Origin: Clostridia bacterium
Lineage (GTDB): Bacteria; Bacillota; Clostridia; Christensenellales; Borkfalkiaceae
Direction: 5' to 3'
Assembly (NCBI GenBank): GCA_017545865.1
Contig: JAFWXO010000025.1
Span: forward strand, 1 to 64,000
DNA: 64,000 bases
In this document: piece by piece, positions 1-64,000 of the stretch
How the letters are laid out: each line of letters opens with the position of its first letter
How positions within the stretch are numbered: position 1 is the stretch's first letter
The notes under the pieces: generated by a model
Database searches by the model: none
Seen by the model: only the letters and a program-made list of their open reading frames with translations
What the model was told of the DNA's origin: nothing
Made by a program: the position numbers and the translations under genes

Positions 1-179
1 AGTGTCAAATCTTCCTTATCTTCAATAACGCCACCGATATAATACGGCAAACCACAGTTTGCGTATGAAATAAAGCCCGAACGCTCAAAAATAATAATTT
101 CTGCGTGTTCGTTGAGTCTTCTTATTCTTGCGCTAGCAGTTGCACCACCTGCAACCCCACCCACGATTACAATTTTCAT
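1..179 (-). CDS. CoA-disulfide reductase-like FAD/NAD(P) oxidoreductase (5' part only)
   Basis: Only the first 59 codons lie in the window; the gene runs off the left edge. The N-terminus has a dinucleotide-binding motif (IVGGVAGGATAS) for FAD. About residue 44 it has the SYANCGLPYYIGG motif, whose single cysteine is the redox-active residue of CoA-disulfide reductases and related NADH oxidases or persulfide reductases. The start ATG is preceded by a good GGAGGG ribosome site. It follows the NifX-like gene by about 31 bases on the same strand, so they are probably co-transcribed. The exact substrate (CoA disulfide, oxygen, polysulfide) cannot be told from this fragment. Confidence 0.85.
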   Translation of the reverse strand, partial: MKIVIVGGVAGGATASARIRRLNEHAEIIIFERSGFISYANCGLPYYIGGVIEDKEDLT

Positions 180-210
180 TTTACCCTCCGATAAAGGCGT
201 TTTAATTTTT

Positions 211-618
211 TTAGTTGTGATGGCAACTTCCCTTTCCACAACCGTGTTCGCCACAAGTGTGAGCGCCGTTTCCGTGTTCATGGTCGTGGTGAGAACATCT
301 AACGTTAGGATTAAATTCTAGTTCATTTTTCAAAAATGCCTCAACTGCTTTGTCGCAATCGCCACTAACACCACCGAAAAGTTTTATTCCAAGTTCGTTA
401 AGAGCGCTTATAGCGCCACCGCCTATTCCACCACAAATAAGAACGTCAACGTTGTTTTCTTTTAAGAAACTTGATAATGCGCCGTGACCTTGGCCGTTAG
501 TACTGATAACGGTTTTTGAAACTATTTTATCGTTTTCAATATCGTAAATCTTAAACTGTTCGGTATGCCCGAAATGTTGAAAAATTTGTTCATTGTCATA
601 AGTTACAGCAATTTTCAT
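211..618 (-). CDS. NifX/NifB-C-terminal-domain (dinitrogenase Fe-Mo cofactor-type) protein
   Basis: This 135-residue protein matches the dinitrogenase iron-molybdenum cofactor biosynthesis fold. It begins MKIAVTYDN, has the QHFGHTEQFKIYDI segment near residues 14-27, and has the glycine-rich CGGIGGGAISAL loop around residue 62. Residues 108-135 form a tail of alternating His and Cys (SHHDHEHG, HTCGEHGCGKGSCHH) that probably binds metal. No nif genes are present, so a role in nitrogenase assembly is unlikely. In anaerobes such proteins are usually of unknown function or linked to Fe-S or metal handling. It heads an operon with the CoA-disulfide-reductase-like gene. A consensus promoter and an AAGGAGA ribosome site lie just upstream. 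Confidence 0.85.
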   Translation of the reverse strand: MKIAVTYDNEQIFQHFGHTEQFKIYDIENDKIVSKTVISTNGQGHGALSSFLKENNVDVLICGGIGGGAISALNELGIKLFGGVSGDCDKAVEAFLKNELEFNPNVRCSHHDHEHGNGAHTCGEHGCGKGSCHHN

Positions 619-648
619 AATAGTATCTCCTTATTTTCTAATAACTAT

Positions 649-677
649 ATTATACCCCTTTTTACCATTTATTTCAA
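649..677 (-). promoter_or_regulatory. sigma-A promoter of the NifX-like gene
   Basis: On the minus strand TTGAAA (677-672), a 17-base spacer and TATAAT (654-649) form a near-perfect vegetative promoter about 30 bases ahead of the start codon. Confidence 0.75.
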
Positions 678-703
678 TTGTTTTTAGATATTGCCTTTAA
701 AAC

Positions 704-752
704 AAAAATCTTTACTTTTAAAAGCCGATTTTAGCCAAAAAGTAAAGATTTT
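704..752 (-). terminator. Terminator-like hairpin after the GNAT gene
   Basis: An inverted repeat of about 15 bp (AAAATCTTTACTTTT at 705-719 and its complement at 737-752) surrounds a 17-base loop. Read on the minus strand it ends in a T-rich run. It lies between the GNAT stop and the NifX promoter, so it fits a terminator. The stem is AT-rich, so strength is uncertain. Confidence 0.5.
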
Positions 753-842
753 AAGTGTGTTAAATTTTTTAGTAATTTGTTTGGAAAAACCCCTGTAGTC
801 AAACTCAAAATACTATGTATTTATTTGTCGCATTAAAAATAG

Positions 843-1310
843 TTATTTTAGTATTATTTCCATGCCGATTTTTTGTGGCGCTAAACCGAGCGACTCGTAA
901 AACTTTAATGCAGACTGATTGCAACTCCAAACGTTAAGCGTCAAGTTATAGCAACCCGTTTCTTTTGCAAATTTTAACGCATATTCGTATAACTTTTTGC
1001 CGATATGCTTTCCACGCAAAGTTTCGTCAACGCACAAATCGTCAATATACAACGTTTTAATATCGGTTAAAACACCGCTATCTAAATGCTGTTGATATAT
1101 GCAAAAACAATAACCCTCAACGCAATCGTTTCCGTCAACCGAAACGAAGATGGGGCGGGTTTCATCTTTTAAAATAACCTTTAATTCTTCAGCAGAATAT
1201 TTTGTGCCTACTTTGAAAATGTCAGGTCTGCCGTTATGATGAACTAAGCACACTTGTTTTAATAAATCTATAATTTTTGGTATATCTTTTTCTACTGCAA
1301 ATCTTATCAT
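843..1310 (-). CDS. GNAT-family N-acetyltransferase
   Basis: This 155-residue protein has the GNAT fold. The acetyl-CoA pyrophosphate-binding motif is DETLRGKHIGKKLYEYALK near residues 93-111, followed by the typical NVWSCNQSALKFYESLGL segment at about residues 126-143. The N-terminus (MIRFAVEKDIPKIIDLL) is the usual first strand and helix. The start has a strong AAGGAAGG ribosome site. The acceptor substrate cannot be predicted; small-molecule amines, protein N-termini and ribosomal proteins are all possible. It seems to be a single-gene unit flanked by hairpins at 704-752 and 1324-1350. Confidence 0.85.
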   Translation of the reverse strand: MIRFAVEKDIPKIIDLLKQVCLVHHNGRPDIFKVGTKYSAEELKVILKDETRPIFVSVDGNDCVEGYCFCIYQQHLDSGVLTDIKTLYIDDLCVDETLRGKHIGKKLYEYALKFAKETGCYNLTLNVWSCNQSALKFYESLGLAPQKIGMEIILK

Positions 1311-1320
1311 TTTACCTTCC

Positions 1321-1350
1321 TTTTAAAAACGACTGCGTTATGCAGTCGCT
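1321..1350 (-). terminator. Rho-independent terminator of the G1P dehydrogenase-HAD operon
   Basis: The hairpin CGACTGC-gttat-GCAGTCG (1330-1348) is followed on the minus strand by TTTTTAAAA. It lies 7 bases beyond the stop codon at 1357. Confidence 0.75.
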
Positions 1351-1356
1351 TTTTCG

Positions 1357-3357
1357 TTATAACATTTTTTTGATTACCGACGGGAAGTCGTTAAAATTAT
1401 CTATCTTTATATAATTGATATCTGATAAGAATACCGATTCGTCGTTACCGCCTAAACCGTAATCATCGCCAACGTAAACTACTTCGCTTGGAAGTATTCC
1501 GTTTTCTTCTAAGTATTTAGAAATCGCAAGCGCCTTGTTAAAGCCTTTTGGCGCCATATCAAACGATGAAGATCCGCCAACGAACACTTCGTAATCATTA
1601 AAAAGTTCGCAAACTTCTTTGTAGATTGCCCTTCTCTTTTTGCGGTCTGGGTCAAATGCAAGTTTATCCTTTTGCTCCGCCTTAGTTCCAAGTAATGCAA
1701 GCGTTATGCAACCAGACGAGTGATATTCAACGCTATCGCCCATAAAATCGGTAAACCCGTACTTTTCACGAATATACGTTGCGCGTTTTTCAACCGATTC
1801 TCTATCGCAATCGAATTTAAAATCTTTAACGATGTCAATGGTTTTTGTTTGCTCGTTATATTTTGCCCATTGTAAACCGTAGTTTCCAACGATATCGGCG
1901 GGGAAACAGTCCATTTGATTGAAAATGCGGTTGCACATACCAGCGCCAACCATTAAGATTTTATACTTTTTTGCAAGGTTTTCAAGCGCTTCAACGTTTT
2001 GCTTGGGCATAGGCGTTTTGTGGTTTGATAAAGTTCCGTCAAGATCGAACGCCATTATTTTGATTTTAGACTTATCTATATAATCTTCTTTAAAATACCC
2101 AAAGTCGTAAAGCATCCATAAGAAAGTGTATCTATCTTTAAGATCTTTTGCGTATTTAATAGCGTCGTGAATTTTATCTTCGCCGTAAAAACTAATAAAC
2201 TCTTGGTAGTTAAGCCCAACCTTTTTAAGCGTTTGTTCAATTTCTTCTTTTGACGGCATTTCGGCTAAAATAGCGCGAATTTCCGCTTCTTTTTCTAAGT
2301 AGATGGGAATTCGATTTTGCTTGTAATTGCCAACCTTTTCTTGAAGTTCTTCGCACGCTTTTGCAGAAGTTTTGTAAACTCTTAAAAGTTCTTTTTCTCT
2401 ATAAATTTCATCGCTAAACGCCTTATCGGTCCACCTTATATTTAAAAGGTCTGCTCTAAGTTTAGCGGTTAACACCGTTGAATAGCCAACGTCTATCCCG
2501 TGAGAGAAGTACTCTTCGTTATTTAAAATTCCAACGATTTCAAAAAAGTGCGAGAAGTGGTGTTCACTGCCCGATGCAGGGCGAGAAGAACCCGCAAAAC
2601 TCATCATAATACCAACGAGCACAAGCGCTTCCATAAGCGTTTTAACGCTTTCTTCATCGCGCTTAGAAAGCCCTTCGGCTAAAGTTTCAACTTTCTTTAT
2701 AGTATCGTAAGTTACGTTGTAAATGTAATCGCAAAAATATTCGTTGTTAACGGCTTTTGCAAGTTTCCAGTCGTTGAGCGCGGAGTATTTTCCGATAATA
2801 TCGCCGTAACCTGCTTGAATCATTTCAAACGGAGCGTTTTTCAAAACGCTTGGCTCGGCAAGTAACGCCTTTGGAAGCCCTGCTTTATAAGTAACCTTCA
2901 TACCGCCAGTAATCATAGCCGAACCAGTTGAGGCGTATCCGTCCATCGACGGAGCGGTTGCAACCACGATATAGGGAATATCGTTATAGTGAGAGATATA
3001 CTTGCAAAGGTCTTGAATAACGCCCGAGCCAACGCCCACTATCATATCAATACCTTTTAAGTTTTCAGTTACTTTCGCTATTGCAACTTCATCGGGAACT
3101 AAAACTTTCGCGCCCGAAAAAATCACTCTGTTTTTAAGTTTGTCGCCTAAAACTTCCACAACTTTTTCGCCAGACGCTTTAAAAGTATTTTCATCGGCAA
3201 CGAGCAAAACGCTTTGGCTATCGCAACACAAACTTTCAAGTTCGTTAATCGCGCCGTCACAAATACAAACCTTTTCTATCGGGCATTCGTGAAACTTTCC
3301 GCAATCACATTTAATTCCTTTTAAAATTTCGTTTATTTCCATTTCGTCATCAACCAT
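1357..3357 (-). CDS. Fusion: sn-glycerol-1-phosphate dehydrogenase (AraM/EgsA-type) + PMM-like HAD phosphatase
   Basis: This 666-residue protein joins two enzymes. Residues ~1-420 resemble AraM/EgsA-type sn-glycerol-1-phosphate dehydrogenases of the iron-alcohol-dehydrogenase fold. They carry an NAD(P)-binding GVGSGVIQDL motif, ATAPSMDGYAS, and the metal-ligand motifs AGYGDIIGKYSALNDW (Asp), SEHHFSHFFE (His) and FSHGIDVGYS (His). Residues ~430-666 are a HAD domain with motif I FDLDGT, a Lys motif (PKGFNKALAISK) and motif IV GDDYGLGGND, closest in pattern to phosphomannomutase-type HADs. The start overlaps the preceding isomerase gene by 25 bases; an alternative start is Met6 (3342). AraM reduces dihydroxyacetone phosphate to glycerol 1-phosphate. 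The fused phosphatase suggests onward dephosphorylation, which is inference. Confidence 0.85.
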   Translation of the reverse strand: MVDDEMEINEILKGIKCDCGKFHECPIEKVCICDGAINELESLCCDSQSVLLVADENTFKASGEKVVEVLGDKLKNRVIFSGAKVLVPDEVAIAKVTENLKGIDMIVGVGSGVIQDLCKYISHYNDIPYIVVATAPSMDGYASTGSAMITGGMKVTYKAGLPKALLAEPSVLKNAPFEMIQAGYGDIIGKYSALNDWKLAKAVNNEYFCDYIYNVTYDTIKKVETLAEGLSKRDEESVKTLMEALVLVGIMMSFAGSSRPASGSEHHFSHFFEIVGILNNEEYFSHGIDVGYSTVLTAKLRADLLNIRWTDKAFSDEIYREKELLRVYKTSAKACEELQEKVGNYKQNRIPIYLEKEAEIRAILAEMPSKEEIEQTLKKVGLNYQEFISFYGEDKIHDAIKYAKDLKDRYTFLWMLYDFGYFKEDYIDKSKIKIMAFDLDGTLSNHKTPMPKQNVEALENLAKKYKILMVGAGMCNRIFNQMDCFPADIVGNYGLQWAKYNEQTKTIDIVKDFKFDCDRESVEKRATYIREKYGFTDFMGDSVEYHSSGCITLALLGTKAEQKDKLAFDPDRKKRRAIYKEVCELFNDYEVFVGGSSSFDMAPKGFNKALAISKYLEENGILPSEVVYVGDDYGLGGNDESVFLSDINYIKIDNFNDFPSVIKKML

Positions 3358-4178
3358 TCGTAATTTTGTTTAATTTCAGCGGACGGAATATCCTTTGAAA
3401 CTTCGTAAGTAAGCATACCGTCGTAACCGATAGAGCAAAGCGCAGACATAATCTTATCCCAGTCAAGCACGCCTTTACCGGGCAAATAGTGGCACTCTTT
3501 ATCGTAATCACGGTCGGAAACGTGAACGTTTTTAATACGGCTACCGATATCTAAAATATAACTTTCGGGCATTTGCCTTAAGGGGTGATTGATATCCAAA
3601 GTCATATAAAGTTTGGGAACGGCGTCTAAGATAATTTTTGCTTCGCTCGATATGTAAAGCATACCTTCGTTGGTCATGTTCTCTAAGCAAATTTTTCTCG
3701 GCGCAAACTCGCAAATCTCGGTTAACGACTTGATGAGTTGTTCCATTCTCGGCGCGCGTTCGCTCTCGTCTTTAGGTCTATTATCGGGGTGCATAACGAA
3801 TAAGTTAGGCATATCCTTTTCATAGTGAGAAACCGCTCTTTTAACGCTTTCAACGGAAAGTTTTCTCTCAGTTTCATCAAGGGAAGTAAAATTCCAGTAG
3901 GTGCAAGAGAAAGGAAGGTGAACGCTGTTAAAATCTAAACCGTGGTCTCTGATAAGTTCAACCGCGTGCTCAACGTATGGATAATTTTCAAGTTCTTCTT
4001 GGCGATTCCAAGGACCAAGAGTGCTAAGTTCAACGGAGTCAATACCGCTTTCCTTCATATCCTTAAACATTTTGTTTAAAAACTCTTCTTCATGAGTAAT
4101 TTTGTAAAGGTGCTTTTCTTTATCTATCCACTTGATTCCAAAACAATTAACGGATCTGCTAAGTTTAGGTTTATTCAT
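3333..4178 (-). CDS. Sugar phosphate isomerase/epimerase (xylose-isomerase-like TIM barrel)
   Basis: This 281-residue protein has the AP-endonuclease-2/xylose-isomerase TIM-barrel pattern. The motifs are ICLENMTNEG (metal-binding Glu) near residue 162, MTLDINHPLRQ (Asp, His) near 190, NVHVSDRD near 212 and LTYEVSKD near 259. These fit a metal-dependent isomerase or epimerase acting on a small sugar or polyol. It is the first gene of a two-gene operon and its 3' end overlaps the dehydrogenase-phosphatase fusion, so the products probably share a pathway. It has a consensus promoter and an AAGGAGAAA ribosome site. The substrate is unknown; a ketose-phosphate or inositol-type compound is possible. 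Confidence 0.8.
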   Translation of the reverse strand: MNKPKLSRSVNCFGIKWIDKEKHLYKITHEEEFLNKMFKDMKESGIDSVELSTLGPWNRQEELENYPYVEHAVELIRDHGLDFNSVHLPFSCTYWNFTSLDETERKLSVESVKRAVSHYEKDMPNLFVMHPDNRPKDESERAPRMEQLIKSLTEICEFAPRKICLENMTNEGMLYISSEAKIILDAVPKLYMTLDINHPLRQMPESYILDIGSRIKNVHVSDRDYDKECHYLPGKGVLDWDKIMSALCSIGYDGMLTYEVSKDIPSAEIKQNYEWLMTKWK

Positions 4179-4225
4179 AATTTCTCCTTAGATAACTTTT
4201 AAAAAAGTTAATTTTCATTGATTAT

Positions 4226-4254
4226 ATTGTACACCTATAAAAGCCGTATTTCAA
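4226..4254 (-). promoter_or_regulatory. sigma-A promoter of the isomerase/G1P-dehydrogenase operon
   Basis: The minus strand reads TTGAAA (4254-4249), 17 bases, TACAAT (4231-4226). A short AT-rich inverted repeat (AACTTTTaaaAAAAGTT-like) sits between it and the start codon. Confidence 0.75.
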
Positions 4255-4302
4255 GCAAAAAACCTAAAATTTTTCAAATTTAAGTTAGCAACTTAAAAAC
4301 AG

Positions 4303-4331
4303 TTGAACTTTTTTGAAAGTTTTGTTATTAT
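4303..4331 (+). promoter_or_regulatory. Promoter of tRNA-Gln
   Basis: TTGAAC (4303-4308), a 17-base spacer and TATTAT (4326-4331) lie 20 bases upstream of the tRNA. A small inverted repeat (TTTAAGTTagcAACTTAAA, 4279-4297) lies just before it. Confidence 0.6.
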
Positions 4332-4350
4332 TTAAAGGTAAAATTTATTT

Positions 4351-4425
4351 TGGGGTGTCGCCAAGCGGTAAGGCTACGGACTCTGACTCCGTCACTCGGG
4401 GGTTCAAATCCCTCCACCCCAGCCA
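4351..4425 (+). tRNA. tRNA-Gln (anticodon CUG), CCA encoded
   Basis: The cloverleaf folds fully. The acceptor stem is TGGGGTG/CACCCCA, the anticodon stem is ACGGA/TCCGT with loop CTCTGAC (anticodon CTG), and the T arm is GGGGG-TTCAAAT-CCCTC. Discriminator G is followed by an encoded CCA at 4423-4425. It reads the glutamine codon CAG. The window also carries glnS, so direct charging by GlnRS is expected. Confidence 0.95.
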
Positions 4426-4430
4426 AAAAA

Positions 4431-4457
4431 AGAACGACCGATAGTCGTTCTTTTTTT
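4431..4457 (+). terminator. Terminator of tRNA-Gln
   Basis: The stem AGAACGAC-cgata-GTCGTTCT followed by seven T residues starts five bases after the tRNA CCA end. Confidence 0.85.
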
Positions 4458-4461
4458 ATCC

Positions 4462-4700
4462 AAGACCGAAAGGGCTTGGTATGTAATCTCGCGTAGCGAG
4501 TATGTAATTGCCGTTAGGCGCATGTAATCACGCGATAGCGTGGATAATTCGGTCTTGATTACATACCGTTTGCAACGGATTACATACATTTTTTCAAAAT
4601 GATTACATCCACGGCTGTTGCCGTGATTTTAGCAACAAAAAAAGCACTTTTTTTCAGGCGCTTTTTTGTTAGCTGGGTTACGTGATTTGCCAAAGGCAAC
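4462..4700 (+). repeat. Hairpin-array repeat with GTAAT/ATTAC linkers (array C)
   Basis: This noncoding stretch fills most of the 447-base gap between tRNA-Gln and the QueG-like gene. It is a chain of short hairpins: CTCGC-gta-GCGAG, TGCC-gtta-GGCG, CACGC-gata-GCGTG, CCGTT-tgc-AACGG, ATTTT-ttca-AAAAT and CACGG-ctgttgC-CGTG, separated by TGTAAT on the left and ATTACA on the right. A longer pair (AAGACCGAA at 4462-4470, TTCGGTCTT at 4548-4556) encloses the first three. A terminator-like stem at 4635-4667 and a TTGCC-aaa-GGCAA hairpin near 4687-4699 follow. A 61-codon minus-strand frame crosses it but looks noncoding. The design resembles the arrays at 19633 and 42215. Confidence 0.75.
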
Positions 4701-4805
4701 CCTTAGCAGAGCGCAACACGCCGTTTCTTCGTTCATTAGTATTCAAAATTGTGTTTTTGTGTAACAAATCGGTTGTTTTATTTCTTTTTTGTGTAAGTTT
4801 CTTTT

Positions 4806-4851
4806 GATATAATGTATCTAAACTATGTTGATTTGACATAATGTATTTAAA
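4806..4851 (+). promoter_or_regulatory. 17-bp direct repeats in the promoter of the QueG-like/U32/AraC operon
   Basis: GATATAATGTATCTAAA (4806-4822) recurs as GACATAATGTATTTAAA (4835-4851), 15 of 17 bases identical, with a 29-base period. The first copy contains a TATAAT -10 box (4808-4813). Directly repeated sites are typical of AraC-family regulators and one is encoded third in this operon, so these may be autoregulatory sites. That link is inference. An AAGGAG ribosome site follows at about 4859-4864. Confidence 0.5.
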
Positions 4852-4872
4852 TAAATCAAAAGGAGAAAAGAA

Positions 4873-5925
4873 ATGATTACGTCACAAGATATTAAAGCAG
4901 CAGCAAAAAGATTGGGTGCGGATCTAGTTGGTATAGGTTCTATTGATCGTTGGAGCACAGCCCCAATTCAAATGGACCCTAAGCAAATTATGCCTAACGC
5001 AAAATCTATAATTGCTCTTGGTTTCCGCGTTATGAGAGGTTCTCTTCGCGGTGTAGAAGAAGGTACATATTTTTCTAACTATTCTTCAATGGGATATGGC
5101 GGTATCACCTATATTTATATGCCGATGACCGTTATCAATTTAAGCAAAATGATTGAAGATGCTGGTTACGAAGCAGTTCCTATGGGTCACCAAAGCGACT
5201 GGAGAGCCATTGATAACGTAGGCTTTATGAGAGAAAACTATTCTCGCCCCGTTGCTCCTGGAAAGGCAGCGCCTGACGTTATGGTTAATTTACGTATTGC
5301 GGGATTTTTGTGCGGTCTTGGTGAAATCGGCTATTCTAAAATGCTTCTCACCCCTGAATTTGGTCCACGCCAACGTATAGGTATTATTATTACCGACCTT
5401 GAACTTGAACCCGATCCTATCATGAAACCGGGCACACTTTGCAATCGCTGTATGGCGTGCGTACGCGAATGCCCCGGCGGATGTATTCCTTCGGACAGAA
5501 CTATTAAGGAAAACATCGGCGGATACGAATGCGAGTGGGCAGACGTGGATATGACAAGATGCGACTGGACTTTCCAAGGCGGTGAAGAGTGTAAAGAAGG
5601 AGAATATGGAAATTACTTTGACCACGTTTGGTCGCCAGGTTGGAAAGGAAAGTTCAAGTCTTCAAGCATCAGCCCCTTCCCCAAAGCGCCTAACCCCTTG
5701 TATAATAGCGGTAAGGCGGTATGCGGAGCGAAGGGTTGTACCCGTGCTTGTATGATAAGCCTTGAAAGACGCGGAGTTTTGAAAAATAAATTCGCAAATC
5801 CTTTCCGTACTCAAAAGCCTTGGTCGGTAGACTGGTCGCAAGAACCGCATAAGGTTGACTATAAAGCGCCGTACGAAGGCAAGAACTCCCCCAATAATAC
5901 TAAGTGTGACACAAAGACTGACTAA
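4873..5925 (+). CDS. QueG/reductive-dehalogenase-like 4Fe-4S protein
   Basis: This 350-residue cytoplasmic protein resembles epoxyqueuosine reductase (QueG) and the cobalamin-dependent reductase superfamily. The N-terminus (KRLGADLVGIGSID) and the NLRIAGFLCGLGEIGYSKMLLTPEFG segment (about residues 137-162) are typical. A ferredoxin-type cluster motif CNRCMACVRECPGGC is at about residues 194-208. More cysteines follow (CDW, EECKEG, VCGAKGCTRAC) and may hold a second cluster. It is diverged from true QueG, lacks a Tat signal, and its substrate is unknown. It begins an operon; the next start lies one base beyond its stop. The start has an AAAGGAGAAAAG ribosome site. Confidence 0.8.
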   Translation: MITSQDIKAAAKRLGADLVGIGSIDRWSTAPIQMDPKQIMPNAKSIIALGFRVMRGSLRGVEEGTYFSNYSSMGYGGITYIYMPMTVINLSKMIEDAGYEAVPMGHQSDWRAIDNVGFMRENYSRPVAPGKAAPDVMVNLRIAGFLCGLGEIGYSKMLLTPEFGPRQRIGIIITDLELEPDPIMKPGTLCNRCMACVRECPGGCIPSDRTIKENIGGYECEWADVDMTRCDWTFQGGEECKEGEYGNYFDHVWSPGWKGKFKSSSISPFPKAPNPLYNSGKAVCGAKGCTRACMISLERRGVLKNKFANPFRTQKPWSVDWSQEPHKVDYKAPYEGKNSPNNTKCDTKTD

Positions 5926-5926
5926 T

Positions 5927-6961
5927 ATGAAATATAGCGTTGGATTTCAACTATATCAAGGAAACGAAGAGCCGTTTTCTCAAATCGTAAAATCATATCG
6001 GGAACATATATCCGAGGTGTTTTTTGCATGGCAAGATATTGCAAGTGGTAGAAGCCCTATTGCAACTCGCCACGGATATACCGACTGGTCCGCGCAAAAA
6101 AGAACGGAAGAAGAACTTCGCGCGATAAAGCAAATGGGTATAAAACTCGATTTGCTTTTTAACGGTAATTGCTACGGAGAGTATGCAATATCTGAAAAAC
6201 TTGCTAACACGGTTGTTTCCGTTATTGAACATTTAGAAAGTATTGACTGCGGTGTGGATATCGTTACAACCGCATCTCTTTCTATTGCCCACACGATAAA
6301 AAAACACTTCCCAAAAATTGAGGTGCGCGCATCGGTAAATATGCGTATTGGAACAGTGAAAGGTATGGAATATCTTTCCGATTTGTTTGATTCTTTCCAC
6401 GTTCAGCGCGACTACAACCGAGATCTAAAGCATTTGGAAATGCTTAAAAGTTGGGCAGACGAGCACGGTAAAAAACTCGTTATGCTTGCAAACAGCGGGT
6501 GCTTTATAAACTGCTCGGGGCAAAGTTTTCACGACAATTTAGTAGCGCACGAACACGAAATATGCGAAGTGAAAAATTTGGATGATTTTCTTCCTTACGC
6601 TTGCTGGCGTTCTTTAAAAAACAAGGACAACTGGCACATGCTACTTGAAAACACGTGGGTTCGCCCTGAGGATATTCATCACTATGAAGGAATTTTCGAT
6701 ACGGTTAAACTTGCAACAAGGATGCACTCGTTACCCGGGATGGTGATTGACGCTTACGTTCGCAAGCAATATTTTGGAAATACGCTCGATTTGTTTGAGC
6801 CTGGATTTGGCAGAGCAATTGCGCCGTATATTATCAGCAACCAAGATTTTCCTAAGGACTGGTTTACAAAAACGTCGTCTTGTGATAAAATGTGCCATAG
6901 ATGTGGGTATTGCAAATCGGTACTTTCAAAAGTTCTTATCAACACGGAGGAAAATCAATGA
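5927..6961 (+). CDS. U32-peptidase-like protein with C-terminal cysteine cluster
   Basis: An upstream start at 5855 is possible, but the ATG at 5927 directly after the previous stop fits better and gives 344 residues. The protein has a TIM-barrel layout: VSVIEHLESIDCGVDIVTTAS, an EVRASVNMRIGT strand, and LVMLANSGCFINCSGQSFHDN. These resemble the U32 family, many of which bind a 4Fe-4S cluster and act in tRNA, rRNA or quinone hydroxylation rather than proteolysis. Cysteines in GCFINC and in the C-terminal CDKMCHRCGYC (about residues 323-333) could bind iron-sulfur. Co-transcription with a Fe-S reductase suggests a redox reaction on one substrate. The family assignment is from motif resemblance only. 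Confidence 0.65.
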   Translation: MKYSVGFQLYQGNEEPFSQIVKSYREHISEVFFAWQDIASGRSPIATRHGYTDWSAQKRTEEELRAIKQMGIKLDLLFNGNCYGEYAISEKLANTVVSVIEHLESIDCGVDIVTTASLSIAHTIKKHFPKIEVRASVNMRIGTVKGMEYLSDLFDSFHVQRDYNRDLKHLEMLKSWADEHGKKLVMLANSGCFINCSGQSFHDNLVAHEHEICEVKNLDDFLPYACWRSLKNKDNWHMLLENTWVRPEDIHHYEGIFDTVKLATRMHSLPGMVIDAYVRKQYFGNTLDLFEPGFGRAIAPYIISNQDFPKDWFTKTSSCDKMCHRCGYCKSVLSKVLINTEENQ

Positions 6962-7773
6962 TAGAAGACGTTCGTCGGCTTGCTGATGATCTTCATATTT
7001 TCGATATATCGGTTATATCTGGTGTTCGCCCTCGCGGTAAAACCATAGATTTTACCCGCTGTGGAAGAAGAAGTAGCGGTTTTTTATTCGTTTGTGATGG
7101 GGAAGTTACTTTTGTAGACGAACAGCGCAAAACGACCGTTGTAACAAATGGCGAGTTGGCGTTTTTGCCCAAGGGCAAGAAATATCGTTTGGAATACACT
7201 GCTCCAAACACTACTTTCGTTGTGGTAAATTTTGATTTGTGCGATAAAGAAAATAAAGATATTTCTTTGTTTGAAGATATTGTCCTGCTTGCAAAAGACG
7301 ACGTTCGTATCGCAAAAATAATGACAAATTTCGAACCTTGCAGTACTTCAAAAACAACCGAAACCACACTTCGCAAAAAAGAATTGATGTACCGATTGCT
7401 TGGAACGATCTTTGCGCCGAGATTTTCTTTGGCGACGAGAAGTGAGATAAGCAAGCAAATTTCAGACGGCGTTTATTTGTTAGAGCAAACCTATCTTGAA
7501 AACTTGCCGATCACTAAATACGCCGAGGCGAGCCACGTTAGCGTGAACACTTTTAGAAACGCTTTTCAAAAAGAATTTGGAACTTCTCCGCTCAAGTATC
7601 GCAATCACTTGAGAATTGAAAGGGCAAAGGAATTATTAAGCGAGAGTGGGTTCACGGTAGCAGAAGCGGCTTATGCTAGCGGATTTGAAAACATAGGATA
7701 TTTTTGCCGATATTATAGGCAGATTACAGGCGAATCCCCAGGGGATACGAAAAGAAAATATCACGATAAATAA
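6958..7773 (+). CDS. AraC-family transcriptional regulator
   Basis: The ATG at 6958 overlaps the previous stop (ATGA) and has a GGAGG site at 6946-6950; the protein is 271 residues. The N-terminal ~130 residues look like a cupin sensing domain (GELAFLPKGKKYRLEYT). The C-terminal ~100 residues carry the double helix-turn-helix: ITKYAEASHVSVNTFRNAFQKEFG and GFTVAEAAYASGFENIGYFCRYYRQITGESP. As the last gene of the Fe-S protein operon it probably controls that operon, possibly through the direct repeats at 4806-4851. The inducer is unknown. Confidence 0.9.
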   Translation: MIEDVRRLADDLHIFDISVISGVRPRGKTIDFTRCGRRSSGFLFVCDGEVTFVDEQRKTTVVTNGELAFLPKGKKYRLEYTAPNTTFVVVNFDLCDKENKDISLFEDIVLLAKDDVRIAKIMTNFEPCSTSKTTETTLRKKELMYRLLGTIFAPRFSLATRSEISKQISDGVYLLEQTYLENLPITKYAEASHVSVNTFRNAFQKEFGTSPLKYRNHLRIERAKELLSESGFTVAEAAYASGFENIGYFCRYYRQITGESPGDTKRKYHDK

Positions 7774-7789
7774 ACAGTTTATAACTTTA

Positions 7790-7820
7790 AAAACGGCTTG
7801 AAATTTCAAGCCGTTTTTTT
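7790..7820 (+). terminator. Terminator after the AraC gene
   Basis: A perfect 28-base palindrome (AAAACGGCTTGAAA and its complement) is followed by a T run, 17 bases beyond the AraC stop. Confidence 0.85.
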
Positions 7821-7857
7821 ACTAAAACGTTTTGATTAAGTTCGCGTTTATTTAACA

Positions 7858-7886
7858 AAAAACACCCGTCAACGATGGGTGTTTTT
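7858..7886 (-). terminator. Terminator of the rhamnosidase gene
   Basis: The stem ACACCC/GGGTGT (7862-7867, 7877-7882) with a 9-base loop is followed on the minus strand by TTTTTGTT. It lies just past the rhamnosidase stop. Confidence 0.75.
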
Positions 7887-7899
7887 ATGTGCTTATATT

Positions 7900-10461
7900 T
7901 TAAACTTTTATGGTGTGGATTCCTGGCGATAATTCTATAAGTTGTTTGTTTGGAAGTTCTACAATTGCCGTTGTATCAAACGGCACGGAAACGGTTACTT
8001 GATAACCGCTGTCAGTTTGTTTCCACCCAGTTTCAATAGTTCCCATAGGAGAATTATATTTCATAGAAACGTGCGAAAAACGGCTATCGAACTCTGGGCG
8101 GATTTTGAAAGACTTAAATCCAGGAGAAGTTTGGTTTAAACCGCAGATATGCTCGTACATCCATTGAACGATACATCCATAGGTATAATGGTTTAGAGAG
8201 TTCATACCCGTATCTGAAATTTTTCCGTTTGGAAGAACGGAATTCCAACGTTCCCAAATGGTTGTTGCGCCCATTTTTACCTCATAAAGCCAACTTGGAA
8301 AGTCGTTTTGAAAAAGTAGAGTATACGCCGTTTGGCTATAACCTGCATCAGATAAACTTTTACAAAGGAAGGGTGTTCCAACAAAGCCTGTATTAAGATG
8401 CAAATCGTTATCTTCTAAAAGGTTTATAAGCGTTTTTGCTACGGTAGGGCGTTGCTCTTCTTCTGCTAAATCAAAGGCAAGCGCTAAAACGTGAGCGGTT
8501 TGAGTGCGGATACGGAGAGTTCCGTCTTGGTTAAAGTATGCCTTTTGTATAGCATCTTTGGTGCGACTAACAATGTTTTGGTAATAAATTGCGTCGCCAG
8601 GGCGACCTAAAACGGTTGCCGTTTTGGCTACCAACTGCGCTGAGTATTTTAGATAAGCGGAGGCAACGAAAGTGGTATCCGTACCGCCGTAGAGATTATC
8701 TTCTTGGTTTGGATCTCCGTCAAGCGCAAGCCAATCCCCAAACTTGAAGCCGTGTTCCCACAAGCCGTCACCGTTGAGAACGGTACTGTCAATCCAGTTT
8801 ATCCAACCCGTCATACTTGGGTAGAATTCTTCTAAAATAGCGACGTCGCCATAATGTTCGTAAATAGTCCAAGGGATAATGACTGCGGCATCTCCCCAAG
8901 CGCAAGATCCGCCCCGCCAGAAAACGCTGAATTTATCGTAATCTTTAATAAATGAGGGGGCAACGTGGCCAACACGCCCACCAAATTCTTTTTGTTCAGT
9001 CCAAATATCTCGCAAATATTTGCGGTAAAAGGCGTAAGTGTCCATATTATAGCAAGCGGTTTTGCAAAACATTTGGGCATCGCCCGTCCAACCCATACGT
9101 TCATCGCGTTGTGGGCAGTCGGTTGGAACGTCTAAAAAGTTGTCTTTTTGGCTCCACTTAGCATTTAAATACAGTCTATTAATATTAGCGTCTGATGTGG
9201 TAAGAAAACCCGTTTCGTCTAAATCGGAGTAAACTACGCACCCCATAAAATCGTTTATATCGATAGGTTTGGTGTTGCCTGTAATTTTAACGTAGCGGAA
9301 ACCAAAAAAGGTGAAATACGGACTAACTATTGCTTTGTTTCCGTTTGAAACGTAAACAAATTCCGCTTTAGCACTGCGTAGGTTATCATTGTAAAAACAG
9401 CCGTCTTGAAGTATTTCGCCGTGTTGGAGTTTGATTATAGTACCCGCTGGCTCGTTGACGCTAAATGAGAGCCAACCCGTGATATTTTGCCCAAGGTCAA
9501 TAACGGTTTCTCCAATAGGGGTGTGGATAAGTTCAACGGGTTTTATCGTTTCCTTAACCACAATGGGTAGAGATAAACGGTCGGCAAGCACGCCCACGCC
9601 GTCTGCGTTTGAAGAAGCCATATAATCCCAACCGCTATCGTCAAAATTCGGCTTAGACCAATCGGAAATTGATAGCCGAGCGTCATAAACTTCGCCACCG
9701 TAGATACTATCTTCAACGATAGGTGAAGGGGTACAACGCCAACTTTCATCCGTGGTGATTATTTGCTCGGTACCGTCAGCCAAAGTTAGGCGAAGTTCCG
9801 CTTTGAGTAGGTATTTATCGATAAAAGGGGTTTGCGCTCGATGGGCGCGAGAACCGCCGAAAGTAGCCTTATACCAGCCATTGCCCATCATTAACCCCAA
9901 AACGTTGTTGCCGTTTAAAAGATATTGGGTTAAATCGTAGGTGTAAATTTGCCCTAAACGGTCTATTTGCGTACAGCCAGGGGCAAAAAAATCGTTGCCT
10001 ACCTTACTTCCGTTAACTTCTAAATGGTAAAGACCTAAACCTATAATATATAGTCGCGCTTTTTTAACGTTCGCCGTTTGAAAGGTTTTACGGATATAGG
10101 GGCTTTTTGTCCAAGGCGGTGTAATCCACTTGCCTTGTAAACGTTCGCCCAACTTGCCCGTTTCAAAGTAGTTTACTTTTGAAATTGCAGTATCGCCACC
10201 GTCGCCCCAAACTTGAACTGTCCAGTAGTATGCTGTTCGTGGGGATAGTTTAAAAGGTAGTTTTACGCCCGTACAGGAAAGGTTGGTTTCGGCGCTATCG
10301 TATATAATTTGAGTCATCGTTTGGTCTAACGCCACCACAACGCGAGCCTTAGTTTGTTTTTGAGAAAGGTTACTTTCCGTCGTCCAAGAAACGGTAGCGT
10401 AGTCCATAGCAAAACCCAAAGGCGAGGCAATATGGTTAGTTTTACAGTTAAAAATATTCAT
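7900..10461 (-). CDS. Alpha-L-rhamnosidase (GH78)
   Basis: The ATG at 10461, with an AAAGGAG site, gives 853 residues, the normal GH78 length. The order is an N-terminal fibronectin-like region, a Bac_rhamnosid_N-type carbohydrate-binding domain (YIIGLGLYHLEVNGSKVG; NVLGLMMGNGWYKATFG), a beta-sandwich (VIDLGQNITGWLSF), then the (alpha/alpha)6 catalytic barrel with DCPQRDERMGWTGDAQ, FGDWLALDGDP and a C-terminal beta domain. There is no signal peptide, so it acts inside the cell on imported rhamnosyl oligosaccharides or glycosides. It releases L-rhamnose from pectic or flavonoid substrates. An AraC gene lies upstream on the same strand and a sugar-acid operon faces it. Confidence 0.93.
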   Translation of the reverse strand: MNIFNCKTNHIASPLGFAMDYATVSWTTESNLSQKQTKARVVVALDQTMTQIIYDSAETNLSCTGVKLPFKLSPRTAYYWTVQVWGDGGDTAISKVNYFETGKLGERLQGKWITPPWTKSPYIRKTFQTANVKKARLYIIGLGLYHLEVNGSKVGNDFFAPGCTQIDRLGQIYTYDLTQYLLNGNNVLGLMMGNGWYKATFGGSRAHRAQTPFIDKYLLKAELRLTLADGTEQIITTDESWRCTPSPIVEDSIYGGEVYDARLSISDWSKPNFDDSGWDYMASSNADGVGVLADRLSLPIVVKETIKPVELIHTPIGETVIDLGQNITGWLSFSVNEPAGTIIKLQHGEILQDGCFYNDNLRSAKAEFVYVSNGNKAIVSPYFTFFGFRYVKITGNTKPIDINDFMGCVVYSDLDETGFLTTSDANINRLYLNAKWSQKDNFLDVPTDCPQRDERMGWTGDAQMFCKTACYNMDTYAFYRKYLRDIWTEQKEFGGRVGHVAPSFIKDYDKFSVFWRGGSCAWGDAAVIIPWTIYEHYGDVAILEEFYPSMTGWINWIDSTVLNGDGLWEHGFKFGDWLALDGDPNQEDNLYGGTDTTFVASAYLKYSAQLVAKTATVLGRPGDAIYYQNIVSRTKDAIQKAYFNQDGTLRIRTQTAHVLALAFDLAEEEQRPTVAKTLINLLEDNDLHLNTGFVGTPFLCKSLSDAGYSQTAYTLLFQNDFPSWLYEVKMGATTIWERWNSVLPNGKISDTGMNSLNHYTYGCIVQWMYEHICGLNQTSPGFKSFKIRPEFDSRFSHVSMKYNSPMGTIETGWKQTDSGYQVTVSVPFDTTAIVELPNKQLIELSPGIHTIKV

Positions 10462-10537
10462 ATTTAAAACTCCTTTGAGAAAAAATAATGCTTGCAACGA
10501 CTGCTACTATAAATCACGCCACAACTTTCTTGAAATG

Positions 10538-10566
10538 ATTATATCAAAAAGATAATTGATTGTAAA
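10538..10566 (-). promoter_or_regulatory. sigma-A promoter of the rhamnosidase gene
   Basis: The minus strand reads TTTACA (10566-10561), 17 bases, TATAAT (10543-10538), about 77 bases upstream of the start. The rhamnosidase can therefore be transcribed separately from the upstream AraC gene. The rest of this 193-base gap is AT-rich with no other clear feature. Confidence 0.7.
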
Positions 10567-10654
10567 TTAAAGTAATGAATCAAATGCTTAAATCGTTTAT
10601 TATATGTTAAATTAATAAAAGTTAATAATTGCCGTAAAACCAAAAGGGCTTATT

Positions 10655-11512
10655 TTATTGCTTTCTGAAAAAATTAGGGGTTACGTTGGTGTATTTTTTA
10701 AACAGTTTGTTAAAATTAACCGTGTTGTTAAAGCCACACTCAAGGGCAATTTCCAACATGTTTTTATCGGTGGTTTTTATTAGCGTTAAAGCCTGTTCAA
10801 TTCTTTTAATGCTGATATAATCCCAAATGGACATACCCATATATTTTTTAAAAACCGATGAGAAATAACAACGGCTATAAGCAACGTTTTTTACAATGCT
10901 GTCAAGGGTTAAATCTTCTTTATAATGAGTGTCAACGTAGTTTATCGCTTGCAATAGTTTTTGGTAGTTTTTCCTTTCGCTTTTGGTAAACTCCACCCCG
11001 TTATACGCGCGAGAAAACAAAATAAACAAAGCAGTTAAGTAACTACAAACGCAAGTTAGATAATCGCTGTTTTCTTGTTCAAATTCTTGTTTAATTTTCA
11101 AAATTAAGTTTATAATTTCTTCAACTTGCTCTTTCGAAAGAACGTTGTTTATCTTATTGCTCGTTAGCGGAAAGGACATCGTTAAAATTTTTATATAGTT
11201 TGAACTGGTTGCATTTTGAAGATTAGTATAAACGTAATACGGCGCAACGTGCAAGTTTAAAAGTTCCATACCACCGCTTTCAATATCCGTTATACAATGC
11301 GCTTCGTTTGGGCGAAAGAAGAAAATATCCCCTTCTTTTATAGGATAAACGCCGTTTTTCGTTTTATAACTACCCTTTCCACGCAAAACGAGTGAAATTT
11401 CTATTAGCGTGTGATAGTGAATTCGAATATTGTTTTTCCTTGGCAACGCACTCGACGTGAAAAGTCTTATCGCATCAATGCCGTTAAATTTAACTTCGTT
11501 TATGATTTCCAT
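10655..11512 (-). CDS. AraC-family regulator of the rhamnosidase/sugar-acid locus
   Basis: This 285-residue protein has an N-terminal cupin (RIHYHTLIEISLVLRGKGSYKTKNG; GDIFFFRPNEAHC) and a C-terminal AraC DNA-binding domain. The latter includes LTLDSIVKNVAYSRCYFSSVFKKYMG and NMLEIALECGFNNTVNFNKLFKKYTNVTP, about residues 193-280. It lies between the rhamnosidase and the divergent sugar-acid operon, so it is the likely activator of both. The direct repeats at 11590-11618 are candidate binding sites. The ligand is presumably a plant-derived sugar, which is inference from context. No clear terminator follows, so some read-through into the rhamnosidase is possible. Confidence 0.9.
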   Translation of the reverse strand: MEIINEVKFNGIDAIRLFTSSALPRKNNIRIHYHTLIEISLVLRGKGSYKTKNGVYPIKEGDIFFFRPNEAHCITDIESGGMELLNLHVAPYYVYTNLQNATSSNYIKILTMSFPLTSNKINNVLSKEQVEEIINLILKIKQEFEQENSDYLTCVCSYLTALFILFSRAYNGVEFTKSERKNYQKLLQAINYVDTHYKEDLTLDSIVKNVAYSRCYFSSVFKKYMGMSIWDYISIKRIEQALTLIKTTDKNMLEIALECGFNNTVNFNKLFKKYTNVTPNFFRKQ

Positions 11513-11589
11513 AATAAATAATTATATATTGCATTAAACAAAGTGTCAATAAAACAGTCGCATAAAACTTATAAACTCAAACAAAAAAT

Positions 11590-11618
11590 CGAAATATAGT
11601 TTTGAAATAACGAAATAT
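11590..11618 (+). promoter_or_regulatory. Directly repeated CGAAATAT sites, candidate AraC operator
   Basis: CGAAATAT occurs at 11590-11597 and again at 11611-11618, exactly 21 bases apart (two DNA turns), with a partial match TGAAATAA between them. They lie in the intergenic region between the AraC gene and the sugar-acid operon, upstream of a weak TACAAT -10 element (11647-11652) with no good -35. This layout fits activator-dependent transcription by the neighbouring AraC protein. Confidence 0.5.
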
Positions 11619-11689
11619 TATTCTATCCATTTTCAAAATAAGGTGGTACAATATAAATTGTAAAGATTAACTCATAGGAGATTTTTTAT

Positions 11690-13006
11690 ATGAAAGCGAG
11701 TGAACTTAAAATCACGGATATTAGGGTTGCCGATATTAATGGGCTTCCAAAACATATGATTTTATTAAAAGTTTACACTAACGACCCTGAAATCGTTGGC
11801 TACGGCGAAGTTAGAGACGCGTCAAGTTCCACTTATGCAAAAATGCTTAAAAGCCGTTTGGTTGGGGAAAACCCGTTAAACGTTGAAAAATTGTTTAATC
11901 GCATAAAGCAGTTTGGCGGACACTCTCGCCAAGGCGGTGGCGTTTCGGGAATAGAAATTGCGCTTTTTGATATTATAGGTAAATTTTATAAAGTCCCCGT
12001 ATATCAACTGCTCGGCGGAAAATATCGCGATAAAGTTCGCATTTATTGCGATACGGACGTTGACGGTAAACACACCGGCACGGATATGGGCAAAGCCTTA
12101 AAAAAGCGCATGGAAGACGGGTTTACCTTCTTAAAGATGGATTTAGGAATAGAGTTATTATACGATGAGCCCGGCACTCTCAACGCACCTATCGGCATGC
12201 TTGACGATTTTATCAAGTATAACGCCAAGGCAATTTCACACCAAAGCGGTTCGATAGACAAGTCTTTAATGTACGGCAAAAATTACGAAATATTCACTAT
12301 CCCCCATTACGCAACTGGTATTCACGTTACTGAAAAGGGGCTTGACTATCTTGAAAATTACGTAAAACAAGTTCGTGACGTGATAGGATATGAAGTTCCA
12401 CTCGCCATCGACCATTTCGGGCACGTTACGATTGAAGATGCTATCCGCTTTGCAAAAAGGCTTGAAAAATACAATATTGCTTGGATGGAAGACTTAGCGC
12501 CTTGGACTCAAACGGAGCATTTGAAAAAGTTTGCTCAAAATTCTTGCGTTCCGCTTTGCACGGGCGAAGATATTTATCTTGCGGATAATTACGAAAAGAT
12601 TATGCAAGCGGGCGTAAACGTAGTTCACCCCGATATGTTAACCGTTGGCGGTTTTATGGAGATGAAAAAGGTTGGAGCGCTTTGCGAAAAGTACGGCGTT
12701 TCCCTTGCAATACACATGGCTGAAAGCCCTATCGGTTTTATGGCGGCAATTCACGCTGCGGCTGCGCTTAAAAACGTGCTTGCGGTAGAATTCCACTCGG
12801 TAGACCACCCCGAGTGGTATAATCTCGTTAACCCCGCAATCAAACTTGAAAACGGGTTTATGAACGTTCCCGATGCTCCAGGGCTTGGCATTGAAAGTTT
12901 AAATGAAGAACTCATTAAAAAATTCAAAAAAGCAGATTGCGAAGAGCCCTGGGCTGAAACTTCGAACTGGGATAAAGAGTGGGCAAACGATAGAGAGTGG
13001 TCCTAA
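11690..13006 (+). CDS. Enolase-superfamily sugar-acid dehydratase (mandelate racemase/muconate lactonizing family)
   Basis: This 438-residue protein shows the MLE-like fold. A capping N-terminal domain ends near GIEIALFDIIGKFYKVPVYQ, followed by the barrel with FLKMDLG (about residue 148), metal ligands in AIDHFGHV, AWMEDLAPW and CTGEDIY, then NVVHPDMLTVGG and the general-acid His of IHMAES. The Asp-Glu-Glu ligands and the His support dehydration of an aldonic or uronic acid (galactonate, rhamnonate or mannonate type). The substrate is not resolvable from motifs. It is the first gene of an eight-gene operon and has a TAGGAGA ribosome site. A rhamnosidase nearby makes L-rhamnonate an attractive but unproven guess. 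Confidence 0.85.
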   Translation: MKASELKITDIRVADINGLPKHMILLKVYTNDPEIVGYGEVRDASSSTYAKMLKSRLVGENPLNVEKLFNRIKQFGGHSRQGGGVSGIEIALFDIIGKFYKVPVYQLLGGKYRDKVRIYCDTDVDGKHTGTDMGKALKKRMEDGFTFLKMDLGIELLYDEPGTLNAPIGMLDDFIKYNAKAISHQSGSIDKSLMYGKNYEIFTIPHYATGIHVTEKGLDYLENYVKQVRDVIGYEVPLAIDHFGHVTIEDAIRFAKRLEKYNIAWMEDLAPWTQTEHLKKFAQNSCVPLCTGEDIYLADNYEKIMQAGVNVVHPDMLTVGGFMEMKKVGALCEKYGVSLAIHMAESPIGFMAAIHAAAALKNVLAVEFHSVDHPEWYNLVNPAIKLENGFMNVPDAPGLGIESLNEELIKKFKKADCEEPWAETSNWDKEWANDREWS

Positions 13007-13015
13007 GGAGAAAAT

Positions 13016-13729
13016 ATGAAAAAAGTTTTAATTACAGGCTCAACTCAAGGAATAGGCAAAGCCTTGGCAACGGCTTTTGTAAATAGCGGTTACGAAGTTA
13101 TAGTTCACTGCTCTAAAGATATTGAAAAAGCAGAACGCGTTCGCGCGGAAATCAACGCTTATAAAGCAGTTGTTTGCGATTTATCTAATATGAGCGAAGT
13201 TGAAAACTTATATCAAAAAACGGGAGCGGTGGATTGTTTGATTTTAAACGCAAGCGTTCAGTATAAAGAATGTTGGATGGATATTACGGACGATACGTTT
13301 GATAAACAATTTGATGTGAACGTAAGGAGTACGCTTAAACTTATCCAAGCCTATTATCCTGCAATGAAGGAAAAGGGATTTGGACGTATCGTTACGATAG
13401 GTAGTGTAAATCAATATCGCAATCACCCTGAGTTGTCATTGTATTCAGCAACGAAATGCGCCGTGATGAAACTTGTCCAAGTAATTGCAAAGCAAGTTGC
13501 TCCTTTTGGGGTAACGGTCAACAACGTTGCGCCCGGGGCGATTGCTACACCGAGAAATGAAAGCGTTTACAACGATGATGAGCAACGCAAAGCGGTAGAA
13601 GCGGTAATTCCTATGGGAAGATTTGGAATGCCCGAAGATTGCGTAGGTGCGGTGCTTATGCTTTGTAGCGAACAAGGCTCGTATATTACGGGAACGGATA
13701 TTATTATAGACGGCGGAATGAGATTGTGA
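13016..13729 (+). CDS. Short-chain dehydrogenase/reductase (SDR)
   Basis: This 237-residue classical SDR has the cofactor motif GSTQGIGKAL (residues 7-16), the LNASVQ motif, catalytic Ser near TIGSVNQ, YSATK (Tyr and Lys), and NNVAPGAIATP. It probably oxidises a sugar or deoxy-sugar acid, or reduces a keto acid, with NAD(P). It begins 9 bases after the dehydratase stop with an AAGGAG site, and its stop overlaps the next start. It is annotated by pathway context rather than by a substrate-specific motif; a fatty-acid 3-oxoacyl-ACP reductase role is less likely here. Confidence 0.88.
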   Translation: MKKVLITGSTQGIGKALATAFVNSGYEVIVHCSKDIEKAERVRAEINAYKAVVCDLSNMSEVENLYQKTGAVDCLILNASVQYKECWMDITDDTFDKQFDVNVRSTLKLIQAYYPAMKEKGFGRIVTIGSVNQYRNHPELSLYSATKCAVMKLVQVIAKQVAPFGVTVNNVAPGAIATPRNESVYNDDEQRKAVEAVIPMGRFGMPEDCVGAVLMLCSEQGSYITGTDIIIDGGMRL

Positions 13730-14364
13730 AAATTGTACGGAAAAAATATAACAATTTACAATACGTAATTTCTTATCCCGACGAGTATGAAGAAGATAAA
13801 AAATACCCTGTTATCTTTCATACGCACGGGGCGGGTAGTCGCGGTACGCATTTAAGCTCACTCAATACTGACGTGCCTATTAAAAATAATCCCTCGGCGA
13901 ATACGTTTATTATCGTTTCACCGCAATGCTACGCAGATACTTGGTTTGAAATTTTTGAGCAACTGATAGAATTTTGTGAATATATTTATGAACAACCATT
14001 TACGGATCAAACGAGATTTTATTCGTCGGGGATAAGTATGGGCGGATATACGGCGTATCAACTGATGATGAGCCGACCGAATTTGTTTTCGGCAGGTATT
14101 GTTTGTTGCGGAGGCGGTATGTATTGGAATGCAGGCCGTTTGAAAGACATACCGTTGCGAATTTTTCACGGTGTAAAAGACACAACTGTATTGCCATACG
14201 AAAGCGAACATATGGTAAACAAAATCAATCAATGCGGTGGAAATGCAACTTTGATGTTGTATCCCGAATGCGATCATAACTGTTGGAATAAGGTATATAA
14301 AAATAAAGAAAATTTTGAGTGGCTTTTAAGTCATAAAAAGGAAAATAAAGATGAAAACGCTTGA
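13726..14364 (+). CDS. Alpha/beta hydrolase (esterase/PHB-depolymerase-like)
   Basis: This 212-residue protein starts with GTG at 13726, overlapping the SDR stop (GTGA). It has the alpha/beta-hydrolase layout: oxyanion-hole region FHTHGAGSRG (residues 31-40), nucleophile elbow GISMGG (about residue 102), acidic residue in FHGVKDTTV and catalytic His in ECDHNCW. It has no signal peptide, so it acts in the cytoplasm. In a plant-polysaccharide operon a carbohydrate esterase removing acetyl, feruloyl or methyl groups is plausible, but the substrate is unknown. Its end overlaps the next gene by 14 bases. Confidence 0.85.
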   Translation: MKIVRKKYNNLQYVISYPDEYEEDKKYPVIFHTHGAGSRGTHLSSLNTDVPIKNNPSANTFIIVSPQCYADTWFEIFEQLIEFCEYIYEQPFTDQTRFYSSGISMGGYTAYQLMMSRPNLFSAGIVCCGGGMYWNAGRLKDIPLRIFHGVKDTTVLPYESEHMVNKINQCGGNATLMLYPECDHNCWNKVYKNKENFEWLLSHKKENKDENA

Positions 14365-15352
14365 GTTTTGCTTAAATAATCTAATCGAACAAAAAACAGT
14401 ACAGAATATTTTTGTTCGTATAGGAAAGAACAATGAAATTCTTTACGATACGTATCGCGGCAAGGTAAACGAAACCACCCTTTTTGATATGGCATCAGTT
14501 ACTAAAATTATGGCAACGACATCGCTTGCGCTGATTGCGCTTGATAAAGGCTGGCTTTCCCTCGAAAATACGGTAAAAGATTTTTATCCCGATTGTCAAA
14601 AGGATATAACGATATTTAATTTATTAACGCATACGATTGGTATTGGACATAAGTCTTTGAATAAGGCTGGGAATACTTATGATAATATAGCCGAAAAGAT
14701 ATTAGAAATCCCGTTGGATATTTCTATAGGAGAAAATGTTTTATACAGTTGTCCAGGATTTATTTTACTTGGTAAAATTCTCGAAAAGGTATTTGGGCAA
14801 CGGTTGGATAATGCTTTCGATAATCTTATTTCAAAATCGCTCGAATTACAAAACACATCATTTTTGCCCAAATATAAAGAAAATTGCGTAAATGCGAATT
14901 TGAAAGAAGAGAAAAGGGGTGTAGTTAATGACTATAACTGTCAATATTTAGGCGGTGTAGCGGGAAACGCAGGCTTGTTTTCCAACGTTGCGGACATCAC
15001 GAAATATGTACAATGTTTGCTTAATAAGGGAATGCCTTTGTTTAGAGAAAAAATATTTGATAAAGCTGTACAGAATTATACGGCGGACAAAGACAAATCG
15101 CGTGGGCTTGGATTTTTATACGTGGATAAACGGTACGAACAAACGGGCGGACTGTTTCAAGACGGAGCAATCGGGCATTGCGGACATACGGGACAATCCA
15201 TTTTTGTTGATTACCGAACAGGATTATACGTAATTATTTTATCGGATGCGACCATATCAACTATCAAGAAATACGGACAAGAGCATTATGACGAAGTAAT
15301 GAACATGCGGAAAGAATTACATAGTGCTATTAGACAAGATTTGAAATTATAA
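14351..15352 (+). CDS. Serine hydrolase, class C beta-lactamase/DD-peptidase-like
   Basis: This 333-residue protein has the penicillin-binding-fold triad: SVTK (SxxK) near residue 49 inside DMASVTKIM, Tyr in YSCPGF around residue 133, and HCGHTGQS (HTG/KTG box) around residue 276. It lacks a signal peptide, which argues against a resistance or cell-wall enzyme. Intracellular members of this family are often esterases acting on acylated sugars or peptides. It overlaps the upstream esterase gene by 14 bases, has an AAGGAAAA site, and sits mid-operon. It may be a second esterase for decorated oligosaccharides. Confidence 0.85.
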   Translation: MKTLEFCLNNLIEQKTVQNIFVRIGKNNEILYDTYRGKVNETTLFDMASVTKIMATTSLALIALDKGWLSLENTVKDFYPDCQKDITIFNLLTHTIGIGHKSLNKAGNTYDNIAEKILEIPLDISIGENVLYSCPGFILLGKILEKVFGQRLDNAFDNLISKSLELQNTSFLPKYKENCVNANLKEEKRGVVNDYNCQYLGGVAGNAGLFSNVADITKYVQCLLNKGMPLFREKIFDKAVQNYTADKDKSRGLGFLYVDKRYEQTGGLFQDGAIGHCGHTGQSIFVDYRTGLYVIILSDATISTIKKYGQEHYDEVMNMRKELHSAIRQDLKL

Positions 15353-15365
15353 GGAGTAAATAATT

Positions 15366-16274
15366 ATGAACTTTAACGTAAGGGAAGAAATTATTGCTTT
15401 AACGCCACAATGGAAAGGGGAAAGACTGCCCGACGGTAGACCGAAAGTAGACGAAAAATACTTAAAAGCCTTGAAAACGCTTACTTTGGAAGAAGTATGG
15501 AAACCCATTTTCGTAAAGGGCTATGAAAGTCAATTCGAAGGTAGATTGCATACGCTCCACGACGACGGTAGAAAGCTGATCGGTCGCGCGGTTACGGCAA
15601 CGTATTGCCCGTTCCGTCCCGATTTAGACGAAGTAGTAAAAGACGTAGGCAGGAAAGAAGAACGTACGGGTACATACAATCAATGGGTTATTGATAATCT
15701 TATGGAATACGACGTTCCCGTTATCGATATGTACGATAAGATTTATAAAGGCACGTTTTTGGGCGGAAACCTTACCACCGCACTCAAAAATAAAACCAAG
15801 AACGAGAACGGCGGTGCGGTTATTTGGGGCGGTATTCGCGATACCGAGCAAATGAAGAAAATAGCAGATACGCAGGTATATTACCGTGGGATTGATCCTA
15901 CGCCCATTCGTCAATTTATCATGACGGGGTATAATACGCCTACGAGAATCGGCAACGCGATTTGTATGCCGGGCGACGTTGTTTTCGGCGCGGGTGGCGG
16001 CGTGTTATTTATCCCATCTCATCTCGTTGAAGAAGTTGTTGGTGGCGCTGCAAAAACGCAAGTTAAAGACTTGTTCGGTTTTGAAATGATTTCACTAAAC
16101 AAGTTCACTTCGGCGCAAATTGACAAAAATACTTGGACTAAAGAAATGCTAGACCTTCTTATGGACTTTATTGAAAAGGACGATAGAGCGGAACAATACC
16201 GCGGGCTTGACTGGTCACACGAATATGATTTAGCAATTAACGGAGATCCAAACGATACTCAATCGGCGTTATGA
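15366..16274 (+). CDS. RraA-like family protein (HMG/CHA-type aldolase-like)
   Basis: This 302-residue protein carries the RraA/4-hydroxy-4-methyl-2-oxoglutarate aldolase signature. The GGIRDTEQM motif (about residues 157-165) supplies the Arg and Asp for pyruvate and metal binding, and the phosphate/anion loop is near CMPGDVVFGAGGG. It is longer than RNase-E inhibitor RraA (~160 residues), with about 90 extra N-terminal residues, as in larger metabolic members. In this operon a pyruvate-releasing aldolase acting on a 2-keto-3-deoxy sugar acid would complete the pathway. That role is inferred. It begins 13 bases after the previous stop with AAGGAG. Confidence 0.8.
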   Translation: MNFNVREEIIALTPQWKGERLPDGRPKVDEKYLKALKTLTLEEVWKPIFVKGYESQFEGRLHTLHDDGRKLIGRAVTATYCPFRPDLDEVVKDVGRKEERTGTYNQWVIDNLMEYDVPVIDMYDKIYKGTFLGGNLTTALKNKTKNENGGAVIWGGIRDTEQMKKIADTQVYYRGIDPTPIRQFIMTGYNTPTRIGNAICMPGDVVFGAGGGVLFIPSHLVEEVVGGAAKTQVKDLFGFEMISLNKFTSAQIDKNTWTKEMLDLLMDFIEKDDRAEQYRGLDWSHEYDLAINGDPNDTQSAL

Positions 16275-17212
16275 TTTATATTCTTTCCTGTGAAAAAATA
16301 GAAAATGGTGGCGGGATTTACTCGTTTACGTTAAGCGAAAAAGGCGTACTTAATAAGCACGCCTATTTTCCGTGTGATAGACCTATGTATGCCGTTAGAA
16401 GTAGCCGTGGTTTATGCGTTCTTTTGCGAGCGCCCTTTTCAAATAGTGAACAAAGCGGATATTTTTATATAGATGAGTTTTTGCAATCGCCAAGCGAAAT
16501 AAAAAATGCAAAAGGCGTTGTCGCTTGCCATTTATGCGTTGACGAGGGCGACGTTTATATCGTTAATTATTTAAGCGGTAACGTTGTAAAAAACGGCGAA
16601 ATAATTTGCAATAGACAAGGAAAAGGCGCTCATCCCGTTAGGCAAACTATGCCACACACTCATTTCATTACTAAAACGAGTGGCGGTTTTTTTGCCGTTT
16701 GTGATTTAGGCACGGATACCCTTGCTTTTTACGATAGCAATTTAACGCTTATTTCCGAAGAAAAAGTGCCGAGTGGATACGGAATTCGCCACCTTGCTTT
16801 TTCAAAAACCGAAAATTATATTTACGCTATAAACGAGTTAGTTCCGTCAATTAGCGTTTTTTCTTATGATAAGGATAAAATAACGCTATTAAACACTATA
16901 AAAATTCCTTGCAAAAACGAAAAGGCAAACGGCGCTGGTATTCGAATATCAGATAACGGCGAAATTTTATACGTTTCCCTAAGAGAAGAAAACGTCATTT
17001 GCGCATTTTTAGTAAACGGCGATAGTTTAACGCATTTGCAAACGGCAGATTGCGGTGGCGATAGCCCAAGAGATTTTGATATAGCTGACGATAAAATAAT
17101 CGTTTGCAACGAAAAAAGTGAAAACGTAACAGTTTTTGGTTTAGAGAACGGCTTATTAACCGAAAAACTTTGTAAGTTTCACTTGAAAAACGCGTTGTGC
17201 GTAGTAAAATAG
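16271..17212 (+). CDS. Lactonase, seven-bladed beta-propeller (6-phosphogluconolactonase family)
   Basis: This 313-residue protein has the lactonase-propeller pattern, including GKGAHPVRQTMPHTHFI (about residues 118-134), which matches the conserved RQ-PH-H segment of the family, then VCDLGTDTLAFYD, IRHLAFSKTENYIYAINE and DSPRDFDI. Such enzymes hydrolyse sugar lactones. It overlaps the RraA-like gene by the ATGA start-stop and has no signal peptide. Together with the dehydratase and SDR it supports an oxidative, lactone-forming sugar route. Confidence 0.85.
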   Translation: MIYILSCEKIENGGGIYSFTLSEKGVLNKHAYFPCDRPMYAVRSSRGLCVLLRAPFSNSEQSGYFYIDEFLQSPSEIKNAKGVVACHLCVDEGDVYIVNYLSGNVVKNGEIICNRQGKGAHPVRQTMPHTHFITKTSGGFFAVCDLGTDTLAFYDSNLTLISEEKVPSGYGIRHLAFSKTENYIYAINELVPSISVFSYDKDKITLLNTIKIPCKNEKANGAGIRISDNGEILYVSLREENVICAFLVNGDSLTHLQTADCGGDSPRDFDIADDKIIVCNEKSENVTVFGLENGLLTEKLCKFHLKNALCVVK

Positions 17213-17227
17213 TATTAGAGGTAGTTT

Positions 17228-18571
17228 ATGTGCGACAGAAGAAAGGTTTTAAAACCGTTTGAAGATCAAAAAGATTTTTTAAACGAAATAGTAAATTCAA
17301 ACATTGAAAAATTCCGTAAAGGCGACGGGAAAATAACCGTTATCGACAAGTTCGGAAAACCCTTAAAAAACGCCAAGATTAAACTTTCGCAAAAATCGCA
17401 CGAGTTTAAACACGGCGCTAATATTTTTATGCTTGACGAACTTGAATCAGATAGAAAAAACGACCTTTATAAAGAGCATTTTGCAAAGGCTTTTAATATG
17501 GCAACGCTCCCATTTTACTGGGGTGCGCTCGAACCTGAAAAGGGAAAACCGAGATACGATAAAGATAGCAAACGCATATATCGCCGTCCGCCAATCGACC
17601 TATTGATTGATTTTTGCGAAAAACACGGCATTGAACCGCGCGAACACGCCCTTGCTTACGAACACTTCTTCCCCTTTTGGCTTTCAGACGCAACAATAGA
17701 TGAAGTTAAAGAGCAATATCATAGAAGATGCAAGGAAATTTCTTCGCGTTACGCAAGTAAAATACCAACGATTGAAGTTACCAACGAAATGGACTGGGAA
17801 AGTGGAAGAACTAAGTTTTACACTTCTCCCGACTACGTTGAGTGGTGCTTTAAAACTACTGAAAAATACTTTCCAAACAACCAACTCGTTATCAACGAAG
17901 CAACGAAATTTTGTTGGGGCGATAACATAACTAAAACTGGCAAGTATTATTCTTATATTGAAAAAGCCATATCAAACGGCGCTCGCGTTGATGCTATCGG
18001 GCTTCAATACCACATGTTCTTTAATAAAGATAACGAAATTTTGCAAACTGAAAAGTATTACAGCCCTAAAAATCTTTACGATAACTTAGACCTTTTTGCA
18101 ACGTTTAAAAAACCCGTTCAGGTAACGGAAGTTACTATCCCTTCATATTCTTGGAAGGAAGAAGACGAGCAAATTCAAGCGGAAATTATTGATTACCTTT
18201 ATTCGATATGGTTCTCGCACCCAGCAGTTGAACAAATTATTTACTGGAATTTAGTTGACGGTTACGCTCACGTTTGGGAAGACGACCCCGTTTTAATTAG
18301 CCGAACTCAAGGCGACATGAAGATAGGCGAAAACTATTACCACGGCGGTCTTTTACGCTTTGACCTATCCCCCAAACCTGCTTACTTTAAAATTCGCGAA
18401 CTTTTTGAAAAGAGATGGCACACGGAAGAAACGATTGAAACTGATGAAAACGGCGTTGCTTATTTTAGGGGCTTTTACGGCGATTATTCAGTTTCTATTG
18501 AAAGTAAGCAATCAAGCGAGAGCATTTCTCTACTCAAAAACAAAAATAACGAGTTTACGATCGTTTTATAA
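17228..18571 (+). CDS. GH10 family endo-beta-1,4-xylanase-like glycoside hydrolase
   Basis: This 447-residue protein has a short N-terminal beta domain (GKPLKNAKIKLSQKSHEFKHGANIF), then a GH10 barrel. The acid/base Glu lies in PTIEVTNEMDWE (about residue 184), conserved HALAYEH is near residue 138, the substrate segment is DAIGLQYHMFF and the nucleophile Glu is in PVQVTEVTIPS (about residue 302). There is no signal peptide, unlike secreted xylanases, so it should act on imported oligosaccharides. The C-terminal DENGVAYFRGFYGDYSV is typical of such GH10-like proteins. It starts 15 bases after the lactonase with GAGGT. Confidence 0.9.
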   Translation: MCDRRKVLKPFEDQKDFLNEIVNSNIEKFRKGDGKITVIDKFGKPLKNAKIKLSQKSHEFKHGANIFMLDELESDRKNDLYKEHFAKAFNMATLPFYWGALEPEKGKPRYDKDSKRIYRRPPIDLLIDFCEKHGIEPREHALAYEHFFPFWLSDATIDEVKEQYHRRCKEISSRYASKIPTIEVTNEMDWESGRTKFYTSPDYVEWCFKTTEKYFPNNQLVINEATKFCWGDNITKTGKYYSYIEKAISNGARVDAIGLQYHMFFNKDNEILQTEKYYSPKNLYDNLDLFATFKKPVQVTEVTIPSYSWKEEDEQIQAEIIDYLYSIWFSHPAVEQIIYWNLVDGYAHVWEDDPVLISRTQGDMKIGENYYHGGLLRFDLSPKPAYFKIRELFEKRWHTEETIETDENGVAYFRGFYGDYSVSIESKQSSESISLLKNKNNEFTIVL

Positions 18572-18580
18572 GATATATTT

Positions 18581-19582
18581 ATGAAAGTTTTATTAAATAA
18601 TAAAAAGCCTTTTTTCAAGGCTAACTTGCACGCTCACTCCACTTATTCAGACGGAAACTTAACACCGCCTAAGTTAAAAGAAATTTACAAAGAAAAGGGT
18701 TATAGCGTTCTTGCCTATACCGATCACGAACATTTAATCAACCACTCTTATTTGAACGACGAGAACTTTTTGGCTATAACTTCAGCCGAACTTGCGGTGA
18801 AGGAATTTCCAAAACAGTCAACGCTCGTTAACTATAAAATGAGAGTTGCCCACTTTAATATTTACGCGTTAAACCCAAGTAGTACCGTAACCCCGTGTTA
18901 TTCGTCAGTTTACGATCATTACGTTAACGCTGAAAATAAAGATTTAATTAAGTTTGACGGGGAATACGAGCGAGTTTACACAAAAGAAGGAATTAACGCC
19001 CTTATCAAAGAGTGCAAAGAAAAAGGGTTTTTGGTTTCTTACAACCACCCAACTTGGTCGCTTGAAAACGCCACCGACTATCTTTCTTACGAAAACCTTG
19101 ATTTCGTTGAAATTTACAACCATGGTTGTTGCGCAAACGGTCGCCCTGACGACGAGCACGCCTTTGACGATTTTTTGCGCTCCGGCAAGAAAATTTACTG
19201 CACTTGTTGTGACGATAACCACAACCCCGACTATCCAAACCCGTTTAAAAACGATTCGTTCGGCGGGTTTACTATGATTAACGCCGATAAACTTGACTAC
19301 GGCTCGATTATGAGCGCCCTTCAAAACGGCGAGTTTTACGCGTCAACCGCTCCGCTTATTTATAACCTTACGATTGACGGAAATAAAGTTTCAATAGAAA
19401 CTTCCCCCGTAAAAGCGATATTTTTAACAACGGAAGGTCGCCGTTCAAACGCGACTTACGCAACCGATGAAAACGGCGTTACTAAAGCCGAGTTTGAAGT
19501 GGATAAAAAAGACGGGTATTTCAGAATTACCCTTATTGATTTTGAAGGCAAAAAAGCCTATACTCAAGCATACGAAATTTAA
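18581..19582 (+). CDS. PHP-domain metal-dependent phosphoesterase
   Basis: This 333-residue protein has the PHP metal-ligand motifs: HAHSTYSDG near residues 17-25, YTDHEH near 47, SYNHPTW near 153 and TCCDDNH near 208. Residues beyond ~250 form a beta-rich tail seen in other PHP members of carbohydrate loci. It may hydrolyse a sugar phosphate or phosphodiester; the substrate is unknown. It is the last gene of the eight-gene operon, 9 bases after the xylanase-like gene. Transcription probably ends in the hairpin at 19642-19678. Confidence 0.85.
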   Translation: MKVLLNNKKPFFKANLHAHSTYSDGNLTPPKLKEIYKEKGYSVLAYTDHEHLINHSYLNDENFLAITSAELAVKEFPKQSTLVNYKMRVAHFNIYALNPSSTVTPCYSSVYDHYVNAENKDLIKFDGEYERVYTKEGINALIKECKEKGFLVSYNHPTWSLENATDYLSYENLDFVEIYNHGCCANGRPDDEHAFDDFLRSGKKIYCTCCDDNHNPDYPNPFKNDSFGGFTMINADKLDYGSIMSALQNGEFYASTAPLIYNLTIDGNKVSIETSPVKAIFLTTEGRRSNATYATDENGVTKAEFEVDKKDGYFRITLIDFEGKKAYTQAYEI

Positions 19583-19632
19583 AAAAACGCTCCGCTTTAG
19601 GAAGTTCCTATTAGGGAATTTTAATAGTAAAT

Positions 19633-19954
19633 AAAAGTGTAGCCCACCAAACTTTGCAAAAAGCAAAATATGGTGGGCTTTTCTTATCCAAAAAATTAAG
19701 TTAAATTAGTTTAGCCGAGCGTTAGCGAACGCCAACTGCGTAAGCAGTTATATTTTTAGCCTTGTGGCTAAAAGTGATATTGTTTACAAAGTAAACAGTG
19801 TTATTTTGGCAAAGCCAAAGTGATATTAAATAAATCCACAACTTGCCGTCAGGCAAATATCACCGCCGTAGGCGATATCACTTGCCGTTAGGCAAATCTC
19901 ACAAATCCGTTTACGGATTTATTTAGTTGCCGAATCCCTTGTAGGGACTCGGCT
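19633..19954. repeat. Multi-hairpin intergenic repeat, copy A
   Basis: This 322-base noncoding element fills the 386-base gap between two convergent genes. It opens with a terminator-like stem (GCCCACCA at 19642, TGGTGGGC at 19678, TTTTCTT after), then carries hairpins GCGTT-agcg-AACGC, AACTGC-gtaa-GCAGTT, TTTTAGCC-ttgt-GGCTAAAA, GTTTAC-aaa-GTAAAC, TTGGC-aaa-GCCAA, TTGCC-gtca-GGCAA, CGCC-gta-GGCG, TTGCC-gtta-GGCAA, AATCCG-ttta-CGGATT and GCCGAaTCCC-ttgta-GGGAcTCGGC. Linkers read AGTGATAT in the left half and ATATCAC in the right half. A second copy lies at 42215-42499. No open frame is convincing. Confidence 0.85.
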
Positions 19955-19968
19955 TTTACGGGGCGTTT

Positions 19969-20604
19969 TTAAGCGTATAAGGAAAGTTTTTTTATAAGCT
20001 TTGATATATATTTTGAAAGTTCAATTCTCTCTTCAGCTTCGGGTTGGCGGGTTATAAATCTTAATAGATAAACTTCAAACTCTTCAAGTTCAAGATAATC
20101 GCTTTCGGATATATCTTTTTCCTTTAAAGAGTTTATAAGTTCCTTAACGTAAGAAACGTTTAAATACTCGCTCGTTATATCTTCCTTTTTAAAGTATTTA
20201 ACGGCGTTTGAAGTTGGCATAGTTTCTTCCACTTTCGTATCCATAACTTCCTTTTTCTTTTCGCCGTTTGGCCTTTTTGCCGTTGCTTTTTTTATTGCGG
20301 AAAAAAATATTAGCGCGCAAACGGAATATAAGGTTAAAAAAGCGTAAACGTAATTTGCGGAGATGAAAAGCCGTTTAACGCCCAAATAATCTTGAACGGA
20401 AAAGTATGCCGAAATTATTATTCCAACAAGCGAAAAACACAAAAAGTAAACGCCGCTGTGCTCCTTTTTTGACGATAAAGTTAGCGTGAATTCAACTAAA
20501 AACGCCAACACGTTACTTAGAAATAGCGACAACGCTATAATACAAGCGTACTTTCCAAAATCAAAACATAACAACTTAAAAACGGGGACGATAGATTCAA
20601 TCAT
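19969..20604 (-). CDS. Uncharacterised membrane protein with C-terminal cytoplasmic domain
   Basis: I do not recognise this 211-residue protein. It shows three likely membrane segments (about residues 17-40, 49-67 and 84-104), followed by a charged domain from 105 with a Lys-rich stretch and a helical region (VKELINSLKEKDISESDYLELEEFEVYLL). The start has a GGGGATA site. It lies 30 bases beyond the addA stop on the same strand, so it may be transcribed from the addBA operon. Confidence 0.65.
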   Translation of the reverse strand: MIESIVPVFKLLCFDFGKYACIIALSLFLSNVLAFLVEFTLTLSSKKEHSGVYFLCFSLVGIIISAYFSVQDYLGVKRLFISANYVYAFLTLYSVCALIFFSAIKKATAKRPNGEKKKEVMDTKVEETMPTSNAVKYFKKEDITSEYLNVSYVKELINSLKEKDISESDYLELEEFEVYLLRFITRQPEAEERIELSKYISKLIKKLSLYA

Positions 20605-20633
20605 AAATCTATTATCCCCTGTTTTTTTGGTTT

Positions 20634-23600
20634 TTAAACTACTTTTATAACCTTTTCTTGCAAAACGTTAATTATTAAAACTTCGTTTACTTTAATCTTT
20701 AAAACGCTCTCGATTGCGTTTTTATAAAGTTCCATTTGCGTTTTGTAAGCCTTAACGATATCTTCATCACGCTCTATCGTTGAAATTTTGTAATCGATAA
20801 GCGTTGCGCCGTTTTCGCCGATTGCAATTAAATCGGCTATACCTTGGATAAGCACCTTTTCGGTAGACGGCGTATCGTAAAGTTCATTTGCCGAAACTAA
20901 ATGGCAAAACTTTTGTTCCTTTAATAATTTTGCGCCCTTTATCTTTTCAAACACGGGGAGCGAAAGTATCCTTTCGACTTTGTTAACGTCAATAAACTCC
21001 GCTTGGGCTTTATCCATAAGTTTATTTTCAACAAACTTTTTAAGGTCTGCTTCGCCGTTATAAGAATAGAAATTGATAAGTTCAAAAAATCTATGATATG
21101 CCGTGCCCTTTTCAGAACTTGAAGATCCGAACTTATCCGTTCGCATAAAGTACTCGTTATCTCCCCCCTTGTTAACGTCTGAAACGGAGGTTTTTACAGG
21201 GAGTTCAACTTCGCCTATATAAGGATAAACGAAAGATAAGTTCTCAATTATCTTTTCAGTTAAAAGTTTTTGAGTTTCCTTGCCTGCAACCACGGTTTCT
21301 TTGCTTGAAAAATCTGCAAGGTCGATATCACACTCGTTGTGATAAGTAATGGGAATACCGCAAATATGCAAATAATCGCTCATTGACGTTACATCATGGG
21401 GGTTAAACTCAGGCGCAATAGTAACGTTTGATGCAAGCATATAAAGTTCGCATTTTGCTCTCGTTAAAGCAACATAGAAAAGCCTTAATTCTTCAACCCT
21501 TTCAGCGCGCTCTAACCTTTCGCGAATAAGCGCTCTAACAAGGTTTGAAGATACCGTCATATTGTCGTGATCGAAAGAAGAAACTGCAACGCCCGTGTTT
21601 CTGTGATACATAACCACGGCTGACTTATCTTTTATTGTAAATCTTTTTTCAAGCCCTGCGCAAATAACCACTGGGAACTCTAAGCCCTTTGAAGAGTGCA
21701 TAGTCATAACTTGCACGGTATCTTCGCCGGAAGCCTCGGAAAGTTTAATATCGTCTAAAACTTCTTCAATGTGCGCCTCAAACTCAACGGCGCGCATTTT
21801 TTTGCCACCGATAACGCTCTCACTTAAAAACCTTTCAATTCTTCTAAGCCTTATCGGCCCGTACTCTGAAGCGGTTACTCTCGCCAAATATCCCGTTTCT
21901 TTAAGTATTCCGTTGAAAAGTTCATCAACGGTTAAAAACTCGGCTATAAGGCGTTTTTCGTCAAGCCAGTCAAGGAATTTTTTACACTTAGCGCTAAGCA
22001 AAGAGTTGCCGAGAGAATAGTTTAAAACACAGTCGTAAAAAGTTAATCCATACCCAGCGTTTGCCTTTTTTATCGTGGCAAGTTCATCTTCACTAAACTC
22101 AAAAAGTTTGAGCATAACGGTTGCAAGAGGCACGTCACGCTCGGCGTTTACGATAAGCGCTAAAAGGTTTAAAAGTACCTTTATTTCGGGGTAATTTTTA
22201 ACGTCTTTTTTAACGACGGATGAAACGGGAACGCCAGCTTTTACGAGCGTTTGAACAACTTCTTGCCCGATTTTTGAAGTTTCAACACCACGAAGCAATA
22301 TGCAAATATCCCCAAAACCTATCGTTTTATACGATTTGGTTTTAAGATCGTAATACTCCTTTCCAAGCCTATCGGAAATGATTTTTAAAATGAGTTTTAC
22401 TTGACCTGAAACGTCGTTATCGATAAGCTTTTCGTTGCTATTTAAAACGGAATATACGCCCCTACTTGGAACTTCTTCCTTTTCCTTTTTAGTTTTATTT
22501 ACAACGTGGATTTGGCAAACGCCTTCATAATCGGCGTAACCTTCGCCGTAAATCATAAGGTTGTTAGCGTAATCGTTGCCACCGAAACTTTCGGTCATAA
22601 CCCTTTCAAAAATTCTATTAACGCCGTTTACGATATTTGGCGCGCTTCTAAAATTATTATCGAGTGGAATAGCCGTTCCGTTACCCTTTTCATAAAGGCG
22701 ATACTTTTCTCTAAAATACTCGGGGTTGCAACCACGGAAGGCGTAAATGCACTGCTTAGAGTCGCCAACCAAGAAGGAGTTATCGTTGGTAACTAAAGAA
22801 ATAATTTCTTCTTGAACGTCGTTAACGTCTTGATACTCGTCAACGAAGATATAGTCGTAATTATTAGAAATTTCTCGCCGAACGTCTTCAAATTTGAGTA
22901 TTTGAAGGGCGTATCGCTCAATATCGGCAAAGTCAACGGCGTTTTCTTCCTTTTTAATTTTATTAAAATTCTCGCTAAAAATTGCGGTTACTTTAAAAAG
23001 GTTTTCTAAAATAGCCAAACTGCCGTCAAGCGATTTTCTCTCAGTTTGTTTATCAACGCTAAAAATATCTTTAAATTTTAAAATTTTACCGTTGAATTCT
23101 TTTAAAAGATCTTTAAGTTCTTGCAATAATAAAGGCTCGTCACTCTTTTTGCCCGCTTCTTTAAACTCAACGAAGTTAAAACTTTTAAAGAATTCAAAAT
23201 AATCGGTTGCGCTACTTATAAGCCCGATTGCATTTGCAAAGTTTTTGCACTTTCCCTTTCTTTCAACGTCTAAACAAAAACGATCGGATAAATTTTCAAA
23301 CTTATCGCTATAACAACTGGATAACTCGTTTAAGTCTTTGGAAAGTTCTTTATTTAAGTAATCAAAAACGTTTTTATAACTATCTTTAGTTCTTTCAAGC
23401 AAAACGTCAGCCCCGCCAACCATTTCGCAATGTTTATTAAGGGAAAGAACGCTTTCACGAAGCCCCGCATCCGAGCGCTTGCTTGAAAAAACGGGAATAA
23501 GCGATAAAAACCAGTCTTCACCGCTTTCATATAAACTCTCGAAAGTTTCGTCAAGAGCGGAAACGGTAAGGCGTGTTTTCTTGCCGTCGTCTAACACTTG

Positions 23601-23966
23601 AACGCTTGAATCAACGCCGATAAGATAAAAATACTTTTTCACAAGTTTTGAGCAGAACGCGTCAATCGTGGAAATATCGGAAGAAGAAACTAAATCAAGT
23701 TCATCTTTCAAACGCTTATCTTTAGTTTGAAGGTATTTTTCGGTTATCGCCTTTTTAAGTTTTTCCTTCATTTCTTCAGCGGAAGCCTTGGTAAAGGTTA
23801 CCGCTAAAATGTTTTTAACCGAAACGCCTTCTTCTAAAATTAGTTTGATTATCCTTTCAATAACAACGTGCGTTTTGCCAGACCCCGCGGAAGCCGAAAC
23901 GAGCGCGTTGCCCTTTTTATGGGTAACGGCTTCAATTTGTTTATCGGTAAGTTTTACTTTACTCAT
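20634..23966 (-). CDS. addA: ATP-dependent helicase/nuclease subunit A (AddA)
   Basis: The start at 23966 (MSKVKLTDKQIEAV), rather than further upstream, gives 1110 residues and an 8-base overlap with addB. It is a UvrD-family helicase with Walker A SASAGSGKTH near residue 25, motif II VDEYQDVND and late motif VMTMHSSKGLEFPVV. It ends with a RecB-type nuclease domain (GIADLIAIGENGATLIDYK). With AddB it processes double-strand DNA ends for RecA loading in Firmicutes. The length is slightly below the usual ~1200, but the core motifs are intact. Confidence 0.96.
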   Translation of the reverse strand: MSKVKLTDKQIEAVTHKKGNALVSASAGSGKTHVVIERIIKLILEEGVSVKNILAVTFTKASAEEMKEKLKKAITEKYLQTKDKRLKDELDLVSSSDISTIDAFCSKLVKKYFYLIGVDSSVQVLDDGKKTRLTVSALDETFESLYESGEDWFLSLIPVFSSKRSDAGLRESVLSLNKHCEMVGGADVLLERTKDSYKNVFDYLNKELSKDLNELSSCYSDKFENLSDRFCLDVERKGKCKNFANAIGLISSATDYFEFFKSFNFVEFKEAGKKSDEPLLLQELKDLLKEFNGKILKFKDIFSVDKQTERKSLDGSLAILENLFKVTAIFSENFNKIKKEENAVDFADIERYALQILKFEDVRREISNNYDYIFVDEYQDVNDVQEEIISLVTNDNSFLVGDSKQCIYAFRGCNPEYFREKYRLYEKGNGTAIPLDNNFRSAPNIVNGVNRIFERVMTESFGGNDYANNLMIYGEGYADYEGVCQIHVVNKTKKEKEEVPSRGVYSVLNSNEKLIDNDVSGQVKLILKIISDRLGKEYYDLKTKSYKTIGFGDICILLRGVETSKIGQEVVQTLVKAGVPVSSVVKKDVKNYPEIKVLLNLLALIVNAERDVPLATVMLKLFEFSEDELATIKKANAGYGLTFYDCVLNYSLGNSLLSAKCKKFLDWLDEKRLIAEFLTVDELFNGILKETGYLARVTASEYGPIRLRRIERFLSESVIGGKKMRAVEFEAHIEEVLDDIKLSEASGEDTVQVMTMHSSKGLEFPVVICAGLEKRFTIKDKSAVVMYHRNTGVAVSSFDHDNMTVSSNLVRALIRERLERAERVEELRLFYVALTRAKCELYMLASNVTIAPEFNPHDVTSMSDYLHICGIPITYHNECDIDLADFSSKETVVAGKETQKLLTEKIIENLSFVYPYIGEVELPVKTSVSDVNKGGDNEYFMRTDKFGSSSSEKGTAYHRFFELINFYSYNGEADLKKFVENKLMDKAQAEFIDVNKVERILSLPVFEKIKGAKLLKEQKFCHLVSANELYDTPSTEKVLIQGIADLIAIGENGATLIDYKISTIERDEDIVKAYKTQMELYKNAIESVLKIKVNEVLIINVLQEKVIKVV

Positions 23967-26900
23967 CTTCGTTTTCCGCCTTATCGGTTGATTTTTCAGT
24001 AGGATTAACTGCTTCCACGATAGTTTGTGAGTTAACGGATTTAACCTTACGATAAAGGTCGCCTTCTTCTTCGTTAAACCCACACATACCGCCGTATTTA
24101 CAATAACTGCAAGCGTGCTCGTAAGGATTTGGGGTTACAATACCCGAGCGAATTTCATCAACGCAGTTTGCTGAAACTTTCTTCGCGTAATCGATATAAG
24201 CGCCCATTTCTTCTTCGGTTAAAACGCTTGAATTTGAATGTAATTCCCCGTTTTTTTTCAATCTAACGTTAATTATTGTAGACTTTCCACCGGGGGCTAA
24301 GGTGTTATCGCTTGCGGTTATAATCTCTGTGGTACTAACCGTCCTTCCGCGCATAACGTAATCTTCACTCGTTTTAGAGTAAACGTCTTTCACGGGGTAA
24401 TAGTAAGCGCCGGCAGGCTTTTTGCCTATTCCCGTCAAGGCGTTCATATAAAGGTATAATTGCAGTTTATTGCCAGTGTAAAAACTTTCGTCACTTGCAT
24501 CGATACCGCCTGACTTGTAGTCAACGATTCTAACGTAATCGCCGTACTCGTCAACCCTATCGATATAACCTTTAACGTTAACTTTTCCGCTATTTGCTTC
24601 AATGGTAATCGGCGGAAGTTCGGCGTCTATTCCAAAGCCAACTTCCCTATAAACGTTTTTAAACGATGAGTTTTTAAGCCCCGAATACACGTTAAAACAT
24701 ACTCTCTTACTTTCTTTTAAAAGCCTATCAAGCACGGTTTTAGTTTTTAACGTTGCGCCGTAACGCTTAAATTGTTTTTCTTCAATAACTTTTGTAAACA
24801 CGTTTTCAACGAGCGCGTCTGAACTAATTTTATCTGAAACTTTTGAAAGTTCTTCGGAGTATAGTTCGTTAACCCTGTGAAGTAGACTTCCCGTTTCGTT
24901 AACTTGAACGTCTAACACGGGCGAATCTTTAAGTTTTAAAATGTTTGAAGCGTAGTTTTTATACGGGCAAGAGAAAAATCTTTCAAGCACGCTTGCCGAA
25001 ATTTCCGCGCCCGAAACGCTAAGGTTTTCGCCCGCGGTTATCTTTTTTTCCTTAGGCGTTTCTGTCAATAATTGCTCGGCTTTTTCTTTTAAAGAAGCAT
25101 CTTGAAGTTTATCAACCGCCTTGAAAAACGACGCTACCTTTTCACGAGTTACGCTATCGCCTAAAAGGTACTCAGGGTAATTTCTCGCAAGTTCCATAAG
25201 CGACGTTTGCGGGTTAGTAAAACCACCCGATAAGTCGGTTATCGAGCCGTTTTTAGATAAGTCGTGGCGGGTTTTGGGCTTTAAGCCAAACATTTTGGAA
25301 AGAGATTTAACGGCATCTGACTTAAAGTTTACAGACCCGTCGCTCTTCTCGTTGGAATACGATATTTTAAGTTTTTCAGTAAAGGAGCACAAAGAAACTG
25401 CAACGTTTTCTTTTTCTCTATCGTTAACCGATTTAATTTTAGGCTCAACGATAACGTTAAAACCGTCGAGAACGCTCAAGTCCCCGTCGGATAAAAGAGC
25501 GGTGTCACTTTGAGTGAAAGGCACGTCACCGTTCAAGCAAACGGCGTATAAAACTTTTGCGCTTTTAATCTTAACGTCTTTACACTCGCCAACGTAAACG
25601 GCGTCGTTTAAAATGGGAATAGAACTTATTGCCGTTCCAACCGCGCCGCTTAAAAACAAGTTTTTAAAGTCAAGCGGGGAAGAATAAGTTTCACCTAACA
25701 CGCTATTCATCTCGTCAAGGAGAGCGGTTATTTTATCAAAAACCCTATCGTTATAATCGGCAAGCAACGAACTGCCCGATTTTTTGAGTTTTTTAGTGAG
25801 TGTTTCTAAATTGCCACGAGCGTTAACGCTTTCAAGCATACCCTTTATTGCGCTTACGAACTCTTTAACCGTTTTTGCGCTTGAAATCTTGTTTTCCGTT
25901 TGCATAATTAAACTTCTAACGCTTTCAAACTTTGAAAGATTCGGATGTTCAACGCTAAACGGAACTTTAAACGCCTTTCTCGTGATAGAATTAGTGTAAA
26001 CGTAATTCACGAGTTTATCGGCAAGCGTTTTTTCGGGCGCAAATATGCCAGAGCCAACGATTTTAACGAAATCTTTAGCGCTAAGCCCACGCCTTGAAAA
26101 ATCTAAAAACGCCGTTATCAAATCGCAAACGGGGTGTTCGGATAGCGGAGTGGTTTTCTCAACGAAGAAAGGTATATTATAATCTTTAAACGCTCTGCTA
26201 ATTGCGGGCAAACCGTCTTTCAAACTGCCAACTGCAACGGCAATATCCTTGTAGCGATAGCCGTTTTTCAAAACTTCTTCAAACACGTCTTTCGCGAGCC
26301 ACTCGGCTTCGTCTAAAACGTCGGTTGCTTGATAGAGTGAAACGCTTTCCGTTTGCATAGGCGCAAAATCATCGCCAAGCGGAGTGAAAAGGTGCTTTTT
26401 TATAAATTCCGCTTCGGGCGGAAGGTTGCCACACTCGTTTATAACGGTGGCGTTACTATCGATTTTTAAAAGTTTGCGGTAAGTTTCACCAGTGTAAAGT
26501 TCACTTCTACTATCGTATGGAATAACGGCGTGGAACTCGCTTGCATAGTCGTTAAGCGAACTAAAAACGTCAAGCCGTTGTTTGGTAACCGACTGAAAGC
26601 CCGCAATAATAACGGCGCTTTCGCGAATATTTTGGTCGCCACAAATAACTTCGGGCATAAGTGAAAAATACTCGTTGCTATCGTAAACGCCCGCTTCTTT
26701 AACACGGGCTTGATATTCGGTATAAACGAGCAAAACGTCACTTATCTTTCTTGAGAGAGCAGGCGACAATTTTTTATCGCTTTCAAGAAGATTTTTAAGA
26801 TCGTTTGGGGTTACCTTAGCGCTTGCAAGTTGAGAAATAAGCTCGTATAACACAAGCGCCGTGCTCGGCGTTTCAATGGAGTTTTTAAAACACCCAAACT

Positions 26901-27183
26901 CCCCTTTAAGATCGGAAACGATTTTTCTAACGAGCATAACGGAACTTTCTTTGGATAAAACCTTAACGCTCTCGTTTTTAGAAGAAAGGTAACGCTTAAA
27001 AGTGGTAACGTCAACGTCAAAAAAGCCACCGCCCAAGCGGTTTGCAATTTCAAGTTCAAGAGATAGTGTAATCTTGTCTTCCGCGAAAACAATACACTTT
27101 TTGCCTTTGTTTATTAAATTTTCAACCACTTTTGCCGTTGAACGAACGGTTTTTGCAGTGGTGTCGGTAAGGTAAATATTCAT
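23959..27183 (-). CDS. addB: ATP-dependent nuclease subunit B (AddB)
   Basis: This 1074-residue protein is the partner of AddA. It has a diverged helicase-like N-terminal half without a good Walker A, and a C-terminal PD-(D/E)XK nuclease (VKGYIDRVDEYGDYVRIVDYKSGG, about residues 870-893). A 4Fe-4S cluster is expected from Cys in FFSCPYKNYA and the late HACSYCKYGGMCGF set. It is the first gene of the addBA operon. A plausible TTTAAA-17-TAAAAT promoter lies within the ~45 bases upstream. Confidence 0.95.
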   Translation of the reverse strand: MNIYLTDTTAKTVRSTAKVVENLINKGKKCIVFAEDKITLSLELEIANRLGGGFFDVDVTTFKRYLSSKNESVKVLSKESSVMLVRKIVSDLKGEFGCFKNSIETPSTALVLYELISQLASAKVTPNDLKNLLESDKKLSPALSRKISDVLLVYTEYQARVKEAGVYDSNEYFSLMPEVICGDQNIRESAVIIAGFQSVTKQRLDVFSSLNDYASEFHAVIPYDSRSELYTGETYRKLLKIDSNATVINECGNLPPEAEFIKKHLFTPLGDDFAPMQTESVSLYQATDVLDEAEWLAKDVFEEVLKNGYRYKDIAVAVGSLKDGLPAISRAFKDYNIPFFVEKTTPLSEHPVCDLITAFLDFSRRGLSAKDFVKIVGSGIFAPEKTLADKLVNYVYTNSITRKAFKVPFSVEHPNLSKFESVRSLIMQTENKISSAKTVKEFVSAIKGMLESVNARGNLETLTKKLKKSGSSLLADYNDRVFDKITALLDEMNSVLGETYSSPLDFKNLFLSGAVGTAISSIPILNDAVYVGECKDVKIKSAKVLYAVCLNGDVPFTQSDTALLSDGDLSVLDGFNVIVEPKIKSVNDREKENVAVSLCSFTEKLKISYSNEKSDGSVNFKSDAVKSLSKMFGLKPKTRHDLSKNGSITDLSGGFTNPQTSLMELARNYPEYLLGDSVTREKVASFFKAVDKLQDASLKEKAEQLLTETPKEKKITAGENLSVSGAEISASVLERFFSCPYKNYASNILKLKDSPVLDVQVNETGSLLHRVNELYSEELSKVSDKISSDALVENVFTKVIEEKQFKRYGATLKTKTVLDRLLKESKRVCFNVYSGLKNSSFKNVYREVGFGIDAELPPITIEANSGKVNVKGYIDRVDEYGDYVRIVDYKSGGIDASDESFYTGNKLQLYLYMNALTGIGKKPAGAYYYPVKDVYSKTSEDYVMRGRTVSTTEIITASDNTLAPGGKSTIINVRLKKNGELHSNSSVLTEEEMGAYIDYAKKVSANCVDEIRSGIVTPNPYEHACSYCKYGGMCGFNEEEGDLYRKVKSVNSQTIVEAVNPTEKSTDKAENEDE

Positions 27184-27239
27184 TAGGAATATTTTAACAT
27201 ATTTTTATCAAGTTTTAAAGATATTTTAACGATTTACTT

Positions 27240-27268
27240 TTGCATTTTTTTAAAGAGTGTGTTATCAT
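27240..27268 (+). promoter_or_regulatory. Promoter of the 27302 lipoprotein gene
   Basis: TTGCAT (27240-27245), a 17-base spacer and TATCAT (27263-27268) lie ahead of a GGAG site at 27292. Confidence 0.6.
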
Positions 27269-27301
27269 ATATTATAGTTACAGTCAAAAATGGAGAAACT
27301 T

Positions 27302-28267
27302 ATGAAGTTTTTGAAAAAATTAACGTTATTATTAACGCTTGCAGTATCCGTTTTCGCGCTTACCGCTTGTTCGGCGAACACGCTTGCGGTTAACGGCTAC
27401 CTTTGGTTTAACGATCCTTCGGTTTTCAACCCCAACTTTGTTGAAACTTCCGTTTATGACGTTAGCTTTGTAAACCAAACCCCGTCAAACAGCACTAAGG
27501 TGGAAGTTGAAGGCTACTCTTTAAACGTTAAGTCAGGCGTGTACACAACCGTTTTAAAATCGTTTAGAAACCCGCAAGGCTTGGGCGACTATTACGAATA
27601 TACCACAAGCTTTACTCTCATTGCAGATTACGTTGTTCCGAGTCCCGAAAACGGCGTTTACGAAGTAATTGAAGAAAGTTTTTCAACCAAAACGATTTTC
27701 AAATCGGACTTAACGCCCATTACGAGCGAAAAAAGTTACCAAAGTTCAATGTCTAACTACAAGTATTCTTACGTTATTGAATACTCTGGTAGCACGGCAA
27801 CGGCATCTTTAAGAGAAAGCACTTTGGAAGATAAAAACGTTAACGAACAAACCTTTACTTTTAAAAAGTACAATAAGAAAGCGTATATCGATAACGATAT
27901 TTTACTTCTCGCTCAAAGGCTTTTCAATATTGACGGATCGTTCACGAGAAGTTTCAAAACTGTTGACGTTTTGAGTAATAAACTCCACAAAATGAATTCT
28001 TACGCTTATCTTAGGGATAAGAACTTAGACGTTAAAGATTTGGAAAATTACGTTTTAAACGGCGTTGACCTTAAAGCGACAGAACCAACCGTTTCTTGCG
28101 CTCACGTTCAAATTGCAATCGCAGATACCTTTGCAGGCGCGCCTATCGAGTGTTACTACGCTCAAGATAGAAACACTCACCGCCACCGCCTTATCGAAAC
28201 TTACACGACGTTTGGCTCGCTAGGATATTTAAAATTCCACTTATCAAACGTTACCGTAACTGAATAA
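27302..28267 (+). CDS. Predicted lipoprotein of unknown function
   Basis: The ATG at 27302, with GGAG seven bases upstream, is preferred over 27290. The 321-residue product starts with a lipoprotein signal (MKFLKKLTLLLTLAV) ending in a lipobox, LTAC, with Cys23. The remainder is a beta-rich, Ser/Thr/Tyr-rich extracytoplasmic protein with no family I recognise. Residues ~30-150 contain paired aromatic/Thr strands. It is a single-gene unit between divergent addB and convergent spoIVFB-like genes. Confidence 0.75.
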   Translation: MKFLKKLTLLLTLAVSVFALTACSANTLAVNGYLWFNDPSVFNPNFVETSVYDVSFVNQTPSNSTKVEVEGYSLNVKSGVYTTVLKSFRNPQGLGDYYEYTTSFTLIADYVVPSPENGVYEVIEESFSTKTIFKSDLTPITSEKSYQSSMSNYKYSYVIEYSGSTATASLRESTLEDKNVNEQTFTFKKYNKKAYIDNDILLLAQRLFNIDGSFTRSFKTVDVLSNKLHKMNSYAYLRDKNLDVKDLENYVLNGVDLKATEPTVSCAHVQIAIADTFAGAPIECYYAQDRNTHRHRLIETYTTFGSLGYLKFHLSNVTVTE

Positions 28268-28270
28268 AAT

Positions 28271-28300
28271 AAAAGTTCACGAAATTTCGTGAACTTTTTT
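28271..28300. terminator. Bidirectional terminator overlapping the spoIVFB-like stop
   Basis: AAAGTTCACGAAA and its complement form a near-perfect palindrome with T runs on both strands. It serves the lipoprotein gene on the plus strand. On the minus strand the hairpin includes the last codons of the M50 protease gene. Confidence 0.8.
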
Positions 28301-29128
28301 TATTGCCGTTTTTAAGTTTTCATATCCGCTTTGAGTGGAAAGCAAAAGGTATAGTTTTTCGCCTTTAATAACCGTTTCGCCCCCGTTTGATAAAACGGCT
28401 ATCTCATAATAGTTTTCGCCGTTTATAAGCGGATAAAGGGCTTTTACGGGCTCGTTCTCACTAACCGCAATTCTTTTAACCACTTTGGGCTTGGTTAGGG
28501 GTTTATAGGTAAGGTTTGAAAAGATTTTAATATACTCCCCGTCTTTACTCTTATAAAAAACGCCGATAAAAATAAAGAGAGAGAAAAAGAGCAAAGTGTA
28601 ATTTACGCTACTTAGCGCCGAATAGATAAAGAGCGAAAATAAACTTATAGCCAAAACCGCGCCGAGCGTTCTAACCACCTTTACCGCCGTTTTTCGCCTA
28701 AATTTAAGCGATAATAGCGAGAGCAAAAACCTACCGCCGTCAAGCGGATAGCACGGCAAAAGGTTTAATATAAACAAAGAAAGGTTTGCAAAAACAATCT
28801 CGTCGGTGAGCGCGTAAGTTACGGGGAAAACCCACCAAAGCGCCGTGAAAAACACGGCTACTAATAAATTTACGAGCGGGCCTGCGAGTGAAACTTTCAA
28901 CTCGTCTTTAAACGTAAGTTCCGTGGCGTTGCCTAAAAGGAGCGCGCCGTAAGGCATTAAAACGATTTTATTAAGGGCGTAACCGCGTTTTTCGGAAGCA
29001 ACGTAATGCCCAAGTTCGTGAAGGAGCGCGGAAAGGGTGTATATTATAAAAGAAAATACTTTGCCCGTGAAAGCAAAGTATATTCCAAACAGTAAAAATA
29101 GCGGATGAATTTTAAATTTTAAAGCCAT
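28277..29128 (-). CDS. M50-family site-2 protease, SpoIVFB-like
   Basis: This 283-residue multi-pass membrane metalloprotease has the zinc motif HELGH (about residues 38-42) in a transmembrane segment, and a second motif LPCYPLDGGR near residue 122, giving the third zinc ligand. About six membrane segments precede a C-terminal soluble region (residues ~195-283). In Bacillus, SpoIVFB cleaves pro-sigma-K in the mother cell. Overlap with a SpoIVFA-like gene supports the same role here, but a housekeeping regulated intramembrane protease is an alternative because no other sporulation gene is in view. Confidence 0.85.
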   Translation of the reverse strand: MALKFKIHPLFLLFGIYFAFTGKVFSFIIYTLSALLHELGHYVASEKRGYALNKIVLMPYGALLLGNATELTFKDELKVSLAGPLVNLLVAVFFTALWWVFPVTYALTDEIVFANLSLFILNLLPCYPLDGGRFLLSLLSLKFRRKTAVKVVRTLGAVLAISLFSLFIYSALSSVNYTLLFFSLFIFIGVFYKSKDGEYIKIFSNLTYKPLTKPKVVKRIAVSENEPVKALYPLINGENYYEIAVLSNGGETVIKGEKLYLLLSTQSGYENLKTAIKKVHEIS

Positions 29129-29877
29129 ACGATTTTATCGTCGTCAACGGTGTAACCTGTTAAAATAGAGTCATTATCGAACATTGAAACGTAAGCCGTT
29201 TGTTCGCTGTAACCAACGGGAATAGTTGAGTAAACGTTATCGCCAACGCTTAAATAAACGCTTTCAAGCCCACTTATAACGGAAGAAAAACTATCGCTGT
29301 GAGAAACGGTTAAAATATACTTTCCGTCTTCTTCGGTTAAACTTTCAACAACGCCGTCACACGGGGAATAAACGCTACCTTTAGATATGGTCATAACGCC
29401 GTCAGACAAACTAACGTTTCCGCTCTTAGTTGGCGAAAGGGCGGTAAAATCGGAATAACTTCTTTCAATCTTAGCGTCGTTTTTAGCAAACACAGAACGC
29501 ATAAGCCTGTTTATTCCGCTATTGTCAACGAAAATGTTGGTTAAGATTATGCCAACGATTAAAACGAAAATGGTTACCACTTGCATAGAAACCACGTCAA
29601 ACCCCGTGTTTTTAATCTCTACTGAAGATTTGGGCTTTTCTTGTTTAACGCGCTTAACCTTTGGGGTTTTTGATTTGAAAAAGTTCTTTTCCTTTAAAGA
29701 TTTTAAAATGCTTTTTCGCTCGGGTTTTTGATTTTCAACGGTTTCGCACGACTGCAAATTAACTTTTTGGATAACTTGTTTTTTAACGTCTTTTTTAGTT
29801 TTGCGAGTGGGTTTAAAAGTAACTTCGCTTGAATTTACTGGGATTTCAAGCATTTTTAAATATTCCATATCGTTCAT
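29119..29877 (-). CDS. SpoIVFA-like membrane protein with degenerate M23 (LytM) domain
   Basis: This 252-residue protein has a long basic cytoplasmic N-terminus (to about residue 90), one transmembrane helix (VVTIFVLIVGIILTNIF) and an outer domain with the LytM-like segment VYSPCDGVVESLTEEDGKYI (about residues 166-185). It lacks the zinc-binding His residues of active M23 peptidases. This is the layout of SpoIVFA, which inhibits and anchors SpoIVFB. It is encoded just upstream of the M50 protease with a 10-base overlap, in the same order as in Bacillus. An AAGGAG site precedes the start. Confidence 0.75.
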   Translation of the reverse strand: MNDMEYLKMLEIPVNSSEVTFKPTRKTKKDVKKQVIQKVNLQSCETVENQKPERKSILKSLKEKNFFKSKTPKVKRVKQEKPKSSVEIKNTGFDVVSMQVVTIFVLIVGIILTNIFVDNSGINRLMRSVFAKNDAKIERSYSDFTALSPTKSGNVSLSDGVMTISKGSVYSPCDGVVESLTEEDGKYILTVSHSDSFSSVISGLESVYLSVGDNVYSTIPVGYSEQTAYVSMFDNDSILTGYTVDDDKIVWL

Positions 29878-30000
29878 AAAAACTCTCCTTGATTTTTTGC
29901 TTGGTATATGATACGGAAAAATTTTCCATTTTAGAACTTTTTTTAAAATTTTTGCATAAATAACTTTAACCTGCCCACACTTATTTTCGGGAGGTAAAGT

Positions 30001-30111
30001 ATGAAGAACGTTAAAAATTCTAAAAACTCCAAGGCTTCAAGTTCTAAAGCGACTAATTCTACTAAGAATACCGCTAAAAATAGAGCTAAGGCTACTGAAG
30101 ATTGTAAGTAA
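30001..30111 (+). CDS. 36-residue Lys/Asn/Ser-rich small protein
   Basis: A very strong GGGAGGT ribosome site at 29989-29996 precedes this 36-residue ORF, MKNVKNSKNSKASSSKATNS and so on, ending in EDCK. It is highly basic and low in complexity except for the acidic, Cys-containing end. It overlaps the next small ORF by one base (TAATG), typical of translational coupling. Upstream, TGCATA and CACACTTA at suitable distance weakly resemble a forespore sigma-F/G promoter. A small spore or DNA-binding protein is possible, but no function is established. Confidence 0.6.
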   Translation: MKNVKNSKNSKASSSKATNSTKNTAKNRAKATEDCK

Positions 30112-30221
30112 TGAGAAGAAAAAAGAAAAAGTTTGTTTCTTCATTTGATCCAAACGGATCGTACACGGGCACAAGCGAAGATATTTTTGAAAAGCCCGTT
30201 CAAGATGCAGACGATTTATAA
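30111..30221 (+). CDS. 36-residue small protein with DPNGSYTG and PVQDADDL motifs
   Basis: This ORF begins within the stop codon of the preceding one (TAATG). It encodes a basic start (MRRKKKKF), a DPNGSYTG core, and an acidic PVQDADDL end. The non-random motifs, coupled start and following terminator support a real gene. I recall similar end motifs in small conserved Firmicutes proteins, but cannot check. Function unknown. Its proximity to the spoIVFA/B-like pair is suggestive but not conclusive. Confidence 0.6.
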   Translation: MRRKKKKFVSSFDPNGSYTGTSEDIFEKPVQDADDL

Positions 30222-30236
30222 TAAAACTTACAATTA

Positions 30237-30268
30237 AAAAAAGGCTACCCAGTTGGGTAGCCTTTTTT
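30237..30268. terminator. Bidirectional terminator between the small ORFs and the repeat lipoprotein
   Basis: AAAAAAGGCTACCC-agtt-GGGTAGCCTTTTTT is a perfect stem with T runs on both strands. Confidence 0.9.
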
Positions 30269-30280
30269 CGTGGTAGGTAT

Positions 30281-33067
30281 TTATGCTTTTTTAATTGAAG
30301 ATCCGTCATAATAATAGAGATAACCTTCTCCATTTCCAGAGTGTATCGGATAATCTGCAGTAAAAGTAACAACCGTATCAATAAAGTAAACTTTTCCATT
30401 AACTTCACATATACCGTGACCTTGTTTGTCGGAAATTTTTGTTTCCGCTTTAGTTAATAAGTTAACTTTATATAAGCCAGATTTTCCACTCTTTTTAGAG
30501 CTGTAATATAAATTTGAACCTTTAACGTAGAATTCAGTTACGTCAACACCACTAATTAAAGTTTGTTCGTTAGTTCCATCTAACGCGCAACTCTTAATCG
30601 CATTAGTACTTCCATCGTAATAATAAATCGTTGAGTTGTAAAGTTCAATATTTATTGCTCTTAAATCAAGGCTGGTAGCCTCTTTATCGCCGATAGTATA
30701 TTTATAAATCACTTGTTTGCCGATTTTCGGATTTATAACGAAATAGAAATCATTACCTATTTTTATAAGATTTTCTATACTTACGTTTTTGTCGTTGTAA
30801 ATTTCAGTAACCACACCATCTTTATCCAACTTGCAAATATTATTTCCAGCAAGGCTAACTTTCGTATAGTAAATATCAGTTCCTTCAAAAATAAGGTTTT
30901 CACATCTATCGGAATTGATTTTTACAATTTCGTTGGTTGTTAAATCTAACCTATTGAGCGCAAAGTTAGTTAAAACGTAGGAAGAATAGTACATATAGTT
31001 TCCATTAAACCATACGCCTGCAACGGAATCAGATAAAATCTTAACTTTTGACTTAGTTTGCGGATTGTATCTATACAAGCAAGAAGCGTCAAGCACGTCA
31101 GTATAGTAGATATAGCCGTTATATTCTTTTACGATAGCATATCCCGTAGGAGTAGCAGATTCAACCACAAGTTCAAAATCTTCCATTAAATCAACTTCTT
31201 CTTCACTTGAAAGGTCATACGAATAGAAATGCTTATCGTTGAGCTTGTAATAATACAAGTTTTCGCCGTCACTTGAAAGTGACGAGAAGGCATTATTTTC
31301 TGCAACTATTACTTTAGCGCCAGGTAAAGAACTATCGCTCGTTGCAAGAGCGCTAACTTTACAAATGTTTTTACCGAATAAACTACCAGTTAACAAATCG
31401 TCGTTAACGTAATAAATATACGAGCCAACTTTAGTTAAATATTTACCAGAATCAGTAGTAAGTTTAATGCACTTGTTAGAAGAAATAACGTATTTTCTTA
31501 TAGCACTACCACCAAGTAAACCGTTTGTCGAATTAAAATATAACGTTCCGTTATCAATGATAATATATTCTACTTTTTCGTCAAAAAGTTTTGCGCTAGT
31601 TCCGTTATTTGCATCAACGGAAATTTTTGACAACGCCTTTCCGTCAGATGCGTTTGCATAATAAATATAGCCGTCGTAATAGCAAAGGTATTGAGCCTTA
31701 TCCGTAGTTAAACGGATGGGAGCATCACTACTACCGTCTAACGCTATTTTATAAATACCGTTTTGATCGGTGTTAAGAACTAAATTGTTGATTGCATAGT
31801 AAATGTAATCGCCGTCGGTAGTTAAATATTCGCCCTTAGTAGAGTAAAGATTGCTTGCTAACGTGCCGTTGAAACTCTTAATGTTTTTAGAGAATAAACT
31901 CGTGCTGTAATAATACATCGTTCCATCGCTACTAATCATATATTCGGGAACGTCATTATTAACTTTTGTAACGCCGTTTGTCGTTACTTTATAAAGTTTG
32001 TTACCATCAAGGTTGTTTTGGAAATATACAACGCCGTTATTATAAACGCTATAAAGTTGTTCTTCGGTAGATTTAATGGTAAGTTTTGCTGTTAAAGTTT
32101 TAGTAACGTAGTTTGCGCCAGAAATCGTTGCAACAACGCTATATTCGCCAACTTCAGTTACTTCGTCAACCGATTCTCCGTTATAAGTATATGAAACTTC
32201 AGTTCCAGTAGGAATATTTCCAACAATGCTAATGCCGTGTGGTAAAGCGTCATACTCAACTGTTAAATCGTCAAACTCAATAGATTGCGTTATAGTCGCT
32301 TTGTTTATTACGAGAGTTGCAGTTAAAGTCTTATCGTTGTAATTTGCTTTTGAAACTACCGCTTTTACTTGATAAGTTCCAGCGTTTACAACTGAACTAA
32401 CGCTTTGATTATTATAAGTATAAACGACGTTTGCGCCAGTTGGAACACCCGCAACTTCTATTTTGCGAGATTGACCATCGTAAGTATAGGTTTCACCCGT
32501 TAAACTTAAACCGCTAAAATCTGCTTTGTTTATCACGAGAGTAGCCGTTAAAGTCTTAGTTTGATAACCTTCTTTTGACAAGGTTACGCTTGCGCCGTAA
32601 GTTCCTGCGTTTGTTGCTTTATTGTTAGTGTATTGAACGTTAGTTCCTTCAGGTATATTACCAACAACTTCAATTTTGTGTTCACTTCCGTTGTAAGTTA
32701 CAGTTTTATTATCAAACGATAAATCGCTAAACTGCAATAAAGCCGCCGCTTCAATAGTAAGCGTTGCATTTAACGTTTTAGTGGTATACCCTTCCTTAGA
32801 TAAAACCGCAGTTGCATTATACACGCCAACTTCCGTTGCTTTATTGTTAGTATATTGAACGTTAGTTCCTGCAGGTAAATTGCCTTCAACTAAAAGTTCA
32901 TGTTCATTGCCATCGTAAGTTACCGTTTTACTTTCAAAAGTTATACCAGTAAATTCAGATAACGCGGGCGTTTCATCACTCGTGCCACCACCGCCACCGC
33001 AGGCAAACAAGAAACACGAAAGTGATACTGCAAATACTGCAACTAAAACCTGTTTAAGTTTTAACAT
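30281..33067 (-). CDS. Large lipoprotein with four MBG-type repeats and DUF5050-like propeller
   Basis: This 928-residue protein begins with a lipoprotein signal ending FLFAC (Cys23) and a GGGGG spacer. Residues ~38-330 hold four ~70-residue repeats of the MBG/Ig-like type, each with a TVTYDGxEH-type strand and a LTATLxI end. Residues ~338-925 are many short repeats with YYxN/D and GDYIYY-like strands, as in DUF5050/TolB-like beta-propeller proteins. It is probably a surface binding protein held by the lipid. The ligand is unknown. An AAGGAG site precedes the start. Confidence 0.85.
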   Translation of the reverse strand: MLKLKQVLVAVFAVSLSCFLFACGGGGGTSDETPALSEFTGITFESKTVTYDGNEHELLVEGNLPAGTNVQYTNNKATEVGVYNATAVLSKEGYTTKTLNATLTIEAAALLQFSDLSFDNKTVTYNGSEHKIEVVGNIPEGTNVQYTNNKATNAGTYGASVTLSKEGYQTKTLTATLVINKADFSGLSLTGETYTYDGQSRKIEVAGVPTGANVVYTYNNQSVSSVVNAGTYQVKAVVSKANYNDKTLTATLVINKATITQSIEFDDLTVEYDALPHGISIVGNIPTGTEVSYTYNGESVDEVTEVGEYSVVATISGANYVTKTLTAKLTIKSTEEQLYSVYNNGVVYFQNNLDGNKLYKVTTNGVTKVNNDVPEYMISSDGTMYYYSTSLFSKNIKSFNGTLASNLYSTKGEYLTTDGDYIYYAINNLVLNTDQNGIYKIALDGSSDAPIRLTTDKAQYLCYYDGYIYYANASDGKALSKISVDANNGTSAKLFDEKVEYIIIDNGTLYFNSTNGLLGGSAIRKYVISSNKCIKLTTDSGKYLTKVGSYIYYVNDDLLTGSLFGKNICKVSALATSDSSLPGAKVIVAENNAFSSLSSDGENLYYYKLNDKHFYSYDLSSEEEVDLMEDFELVVESATPTGYAIVKEYNGYIYYTDVLDASCLYRYNPQTKSKVKILSDSVAGVWFNGNYMYYSSYVLTNFALNRLDLTTNEIVKINSDRCENLIFEGTDIYYTKVSLAGNNICKLDKDGVVTEIYNDKNVSIENLIKIGNDFYFVINPKIGKQVIYKYTIGDKEATSLDLRAINIELYNSTIYYYDGSTNAIKSCALDGTNEQTLISGVDVTEFYVKGSNLYYSSKKSGKSGLYKVNLLTKAETKISDKQGHGICEVNGKVYFIDTVVTFTADYPIHSGNGEGYLYYYDGSSIKKA

Positions 33068-33112
33068 AGCATTTCTCCTTTTTATTTCATATTTTATGAG
33101 TTTTTATCATAG

Positions 33113-33137
33113 AGAAAACCTACAAAATAGGTTTTCT
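33113..33137 (-). terminator. Hairpin after the DUF4177-like gene
   Basis: AGAAAACCTA-caaaa-TAGGTTTTCT lies just beyond the stop at 33141. On the minus strand it is weakly followed by T residues. Confidence 0.55.
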
Positions 33138-33140
33138 TAT

Positions 33141-33335
33141 TTAGTCTGCTTTTTGCTTGAATACTAATTTATACGAAAAGTCTTTAGAGTTAGTGTTAAT
33201 TTCCGACATTGCAACTAACTCTAATCCAAGTTTTGCTTGGTCGTTTATAAATTTACCGAGTTCTTCATCTGCCTTGGCAATTTTTACGCTACCAAAAAGT
33301 CCTGCAAATATCGTATATGTTTTTACTACGTACAT
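33141..33335 (-). CDS. 64-residue DUF4177-like small protein
   Basis: This short ORF has a good AAGGAG site. The sequence (KLGLELVAMSEINTNSKDFSYKLVFKQK) resembles the small DUF4177 family, where a C-terminal strand ends in a YxLVFxR/K pattern. It lies 27 bases after the XRE-membrane gene on the same strand, so they are probably co-transcribed. Function unknown. Confidence 0.6.
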   Translation of the reverse strand: MYVVKTYTIFAGLFGSVKIAKADEELGKFINDQAKLGLELVAMSEINTNSKDFSYKLVFKQKAD

Positions 33336-33362
33336 TTTATTTCTCCTTTTTATTTTATATTT

Positions 33363-34136
33363 TTAAAACGTTTCCTTAAATAACCAGTACGCTTTTATCG
33401 GGAAAGATACCATTGCCATTAAGATTGCAAGAATCGTTCCGCCGATACCAACAACAAGACCGATTAAGAAACTTGCTAACGGAGCAATTAAACATTTGTA
33501 AGCAAGGAAAAACAAAATACCGTTAACGTCGAGCGAGAAAATGATACCCGGCATATTGATTGACGCGCCCCACGAGCCGATGAAAAAATCTTCAATAAAA
33601 CAATCGTGACCAAGGTGCATACCGAACGCAAACGTTGCATACAAGACAACAAGTGCTGCTATCCACTCGCCCGTTAACATAATGAGAACGAATAACATAA
33701 CGGCAACACCTAAAGAAATACCAAAACCTACTCTCAAGCCAACCTTTTCTTGCCTTTCAAGTTCCGCTTCGTAAGCGCGCTTTTTTGCTTCTTCTTTCTT
33801 TTGCGCGTCAATAATCGCTTGTTGTTTTTGGCGTTCTATTTTATTGAGTTCTTCACGAACGATTGCCGCAGTTTCTTCACCCGTGAGCGCGCTTCCATTT
33901 GATACGGTAACGGCGGTTTCTTCCGCTTGATTTCCGTCAGCCATCTTAATGAACTCATCCATAGTAATACCGAATATTTTGCATATATCCGCAAGCACGT
34001 CAATACTTGGTTGTGATAAATCGTTTTCCCACTTACTAACCGCTTGATAGGTAACGTTTAACGCGCTACCTAATTCCGCCTGTGTCATACCGCGTTGTTT
34101 TCTAAGTGCGGTGATCGTTTTGCCATAATTCAACAT
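33363..34136 (-). CDS. XRE-family regulator fused to a membrane domain
   Basis: The ATG at 34136, with an AAGGAGA site, gives 257 residues. Residues ~5-60 are an XRE helix-turn-helix (ITALRKQRGMTQAELGSALN, YQAVSKWENDLSQPSID). A charged coiled-coil linker (about 85-130) follows, then three or four hydrophobic segments from ~135 onward. This is a membrane-tethered regulator that may sense an envelope signal. It has a TATAAT -10 box about 30 bases upstream. Confidence 0.85.
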   Translation of the reverse strand: MLNYGKTITALRKQRGMTQAELGSALNVTYQAVSKWENDLSQPSIDVLADICKIFGITMDEFIKMADGNQAEETAVTVSNGSALTGEETAAIVREELNKIERQKQQAIIDAQKKEEAKKRAYEAELERQEKVGLRVGFGISLGVAVMLFVLIMLTGEWIAALVVLYATFAFGMHLGHDCFIEDFFIGSWGASINMPGIIFSLDVNGILFFLAYKCLIAPLASFLIGLVVGIGGTILAILMAMVSFPIKAYWLFKETF

Positions 34137-34383
34137 AAAAATCTCCTTCGTGAATTTTCGTACTTCCATTATATCGCAAAACGAAAATTTGTACACCCGT
34201 TTTTTCTCAACTGTTGGTAGAATTTACTATAATGGCGGTTGAATTTTGCGATTTTACCGAAAAAAACGGCTAAATCACCCAAAAATCAACTCAAAAAAAC
34301 ACTTAACTCCACAATCCGTTGAGCAACTGAAAGTTGAATTTATCACTCTCATAATAGTTCATATTTTATGAATTGTCAACATT

Positions 34384-34407
34384 TATCGCGCATACGTGCG
34401 ATATAAT
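34384..34407 (+). promoter_or_regulatory. Palindrome overlapping the -10 box of the small XRE gene
   Basis: TATCGC (34384-34389) and GCGATA (34398-34403) form an inverted repeat with an inner CGCA-TACG-TGCG palindrome. It overlaps a TATAAT -10 box (34402-34407). The -10 lies only six bases before the ATG at 34414 and there is no ribosome site, so the mRNA may be nearly leaderless. This fits an autoregulatory operator. The rest of the 277-base gap upstream holds the minus-strand promoter of the XRE-membrane gene and AT-rich sequence. Confidence 0.5.
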
Positions 34408-34413
34408 AATTAT

Positions 34414-34623
34414 ATGAAGGTATTTGGTGAAAGGGTAAAAGAGGCTTTAAAAAGCCAAGGTTTAACGCAAAAAGACTTTGCAAAAAGCATTAACGTGCAA
34501 CCAACAACGCTTTGCGAGTGGTTAAACGGCAACAATGAACCATCTATGCAGGCGATTGTTGATATTGCTAAATCGCTCAATTTATCTACCGACTATTTGC
34601 TCGGCATTAAAGAATACGACTAA
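34414..34623 (+). CDS. Small XRE-family regulator
   Basis: The ATG at 34414 gives a 69-residue protein; an in-frame GTG at 34396 is less likely because it lies inside the promoter. It is a single XRE helix-turn-helix: ERVKEALKSQGLTQKDFAKS, TTLCEWLNGNNEPS and SLNLSTDYLLGI. It lacks any sensor domain, like phage or plasmid repressors and many stand-alone chromosomal regulators. Its target is unknown; the palindrome at its own promoter suggests autoregulation. It lies between the XRE-membrane gene and the SipW module. Confidence 0.88.
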   Translation: MKVFGERVKEALKSQGLTQKDFAKSINVQPTTLCEWLNGNNEPSMQAIVDIAKSLNLSTDYLLGIKEYD

Positions 34624-34626
34624 AAT

Positions 34627-34658
34627 AAAATTCCGTGGAATTTCCACGGAATTTTTTT
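34627..34658. terminator. Bidirectional terminator
   Basis: AAATTCCGTGG and its complement around a 5-base loop, with seven T residues on the plus strand and TTTTATTTTA on the minus strand, sit between the XRE gene and the last gene of the SipW module. Confidence 0.85.
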
Positions 34659-34659
34659 G

Positions 34660-35634
34660 TTAAGTTGATATTGTAAACTTAAAGTGTTCGGGCTCACCAA
34701 CAGCTGAGTAAGTGAGTTTTAAATAGTATGTCGTTCGCGTTTGTAAATTAGTGTTGCTACTAATTTCCGTTCCATTGCTATTACAAATAACACCGCTAAG
34801 CCCAGGCGTAGTCGTTGAGAACACGTATTTACCCCTGCTTGGAACTTGGAATTTAAAATAAACCGTCTTTTCTTTATCAATGTTTTGAACGGTTATTTCC
34901 TTTCCTATAATTCCAGACTCAATCTCTACGGAATTGCCCATACTGTCGCCTTCAGAGAAGGTAGAAACGTCGTAAGTTCTGGTTTTGGTGGACTGCGAAT
35001 TTCCCCAAGACCCGTTAGCGTAGTCGTAATAATAAATAGTTCTTGAATAACCTACGGTAACCTTATCTGCAACGTAACCACCGTTTCCATCAGACTTAAA
35101 CGTCGTGCGGTTAACGGGATAAATGTAAGTCGTTTCGTTAACAAATTCTTCTTCTGGAATAACGTAGTTGCCGTTTTCGTCAACGGCGTCAACGTCCACT
35201 CTCGTAGTGTAAAGTTCATAACCAGGGTTTCCGCTTACAAACTTTATAATAATCGTAAGGTCGGGGAAATCTTTAATGCCGAGTAATTCTCTAATTTGCG
35301 CGCCTTCGGAATTTGGGTCGTCTAACGCAAGTTCGTTAATGGTAAACCACGACCTATCTTGCCTTGCATCAAATATTTCGTCAAGCGTGGTGCTATTAGG
35401 ATTATCAAGCATTTTATTGACTTCTTTTATAAACCTATCAGCCAAAACGGCTTCGCCAAGCACCATTTCTTCGTCGCCTTCAACAAAGTGGAACACGTCC
35501 ATACTCATTTTGACGCCTGAAGAATAATCGTGCGGATCTGCGCTGGCGTAATTCCATACGGCAAATACTCCCGTTGCAGAAGAAACGACGAGCAAGGCAG
35601 TAATCAAGAGCGCCATTTTTTTAACTACACTCAT
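34660..35634 (-). CDS. SipW-dependent-type secreted protein
   Basis: This 324-residue protein starts with a basic end and hydrophobic segment followed by VFAVWNYA (residues ~22-29), the W-containing cleavage region typical of SipW-type signal peptides. The mature part is an acidic, beta-rich, Tyr/Thr-rich protein. It overlaps the signal peptidase gene by four bases (ATGA), so translation is coupled and the peptidase probably matures it. No enzyme motif is seen. It may be a second matrix or surface protein, or an anchoring protein for the TasA-like one. Confidence 0.75.
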   Translation of the reverse strand: MSVVKKMALLITALLVVSSATGVFAVWNYASADPHDYSSGVKMSMDVFHFVEGDEEMVLGEAVLADRFIKEVNKMLDNPNSTTLDEIFDARQDRSWFTINELALDDPNSEGAQIRELLGIKDFPDLTIIIKFVSGNPGYELYTTRVDVDAVDENGNYVIPEEEFVNETTYIYPVNRTTFKSDGNGGYVADKVTVGYSRTIYYYDYANGSWGNSQSTKTRTYDVSTFSEGDSMGNSVEIESGIIGKEITVQNIDKEKTVYFKFQVPSRGKYVFSTTTPGLSGVICNSNGTEISSNTNLQTRTTYYLKLTYSAVGEPEHFKFTIST

Positions 35635-36653
35635 TTCTTACCCCCGTTGTCGTTCATATTTTGAAACAATTCTTCGGGAGCAACCTTAATAACGTCAACA
35701 GGCGTGTAGATAACGTTGCCAACTGCGTCCGTCGTTTGCTCGTAAACGATTTGTATGCCTTGGAAAGGACTAAGCGTACGACTTGCCGTCTTTTCTGCTT
35801 TCTCTTTTTCTTCAATTTGTTCTTTAAGTTTTTGCGCTTTTGCCCTTTCTTCTTCAAGTCGTTTTGCTTGCTCTAAATCGAACATATAGTCTATGCGCAA
35901 ACGTTTTTCTTTCGCTATTTTCTTTTCGGCAAGTGGCGTTGCAATAATTGCAAATACTACTAATAGTATACAAAGCCAACCTGCAGGCGCTTGCATAAAC
36001 ATAATGAAACTACCGATAAACGGAATTCGCATACCGCCGTATATTCCCTTCATTTGTTCGTACAGTACGGGGAACTGGTCGGCAGACGTGTTCGCATCGC
36101 CTTGTAAAAGGAAATATCTATCGTTTGGATGTTTTTCGTTAGGCTCTTCAATTCTTACTATTCTATGAATAATAAGCATGTCTTTAGTCGTATAAACGAT
36201 AATATCGCCGATTTTTAAATCTTCTTCACTAGGTAATTTCTTTATAGAAATAAGGTCGAAAACTTGAAGTTGGTTGGAATAATCGCCTTCTTTGATATAA
36301 CTGTGCTTTTCATTTACGTAAGACATACTTCCACTTTGAACAACGCTCAACGCGGGAATAGAGCCTACCTTGTTGCCGTCAGTTATAGAAATAGAAACAC
36401 TAAACGCAAACGCAACGAATAAAACCGCACACGAAAGGATAAGAACAGTTTTGTCAATTATCTTACTCATAATCGACGCCTTTTTCTTTTCTTCTTTTTC
36501 ATATTCAATTTTAATTTTCTCGTCGTTTAAGCCTGCTTTCGTCATCTTGATATAGTTGCGAACTAATAACACGACGAAAGTCGTTAAAAGTGTCGCCAAC
36601 AACAAGAAAACGATTAGGCATAAAAAGAAAATGTATAAATTAAACTGTTCCAT
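35631..36653 (-). CDS. sipW: Signal peptidase I, SipW/ER type
   Basis: This 340-residue membrane protease has an N-terminal transmembrane helix (1-30), a second near residue 68-88, and the catalytic Ser in VVQSGSMSYV (about residue 108). In place of the usual bacterial Lys it has His in MLIIHRIVRI, and GDANTSAD follows; Ser-His catalysis marks the ER-type SipW family. A transmembrane helix near 220-240 precedes a ~100-residue charged C-terminal cytoplasmic tail. Its neighbours on both sides carry SipW-type signal peptides. Confidence 0.88.
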   Translation of the reverse strand: MEQFNLYIFFLCLIVFLLLATLLTTFVVLLVRNYIKMTKAGLNDEKIKIEYEKEEKKKASIMSKIIDKTVLILSCAVLFVAFAFSVSISITDGNKVGSIPALSVVQSGSMSYVNEKHSYIKEGDYSNQLQVFDLISIKKLPSEEDLKIGDIIVYTTKDMLIIHRIVRIEEPNEKHPNDRYFLLQGDANTSADQFPVLYEQMKGIYGGMRIPFIGSFIMFMQAPAGWLCILLVVFAIIATPLAEKKIAKEKRLRIDYMFDLEQAKRLEEERAKAQKLKEQIEEKEKAEKTASRTLSPFQGIQIVYEQTTDAVGNVIYTPVDVIKVAPEELFQNMNDNGGKK

Positions 36654-36700
36654 ACTCTAAACGCGCGCTCGTTTTTCATTAGTTTTATAATAAAAGCAAT

Positions 36701-36723
36701 CCCACGCGCTCTACACGCGTGGG
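36701..36723 (-). terminator. Intercistronic hairpin between the TasA-like gene and sipW
   Basis: CCCACGCG and CGCGTGGG form an 8-bp GC stem with a 7-base loop. On the minus strand it is followed by ATTGCTTTTATT, so it is a weak terminator or processing site. It would let the TasA-like gene be expressed at a higher level than sipW. Confidence 0.6.
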
Positions 36724-36760
36724 ATAATAATTGATATTCAAAAATATACGCTAAAGATTA

Positions 36761-37393
36761 TTAAGCGTTAGGATTTGCAGTAGTTACGTGAACGGTTAAT
36801 TCTGCAGGTAAGCATAATTCAAACGCTTCGTTCTTTTCTACTGAATCTAATACGAATTCGTTAGCAAATCTTAACATTTGTTCCTTGTTCATTTCAATAG
36901 TTACGGTAAACGAGCTTCCGTCTTTAGTCCACTTGAAGGCTTCACTAGAATTTGCCTTGCCAACAAGGATAGGCGTAGCCTTACCATAATCACTAGCAAA
37001 AATAACTTTATCTTCGTATTCGGGATGAACGTCTAAAGCAAAGGCAAAGTAAACGTATGCTTCAACACCGTTATTCATAATATCCGAACTAGCACCTACC
37101 TTCGGAGTGAAAGTAATAGTAAACGAAGCCTTAGTGCCAGAAGCGAGGTTGGTTTGTAATACGGCAGTATAATCGCCTTCTTCTTTTTGGTCAATAGTGA
37201 AGTTGTCAACGTTGTGTTCAACGTAAAAATCACCGATTGCTAAGTTACTATCTTGAACGACAGTAGTCATACCAACGCCACCAACGGGCACTGCTCTTGA
37301 AATGCTGGTGTTACCCATGTAAATCCAGTTAGCGTATACGCCACCGATTGTTGCAACGAGTAAAATTGCAATAAGTAAACTTAATCTTTTCAT
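36761..37393 (-). CDS. TasA/CalY-like SipW-dependent secreted protein
   Basis: This 210-residue protein has a signal MKRLSLLIAILLVATIGGVY then ANWIYMGNTSI, a SipW-type cleavage region. The mature ~185 residues are beta-rich with FTITFTPKVG and ATPILVGKANSS, consistent with the TasA/camelysin Ig-like fold. TasA in Bacillus forms biofilm fibres. It is first in the operon, with a consensus promoter, an AAGGAG site and a hairpin after it, all pointing to high expression. Fibre formation is inferred from the family and context, not from sequence. Confidence 0.75.
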   Translation of the reverse strand: MKRLSLLIAILLVATIGGVYANWIYMGNTSISRAVPVGGVGMTTVVQDSNLAIGDFYVEHNVDNFTIDQKEEGDYTAVLQTNLASGTKASFTITFTPKVGASSDIMNNGVEAYVYFAFALDVHPEYEDKVIFASDYGKATPILVGKANSSEAFKWTKDGSSFTVTIEMNKEQMLRFANEFVLDSVEKNEAFELCLPAELTVHVTTANPNA

Positions 37394-37474
37394 AATTTTC
37401 TCCTTATAAAAAATAAGATTTTCAAATTTTAGCCGACTTTAGCGCTTATGCGCCTTTATCAACTTTATGAAGTG

Positions 37475-37503
37475 ATTTTATCATTACATTCCCACTCTGT
37501 CAA
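37475..37503 (-). promoter_or_regulatory. Strong sigma-A promoter of the TasA/SipW operon
   Basis: The minus strand reads TTGACA (37503-37498), 17 bases, TAAAAT (37480-37475). The 5' leader of about 75 bases contains a GCGC-ttat-GCGC hairpin (37442-37453). Confidence 0.75.
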
Positions 37504-37566
37504 GTGTTTAAAATAAAATTTTAATATAATTTTGCGTTTTGTCTTTTTTTACTAAACTTTTCGAGC

Positions 37567-37598
37567 AAAAAAATAAGCCGTGAATAACACGACTTATC
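37567..37598 (-). terminator. Terminator of birA
   Basis: On the minus strand, ATAAG-t-CGTG-ttatt-CACG-g-CTTAT is followed by TTTTTTTG, next to the birA stop at 37600. Confidence 0.8.
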
Positions 37599-37599
37599 G

Positions 37600-38313
37600 T
37601 TAATATTTGATTGAAACACACCCGTTTATAAAGGTTTTTATCTCCCCGTTTATTTCAACTTTAAGCCCCAAATTATCGTCAACCCCCGTAGCCTTGCCTA
37701 TGAAAGTTTCGCCGTTAAACTCTATGGAAACTTCCCTATCCGTTAAGAAAAATCTATCGCGGTATTCGGTAAAAAAATCTCTTGCTTTAAGTCTTTCTTC
37801 AAAACTCTCAAAACCCGTTAAAAGTTCAGCTATAAGGCGGTTATTATCAATAATTTGCCCCGTTTCGCTTTCTAACGACGTTGGCGTGTTTTTCAAAAAG
37901 GGCGGAAAGTTTTGGCTTTTAACGTTGATGCCAACGCCGATTATAACTTCAGTTTTATCCTTAACTATTTTGCTCTCGCAAAGTATTCCGCCGAGTTTTT
38001 TACCGTTAAGATACAAATCGTTAACCCACTTAATTTCCGTTTTAACGCCTGCAACTTTATCTATCGCGTTTGCGGTTATAACGGCAACGAGCGGGGTTAA
38101 AAACAAAAAGTCGTTCCCCGATAAGTTTAAAGGGAGTTTAACGCTAAGATAAATTCCACCGCTTGGAGAGAAGAAGGAGCGGTTGTTAGTTCCCTTTCCG
38201 CCCGTTTGCTCTTTGGCGATAACTAAATATAAATCTTTATCCTTTATATAATCGTTAGTGGAAGAAACTGTTTCTAACACTTGATATTTTTTATCTTTCA
38301 AAACGCTAAGCAT
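37600..38313 (-). CDS. birA: Biotin-[acetyl-CoA-carboxylase] ligase (BirA, class I)
   Basis: This 237-residue enzyme attaches biotin to carboxyl carrier proteins. It has the biotinyl-AMP loop region KEQTGGKGTNNRSFFSP (about residues 34-50; GKG-x-x-x-R variant of GRGRxGR), IKWVNDLYLNGKKLGGILCES with the biotin-binding Lys (about 98-118) and GIGINVKS. It lacks the N-terminal winged-helix repressor domain, so it is a ligase only. It is downstream of glyS with a terminator between them. Confidence 0.92.
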   Translation of the reverse strand: MLSVLKDKKYQVLETVSSTNDYIKDKDLYLVIAKEQTGGKGTNNRSFFSPSGGIYLSVKLPLNLSGNDFLFLTPLVAVITANAIDKVAGVKTEIKWVNDLYLNGKKLGGILCESKIVKDKTEVIIGVGINVKSQNFPPFLKNTPTSLESETGQIIDNNRLIAELLTGFESFEERLKARDFFTEYRDRFFLTDREVSIEFNGETFIGKATGVDDNLGLKVEINGEIKTFINGCVSIKY

Positions 38314-38337
38314 AGTTTTATTTTAACAAAACCGCAT

Positions 38338-38364
38338 AAAAAAAGCAAGGCGTTAACCTTGCTT
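38338..38364 (-). terminator. Terminator of glyS
   Basis: AGCAAGG-cgttaa-CCTTGCT (38344-38363) is followed by a T run on the minus strand, just beyond the glyS stop. Confidence 0.85.
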
Positions 38365-38369
38365 TAATT

Positions 38370-39764
38370 TTATAATCTAACTTTTCCTTCAATATAAGAT
38401 TTAAGTTTGGAAATGGGAAGTCTAACTTGTTCCATAGAATCACGGTCACGAACGGTAACGCAGTTATCTTCAACCGAGTCAAAGTCGTAAGTGATGCAGA
38501 AAGGCGTTCCGATTTCATCTTCACGGCGATATCTCTTACCGATAGAACCAGCATCGTCAAAATCGACCATGAAATACTTAGAAAGTTCGTCGTAAACTTC
38601 AAGCGCCTTTTCGGAAAGTTTTTTGCTAAGCGGAAGCACCGCTGCCTTGAAAGGAGCAAGAGCCGGGTGTAAACGCATAACAGTTCTAACGTCGTTTTCG
38701 CCAACCACTTCTTCGTCGTACGCGCCCGATAGTACTGCAAGCACGCATCTTTCAACGCCGAGCGAAGGTTCAACAACGTAAGGCACGTATCTTTCGTTAG
38801 TTTCGGGGTCAAAGTAAGATAAATCTTTCTTAGAAACGTTTTGGTGTTGAGTTAAGTCGTAATCAGTTCTATCCGCTACGCCCCAAAGTTCACCCCAACC
38901 GAACGGGAATAAATATTCAAAGTCAGTGGTTGCTTTTGAGTAGAAGCAAAGTTCTTCAGGAGAGTGATCGCGAAGGCGGATATCTTCTTCTTTAAGACCG
39001 ATATCAAGAAGCCATTGACGGCAGAAAGAACGCCAGTAGTTAAACCACTCAAGGTCAGTTCCAGGCTTACAGAAGAATTCAAGTTCCATTTGTTCAAATT
39101 CTCTTACTCTGAAAATGAAGTTACCAGGGGTAATTTCGTTTCTGAAAGATTTACCGATTTGAGCGATACCGAAAGGAACTTTTCTTCTTGCCGAGCGTTG
39201 AACGTTAACGAAGTTTGTGAAAATACCTTGCGCAGTTTCAGGGCGGAGATATACGGTGTTTTTGCTATCTTCAGTAACGCCTTGGAAGGTTTTGAACATT
39301 AAGTTGAATTGCCTAATATCAGTAAAGTTGTGTTTACCACAAGTGGGGCAAGGGATATTGTGTTCTTCAACGAAAGCCTTCATTTCTTCGTGAGTGAACG
39401 CATCTATACCCTTTTCTAAGGTGTAATTATTTTCCTTAACCCAGTCTTCAATAAGTTTATCCGCTCTAAATCTTTCGTGGCACTCTTTACAGTCCATTAA
39501 CGGATCGGAAAAGCCTGCTAAGTGACCGGACGCTACCCAAGTTTGCGGGTTCATAAGAATAGCCGCGTCTAACCCAACGTTATACTTGTTTTCTTGAACG
39601 AATCTTTGCCACCACGCTTTTTTAACGTTGTTTTTAAGTTCAACACCTAAAGGGCCGTAATCCCAAGTGTTTGCTAAGCCACCGTAAATTTCGCTACCGG
39701 GGAAGATAAAACCCCTTGTTTTACAAAGAGTTACGAGTTTTTCCATTGTTACAACTTTGCTCAT
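38370..39764 (-). CDS. glyS: Glycyl-tRNA synthetase (dimeric type)
   Basis: This 464-residue class II enzyme is the single-chain alpha2 GlyRS. Class II motif 2 is [21 protein letters not shown] (first part FRNEITPG, about residues 210-230), and motif 3 is [17 protein letters not shown] (about residue 342). The zinc-like CPTCGKHNF near 145 and TAQGIFTNF are also typical. The anticodon domain fills residues ~365-464. It is transcribed from its own TTGACA/TAAAAT promoter with no T-box, and lies back to back with glnS. Confidence 0.95.
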
Positions 39765-39795
39765 AATTCACCTTAAAAGTTTTTTATTTTTATAT

Positions 39796-39824
39796 ATTTT
39801 ATTAAAATTAGCGAGCATTGTCAA
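39796..39824 (-). promoter_or_regulatory. sigma-A promoter of glyS
   Basis: The minus strand reads TTGACA (39824-39819), 17 bases, TAAAAT (39801-39796). The short leader has no T-box. Confidence 0.8.
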
Positions 39825-39867
39825 GCAAATAGTGCCTTAAAATGATATATAATATCCTTTTAAATTA

Positions 39868-39896
39868 TTGATATTTGAAAAAAATTGTGTTACAAT
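39868..39896 (+). promoter_or_regulatory. sigma-A promoter of glnS
   Basis: TTGATA (39868-39873), 17 bases and TACAAT (39891-39896) lie about 35 bases upstream of the glnS start. Confidence 0.75.
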
Positions 39897-39930
39897 AAAA
39901 ATGTATTTATATTTTTACTCACGGTGCTTT

Positions 39931-41568
39931 ATGGAAAACGTTATTGAAAGCAAAAATTTTATAGAAGAAATCATCAACGAAGAACTTGAAAGCGGTAAGG
40001 TTAATTCCGTTCACACTCGTTTCCCCCCAGAACCAAACGGCTACCTTCATATCGGCCACGCTAAAAGTTTATGCTTAAACTTCGGCACGGCTAAAAAGTA
40101 TAACGGCGTTTGCAATCTCTTTTTTGACGATACTAACCCGTCTAAAGAAAAAACGGAATACGTTAACGCTATTAAAGAAGATATTAAGTGGCTGGGTTTT
40201 GACTGGTTTGAAATGCATTACGCATCGGACTTTTTCGATGAAATTTATAATTACGCCGTTAAACTTATAAAAGACGGCAAGGCGTACGTTTGCGACCTTT
40301 CTGCTGAAGAAATTAAAAATACGCGCGGTACTCTTACCGAGCCCGGTATTGAAAGCCCTTACAGAAACCGTTCCATTGAAGAAAACTTAAAACTCTTTGA
40401 AGAAATGAAAAACGGCGTTTATGCTGACGGGGAAAAGGTTTTAAGAGCCAAAATCGATATGGCTTCGCCAAACATCAACATGCGTGACCCCGTTATTTAT
40501 AGGGTTTTAAGAGCAACTCACCACAGAACGGGCGACAAGTGGTGCATTTACCCTATGTACGACTATGCTCACCCCCTTTGCGACAGTATGCAAGGGGTTA
40601 CCCACTCGCTCTGCACTTTGGAGTTTGAAGACCACCGCCCGCTTTATAACTGGACGATTGAAAACACGGGCGTTCCCCACAAGCCCCGCCAAATCGAGTT
40701 TGCAAGGCTTAACATAACTAACACCGTTATGAGTAAGCGTTACCTTAAAAAACTCGTTGAAGACGGCGCTGTTGAAGGGTGGGACGATCCGCGTATGCCA
40801 ACGCTTACTGGGCTTAGAAACCGTGGCGTTCCTGCCGAAGCGCTTAAAAACTTCTGTGAAGAAATAGGCGTTGCCAAGGCAAATAGCGAGATTGAAGTTT
40901 CGTATTTTGAACACTTTATAAGAGATTATTTGAACTTTAACGCCGAAAGGGCTATGGCGGTTGAAAATCCGCTTAAACTCACCATTACTAACTACAACGG
41001 CGAAGAAGATACGGAGTTTGACGTTAATCCGAACGCCGAAGAAAAAACTCTTAGAAACGTTAAATTCTCTAAAACGCTCTACATTGAGCAAGATGATTTT
41101 TCGCTCAACCCCCCACCCAAATACTTCCGCCTTAAAAAAGACGGTTACGTTAGACTTAAAAACGCCTATATCGTTAAGTGTGACGACGTTGTTTTAAACG
41201 ACGACGGAACTGTTAAGGAAGTTTTATGTTCGTATATCCCCGAAAGCCGTTCGGGCGCGGACACGAGCGGTATTAAGTGCAAAGGCACTATCCACTGGGT
41301 TAACGCTGACGATGCGGTTGACGTTGAAATTAGAAATTACGACTATCTTTTGAAAGACGCGGAATACGCAGGCCAAGACTTTAACGAACGCATGAATTAC
41401 GATAGCGTTCACACCTTCCTTGGCAAAGCAGAGCCTTATATCGCAAACGTTTCAGAAGGCACGCCTTTCCAACTTTTAAGAAAGGGATATTATAAAAAGA
41501 CTGTAAAAGACGGTAAACTCGTTCTTTCACAAATCGTTTCTATGAAAGATAGTTTTAAAAAATCTTAA
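39931..41568 (+). CDS. glnS: Glutaminyl-tRNA synthetase
   Basis: The ATG at 39931 gives 545 residues; an upstream TTG at 39868 lies inside the promoter. It is a class I synthetase with PPEPNGYLHIGHAKS (HIGH motif, residues ~27-41) and MSKRYL (KMSKS motif, about residue 270). The beta-barrel anticodon domains occupy the C-terminal ~200 residues. True GlnRS, rather than GluRS-like, is supported by DPRMPTLTGLRNRGVPAEAL. Many Firmicutes lack GlnRS and use GatCAB, so presence here is notable. The window also has tRNA-Gln(CUG). Confidence 0.94.
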   Translation: MENVIESKNFIEEIINEELESGKVNSVHTRFPPEPNGYLHIGHAKSLCLNFGTAKKYNGVCNLFFDDTNPSKEKTEYVNAIKEDIKWLGFDWFEMHYASDFFDEIYNYAVKLIKDGKAYVCDLSAEEIKNTRGTLTEPGIESPYRNRSIEENLKLFEEMKNGVYADGEKVLRAKIDMASPNINMRDPVIYRVLRATHHRTGDKWCIYPMYDYAHPLCDSMQGVTHSLCTLEFEDHRPLYNWTIENTGVPHKPRQIEFARLNITNTVMSKRYLKKLVEDGAVEGWDDPRMPTLTGLRNRGVPAEALKNFCEEIGVAKANSEIEVSYFEHFIRDYLNFNAERAMAVENPLKLTITNYNGEEDTEFDVNPNAEEKTLRNVKFSKTLYIEQDDFSLNPPPKYFRLKKDGYVRLKNAYIVKCDDVVLNDDGTVKEVLCSYIPESRSGADTSGIKCKGTIHWVNADDAVDVEIRNYDYLLKDAEYAGQDFNERMNYDSVHTFLGKAEPYIANVSEGTPFQLLRKGYYKKTVKDGKLVLSQIVSMKDSFKKS

Positions 41569-41583
41569 CAAGGAATAAGTTTT

Positions 41584-42168
41584 ATGTATTTTTTAGTTGA
41601 CGTTATTGCAATAGCGTTCGTTTTGTTCTTTACTCTTTACGGACTTAAAGCAGGCTTTACTAAATCTACGCTTGACGTGGTTTTGGTTTTAGGTTGCGTT
41701 GCAGGCGCTGGGCTTCTCGCTTATTTTTGCGCCGTTTGGTTTACCAAAATCGGCTGGACGAACGAATTTCAATCGGTAATACTTAGATTGTTTGGCAACT
41801 CTAAGATTTCAGGCGCGCAACCCATAATAGAAAAGGTATGCTACTGGATAGCGTTCGCTTTCTTCGTGCTTATTTCTTTTATCGTTTGCTATATCGTTTT
41901 AAGTCTACTTAGAAAACTTTTAGTTTCGCTTATAAAAAAATTTAACGGGCTTGCAGTTTTTGGAGTGCTCGATAAAGTTTTAGGCGTTACCGTTAACCTT
42001 GCGGTAACTGCTGGCATCGTGCTTTGCCTTATGGCGTTGTTCTTCGCCCTTGCAAAAAGCGGAAAGTACGCTTACGGCGATGAAGTTTTAAGAGCGAGCG
42101 AAGTTTTAAGCCACGTTCACAAAATCAACCCCTTAAATTCTATTTTCGCAGGAATTTTCGGAGCGTAA
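41584..42168 (+). CDS. CvpA-like membrane protein
   Basis: This 194-residue protein has four predicted membrane segments: residues ~3-25, 31-52, 83-110 and 127-158. The layout and the LYGLKAGFTKSTLDVVLVL start resemble CvpA-family proteins, whose role in colicin production or envelope stress is poorly understood. The start has an AAGGAAT site and lies 15 bases after glnS, so the two genes are co-transcribed. The hairpin at 42224-42260 may terminate the operon. Confidence 0.7.
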   Translation: MYFLVDVIAIAFVLFFTLYGLKAGFTKSTLDVVLVLGCVAGAGLLAYFCAVWFTKIGWTNEFQSVILRLFGNSKISGAQPIIEKVCYWIAFAFFVLISFIVCYIVLSLLRKLLVSLIKKFNGLAVFGVLDKVLGVTVNLAVTAGIVLCLMALFFALAKSGKYAYGDEVLRASEVLSHVHKINPLNSIFAGIFGA

Positions 42169-42214
42169 AATTCGGTAATAATATTAAACGCCCATAAGGA
42201 TTTTAAGCAATAAC

Positions 42215-42499
42215 AAAAGTGTAGCCCACTATACTTCGCTTTATGCGAAATATGGTGGGCTTTATCTTTACCAAAAAATTAAGTTAATGTAGTTATATTT
42301 TTAGCCTTGTGGCTAAAAGTGATATTGTTTACAAAGTAAACAGTGGTATTTTGGCAAAGCCAAAGTGATATTAAATAAATCCACAACTCGCCGCAGGCGA
42401 ATATAACCGCCATAGGCGATATCACTTGCCGTTAGGCAAATCTCACAAATCCGCTTGCGGATTTATTTAGTTGCCGAATCCCTTGTAGGGACTCGGCTT
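42215..42499. repeat. Multi-hairpin intergenic repeat, copy B
   Basis: This 285-base noncoding element occupies most of the gap between convergent genes 41584 and 42515. It matches copy A (19633-19954) module by module but lacks the two-hairpin insert that A has at 19719-19749. It opens with the terminator-like stem GCCCAC...GTGGGC (42224-42260) and ends with the GCCGAaTCCC-ttgta-GGGAcTCGGC stem. Several differences from copy A are paired T:A to C:G changes within stems. Confidence 0.85.
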
Positions 42500-42514
42500 G
42501 CCGTGGGCTTTTTT

Positions 42515-42640
42515 TTATCCTATATGATCTTCTTTTTTTAAAAATAAACTATCGCAAGAAATATAAAGTGGTTGTTTTGGCGTTTCAACTTTAACCTCTT
42601 CAAAAAACCAGTTGTAAATTTTATCGAATAACTTTTTCAT
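42515..42640 (-). CDS. 41-residue small protein of unknown function
   Basis: This short ORF starts MKKLFDKIYNWFFEEVKVET and ends KKEDHIG. A clear AAAGGAG site lies about 10 bases upstream of its ATG. The N-terminal ~15 residues form an amphipathic aromatic helix. I do not recognise it. Its stop sits at the edge of the copy B repeat. Confidence 0.5.
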   Translation of the reverse strand: MKKLFDKIYNWFFEEVKVETPKQPLYISCDSLFLKKEDHIG

Positions 42641-42732
42641 AGCATTACTCTCCTTTGTTTGTTGTAATGCTATTTTATTATTCTATACGTGACAACAGTC
42701 TGTCATATTATAAAAGTTTTTGTCGAAATTTT

Positions 42733-43233
42733 TTAAGGCTTAATATTTTTGTCAATAGTGATATAGTCGCAGTTCCAGTATTTTAAAACCCCAACTTCGT
42801 CTTCACGGGTAAGGATATAGCCGTTAACTTTAACTCCTGCGTTTTGGAATTTTTGTATGCGTTCGGGGGCGAGAGCGGTATACTTCATAGTAACGCTGAA
42901 TTTGTTAACGGATAAAAACGGTACGAGCATTTCGTCAAACCCGTCGTAAAAAATATGGATATCGGCGTTTGCTCTAACGCTTTTTATAAAGATTGCTTTT
43001 TGGAAATCGTCAACAACGAAAGTTACTTCTTTTTCCAAATTTTTTGCAAAGCCTAAGCAGTGGTTTGCAGGAAGGGAAGAAAAATCAAAAAAGACTTGCT
43101 TTCCATTATCTATTAGTGTTAAAATATCATCAACGGGGGTTTGAGGCGTTACTTTAACGTAAACCCCGTCAAATTGCTTTTGAAAGCCGTTTAAATCGTT
43201 TAAATTTTCAATATTAACTAAAATCTTGCTCAT
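42733..43233 (-). CDS. Uncharacterised protein, weakly GDPD-like
   Basis: I do not firmly recognise this 166-residue protein. Alternating strands and helices and the end GVKVNGYILTREDEVGVLKY followed by NCDYITID resemble the C-terminal half of glycerophosphodiester phosphodiesterase TIM barrels. It lacks the N-terminal catalytic His-Arg motif, so enzymatic activity is unlikely. It is a single gene, divergent from the FTR-like gene. Confidence 0.55.
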   Translation of the reverse strand: MSKILVNIENLNDLNGFQKQFDGVYVKVTPQTPVDDILTLIDNGKQVFFDFSSLPANHCLGFAKNLEKEVTFVVDDFQKAIFIKSVRANADIHIFYDGFDEMLVPFLSVNKFSVTMKYTALAPERIQKFQNAGVKVNGYILTREDEVGVLKYWNCDYITIDKNIKP

Positions 43234-43282
43234 AGTAAGATTGTAACCTATTTTTAAATATAAATCAAGGAGATAACGCTTT

Positions 43283-43480
43283 ATGAAAATAATTTTTAAT
43301 CCCGATGAAAAAATCGTTAACGCTATCCGCGATGGGCTTAAGCGAAAGGACGGTTACTGCCCTTGCAGGCTTCAAAAAACGGAAGATAACCTTTGCATGT
43401 GCAAAGAGTTCCGCGACCAGATTGCCGACCCTGAGTTTGAAGGTTTTTGCCATTGTAGGCTATACTATAAAGAAAAGTAA
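43283..43480 (+). CDS. Ferredoxin-thioredoxin-reductase catalytic-chain-like protein
   Basis: This 65-residue protein has seven Cys in the pattern CPC, CMC, CHC (YCPCRLQ, LCMCKEF, FCHCRLYY), matching the catalytic beta subunit of ferredoxin:thioredoxin reductase, where two form the redox disulfide and four bind a 4Fe-4S cluster. It is shorter than plant FTR (~110 residues) but similar to bacterial single-domain versions. No partner is adjacent. It has an AAGGAGATAA site and is followed by a terminator. A ferredoxin-linked disulfide reductase role is likely. Confidence 0.85.
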   Translation: MKIIFNPDEKIVNAIRDGLKRKDGYCPCRLQKTEDNLCMCKEFRDQIADPEFEGFCHCRLYYKEK

Positions 43481-43484
43481 AATA

Positions 43485-43513
43485 AAACGGAGCGAAACTG
43501 CTCCGTTTTTTTA
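43485..43513. terminator. Bidirectional terminator
   Basis: AAACGGAG-cgaaactg-CTCCGTTT with T runs lies between convergent FTR-like and copper-ATPase genes. Confidence 0.85.
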
Positions 43514-43514
43514 T

Positions 43515-45701
43515 TTATGATTTGAATAATCGTAACGAGTTAAGAACAACAAACAAACTGCTCAAACTCATAAAGGCTGAGGCTATCATAGGATTGAGTA
43601 AAATACCAACAAAACTTAAAACACCTGCGGCGAGCGGTATGCCTAAAACGTTATAAATAAACGCCCAAAAGAGATTTTCTTTGATAATTCTTCTTGCCTT
43701 TTTACCCGTTTTAATCGCCTTATCAAGCGAGATTAAGTCGTTTGACATAAGTATTACGTCACTTGAAGAAACGGCTATATCAACGCCCGAACCCATTGAA
43801 GCTCCAACGTCTGCAACGGAAAGCGCGGGGCTATCGTTAACCCCATCGCCAACGAAAAGCGTTTTGCCGTTTTGCTTGTAAGATTTAACGATTTCAGCCT
43901 TTTCTTCGGGTAAAACTTCGCCGTAAACGAAATCCGCGCCGATTTCTTCTTTAACTCTTGCGCAAACCTTTTGGTTATCGCCCGATAAAATTATAGTCGT
44001 AACGCCCTGCTCTTTCAAATTTTCAACCGCTTGTTTTGAAGAAGGTTTAACCATATCGTAAACTTCAATAAAGCCTATAACCAAACCGTTTTTGCAAACG
44101 TATAAAACAGTTTTGCCGTTGTTTTCAGACTTTTCAGCAAGTTCGATAACGCCTTCTTTCTTGTTATAAAGGTTAACAAAGGGGAGATTTCCTATAACGT
44201 ACGAATTGCCGTTAACAACCCCCTTAACGCCCTTTCCAGTAACGGAAAGATAGTCTTGAACGGCAAAAAGGTCGGCGTTTGCATATTCAACGATTGCGCT
44301 TGCTATGGGGTGAGAACTTAAACTTTCAATAGACGCGATTTCCACAATTTCCGTTTCGCTAACGCCGAAAACACCGCCAACTTTTACCTTGCCGATAGTA
44401 ACCGTGCCCGTTTTATCCATAATGCAAACGTTCGTTAAACCTATTCTTTCTAAAACTTCAGCGTTTTTAACAAGAACGCCAAACGACGCCATTTTCCCCG
44501 TTGCAACGGTAACGGCAAGCGGAGTTGCAAGCCCAAGCGCGCACGGGCAAGAGATAACGAGAACGGATATTGCCCTTGTGAAAGCAAAGTCGAAAGGTTT
44601 TCCGATAATTAGCCAAACGGCAAGCGTGATTATCGCAATCAACGAAACTGTTGGAACAAATATTCCGCTTATTTTATCGGCTAAGCGTTGAACGGGGGCT
44701 TTGGTTGCTTCGGCGGAAAGAACGTAATCTATAATTTTTGAAAACACCGTGTTTTCGCCAACGGCGGTTACTTTTGCTAAAATATAACCGCTTTCAAGCA
44801 CGGTTGCCGTTTTTATCTCACCGCCAACGGTTTTGGTTATCGGCATACTCTCGCCCGTTAACATCGATTCGTTAACTTCGCCTTCGCCTGAAATAACAAC
44901 CCCGTCACACGGGGCGGAAGAACCTTGTTTTATAACCATTATATCGCCAACGTTAACGCTTGAAACGGGAACGGTAACTTCCTTGCCGTCAACCATGATA
45001 ACGGCAACGCTCGGCGCTAAGGACTTTAACTTTTCAACCGCAGATTCGGTCTTCTTTTTTGAACGGTCTTCAAGCGTTTTGCCAACCGTTACGAGCGTGA
45101 GTATCATAGCGGAAGACTCAAAGTAAAGGTTTTTTGAAAGGGATAGAACGAGCGCGTCGTTTCCTAAAACCCTTCCTATAATAATCATAACGAGCGCGTA
45201 CGCGCCAAAGATAAAACTTGCGCCTGCGCCTAAGGAAACGAGCGTGTCCATATTCGGGGCTTTGTGAATAACAGCCATCGTTCCGCTTATAAAAAACTTT
45301 CTGTTTAAAACCATAACGGCAAGCGTTAACACAAGTTGAAATGAAACGAACGCTATCGCTCCGCTCGCCCCTTTAAAGAAGGGAAAGGTTGGGAGTTTAA
45401 GCATACCGCCCATTGAAAAATACATTAGTATAACGAGAAGTATTATAGACGGCAAAAGCCTACTTAAAAATATGGACTTTTCTTCCGTTTGAGCAGTTTC
45501 TTTATACTTAACCGCCTTAAAGCCTGCTTTTTTAACCGCTTTTATTATATCGGCGCTTGAAAACTCCCCATCAACCACCAAAAGTTTTTGGGTGAGATTG
45601 ACAACCGCGTTTTCAACGCCGTTAACTTTTTTAACTGCCCTTTCAACCGCGTTTGAACACGCCGAACAAGACATACCTAAAACGGTGAACTTACTTTTCA
45701 T
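43515..45701 (-). CDS. copA: Copper-translocating P1B-type ATPase
   Basis: The ATG at 45701 gives 728 residues; an in-frame TTG at 45719 is less likely. Residues ~2-65 are a heavy-metal domain with GMSCSAC. Eight membrane segments follow, with the ion-binding CPC in [12 protein letters not shown] (residues ~390-400), the phosphorylation motif DKTGT, SSHP in the nucleotide domain and [13 protein letters not shown] plus the GMSCSAC domain fits a Cu+ exporter. It overlaps the RHH gene by 11 bases; no CsoR or CopZ is adjacent. Confidence 0.93.
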
Positions 45702-45879
45702 CACACACCTTGCCTTCAATAGAAACGTTTACCTTCTTGCGCTTTTTTACACACTCGGTTAACAAGTATTCTATTTGACCGTTGATTGAACGAAATTCAT
45801 CTTGCGCCCAACGCTCAAGGGCAACAAAAAGTTCTTTTGTTACCCTAAGCGGTATTTGTTTTTTATCCTTTACGTCCAT
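45691..45879 (-). CDS. Ribbon-helix-helix (Arc-type) protein
   Basis: This 62-residue protein has the Arc/MetJ-like layout: a short strand ([10 protein letters not shown]), then two helices ([27 protein letters not shown]), as in ribbon-helix-helix regulators. It starts one base after the SPFH stop and overlaps the copper ATPase start by 11 bases, so all three are probably one transcript. A regulator, or an SPFH-associated partner, is possible. Its target is unknown. Confidence 0.75.
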
Positions 45880-45880
45880 A

Positions 45881-46903
45881 TCAATAAATACTGCCTGAGT
45901 TTATTACGGGTTGCGCGTCGTGATTACCACAGAGAACTACTAAAAGGTTGGAAACCATTTGAGCCTTGCGCTCCTCGTCAAGTTTAACCATTTGATTTTT
46001 TTCAAGGCGTTCAAGCGCCATTTCAACCATACCCACAGCGCCGTCGACAATCATTTTTCTAGCGTCGATTATAGCGGACGCTTGTTGGCGTTGGAGCATT
46101 ACCGCTGCAATTTCAGGCGCGTAAGCAAGATAAGTTATTCTCGCTTCAACAATTTCAATACCAGCGTTTTCTACTCTCGATTGAATTTCGCCCCTTATTC
46201 TTTCAACAACCACTTCGCTTGAACCGCGCAAACTGCCTTCGTCGGCCTTGCCGTCACCCGTAGTGTCAACGCCTTGGGCGATATCGTAAGGATAAATCTT
46301 TACGATTTGGCGGACTGCACTATCGCATTGAAGGGAAAGATATTCTTTATAGTTATCAACGTTAAACACCGCTTTTGCCGTGTCAACAATCTTCCACATA
46401 ACAGCAACGCTAATTTCAACGGGATTGCCTAAACAATCGTTGATTTTTTGACGGCTATTATTAAGAGTCATAACCTTTAAACTTATCTTGTTTTGCTTAG
46501 AAAGAGCAATCTCTTTACCGGTTGAAGATAAACTCGTTAAAGCGGACGCTACGGAAGTAGAAGTCTTAACGTCACCACTTTGGCTAAGTTTCGTTTGAGA
46601 AGCGGGATTAAACGATTGACAGAAAGGGTTTACGAAATAAAATCCTTCGCCCCTAATCGTGCCTTTATATTTACCAAACAACGTTAAAACTAACGCTTCT
46701 TGCGGTTTTAATACCTTTAAACCGGGAATTACAAAAAAGGAAAGACCAAACACTACGAGCCCCGCAATAAATAATATCGGTAAACCACCTTCGTCTATTA
46801 TCATTGCGCCTTTTACCATACCAACTACCGAAGCAATCATTAGTAAAATCATAAAAACAAGCATTTGTAAGCCGATTTTCTTACCTATAATTTTTTCTTT
46901 CAT
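45881..46903 (-). CDS. SPFH/band-7 domain membrane protein
   Basis: This 340-residue protein has two N-terminal membrane segments (about 10-30 and 36-60), then the SPFH domain: [24 protein letters not shown] (about residues 90-113), [10 protein letters not shown] and [21 protein letters not shown] helical C-terminus ([24 protein letters not shown] onward) promotes oligomerisation. SPFH proteins form membrane scaffolds like flotillins. It has a consensus promoter and AAGGAGATT site, and leads an operon with the RHH and CopA genes. Confidence 0.88.
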
Positions 46904-46933
46904 AAAAAATCTCCTTTATATATTGATATCATA

Positions 46934-46962
46934 ATGATATCATAATAATTCATATAAGTCAA
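46934..46962 (-). promoter_or_regulatory. sigma-A promoter of the SPFH-RHH-CopA operon
   Basis: The minus strand reads TTGACT (46962-46957), 17 bases, TATCAT (46939-46934). TATGATATCA occurs twice in direct tandem across the -10 region, a possible operator. Confidence 0.7.
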
Positions 46963-46964
46963 TA

Positions 46965-46988
46965 GAAAAGCCACTCAAAGAGTGGCTA
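46965..46988 (-). terminator. Terminator of the PH-domain gene
   Basis: AGCCACT-caaag-AGTGGCT (46969-46987) with T residues on the minus strand directly abuts the next promoter. Confidence 0.75.
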
Positions 46989-46991
46989 ATT

Positions 46992-47447
46992 TTATTCGGT
47001 TGCGCCCTGAACGTAAACTATTTTTGGGGCTACTTTTTTAACTTCGTCAACAAACTTTTCGTATTCGGAGTTTTTAATAACGATATTAAAATAACTCTCG
47101 TCGTCAAAAATAAATTGAAGTTTTAAAGTATCGGTGCAAAACTTAATTTCCTTAACTTCGTTAAGTTTAACGGTGTTTCTAACAACGCCCCATTTTAAAA
47201 CCACTTTATCTTGCATAATAACGTAATTTGAACTTATAAGCGCAGTTACGACTATTGCGATAAACGCTACCGATAAAACGAGAATAAAGCCGAACGACAA
47301 ATAGTCGTAAAACCCAAGGTCAATGCCTTTTTGAATATAGGAAGAATACCTTATCACGTTTAAAATTATGCAAGCAATCGCAACGAGCGAGCCAACGCCT
47401 GCAACGATATAAAACCATTTTGAAAAATTATATTTAAACTTAACCAT
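46992..47447 (-). CDS. PH-domain membrane protein
   Basis: This 151-residue protein has two transmembrane helices (about residues 10-30 and 47-70) followed by a beta-rich PH-like domain (VIMQDKVVLKWGVVRNTVKL, about residues 77-96). Small proteins of this layout are common and uncharacterised. It is a single gene, divergent from the ABC-F gene. Confidence 0.65.
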   Translation of the reverse strand: MVKFKYNFSKWFYIVAGVGSLVAIACIILNVIRYSSYIQKGIDLGFYDYLSFGFILVLSVAFIAIVVTALISSNYVIMQDKVVLKWGVVRNTVKLNEVKEIKFCTDTLKLQFIFDDESYFNIVIKNSEYEKFVDEVKKVAPKIVYVQGATE

Positions 47448-47513
47448 ATTTTAATTATAACACAATTTATTATAATTTCAAATCATTTGACTAAAAAAGC
47501 AAAATATTATATC

Positions 47514-49070
47514 ATGAATTCTATGAGCATACTTGAAATTAGAAATTTAACACACCGCTATGACGATAGGTATTTATTCCAAAACGCATCGCTCCAAATC
47601 AACAACGGCGAACACCTTGGAATAGTTGGTCTTAACGGCGCTGGTAAAACCACGTTTATAAATATTATAGCCGGCAAACTTTCTCAAGACGACGGCGAAG
47701 TTTTGCGCCAACACAACGCGCGTTGGGGATACCTTGACCAGCACGCCGATATCGATAGAAACCAAACGGTTATGGAATATCTCCGCCACGCTTTCGACTA
47801 TCTTTACGAACTCAACGATAAACTTGAAGAAATTTATCTTAAAATGGGCGAAACGGAAGATGCAGACGAACTTGACCGCTTGGTTAACAAATCTTCGCGC
47901 ATGCAAGAAACGCTTGATAACGCCGGATTTTACGACCTTGACAGTAAGATTAAAAAGGTTGCCGGTGGGCTTGGCGTTCACAACTTTGGCTACGATACGC
48001 TAATCGGTAGGCTTTCGGGTGGCGAAAGAGCAAAACTAATGCTTTCCAAACTACTCCTTGAAGAAGTTGACGTTATGCTTCTTGACGAACCTACGAACTT
48101 TTTGGATATCGAGCATATAGAGTGGCTTAAAAAATACCTTAACGGTTATAAAAAGACGTTTATGGTTATTTCCCACGATACCGCATTTTTAGATAGCGTT
48201 TGCAAGTTTATTATAAATATTGAAAACGGCAATATCAAAAAGTATTCGGGCAACTATTCAACGTTTATCGTTCAACGCGATATGAACGCTAAGCAATACG
48301 AAGAAGATTATCTCCGCCAACAAGCCGAGATAAAGAAAATGCAAGATTATATCGACAAGAACAAGGCGCGCGCCGCAACCGCTGGCATGGCGAATTCTCG
48401 AAAGAAAATGCTTGATAGAATTGAAGTTATGCAAAAGCCGATGACCGTGCACGACGCTACCTTTTCCTTCCCCTATATCCCCGTTAACAGTAAAGACTTT
48501 TTGATTGTTAAGGGCTTGGAAGTTGGCTACGATAAAACTTTAATTCCACCGATTGACTTGCACCTTAAAAGCACGGATAAACTTTGGATAAGGGGTACTA
48601 ACGGCGTTGGTAAAACAACTCTTATCAAAACGCTACTTAGAAAAATTCACGCGTTAAACGGCAATTTTTTATTCCACCTATCCGCAAAGCCCGCGTATTT
48701 AGAGCAAGAACTCAATTTTGAAAACAACACTTTAAACGCGATGATTTACTTTAACGGTAAGTTCCCACGCCTTAACCAAAAGGAGCAACGCTCGGAACTT
48801 GCAAAGGTTGGGCTTAAAGGTGATTTGGCAACCAAGCCTATAAAAGACTTATCGGGTGGCGAGCAAGTGAGAATTAAACTTGCCCTTCTTAACAACACCC
48901 CGTCAAACGTTTTGATACTTGACGAACCTACCAACCACTTAGACGTTAGAGCCAAAGAGGCGCTTAAAAAAGCGCTCATCGAATACGAAGGCGCAATAAT
49001 TCTCGTTAGCCACGAACACGATTTTGCAGGCGAGATTTGCAATATTATATTCGACGCTAAAACTAAATAG
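47514..49070 (+). CDS. ABC-F family ATPase
   Basis: The start is taken at ATG 47514 (518 residues); ATG 47523 is equally possible and no clear ribosome site is seen. There are two ATPase domains: GLNGAGKTT, LSGGERAKLM, VMLLDEPTNFLD, and GTNGVGKTT, LSGGEQVRIKLAL, VLILDEPTNHLD. Between them is a helical linker (about residues 230-300) with KARAATAGMANSRKKMLDR. There are no membrane segments. ABC-F proteins act on the ribosome in translation or antibiotic resistance; the subfamily is not resolved. Confidence 0.92.
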   Translation: MNSMSILEIRNLTHRYDDRYLFQNASLQINNGEHLGIVGLNGAGKTTFINIIAGKLSQDDGEVLRQHNARWGYLDQHADIDRNQTVMEYLRHAFDYLYELNDKLEEIYLKMGETEDADELDRLVNKSSRMQETLDNAGFYDLDSKIKKVAGGLGVHNFGYDTLIGRLSGGERAKLMLSKLLLEEVDVMLLDEPTNFLDIEHIEWLKKYLNGYKKTFMVISHDTAFLDSVCKFIINIENGNIKKYSGNYSTFIVQRDMNAKQYEEDYLRQQAEIKKMQDYIDKNKARAATAGMANSRKKMLDRIEVMQKPMTVHDATFSFPYIPVNSKDFLIVKGLEVGYDKTLIPPIDLHLKSTDKLWIRGTNGVGKTTLIKTLLRKIHALNGNFLFHLSAKPAYLEQELNFENNTLNAMIYFNGKFPRLNQKEQRSELAKVGLKGDLATKPIKDLSGGEQVRIKLALLNNTPSNVLILDEPTNHLDVRAKEALKKALIEYEGAIILVSHEHDFAGEICNIIFDAKTK

Positions 49071-49076
49071 CAATTT

Positions 49077-49108
49077 AAAACCCCACGGAAAACCGTGGGG
49101 CTTTTTTT
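49077..49108. terminator. Bidirectional terminator
   Basis: CCCCACGG-aaaa-CCGTGGGG followed by a T run lies between convergent ABC-F and NCS2 permease genes. Confidence 0.9.
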
Positions 49109-49118
49109 AAGTTTTTTC

Positions 49119-50633
49119 TTAGAACGTGGTGGGAACGAAGAAGTAAACGAGGAATAATACTGCAACGATGATAGTAACAGCGTGTAATTCCCAAGCGGGT
49201 TTAACAGCTTCGCCTTTACCTTTGTTGAACGCATACTTAATTAACTTAACGAGATATTCAACAAGGCTGATAACAACGTAAGAAACGATACCGAAACCAA
49301 TACCGTCAGTAATAGAGTATGCTAAGGGCATCATAGCGATAGTTAAGAAAGCAGAAACTGCATTTTTAACAGAGTCAATCTTAATATTAACGATACCTTT
49401 AAGCATCAATACGCCAACGTAAATAAGAGCGGATGCAGCAGCAGGACCAGGAATAGATGCGAACAACGGAAGCAAGAATATTGATAAAGTGAACATAATT
49501 GCGGTTGTGAACGCAGTAAGACCAGTTCTACCACCAGCAGCGATACCAGAACCAGATTCTACGAAAGTAGTAACGGTAGAAGTACCGAACATTGCGCCTA
49601 CGCAGGTAGCAACGGAGTCAGATAACATAATCTTGCTGTAGTTAAGGGGTTTGCCCTTTTCGTCAACAAGACCAACGGGAGTACAACAGCCAACAACCGT
49701 ACCCATAGTATCGAACATATCGATCATACAGAAGGTGATAACCGTCATAATAAGAGGCATAATGCCTACGCCTTCAGCGAACTTGAAGCCTTCGGTAAAG
49801 GTTGCGAAGAACGCGCCACCGTTAGCAGAATCAAAGCTGAAGAATTTTTCAAAATAAGTCCAGAATTCCCAAGACATACCAGACCACTTAGTAACGTTAA
49901 GAGGAATACCAACGAGCGTTGCAATGATGATACCGATAATAACAGAACCTTTTACTTTGAAGAGTTCAAGAACTGCGATTGAGATTAAACCAACCAAGCA
50001 AACAACAGCGCCTGCAGCAGCGTAACCACCAGCAGCGTAATTGTTAAATTGAACAAGGTCAACAAGCGTGCCGGGAATCCAAGTGATGAACGCGCCGCCT
50101 TCGCCAAGGATGGGGAAACCAGGAGATACGATTAAACCTGCGTTTTGCATACCGATAAACGCAATGAATAAACCGATACCAACTGAGATCGCACCGCGAA
50201 CTGCTTCGGGCATACCGTCGAACACGAGTTCACGAAGGGATACGCCTTTAATCTTGATGATTGAGAGTAAAAGGAAAAGAACACCAGAGATAAGAACGAG
50301 CAACATTACGTTACCGTAAGACATAGCAAAACCGAGCGAACCGCCGAGAATTGCGCCTACGGTATAGTTAAGACCCATACCTGATGCTTGCGCTAAGGGT
50401 AACTTAGCAAGGAACGCCATAAGTAACGTACCTACGATTGCGCCAAGAGCGGTTGCAAGGAAGATTGAAGACCATTCCATAGCAGCGCCGTTTGAGCTAA
50501 GGATCGCATCGGGGTTAACTACCAAAATGTAAGCCATTGCAAGGAAAGTAACAATACCTGCAACGATTTCCGTTCTGATATTCGTTTTCTTCGCTACCGG
50601 ATCAAATCCGAGAGCTTTAGCAAACTTTTTCAT
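49119..50633 (-). CDS. NCS2-family purine permease (AzgA-like)
   Basis: This 504-residue protein has about 12-14 membrane segments and the AzgA/GhxP-type start NIRTEIVAGIVTFLAMAYIL (residues ~18-37). It also has GMGLNYTVGAILGG and VTTFVESGSGIAAGGRTGLT (about residues 350-369). It probably imports adenine, guanine or hypoxanthine with protons or sodium. It has a strong AGGAGGT site and consensus promoter. There is no purine riboswitch upstream. Confidence 0.9.
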   Translation of the reverse strand: MKKFAKALGFDPVAKKTNIRTEIVAGIVTFLAMAYILVVNPDAILSSNGAAMEWSSIFLATALGAIVGTLLMAFLAKLPLAQASGMGLNYTVGAILGGSLGFAMSYGNVMLLVLISGVLFLLLSIIKIKGVSLRELVFDGMPEAVRGAISVGIGLFIAFIGMQNAGLIVSPGFPILGEGGAFITWIPGTLVDLVQFNNYAAGGYAAAGAVVCLVGLISIAVLELFKVKGSVIIGIIIATLVGIPLNVTKWSGMSWEFWTYFEKFFSFDSANGGAFFATFTEGFKFAEGVGIMPLIMTVITFCMIDMFDTMGTVVGCCTPVGLVDEKGKPLNYSKIMLSDSVATCVGAMFGTSTVTTFVESGSGIAAGGRTGLTAFTTAIMFTLSIFLLPLFASIPGPAAASALIYVGVLMLKGIVNIKIDSVKNAVSAFLTIAMMPLAYSITDGIGFGIVSYVVISLVEYLVKLIKYAFNKGKGEAVKPAWELHAVTIIVAVLFLVYFFVPTTF

Positions 50634-50677
50634 TTGAAAAACCTCCTATACGTGCATTAAGCACAAATGATACATAC

Positions 50678-50706
50678 ATTTTACCACTTTATTCGACAAT
50701 ATTCAA
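50678..50706 (-). promoter_or_regulatory. sigma-A promoter of the purine permease
   Basis: The minus strand reads TTGAAT (50706-50701), 17 bases, TAAAAT (50683-50678). A GTGC-attaa-GCAC hairpin is in the leader (50652-50664). Confidence 0.7.
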
Positions 50707-50756
50707 GCATATTTGTGAAAAAATTTTCATATTTTGTTAAACTTTTTTTATAGAAT

Positions 50757-50784
50757 AAAAAACAGCCGAAATCTCGGCTGTTTT
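50757..50784 (-). terminator. Terminator of the SNF symporter
   Basis: AACAGCCGA-aatc-TCGGCTGTT is followed by TTTTATT on the minus strand, past the stop at 50795. Confidence 0.85.
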
Positions 50785-50794
50785 AATATTGATT

Positions 50795-52171
50795 TTATAT
50801 AAAGAACGTTACGATACTTATAACGATGAACGCAAACATTATAACGGGAAGAACGAATCTAACGTAACCTTTCATCCACTTTTGAAGTTTTAAACCCTTT
50901 CCTGTATTTACTTCGTTTTCAAAGTTTTCATAACCCCAACCTTTGCCCTTTTTCAATATACAGAACATTACGAACGTAAACGAGCCTATCGGAAGAAGAA
51001 GGTTGGATACGATAAAGTCTTCAAGGTCTAAAACGGACGAACCGTCGCCAAACGGGGTAAAGCCCGACCAAGCGTTGAAACCAAGCACGCAAGGGATAGT
51101 TAAAACAAACATAACTACCGCTAAGATAATGCAGAGTTTCTTTCTTGACATCTTCGTGATTTCTTGAACGAAAGCGAGAATATTTTCAAACACGGCAAAC
51201 ACCGTTGAAAGAGCCGCGAACGACAAGAATAAGAAGAATAAACTGCCCCATAGCCTACCGAGTGGCATATTGTTAAAGATGTTGGGGAGCGTTTCAAAAA
51301 TGAGCGGTGGGCCTGCGGAAACGTTGCCGTTATTGTAAGTAAAACAAGCGGGGAAAATTATAAGACCTGCAACGAACGCCACGAAAGTGTCAAGCACCGC
51401 AACGTTAACCGCTTCGCCGAAAAGCGAACGGTCTTTGCCTAAATAACTGCCGAATATCGCCATTGAGCCGATACCTAAACTAAGCGTGAAGAAGGACTGA
51501 CTCATCGCGCCCGTTATTACGTTGAAAATACCGACTTCTTTTACGTTTTCAACGTTCGGTACGAGATAGAATTTTAAACCTTCCTTCGTTCCGTCCATAA
51601 AAAAGCCGTTGATAGCGAGAACTACCATAATAACGAGAAGCGCAATCATCATAATTTTAGTTACGCGTTCCAAACTGTTTTTAACACCGAAAGCGCAAAC
51701 GGTAAAGCCTAAAACGACGACTATACCCGTAAAGAGTATTTGCATCCACGGGTCTTGAAGCATTAAGCCGAACTGCGAAGTTGCAACTTGACTAGTAACG
51801 CCCGTAAAGTCACCCTTTACCATTTTAACGAAGTATTGCAAAAGCCAACCTGAAACCACCGTGTAGAACATCATTAAAATAACGTTACCAACGAGCGCGG
51901 CGTATCCGTGAATTTGCCACTTGCTACCCTTTGGCTCTAATTCTTGATAAAGCCTAGTCATACTCTTTTGGCTTGCTCTACCAAGCGCAAATTCCATTGT
52001 GAGTACGGGAAGCCCCATTACGAGTAAAAACCCAAGGTAAATAAGAACGAATATTGCGCCACCGTTTTGACCAACCATATAAGGAAATTTCCAAACGTTG
52101 CCAACGCCTATCGCGCAACCTGCCGACAAGAGTATGAACCCAAGCCTACTGCCTAACTTTTCTCTTTCCAT
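50795..52171 (-). CDS. Sodium-dependent neurotransmitter symporter-family (SNF/LeuT-like) transporter
   Basis: This 458-residue protein has 11 or 12 membrane segments and the SNF signature GFILLSAGCAIGVGNVWKFPYMVGQNGGAIF (core AGCAIGVGNVWKFPY, residues ~16-30), followed by GRASQKSMTRLYQEL. It probably imports an amino acid with sodium, as does LeuT. The substrate is unknown. Its promoter is a consensus one and it is a single-gene unit. Confidence 0.93.
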   Translation of the reverse strand: MEREKLGSRLGFILLSAGCAIGVGNVWKFPYMVGQNGGAIFVLIYLGFLLVMGLPVLTMEFALGRASQKSMTRLYQELEPKGSKWQIHGYAALVGNVILMMFYTVVSGWLLQYFVKMVKGDFTGVTSQVATSQFGLMLQDPWMQILFTGIVVVLGFTVCAFGVKNSLERVTKIMMIALLVIMVVLAINGFFMDGTKEGLKFYLVPNVENVKEVGIFNVITGAMSQSFFTLSLGIGSMAIFGSYLGKDRSLFGEAVNVAVLDTFVAFVAGLIIFPACFTYNNGNVSAGPPLIFETLPNIFNNMPLGRLWGSLFFLFLSFAALSTVFAVFENILAFVQEITKMSRKKLCIILAVVMFVLTIPCVLGFNAWSGFTPFGDGSSVLDLEDFIVSNLLLPIGSFTFVMFCILKKGKGWGYENFENEVNTGKGLKLQKWMKGYVRFVLPVIMFAFIVISIVTFFI

Positions 52172-52203
52172 AATTTCTCCGTAAAGTAATTTTTTACTTT
52201 AAT

Positions 52204-52232
52204 ATTCTATCACACGTTTTTCAAAATTGCAA
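52204..52232 (-). promoter_or_regulatory. sigma-A promoter of the SNF symporter
   Basis: The minus strand reads TTGCAA (52232-52227), 17 bases, TAGAAT (52209-52204). Confidence 0.7.
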
Positions 52233-52263
52233 TAAAAAAACGCAAAGCAACCGCCTTGCGTTT
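52233..52263 (-). terminator. Terminator of the Ppx/GppA gene
   Basis: On the minus strand AACGCAAGG and CTTTGCGTT pair (one G bulge region) before a T run. It directly abuts the SNF promoter. Confidence 0.75.
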
Positions 52264-52267
52264 ATCT

Positions 52268-53782
52268 TTATAAAATTTCAAGATTTTTCTTGAACACTCT
52301 CTTAAAGTCGGATTGAGAAGAAAGCGCGTCTTTAATCTCTAAACTTGCGTCAGACGTGTATTCCGTTTTCATAATAACGGAATCGCCTAAAACGTCACAA
52401 TCGATATTTACAACGCTACCTGCCATACTTCTATCCAAACTTACTGCAATTCTAAGCATAACGCCGAGTTTTCTAATAATCTCAACGTCTTCTTCAGAAA
52501 TGAACTCTTTATATCTTGCTAAGTCCGCCATAGACAAATCGTCATTTTTATAATTAGAAACAACGAGCGCCGCAAGAACGACTTCCCTTTGAGTAATGCC
52601 GTATAAACTTGAATTTAAGATAATGTAACTGGTGTGTTTTTGATAATCGTAATACTTAATTGACGTGCCTGCGTTATGAAGATAAGCCGCAACCTTTAAA
52701 ATCTTTAAGCATTGACGGGGGAATTTGTGAAGAACTCTCATTTGCTTGAAAAGTTGAACGGACAAGTTAACAACTTGTTCAGCGTGCTTTTCGTTGCAGT
52801 GATAGTATTTAACAAGCGTTTGCAAACTGTAAGTCAAAACGTCGGATATCGGTTTTTCAACGGTCATGGGAACGGCGTAATTAAACATAATGCCTTCTCT
52901 TAAACCGCACGCGGATATAGCCATTGATTCAAAGCCGAGATTTTTAACGAAGGAGTGCGCAACTGCGAACGCAGACGGCAATAAATCCGCTCTTTGCGGA
53001 GAAACGCCTTTAATTCTAACCTTCTTGTCACCGTCAAGCGACTTTATCATATCGTAAACTTGCTCAAACTCTTCCGTCTTAACATTATAGTTATGTATAA
53101 GCGGTAAGGGAGATTTTTTCATCATCTTAACGATTTTGCAAAGGTTTCTAAACGAACCACCGCAACCGATAAGTTGAGTTTCAGGATCAAGTTCTTTAAG
53201 CCACTCTATCTTGGAAATTTGTTCAGTCACGAATTCTTCAATCTTTTCGGCTTGTTCCTTGGGTGACAACCCGTCACTTGAGAATAAATCAGTAAGCGTA
53301 ACCGCGCCAAAAGGCAAGGTTTCGTAGTGAAGAAGGTTTCTTCTATTATAATATATAACTTTGGTAGAGCCACCGCCGATTTCCAAAATTAAACCCTTTG
53401 AAATATCCATGGTGTTGATAACGCCACGATAAACGTAAGTCGCTTCCTCTTCAGCCGATAAAACTTTGAGTTTTATGCCGGTGTTAGCAACGATTTCGTC
53501 AAGAAAACTCCTTTGGTTTTTTGCTCTGCGAACTGCCGCCGTTGCAACCGAAATGATGCGCTCGATCTCATAAGCGTCACAAAGTTTTCTAAACATTTTA
53601 AGCGTTTTGATAGTTTCGGCAATACGTTGGGGCTTTAAGAACCCGTCACGCTCCATATCCTTACCTAAACGAACGCTTTCTTTTAGTTGGTCGATAACCA
53701 TAAAGTGACCGTCACCAAGCATTTCCACGATGACGAGCCTTGCGGTATTCGAGCCTAAGTCAATAATTCCTATTCTTTCCAC
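52268..53782 (-). CDS. Ppx/GppA-family exopolyphosphatase/pppGpp phosphohydrolase
   Basis: This 504-residue protein has an ASKHA-fold start, IGIIDLGSNTARLVIVEML (residues ~4-22), SAEEEATYVYRGV and LILEIGGGSTKVIYY (about 140-155). The C-terminal ~190 residues form an HD-like domain (HNAGTSIKYYDYQKH near residue 370). It degrades polyphosphate and/or pppGpp. It is a single gene with its own promoter and a ~100-base leader containing a TTAC-atact-GTAA hairpin. No ppk is nearby. Confidence 0.9.
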   Translation of the reverse strand: MERIGIIDLGSNTARLVIVEMLGDGHFMVIDQLKESVRLGKDMERDGFLKPQRIAETIKTLKMFRKLCDAYEIERIISVATAAVRRAKNQRSFLDEIVANTGIKLKVLSAEEEATYVYRGVINTMDISKGLILEIGGGSTKVIYYNRRNLLHYETLPFGAVTLTDLFSSDGLSPKEQAEKIEEFVTEQISKIEWLKELDPETQLIGCGGSFRNLCKIVKMMKKSPLPLIHNYNVKTEEFEQVYDMIKSLDGDKKVRIKGVSPQRADLLPSAFAVAHSFVKNLGFESMAISACGLREGIMFNYAVPMTVEKPISDVLTYSLQTLVKYYHCNEKHAEQVVNLSVQLFKQMRVLHKFPRQCLKILKVAAYLHNAGTSIKYYDYQKHTSYIILNSSLYGITQREVVLAALVVSNYKNDDLSMADLARYKEFISEEDVEIIRKLGVMLRIAVSLDRSMAGSVVNIDCDVLGDSVIMKTEYTSDASLEIKDALSSQSDFKRVFKKNLEIL

Positions 53783-53883
53783 TCTTATTCTCCTACTTCA
53801 AGTCCTTTATTCTGAGTAAAAAACTTACATACTGTAAGGTTAAAAATTTATGCCGTGTTAAGGCAACAGTATTAGTATTTGTA

Positions 53884-53912
53884 ATTATACACTAAAAAAC
53901 TCAACTTTTCAA
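53884..53912 (-). promoter_or_regulatory. sigma-A promoter of the Ppx/GppA gene
   Basis: The minus strand reads TTGAAA (53912-53907), 17 bases, TATAAT (53889-53884). Confidence 0.75.
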
Positions 53913-53941
53913 TACCCCTTTGAAAAAAAATCTTTTATTTT

Positions 53942-54325
53942 TCAGTTTTTATCGGCGTTTTCGCCACGTTTGCCACCTAAAAAGAACTGAACGAAAGATA
54001 AAGCAAGCAAAAACCAACCGAAAATTTTACTCATTACCTCACTTGACAAAAAGTAGCAAAGCACTCCGCCACCCACGCCGAAAAAGCACGCGGGAATTAT
54101 CATATACCAGAGATTTTTAGTGCTTACGAGTTTGTTTTTAAAGTGGAGTATCAGCGCAACTACAGCCATCGGTATAAACGCTATTAAGTTGATAAGTTGA
54201 GCGGTTTTTTGCTCCACGCTTAAAAAGACCGTAAGCAGTGGAATAAGTACCGTTCCCCCGCCCATACCCATACCGCCTAAAACACCGCCGAGTAGCCCAA
54301 AAACACCAAATAATAAATACTTCAT
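53942..54325 (-). CDS. Half-size TSUP (TauE/SafE) transporter, second half
   Basis: This 127-residue protein has about four membrane helices and starts with FGLLGGVLGGMGMGGGTVLIPLL (GGMGMGGGT motif), the N-terminal signature of each TSUP repeat. Full TSUP proteins (~250 residues) carry two such repeats. Here the two are separate genes 12 bases apart; an AGGTGG site precedes this one. They probably pair to form one transporter for sulfite, an organosulfonate or another small anion. Confidence 0.82.
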   Translation of the reverse strand: MKYLLFGVFGLLGGVLGGMGMGGGTVLIPLLTVFLSVEQKTAQLINLIAFIPMAVVALILHFKNKLVSTKNLWYMIIPACFFGVGGGVLCYFLSSEVMSKIFGWFLLALSFVQFFLGGKRGENADKN

Positions 54326-54337
54326 TTTACCACCTTT

Positions 54338-54703
54338 TTAAAAGAACGCAAGCTTGACGCCCGCAACGAACATTAAAATTGCAAATATCTTGTTAAGATA
54401 TTTGTTTTTTAGTTTTTTGAGTAGCAACGCGCCGATAATTCCACCTAAAACAACGCCTATCGTAGAGAGCAAAAGTTTAAAGTTAAAAACGCTTGTTCCG
54501 CCCGTTATTAGATAGGTTATCGCGCTTATTATAGTTATCGGCAAAATTACCGCTATCGCCGTTGCGTGGGCGCGCTTTTGCTCAAAGCCTAAAAGCATAG
54601 TAAAAATGGGCAAAACCACCATACCGCCACCACCGCCGAAAAATCCGTTCAAAAATCCAACGAAAGCGCCTGAAAGCGCGTAATACAGTTTTTGTTTTTT
54701 CAT
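54338..54703 (-). CDS. Half-size TSUP (TauE/SafE) transporter, first half
   Basis: The ATG at 54703 gives 121 residues. About four membrane helices are present, with the signature GFLNGFFGGGGGMVVLPIF near residues 14-32 and KRAHATAIAVILP. It is encoded just upstream of the second half-size gene and must be co-transcribed with it. The substrate is unknown. Confidence 0.82.
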   Translation of the reverse strand: MKKQKLYYALSGAFVGFLNGFFGGGGGMVVLPIFTMLLGFEQKRAHATAIAVILPITIISAITYLITGGTSVFNFKLLLSTIGVVLGGIIGALLLKKLKNKYLNKIFAILMFVAGVKLAFF

Positions 54704-54829
54704 AGCAAAATTAGTATTTGCAATCCTGAAAAAAACAACCACTTTAAAAAAAACCGCTTAAAAACGTGGGGTTAACGAGAAATTTTTATAAAATTTATAC
54801 GGCAATCACAAAAAATGGGCTTTTAAGTA

Positions 54830-54858
54830 TTGCAATTTTGGAAAAAATGTTATATACT
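54830..54858 (+). promoter_or_regulatory. sigma-A promoter of the 992-residue envelope protein
   Basis: TTGCAA (54830-54835), 17 bases and TATACT (54853-54858). The -10 overlaps the inverted repeat ATACTT-gtt-AAGTAT, and the leader has a GCGCG-aa-CGCGC stem near 54887-54896. Confidence 0.75.
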
Positions 54859-54922
54859 TGTTAAGTATTATATTATAAATGCGGGCGCGAACGCGCTAAA
54901 CTACTAAAAAACAAGGTGACTT

Positions 54923-57901
54923 ATGTATTCAAAATCCAAGTTTAATTTCAAAAAATTCTTTATCGCTTTACTTTCCATGCTCACGGCTATTACGCTTGCT
55001 TTTTCGGTTGCTTGTAAGAAAAACGATCCGTCTACCGACACTCCTGACGATGATTCTACTTCTACCGAAACCACAACGACCGTAACCGACTATCAGCTCA
55101 TCAAGAACGGCGACTTTGAATTTAACACGAAAGACGATTCTTCTTTCCCCTACTCTTCTTCTATCAACTGGGCAAGAAGTTTATACACGAGCGTTACTTC
55201 CGCTCCGTCTTCCACCGGTACTTCGGGTATTATCGATACCGCTGATGAAAAGTTTACTAAACTTGAATCTAAAAACAAACCGAGCGAAAACCCCAAAACT
55301 CCTTTTGCTTTCGGCTTAGTTGAAAATACTTACGACGCTGACGATGAAGAGTTGAGAGTTAACCCCCAAGCAGACGGTACTAAGATCTTAATGATCAACA
55401 ACAAGAAAAACGGCGAAGGTACTGCTCAATATTACAGAGCGTCTTCTTCAATCTCCGTTCCCACTGCTGAATACGCGGTTCTTTCTTTCTGGGTTAAAAC
55501 TTTAGACCTTAAGAGTTTATACACGGCTAACCCCGGCGCTCACGTTAAACTTACAAGTTCCACTGGTTCTGCAACTTATGAAGAACTCGTTATCAACAAC
55601 ATTAACACCGCTGGCGAGTGGGTTAAGTTTGAACTTTACTTTGAAGGTTCTGAAGTTGCTTCCACAACGCTCAACTTAACTTTCGGTCTTGGCCAAGGCA
55701 ACGGTATTGACCATAACGAATTCGTTGAAGGTTTCGCTTTCCTTGATAACGTTAACGTTGCTACTATTGAAAAGGCTGATTACGAAGCTAAGTCTTCAAC
55801 TAATATCGACCTTGATATTACCGATCCCGAAACTATTAACCCAAACACTAACAAAGTTACCTTTAGCAAGACTATTATCGATAACGAAGTTGACGATAGC
55901 AAGGAAGATAACTTTGCTCTTTACAAAGCGAGAATTAACTTCAACGTTTTAACTGCAACTACTAAATCGGCAACTACCGTTAACGCTACTCCCATTAAGG
56001 TTAACGCTAACCCATCAAGCAACGCCGTTTACGGTTACAATAAAACTTTAAACGAAACTTCGGATACAGTTAAAGAGGCAATCGGCTCTGCAACCTTTAG
56101 CAAATACACGTTTATGGATTTTGCAAGCCCCGCTTCCGCAACTTACGAAACCGATACTTACACTCTTGCAAGCGGTGAATACGATTTAGTAACCTTCTTT
56201 GCAAAAGTTAAAACTTACCACCCCGATTCAGACAAGTTAAAAGTTCAAATCTTGAACGAAGATAACGACGCGGCTGACGTGTTCGCTTCGATTGACACCG
56301 ATTCTCTTGAAAGCGCAAGATACGGCGAGTGGATTGCATACCGCGTGTTCGTTAACAACCCGACTGACGTTGCCACCACCTACTCTTTAAAATTCACTTT
56401 CGGTTATGACGGCGAGTGGGACGATGCTTACGCATTACAAAAAGGTTACGCTATCATCGCAGACCTTAGCGTTTACTCAACCGATGAAGATAGTTACAAA
56501 CTTGCTTCTACTGGCGACTACCTTGCAAAACAACAAATCTACGGCGACTACGTTTCCTTCTCTGACGCGGCTGACGACACTAAGAACGATTCTTATCCCA
56601 TCGTAGTTGACAAAACTCAATCGTTTACCGTAAAGAGCACTCCTGCAACCAACGTTAACGGATATTCTTTCAAAGCAAGCGATAGCGCTAACACCTTATA
56701 CGGTATTGTCAATAGCAAATATTATAACGGCGGTAAATCTTACGGTAACGTTACCTTTGAAGACGATATTACCGGTTTTGAAAGCCTTACCACCGCTTCT
56801 AACAAATACGCTCAAGTTTTAGTTTTAGATAATAAGACTGAAAGTTACTCTCGCTTCGTTACCGAAGTTAAAACTGTTTCGGCTAACTCGGCAAGCAAAG
56901 TTATCGTAAAAGTTAGAGCGTTCGACCAAGCGGTTGCAAACGTTTCTATCGTTGCTTCTGCTTATGCAGACGGCGGTTACGAAAAGAAAGAGTTTAAAAC
57001 TAGCGACACCGACACTGCAGTTGCGCTTACCTCTCAAATCACTTCCGCATCTTACACCAAGGGCGGTTGGACTTACGTTTACTTCTACTTAACCGCTGGC
57101 AATGAAGACATTTCCTTCCGCGTTGAAGTTTCTAACGAATCTAAAGGCACTATCCTTACCGAAGGCGTTACGGTAGCATCTATCGATCAAGCGCTTATCT
57201 CGGCTGACAAGAAGGCTCTTTCAACCGACTTTAAAGTTCTTGGTAGCGATTACGACTTTACTTCTAAAAAGCACACTCAAGCCCCCACCACTATCCTTAC
57301 CACTGGCGAAGATGGGGAAACCGTTGAAAACGTTAAGTACCACGCTGAAAAAGAGGTTTACTTCGGCAACGGTTACGCTAAGTTCGTTGACTACTCTACT
57401 TTATTTGCCGATACCGAAATTGACAACAGAACGGATAGCGACAATTCAACCGATACCGAAACTGAACAACCTGAAGAAGAAGGCTACACTTTAAGTACTG
57501 ACGTTGCTCTTCAAGTATCTTCAATCATCATCGCGCTCGTATTGATTCTCGTAATCTTAGTAATCTTCATTAGAAACATTACAAAAGATAGAAGAAGAAA
57601 GAAAGCAAAAACCGCTTCTTACTACGAAGAAAACACTGGCTTTGATAGATTCACTCGTGAAAAAACTCTCAAGAAGATTGCTGAAAAGAAGGCAAAAGAA
57701 CTTGAAATTGAACTTTCCGATGACGATGCTGAATACGATTACTCTTTAACCGAACTTATGGAAGAAGAAACCTCGGAAGAAGTTGAACTTGAAGAAGTGG
57801 TTGAAGAAACCGCAGAAGAAGAAACCTCGGAAGAAATCGTTGAAGAAACTACTGAAGAAGTGGTTGAAGAAACTCTTGAAGAAGAAAAACCGCAAGAATA
57901 A
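54923..57901 (+). CDS. Large envelope protein with lipobox, CBM-like domain, C-terminal TM helix and acidic tail
   Basis: This 992-residue protein starts with a basic signal ending FSVAC (lipobox, Cys31). A Thr/Ser/Asp linker (32-55) precedes a jelly-roll-like start YQLIKNGDFEF, as in CBM4/9-type carbohydrate-binding domains. Long beta-rich Thr/Asn/Asp stretches with repeated YGEWIAYRVFV- and WTYVYFYLTAG-like strands follow. Near residues 866-886 is a transmembrane helix (SSIIIALVLILVILVIFI), a basic stop-transfer (DRRRKKAK), and a ~50-residue Glu-rich tail of EETSEE/VVEE repeats. It is probably abundant at the surface; its function is unknown. Confidence 0.8.
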   Translation: MYSKSKFNFKKFFIALLSMLTAITLAFSVACKKNDPSTDTPDDDSTSTETTTTVTDYQLIKNGDFEFNTKDDSSFPYSSSINWARSLYTSVTSAPSSTGTSGIIDTADEKFTKLESKNKPSENPKTPFAFGLVENTYDADDEELRVNPQADGTKILMINNKKNGEGTAQYYRASSSISVPTAEYAVLSFWVKTLDLKSLYTANPGAHVKLTSSTGSATYEELVINNINTAGEWVKFELYFEGSEVASTTLNLTFGLGQGNGIDHNEFVEGFAFLDNVNVATIEKADYEAKSSTNIDLDITDPETINPNTNKVTFSKTIIDNEVDDSKEDNFALYKARINFNVLTATTKSATTVNATPIKVNANPSSNAVYGYNKTLNETSDTVKEAIGSATFSKYTFMDFASPASATYETDTYTLASGEYDLVTFFAKVKTYHPDSDKLKVQILNEDNDAADVFASIDTDSLESARYGEWIAYRVFVNNPTDVATTYSLKFTFGYDGEWDDAYALQKGYAIIADLSVYSTDEDSYKLASTGDYLAKQQIYGDYVSFSDAADDTKNDSYPIVVDKTQSFTVKSTPATNVNGYSFKASDSANTLYGIVNSKYYNGGKSYGNVTFEDDITGFESLTTASNKYAQVLVLDNKTESYSRFVTEVKTVSANSASKVIVKVRAFDQAVANVSIVASAYADGGYEKKEFKTSDTDTAVALTSQITSASYTKGGWTYVYFYLTAGNEDISFRVEVSNESKGTILTEGVTVASIDQALISADKKALSTDFKVLGSDYDFTSKKHTQAPTTILTTGEDGETVENVKYHAEKEVYFGNGYAKFVDYSTLFADTEIDNRTDSDNSTDTETEQPEEEGYTLSTDVALQVSSIIIALVLILVILVIFIRNITKDRRRKKAKTASYYEENTGFDRFTREKTLKKIAEKKAKELEIELSDDDAEYDYSLTELMEEETSEEVELEEVVEETAEEETSEEIVEETTEEVVEETLEEEKPQE

Positions 57902-57911
57902 AAAATAAAAG

Positions 57912-57941
57912 AAAAACTGCTTGAAAATCAAGCAGTTTTTT
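57912..57941. terminator. Bidirectional terminator
   Basis: AAAACTGCTTG-aaaa-TCAAGCAGTTTT with T runs lies between the envelope-protein gene and trmO. Confidence 0.85.
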
Positions 57942-58581
57942 ATTTTACCTTTATTATGGTTATTTGATTATCCCTTACGCTAAAAGTAACGTTTACCTTT
58001 CCGTAATCGAGTTTATATTCCCTTTCATCATCTTGATAAGAAGGTCTTGGGTCTTCGCTTAAAATATTTATAATATCGCTTTTTAAACTTTCGCTAAGCC
58101 CGTTTAACAATTCGGAATTTTCAACCTTTAACTTGTAATCAACGAATTCGCCCGCATAACCGCTGGTTGCGTTTTCGTGGCAATCGGTAAAAGGAAGATA
58201 GGGTTTAATATCGTAAATGGGCGTTCCGCTTAGTAAATCTGCGCCCGAAACAATTAAGCTCCCGTCGCTTTCCACCTTGATAATCTTAACTGACGATAAC
58301 CCCAAATTATTAGGTCTAAACGGGGAACGGCTTGCAAACACGCCAACTTTTTTATTACCGCCAAGCCTTGGTGGGCGAACGGTTAAACTATACTTTCCCT
58401 CGGCTTTAGAAAAACCGAAGATAAGCCACAAGTGAGAAAAGCCTTCAATCTCTCTTATCGCATCCAAGTTATTAAAGGGTTTTTCAAAAACTATTTTTGA
58501 AAGGTTTTCCACTCGCCCGCTTTGGCGTGGAATACCAAACTTATCTTCAAACCCGTTTTCTATTCTCGCTATAACTATCAT
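57940..58581 (-). CDS. trmO: tRNA (t6A37) N6-methyltransferase TrmO
   Basis: This 213-residue protein has the TsaA/VirR-like beta-barrel: ARIENGFEDKFGIPRQSG (residues ~5-22), VGVFASRSPFRPNNLGLS (about 85-102) and DLLSGTPIYDIKPYLPFTD (about 118-136). TrmO methylates the N6 of t6A at position 37 of tRNAs for Thr and others using SAM. It overlaps the MocR gene by four bases (ATGA) and has an AAGGTGG site. Confidence 0.9.
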   Translation of the reverse strand: MIVIARIENGFEDKFGIPRQSGRVENLSKIVFEKPFNNLDAIREIEGFSHLWLIFGFSKAEGKYSLTVRPPRLGGNKKVGVFASRSPFRPNNLGLSSVKIIKVESDGSLIVSGADLLSGTPIYDIKPYLPFTDCHENATSGYAGEFVDYKLKVENSELLNGLSESLKSDIINILSEDPRPSYQDDEREYKLDYGKVNVTFSVRDNQITIIKVK

Positions 58582-59633
58582 TTTTGAGCCACCTTTTTAT
58601 TCATTTTGCGCCTTACTCTACTTAAATGCCGTTCAAAACTACCGCTACTTATAAACTCAGACAAAACGTATTGATCAAGCACTGGAACGGAGCAAGAAAA
58701 CCCGTCCGTCTTTTCCTTATATATATAAATAAGTGATTCGGGGATAATCATATACCCTATTCTCATTGCGGGGGATAAACTTTTTGAAAAAGTGTTAACG
58801 TAAACTACCCTTTCGCCACCGTCAAGCCCGTAAAGAGATTGTATGGGATTTCCGGGAATAAAAAATTCACTTGCAAAATCGTCTTCTATGATATACCCGT
58901 TGTTTTTTCTTGCATAGTTTAAATATTCGTAACGCTTTTTAACCGTTGCCGTTACGCCCGACGGGAAGCTTGAAAAGGGGGTAACGTGCAAAACCTTAAC
59001 GCCGGAACTTTCAAGTTCGCCCGTTTCTATTCCTTCTTCACCCATCTTGAGTTTTTTTATTTTAACGCCCGTTTCTAAATAAACCTTTTCTATTTGCTTA
59101 TAAGACGGGTCTTCAATACCGTAAACTTTATCTTTGCCCAAAATTTTAACCGCAGTTTCGTAAAGTTGTTCAGACCCAGAGCCTATAATTATCCTTTCGG
59201 GCGGGGCAACCATACCACGATACCTTAAAAGATAATCGCTTATTGCGTTTCTAAGCACGGCGCAACCTTCCGTTGGCGATTTGATAAACAACTCTTTATC
59301 CTTTTCCGATATTACCTTTCTAACCGTTTTAAACCATAAAGAATACTCAAACTCATCGCCTATCGGCTCAACTTCAATAGGGAGCATTTCAAAGGGCTTG
59401 TGCGGCGCGCTTTTAACGATAACGTCTATCTCGCAAACGAAATAACCGCTTCGCTCTCTCGCTTCGATATACCCTTCCGATTCAAGTAGAGAATAAGCGT
59501 TCATAACGGTTATCTCGCTAAACCCCGTTATATCAACCATAACGCGCTTCGACGGAATTTTATCCCCCGCCTTGTAAACACCGCTGAGTATTTCGTTTTT
59601 AATCTTTTCGTAAACGGATAAATACTTCTTCAT
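58578..59633 (-). CDS. MocR/PdxR-type GntR regulator, C-terminally short
   Basis: This 351-residue protein has a GntR winged helix (residues ~1-70; YKAGDKIPSKRVM, SEITVMNAYSLLESEGYIEA) fused to a fold-type-I aminotransferase domain with NTFSKSLSPAMRIGYM, including the PLP-binding Lys. MocR proteins normally have 450-500 residues; this one stops after SGSFERHLSRVRRKMNKK and lacks about 100 residues of the small C-terminal domain. It lies divergently next to pdxK, so it is the likely regulator of PLP synthesis or salvage. Its stop overlaps the trmO start, which argues that the short form is fixed. Confidence 0.85.
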   Translation of the reverse strand: MKKYLSVYEKIKNEILSGVYKAGDKIPSKRVMVDITGFSEITVMNAYSLLESEGYIEARERSGYFVCEIDVIVKSAPHKPFEMLPIEVEPIGDEFEYSLWFKTVRKVISEKDKELFIKSPTEGCAVLRNAISDYLLRYRGMVAPPERIIIGSGSEQLYETAVKILGKDKVYGIEDPSYKQIEKVYLETGVKIKKLKMGEEGIETGELESSGVKVLHVTPFSSFPSGVTATVKKRYEYLNYARKNNGYIIEDDFASEFFIPGNPIQSLYGLDGGERVVYVNTFSKSLSPAMRIGYMIIPESLIYIYKEKTDGFSCSVPVLDQYVLSEFISSGSFERHLSRVRRKMNKKVAQK

Positions 59634-59717
59634 CTGGTTATATAAAAAACTCCAAATTTGATTATTTTAATAATATCACTTTTGCATTATACTGTAAAGC
59701 AAATAAGGAGATTTGTT

Positions 59718-60551
59718 ATGGATAATTTAAAAGTTTTAACTATTCAAGATATTTCGTGCGTTGGTCAATGTTCGTTAACCGTTGCCCTTCCTATCATTTC
59801 GGCGTGCGGTGTGGAAACTTGTATTCTTCCTTCCGCCGTGATTTCAACTCATACCGCTGGGTTTAAAAACTTTACCTTCCGCGATTTAACCGACGATATG
59901 CCCGGCATTTTCTCGCACTGGGCAAGTGAAAACATTGATTTTGATGCGGTGTATACTGGTTATTTAGGTAGCCAACAACAAATTGATTATATGATAACGC
60001 TTGCTAAAAACTCGCTCAAAAAGGGCGGAAAGTTTATCGTTGACCCCGCTTTTGCGGATAACGGCAAACTCTACCCCGCGTTCGACCTTGAATACGTTAA
60101 CGGTATGAAAAATCTCGTTGCGGTGGCAGACGTTGTTGTTCCTAACCTTACCGAAGCGTGCTTTTTAACGGGCATTGAATATAAAACCGAATACGATGAA
60201 GAATATATTTTAACCGTTGTTAAAGCGCTCGCAAACCTTGGAGCAAAAGCGGTTGTTTTAACGGGCGTTGGTTATGAAAAGGGTTACACCGGCGTTGTAA
60301 CTTACGAAAACGGAGAGTATTTATACTATAAACACCAACTTATGCCTAACGGTTGCCACGGAACGGGCGATATTTACGCATCGGCTTTCGTTGGCGCGCT
60401 CGTTAAAGGAAAGAGTTTATACGATGCGTCAGTCGTGGCGGCGGAATTTACCCTTCTTGCCATTAAAGAAACGGCTAAGTACGACAATCACTGGTACGGC
60501 GCAAAGTTTGAGCCCGTTCTTTATAAACTTAATTCACTCATAAATGGTTGA
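59718..60551 (+). CDS. pdxK: Pyridoxal/pyridoxine kinase
   Basis: The ATG at 59718, with an AAGGAG site, gives 277 residues; upstream starts are less likely. It is a ribokinase-type kinase with VLTIQDISCVGQCSLTVALPI (residues ~5-25), the PSAVISTHT segment, DPAFADNGKLYPAF and a C-terminal anion-hole motif PNGCHGTGDIYASAFVGAL. It phosphorylates pyridoxal or pyridoxine to make PLP precursors. The divergent MocR-type gene probably regulates it. A T-box and trpB2 follow on the same strand. Confidence 0.92.
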   Translation: MDNLKVLTIQDISCVGQCSLTVALPIISACGVETCILPSAVISTHTAGFKNFTFRDLTDDMPGIFSHWASENIDFDAVYTGYLGSQQQIDYMITLAKNSLKKGGKFIVDPAFADNGKLYPAFDLEYVNGMKNLVAVADVVVPNLTEACFLTGIEYKTEYDEEYILTVVKALANLGAKAVVLTGVGYEKGYTGVVTYENGEYLYYKHQLMPNGCHGTGDIYASAFVGALVKGKSLYDASVVAAEFTLLAIKETAKYDNHWYGAKFEPVLYKLNSLING

Positions 60552-60576
60552 CAATATTTTTTAAGTGTGTTAACAT
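60548..60576 (+). promoter_or_regulatory. sigma-A promoter of the T-box/trpB2 unit
   Basis: TTGACA (60548-60553), 17 bases, TAACAT (60571-60576). The -35 box overlaps the pdxK stop codon. Confidence 0.8.
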
Positions 60577-60589
60577 ATAGCCATCAAAC

Positions 60590-60860
60590 AAACCTATGAG
60601 AAAGAGTAGTAGGTTGCTAAAACTTTTTCTAAGAGAGCCGTAGGCGGTGGGATTACGGTAAAAAGTCGCAACTAAATGGACTTTCGAGGGCGAACGGAAA
60701 AACCTTTCAAGGTTGAGTATGGAAGACGGGGTAACTTGCCGTAATCAATAGTTAGCATATATTCGTATGCGTAAAGTGGGCGTTTTAACGCCAAGCCGGG
60801 TGGCACCACGGGTAGTAAACAACCTGTCCCAGCAATTTTGATTGCAGGGGCAGTTTTTTT
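60590..60860 (+). ncRNA. T-box leader, tryptophan specifier (UGG)
   Basis: The leader holds a stem I with AGAGAG near 60631, the specifier region TAAATGGACTTTCGAGG (TGG at 60677-60679), and the conserved T-box core GGGTGGCACCACG (60798-60810). It ends with the terminator CTGTCCC-AGCAATTTTGATTGC-AGGGGCAG and a T run (60824-60860). Uncharged tRNA-Trp would bind the specifier and the T-box bulge and prevent termination, so trpB2 is induced when tryptophan is short. Confidence 0.92.
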
Positions 60861-60880
60861 GTCCCTGAAAGGAGTGTAAA

Positions 60881-62248
60881 ATGAAAAAAGAAATACCTTA
60901 CAAAATCTATCTTGAAGAAAGTGAAATGCCTAAGGCTTGGCTTAACCTTAGAGCGTTTATGGATAAAAAGCCCGCTCCCCTTCTCGACGGGGAAACGCTT
61001 AAACCCATCACGCTTGAAAAACTTTCTAACGTGTTCTGTGAAGAACTTGCACGCCAAGAACTTGACGATGAGAGTAAATTTATTGAAATCCCTGAAGAAG
61101 TTAGAAACTTTTACAAAATGTACCGCCCTGCACCGCTCGTGCGCGCGTACTGCTTGGAAAAGGCGCTTGATACTCCCGCTAAGATTTACTATAAGTTTGA
61201 AGGTAACAACACGTCAGGCTCGCACAAGTTAAACTCGGCAATCGCTCAAGCGTATTACGCTAAAAAGCAAGGCTTAAAGGGTGTTACCACCGAAACGGGC
61301 GCAGGTCAATGGGGAACTGCTCTTTCAATGGCTTGCTCGTACTTTGGGCTTGACTGCAAGGTGTTTATGGTAAAATGTTCGTACGAGCAAAAACCCTTCC
61401 GCCGTGAAGTTATGAGAACTTACGGGGCAGACGTTACGCCTTCTCCTTCAATGACGACTGAAGTTGGCAAAAAAATAAACGAAGAATTCCCCGGCACTAC
61501 TGGCTCACTCGGTTGCGCTATTTCCGAAGCAGTTGAAGCGGCTACTTCAAGAGATGGTTACCGTTACGTTTTGGGTAGCGTTTTAAACCAAGTTCTTCTT
61601 CATCAATCGGTTATCGGTTTAGAAACTAAAACCGCGCTTGATAAATACGGCGTTAAGGCGGATATTATTATCGGTTGCGCGGGTGGCGGATCAAACCTTG
61701 GCGGTCTTATCGCTCCGTTTATGGTTGAAAAAATGCAAGGCGTTAGAGATTATCAAATTATTGCGGTTGAGCCGTCTTCTTGCCCCACTTTAACTCGTGG
61801 CGTTTACGCTTACGACTACTGCGATACGGGTAAAGTTTGCCCCTTGGCTAAAATGTACACCTTGGGTAGCGGTTATATCCCTGCGGCAAGCCACGCTGGT
61901 GGGCTTAGATACCACGGCATGACTACAACGCTCTCTGAACTTAAAGACCAAGGCTTAATGGAAGCAAGGTCAGTTCTTCAAACGGAAGTTTTCAAAACCG
62001 CTCAAACTTTTGCAAGGGTTGAAGGTATTCTCCCCGCGCCCGAATCGGCGCACGCTATCAAGGTTGCCGTTGACGAGGCTCTCAAATGCAAGGAAACAGG
62101 CGAAGAAAAAACTATCGTGTTCGGCTTAACGGGAACGGGATACTTTGATATGATGAGTTATCAAAAGTTTAACGACGGCGTTATGAAAGATTACGTTCCT
62201 ACCGATGAAGAAATTGAAAAGGCAATCGCAAAACTCCCCAAATTTTAA
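60881..62248 (+). CDS. trpB: Tryptophan synthase beta chain, TrpB2 type
   Basis: This 455-residue PLP enzyme has the long N-terminal region of TrpB2 (residues ~1-95, MPKAWLNLR; YRPAPLVRAYCLEKAL), the PLP-Lys motif NNTSGSHKLNSA (about residues 108-119), TETGAGQWGTAL and the phosphate loop CAGGGSNLGG (about 267-276). It joins indole and serine (or a phosphoserine-like substrate) to make tryptophan. No trpA or other trp gene is adjacent, so it may salvage indole. T-box control and the AAAGGAG site support expression during tryptophan limitation. Confidence 0.95.
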   Translation: MKKEIPYKIYLEESEMPKAWLNLRAFMDKKPAPLLDGETLKPITLEKLSNVFCEELARQELDDESKFIEIPEEVRNFYKMYRPAPLVRAYCLEKALDTPAKIYYKFEGNNTSGSHKLNSAIAQAYYAKKQGLKGVTTETGAGQWGTALSMACSYFGLDCKVFMVKCSYEQKPFRREVMRTYGADVTPSPSMTTEVGKKINEEFPGTTGSLGCAISEAVEAATSRDGYRYVLGSVLNQVLLHQSVIGLETKTALDKYGVKADIIIGCAGGGSNLGGLIAPFMVEKMQGVRDYQIIAVEPSSCPTLTRGVYAYDYCDTGKVCPLAKMYTLGSGYIPAASHAGGLRYHGMTTTLSELKDQGLMEARSVLQTEVFKTAQTFARVEGILPAPESAHAIKVAVDEALKCKETGEEKTIVFGLTGTGYFDMMSYQKFNDGVMKDYVPTDEEIEKAIAKLPKF

Positions 62249-62252
62249 ACAA

Positions 62253-62282
62253 AAAAAGAACTCGGAATTCCGAGTTCTTTTT
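62253..62282. terminator. Bidirectional terminator after trpB2
   Basis: AAAAAGAACTCGGAA and its complement form a perfect 30-base palindrome, serving trpB2 and the convergent gene at 62287. Confidence 0.9.
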
Positions 62283-62286
62283 AATT

Positions 62287-64000
62287 TTAATAAATTAAAA
62301 GTAAAACAGGTTGTAATACAAAGGAGGGTTCTTTCAAGGTTACTAAATCGCCTTTTTGAGTAAATTTAACCTTTACCCTTTCGCCCTTTTCGTTGAGTTT
62401 ATAAATCTTTTTAACCTTTTTATCTACGATAAGTTCAATATTCTCAATAGGGTCTGCGCACTCGTTGATAAAGGAAACGAAATAACCGCCGTCATCCATA
62501 TTAGCCGTTTTTAAGTAAACCTCAGCATCGCCAGGATAATATACTTGCGCTTCGCCGTGCTCTTTTAAAATATCGATAAACTGGCGTTTTCTCGTTTCAT
62601 TAAGGAAAGAGAACGCTCCGCCGTGAATATTGCGTGGCGCGGTGGGAGTGCCTGCGAACACGTAAACCGTACCGCCGAGTTCATTTTTGAACTTGGTTGA
62701 TCCTGGGAATAAATATTCAGGCTCACAACCCGTGGTTTGATTATAAACTTTAGTTACCGCTTCCACTTTATCGTCGGTTATAACGATTTCTTTTACGCTT
62801 TGTTGAATACTCGTGTATTTGCCGGGCTCGTTGTAAACAACTTCGGTCTTTGGCATTTTGCCCGTCCACTCGCGAATATCAACGCCAAGATATTTACCGT
62901 AGCCACGGTCGATTAAGATTTTTGCGCTTTCCCAGTCTAAAACAACGTTGCCAGCAAGAAGTTCCTTAACTTCTTCGTCTGGAAGAATTGAAGTGATTTT
63001 ACCTGCAAAACAGTTAATACCCGTTACTTCCGTTGAGAAAGATAACGGCAAGCCCATTTGGTCAAGGAAAGTTGTGGTAAACCCGTCGTTATGCTCAACG
63101 TTTGTATAGTTTGTGAGTTTGCGAGTGATAAAAGTGTTGAAACCACGCCATCTTAAAGTGGGGTAAATTCTTGCAAGTTCTTCATATAAATCACGGTTTT
63201 TAGCAAGAACTTTTCTATACGCTTTTCCACTATTAGGCTCGTACGGTGAGCGAGTGAGCCATTGTTTAGCGCCGTTGCAACCTTCAAGCAAAGAGCAAAT
63301 AAAATGGGTGTGCAAACTTTGAGCGGAAGTTGAATATCTGTTATGTGGGCAGGTATCGGTTTCCGCCATAATAACGTCAACCTTATCTTTAAGCCTTGTT
63401 GTATGGCGAGCCGCTCTAAAAGAAACGTAACTGAAAAATCTTGTTCCGGCAGGAGTGTAATAACCGTTTGATAAACGATAAGTTACGGGGTTTTTACTTC
63501 CCGATAAAACTACCGCGCGCTCATAGTCAAGGCTCACGGAACTACCGCCACAGTATGAGCCTTGAATATAAGGATCAACTTCATCTATAGCCTTTCTTAT
63601 AATTTGGGCGGTTGCTAAAAGAGAATCTTGGTTTGTTTGCTTTAAAATATCGTATAAACGGTTGCCTTCTTCATCGCCCTTTTGAATTTTTTCCCAAAGT
63701 TCTTCACGGGTTAAGTTTAACCCTGCCATTTCGTTAAACTTCTTCATGTGAAGTGGGCAAGCGCAAGCCTTACCCGGCCTTGTAACAAGCCTAAAGTCAT
63801 CGTCGATCATAATGGCTTTCGGAGAACAAAGGGCAATCTTTTTAATTGCGTTGTAAATATATTCGTTAAACCTATCGTCCAACGGGCAAGCAACGTTATC
63901 CGTTTTACCGTCAGTCAAATTAGTGTACGCTTGGATAGCGAAAGGCTTGCCAAGAGTCCAGCCGTGCCCAAGTGTTGCTTGAACTAAAACACCGCTTGGA
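62287..64000 (-). CDS. Large glycoside-hydrolase-like TIM-barrel protein (5' end missing)
   Basis: The open frame runs off the right edge, giving at least 570 residues; a TTG at 63918 is within the frame and is not the true start. Segments include MIDDDFRLVTRPGKACACPLHMKKF (first part MIDDDFRLVTRPG), FIQ-like GSYCGGSSVS, VIMAETDTCPHNRYSTSA and FICSLLEGCNGAKQWLTRSP. These suggest a TIM-barrel enzyme like GH42-type or uncharacterised glycoside-hydrolase-superfamily proteins, with a C-terminal beta domain (residues beyond ~450). No signal peptide can be judged. Substrate and family are not established. Confidence 0.65.
   Translation of the reverse strand, partial: PSGVLVQATLGHGWTLGKPFAIQAYTNLTDGKTDNVACPLDDRFNEYIYNAIKKIALCSPKAIMIDDDFRLVTRPGKACACPLHMKKFNEMAGLNLTREELWEKIQKGDEEGNRLYDILKQTNQDSLLATAQIIRKAIDEVDPYIQGSYCGGSSVSLDYERAVVLSGSKNPVTYRLSNGYYTPAGTRFFSYVSFRAARHTTRLKDKVDVIMAETDTCPHNRYSTSAQSLHTHFICSLLEGCNGAKQWLTRSPYEPNSGKAYRKVLAKNRDLYEELARIYPTLRWRGFNTFITRKLTNYTNVEHNDGFTTTFLDQMGLPLSFSTEVTGINCFAGKITSILPDEEVKELLAGNVVLDWESAKILIDRGYGKYLGVDIREWTGKMPKTEVVYNEPGKYTSIQQSVKEIVITDDKVEAVTKVYNQTTGCEPEYLFPGSTKFKNELGGTVYVFAGTPTAPRNIHGGAFSFLNETRKRQFIDILKEHGEAQVYYPGDAEVYLKTANMDDGGYFVSFINECADPIENIELIVDKKVKKIYKLNEKGERVKVKFTQKGDLVTLKEPSFVLQPVLLLIY

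Follow-up and report, generated by a model that had tools for sequence, protein, structure and literature searches.

Background

REP and BIME sequences, the type associated with RAYT transposases, are hairpins with a fixed flanking tag that occur in both orientations and form arrays between genes. MITEs are noncoding sequences of about 300 nt with inverted ends and many copies, according to the sections of the source cited here (PMC11389934). The IS1595-family elements MTnSag1 and tISCpe8 bear an oriT and are portrayed, in the cited parts of their description, as very small elements without a relaxase that are mobilised in trans (PMC5704250). IS1272, of the IS1182 family, targets inverted repeats 3' of genes and, as far as the cited sections go, makes no target duplication (PMC5678879). 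The oriT of pMV158 is described as containing three overlapping inverted repeats (PMC5863519). Finally, Gut-1 is listed in the relevant part of its original report as a certain RNA and a probable noncoding RNA that comes from human gut metagenomes only (Weinberg and others 2010, PMC2864571). Three kinds of small element are thus on record in these sources: MITEs, hitchhikers that carry only an oriT, and elements of the MTnSag1 type (PMC11389934, PMC5704250).

The window analysed here, meaning the whole 64,000-nucleotide stretch of contig JAFWXO010000025.1 from a Clostridia bacterium, contains two copies, A and B, of a unit that can be compared with each of these systems. The GltX protein of the host is 72% identical to that of Candidatus Borkfalkia, the nearest among named records. 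Copies A and B probably belong to a mobile element of about 325-366 bp that is noncoding and non-autonomous, bears an oriT and is presumably mobilised. Their array core is Rfam family Gut-1 (RF01706), which is filed as 'Gene; sRNA'. The core of the element shares with that family its S1-S2 hairpin and its three mini-hairpins, whose linkers are of the GTGATAT type. Here, though, Gut-1 makes up only the central part of a larger unit that is repeated and oriented and bears a putative oriT.

Like MITEs, the unit is short, noncoding and multicopy and has inverted ends, although these are imperfect as judged by eye. Unlike MITEs, it has an oriT-like site and hairpin arrays inside, it has a terminator loop as its target, and no parent IS was found in the searches described below. 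IS1272 also uses hairpins as its target, but it is described in the cited sections as replacing the target hairpin, whereas the arms remain at the present element. MTnSag1 and tISCpe8 measure 1.7-2.0 kb, encode a transposase as well as resistance and have an oriT that is thought, in the passages cited, to be fortuitous; the present element is about 0.33 kb long and noncoding. Tagged hairpins in both orientations and intergenic arrays are shared with REP and BIME sequences, but the hairpin sequences of the element vary freely and all nine genus genomes lack Y1 transposases.

A sequence-only reading of this DNA had concluded that the repeat matches no known REP, BOX or MITE design. This does not hold for the core, which is Gut-1, for the first hairpin, which resembles an oriT of the MobV type, or for the MITE-like size, imperfect inverted ends and copy number. 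What may be new is the combination: a noncoding 0.33-kb unit with an oriT-like site, hairpin arrays and terminator-loop insertion is unmatched in the literature searched. That search, which included few subscription journals, returned no paper using the phrase 'Gut-1 RNA' and no description of such an element.

Architecture of the repeated unit

In the Gut-1 orientation the order of parts is a terminator arm, H0, CAAC, S1, S2, three GTGATAT-hairpins, S3, three ATATCAC-hairpins, the oriT-like module, an inverted end and the other terminator arm. The parts of both copies are listed in Table 1. The module-for-module alignment of copy A at 19633-19954 with copy B at 42215-42499, first made from the letters alone, is borne out, and both copies are real. 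About eleven hairpins can indeed be counted in copy A, and the linkers are inverted about a centre, TAAATAAATCC (19827-19837), as had been described. The coordinates proposed for copy A do cover the array but are slightly short in extent: judged on cross-genus alignments, the unit reaches from about 19598 to 19953. Copy B is without two of the hairpins of copy A (19719-19749), and its Gut-1 match, on the minus strand, scores 45.1 bits and so falls below the cut-off of 50.

Table 1. Parts of copies A and B, in window coordinates
Feature	Position	Strand	Remarks
Copy A, left arm of host terminator, AAAAACGCTCCG	19583-19594	.	Pairs with 19959-19970; outside the unit
Copy A, left terminal inverted repeat, imperfect, TAGGAAGTTCCTATTAGGGAATTTTAAT	19598-19625	+	The two best cross-genus alignments begin some 34 nt ahead of the next module
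Copy A, MobV oriT-like module	19633-19679	+	IR1 CTTTGC/GCAAA inside IR3 AGCCCACCA/TGGTGGGCT; IR2 degenerate
Copy A, two additional hairpins, GCGTT/AACGC and AACTGC/GCAGTT	19719-19749	+	Missing from copy B
Copy A, outer half-array of three hairpins, TTTTAGCC/GGCTAAAA, TGTTTAC/GTAAACA and TTTGGC/GCCAAA	19754-19819	+	Plus-strand linkers GTGATAT
Copy A, long-range arm S3, TAAATAAATCC	19827-19837	+	Partner 19915-19925
Copy A, inner half-array, three hairpins	19843-19902	-	Minus-strand linkers GTGATAT or GTGAGAT; covariation
Copy A, Rfam RF01706 Gut-1 match	19852-19929	-	53.7 bits, cut-off 50
Copy A, local hairpin of S2 (AAATCCG) and S1 (GGATTTATTTA)	19903-19925	-	Competes with the long S1:S3 stem
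Copy A, terminal hairpin H0, GCCGAATCCCTTGTAGGGACTCGGC	19929-19953	-	Carries the right inverted end
Copy A, right arm of host terminator, CGGGGCGTTTTT	19959-19970	.	Flank test; outside the unit
Copy B, left arm of host terminator, AAACGCCCA	42186-42194	.	After cvpA-like gene 41584-42168; weak flank-test result
Copy B, shortened left end, TAAGGATTTTAAG	42195-42207	+	
Copy B, MobV oriT-like module, GTGTAGCCCACTATACTTCGC..GCGAAATATGGTGGGCT	42215-42261	+	IR1, IR2 and IR3 present
Copy B, two three-hairpin half-arrays about S3 (42372-42382), then S2/S1 (42447-42469)	42299-42469	.	
Copy B, terminal hairpin H0	42473-42497	-	
Copy B, right arm of host terminator, TGGGCTTTTTTT	42504-42515	.	

S1 has two possible partners, either S2 in a short stem or S3 in a stem of about 11 bp. 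The three segments vary jointly between genera (TAAATAAATCC, TATATTTGCC, TAAGTTTGTCC and GAAATTCGCC, read by eye), and the linker also varies at this level (GTGATAT, GTGAAAT, GTGAAGT). All 11 pairs of the S1:S3 stem are kept in 41 of 41 copies, although ten of them are uninformative because they are invariant. Simpler arrays, often with four hairpins, are found in other families without the oriT-like module. An oriT is thus not present in every Gut-1 array.

Two other structures in the window were recorded in passing. A small minus-strand open reading frame at about 42518-42671 (MKKLFDKIYNWFFEEVK...) has its ribosome site and start inside a hairpin, AGCATTAC/GTAATGCT. The letters of this hairpin differ in congeners G004 and G005 yet still pair, and it is perhaps a translation-control hairpin. 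A T-box leader lies on the plus strand at 60587-60834 (93.2 bits, cut-off 93).

Conservation of base pairing

Three matched changes between the two copies had been read from the sequence, and all are present. In the first stem, CTTTGC/GCAAA in copy A corresponds to CTTCGC/GCGAA in copy B. TTGCC/GGCAA (A, 19843-19856) is replaced by TCGCC/GGCGA (B, 42388-42400), and in the hairpin at 19903-19920 CCGT/ACGG of copy A becomes CCGC/GCGG. The first hairpin also has an unpaired difference, where copy B has AGCCCACTA against TGGTGGGCT and copy A a perfect AGCCCACCA. In hp2 the difference between the copies is confined to the loop. Folding of 19633-19962 yields z scores of -10.2 and -11.3 on the two strands, and 0 of 100 shuffles are as low.

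The proposal that the fold is kept, whether by selection or by copying of both arms, is supported by a larger alignment of 41 distinct copies. Two copies with an insert were left out beforehand, 50 copies were aligned, and nine of a third subtype, which were out of register in MAFFT, were then dropped. Pairing is maintained in 98.1% of 1,025 cells, and 11 of the 25 pairs are changed on both sides. Among these hairpins, which share descent, 71 double-change cells are observed compared to 20.8 (s.d. 3.3) in shuffles, with 0 of 500 shuffles reaching this level. Further pair types show no excess (15, against 16.5 in shuffles). The controls were shuffles and slid registers, and in the latter 26-50% of positions are paired.

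RNA and DNA forms of the fold

It had been left undecided from the letters whether the folded form is RNA or cruciform DNA. The larger sets lean toward DNA, since G-U pairs are rare and the loops follow a DNA-type rule. In the 41-copy alignment, G-U is found in 5 of 574 hairpin cells, which makes it as rare as C-A. A second set comprises 287 distinct linker-unit-linker sequences chosen without a pairing criterion. Its 276 hairpins have 96.2% Watson-Crick pairs, and G-U wobbles account for 0.6% of pairs. In the GTGATAT reading of this set, A.C mismatches outnumber G.T mismatches by 20 to 8 (p 0.036). The corresponding counts are 12 and 0 in a strict set, 5 and 5 in the aligned set, and 28 and 30 in a loose set that is spoilt by register errors. 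This asymmetry gives a weak lean and no proof. A single transcript was rejected as the folded form. The wobble-strand test, intended to identify the RNA strand, gives results that differ across sets, and its direction is reversed between the half-arrays.

Loop sequences are more uniform in the ATATCAC reading. GNA is found in 66 of 122 triloops, compared to 119 of 904 in other hairpins from the same loci, and GNNA in 63 of 102 tetraloops, compared to 98 of 1,020; these counts overstate independence because the hairpins share descent. The closing pair is C-G for 107 of the 122 triloops and 87 of the 102 tetraloops (controls, 190/452 and 210/510). A cUNCGg-type preference was sought in the loops, and the second pair has no C-G excess (48 C-G, 52 G-C). 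Nor do they follow a GNRA rule, because the third base of GNNA is a purine in 31 of 63 cases. As DNA, hairpins of the C(GNA)G type have exceptional stability. For the DNA hairpin CGCGAAGCG, a Tm of 88.5 C is given in the part of the report cited (PMC10527192). The use of C(GNA)G and C(GNNA)G loops without the preferences of RNA hints at a DNA fold.

The first hairpin and MobV relaxases

A 25-nt core of the first hairpin recurs upstream of relaxase genes of the Mob_Pre family (PF01076). At 21 of 30 Mob_Pre loci the core, scored over 23 nt, has 15-23 matches, and the other nine have 13-14. When 24 site/gene pairs were picked by hand among the matches listed, every site was on the same strand as its Mob_Pre gene and 55-225 nt upstream of it. 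In sequence, the first hairpin matches these sites upstream of Mob_Pre genes and is oriT-like, of the MobV type.

Across 46 distinct modules, IR3 is AGCCCAC/GTGGGCT in 29 and AGCACAC/GTGTGCT in 9, while IR1 is CTTCGC/GCGAA in 29 and CTTCAC/GTGAA in 5. All seven pairs of IR3 form in 38 modules and six of seven in the other 8, at least five of six IR1 pairs form in 41, and IR2 averages 6.7 of 8. IR1 and IR3 covary across this set, and the first of the paired changes between copies A and B falls in IR1. The module is like a MobV oriT of the pMV158 type in its three overlapping inverted repeats, its core AAGTATAG-NNNN-CTATACTT and the occurrence of such sites upstream of the family's Mob_Pre genes. 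It differs in that no relaxase gene follows in the element and, by eye, in that the oriT-like site and the mob gene have the opposite relative orientation to that in pMV158. A 4,070-nt contig of this genome (C2) encodes a Mob_Pre relaxase, truncated where the contig ends, and a large serine recombinase. Co-occurrence of the element with Mob_Pre is absent across 201 genomes (7 shared, 9.4 expected, p 0.40).

Insertion sites

Copies of the element sit in the loops of differing rho-independent terminators. The two flanks of one copy are complementary to each other but different from those of other copies, for example, AAAAATCCTAGAC..GTCTAGGATTTTT at locus L252. Matched and mismatched flanks were compared for the 41 of 54 elements that could be parsed (13 were unusable). 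The mean score is 13.3 for matched flanks and 8.8 for mismatched ones. Pairing exceeds the 95th percentile of mismatched flanks in 26 of 41 elements and does not in 15, and an element's own flank takes the top rank in 16 cases and one of the top two ranks in 26. None of 10,000 permutations of the flanks reaches the observed sum. Copy A scores 12.5, which is at the threshold, and its own right flank ranks 6th of 41; copy B scores 8.5, which is not above the 95th percentile, and its own right flank ranks 12th.

Neighbours, counted as open reading frames of at least 80 codons on both sides, could be assigned for 47 elements: 26 pairs are convergent, 19 codirectional and 2 divergent. The element is beside a gene end in 45 of the 47, with a median distance of 25 nt past the stop of left-hand genes pointing at it. 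The left terminator arm of copy A directly follows the stop codon of gene 18581-19582. Elements would be found just past gene ends, held between old terminator arms, because insertion targets the terminator loop. The place occupied by copy B, 3' of cvpA-like genes, has a plain terminator in five of six congeners, the sixth not being readable. For copy A, the arrangement of gene and plain terminator is seen in G008, the sole clear case among the congeners read. A separate array with GTGATGT-type linkers is located at L089 (G002, 3' of a cvpA-like gene), just past a plain terminator orthologous to the B site.

Copy number, distribution and transposase searches

The element has many copies, and these can be nearly identical between genera and end sharply. 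Seven copies in this genome, among them A and B, are complete or almost so, and matches to element A are present in seven of nine genus genomes. Gut-1 is found in 66 of 201 genomes of the family (14/18 genera), with up to 22 matches in one genome, and in 75 of 296 genomes of the order (42/126 genera). The E. coli control genome gave a match below the cut-off in the family and order searches alike. In the fetched loci, a script identified 54 elements that combine the first hairpin module with the S1 end, and a named subset of these was compared pairwise. The best cross-genus pair, from g4 and g2, has 98.2% identity over 325 nt. Next comes a pair from g2 and g3 with 95.9% over 366 nt, and further top pairs have 80-91%. 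In the two best pairs the 600-nt flanks do not align, and similarity begins some 34 nt ahead of the first module and stops 25-36 nt past S1. Plasmids, phages and viral contigs were also searched and yielded no copy, only one weak 49-nt phage match.

The earlier reading had named a transposase-linked MITE as the finding that would count against it, but searches for Y1, PF13751 and the end sequence revealed no linked transposase. Y1 (RAYT) transposases are present in 0 of 9 genus genomes, and across 201 genomes Y1 and the element share 19 where 22.7 are expected. A RAYT/REP origin was rejected for the genus on both counts. PF13751, which we take to be an IS1182-type transposase domain, occurs in 1 of 201 genomes, and that one is not this genome. 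An IS1182/IS1272 helper was rejected because of this rarity. An autonomous IS with the ends of the element was not found either: the end pattern, searched for one subtype, occurs at five places in the nine genus genomes, and each is an element.

Models for mobility and alternative explanations

An oriT-bearing mobile element of this kind would insert into the loops of rho-independent terminators. A MobV relaxase acting in trans, such as the one on contig C2 with its large serine recombinase, might nick the oriT of the element, which would then pass through single-stranded DNA. In the single strand, the mini-hairpins could fold as DNA and serve to protect the strand or to provide landing sites for proteins. 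A putative recombinase that prefers hairpin targets would finally put the element into terminators. A bolder version of this scheme, which we judge quite unlikely, posits a distinct class of relaxase-driven single-stranded-DNA elements. Here, a MobV relaxase bound to the oriT would both mobilise the element and drive its insertion into extruded terminator hairpins. The arrays of extra-stable DNA mini-hairpins of the C(GNA)G type, taken in error for a small RNA, would be its working fold, and the oriT-less arrays across the order its relatives or ancestors.

It is unlikely, but a real possibility, that the unit is a classical MITE which depends on a stem-loop-targeting DDE transposase and in which the oriT-like hairpin is a fortuitous passenger. 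It accommodates the size, the noncoding nature and the imperfect inverted ends, the subtype agrees at both ends (by eye), and there is precedent in the targeting of inverted repeats 3' of genes that the cited sections ascribe to IS1272 (PMC5678879). PF13751 in a single genome of 201 argues against it, as does the lack, in the genus, of any other carrier of the end sequence. Moreover, IR1 and IR3 covary in the 46 distinct modules, and a passenger need not keep its pairing. Template switching (palindrome correction) might have produced the paired changes without selection on the fold, which would suit double changes with almost no wobble intermediates. This is improbable, since switching would invert the loops, whose orientation is in fact constant (GNA/GNNA when read on the ATATCAC strand); the excess of A.C over G.T in the GTGATAT reading (20 to 8; strict 12 to 0, aligned 5 to 5) also speaks against it.

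The same pairing could belong to a true small RNA, noncoding or acting as a regulator, with the copies as paralogous RNA genes. The Rfam type and the listing of Gut-1 in the cited part of the original report (Weinberg and others 2010, PMC2864571) favour this, and the choice of S1 between S2 and S3 is switch-like. It is very improbable in the face of up to 22 matches per genome in both orientations, 26 of 47 elements between convergent genes, near-identity between genera with sharp ends, and G-U in only 5 of 574 cells without UNCG or GNRA loop preferences. The least probable explanation is that the copies are functional 3'-end structures (terminators or RNA-stabilising, REP-like structures) under host selection. 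The median distance of 25 nt from the stop and the 45 of 47 elements beside a gene end fit such a role, but the copies are at unrelated genes, congeners do without them, and target choice accounts for their placement.

If A and B are oriT-bearing mobile DNA, then an RNA family listed since 2010 would be largely a mobile DNA element. A gene-less unit of 0.3 kb would scatter conjugation start sites in gene-end signal loops, and chromosomes of uncultured gut bacteria would be locally mobilisable by one of the smallest conjugation hitchhikers. Covariation is the usual proof of a structured RNA, but it could also stem from hairpins that act as DNA. Wobble rate, loop type and strand offer a direct way to discriminate between the two.

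Related sequences at other loci

Several loci contain sequences that touch on parts of the element. Mini versions at L288 (about 1485-1620) and L290 (about 1558-1690) combine an oriT-like hairpin with a second, short one, a terminator and an ATCCCTA end but have no array. Another dispersed repeat, AAGACGTTAGAAACAAGCAAGACAAGGC, is present at L091, L013 and L014, and one copy lies 3' of the cvpA-like gene of G004. At L081, L082 and L083, Gut-1 arrays are located immediately 3' of tRNA genes and their terminators. The far side of the arrays at L082 and L083 carries a sequence like a tRNA T-arm, GGTTTGAGTTCGAATCC, which recalls an attachment-site duplicate. At L281, L283 and L284 (genera g8/g10), differing sequences are recombined exactly at the oriT-like core, and one of these loci adjoins a large serine recombinase.
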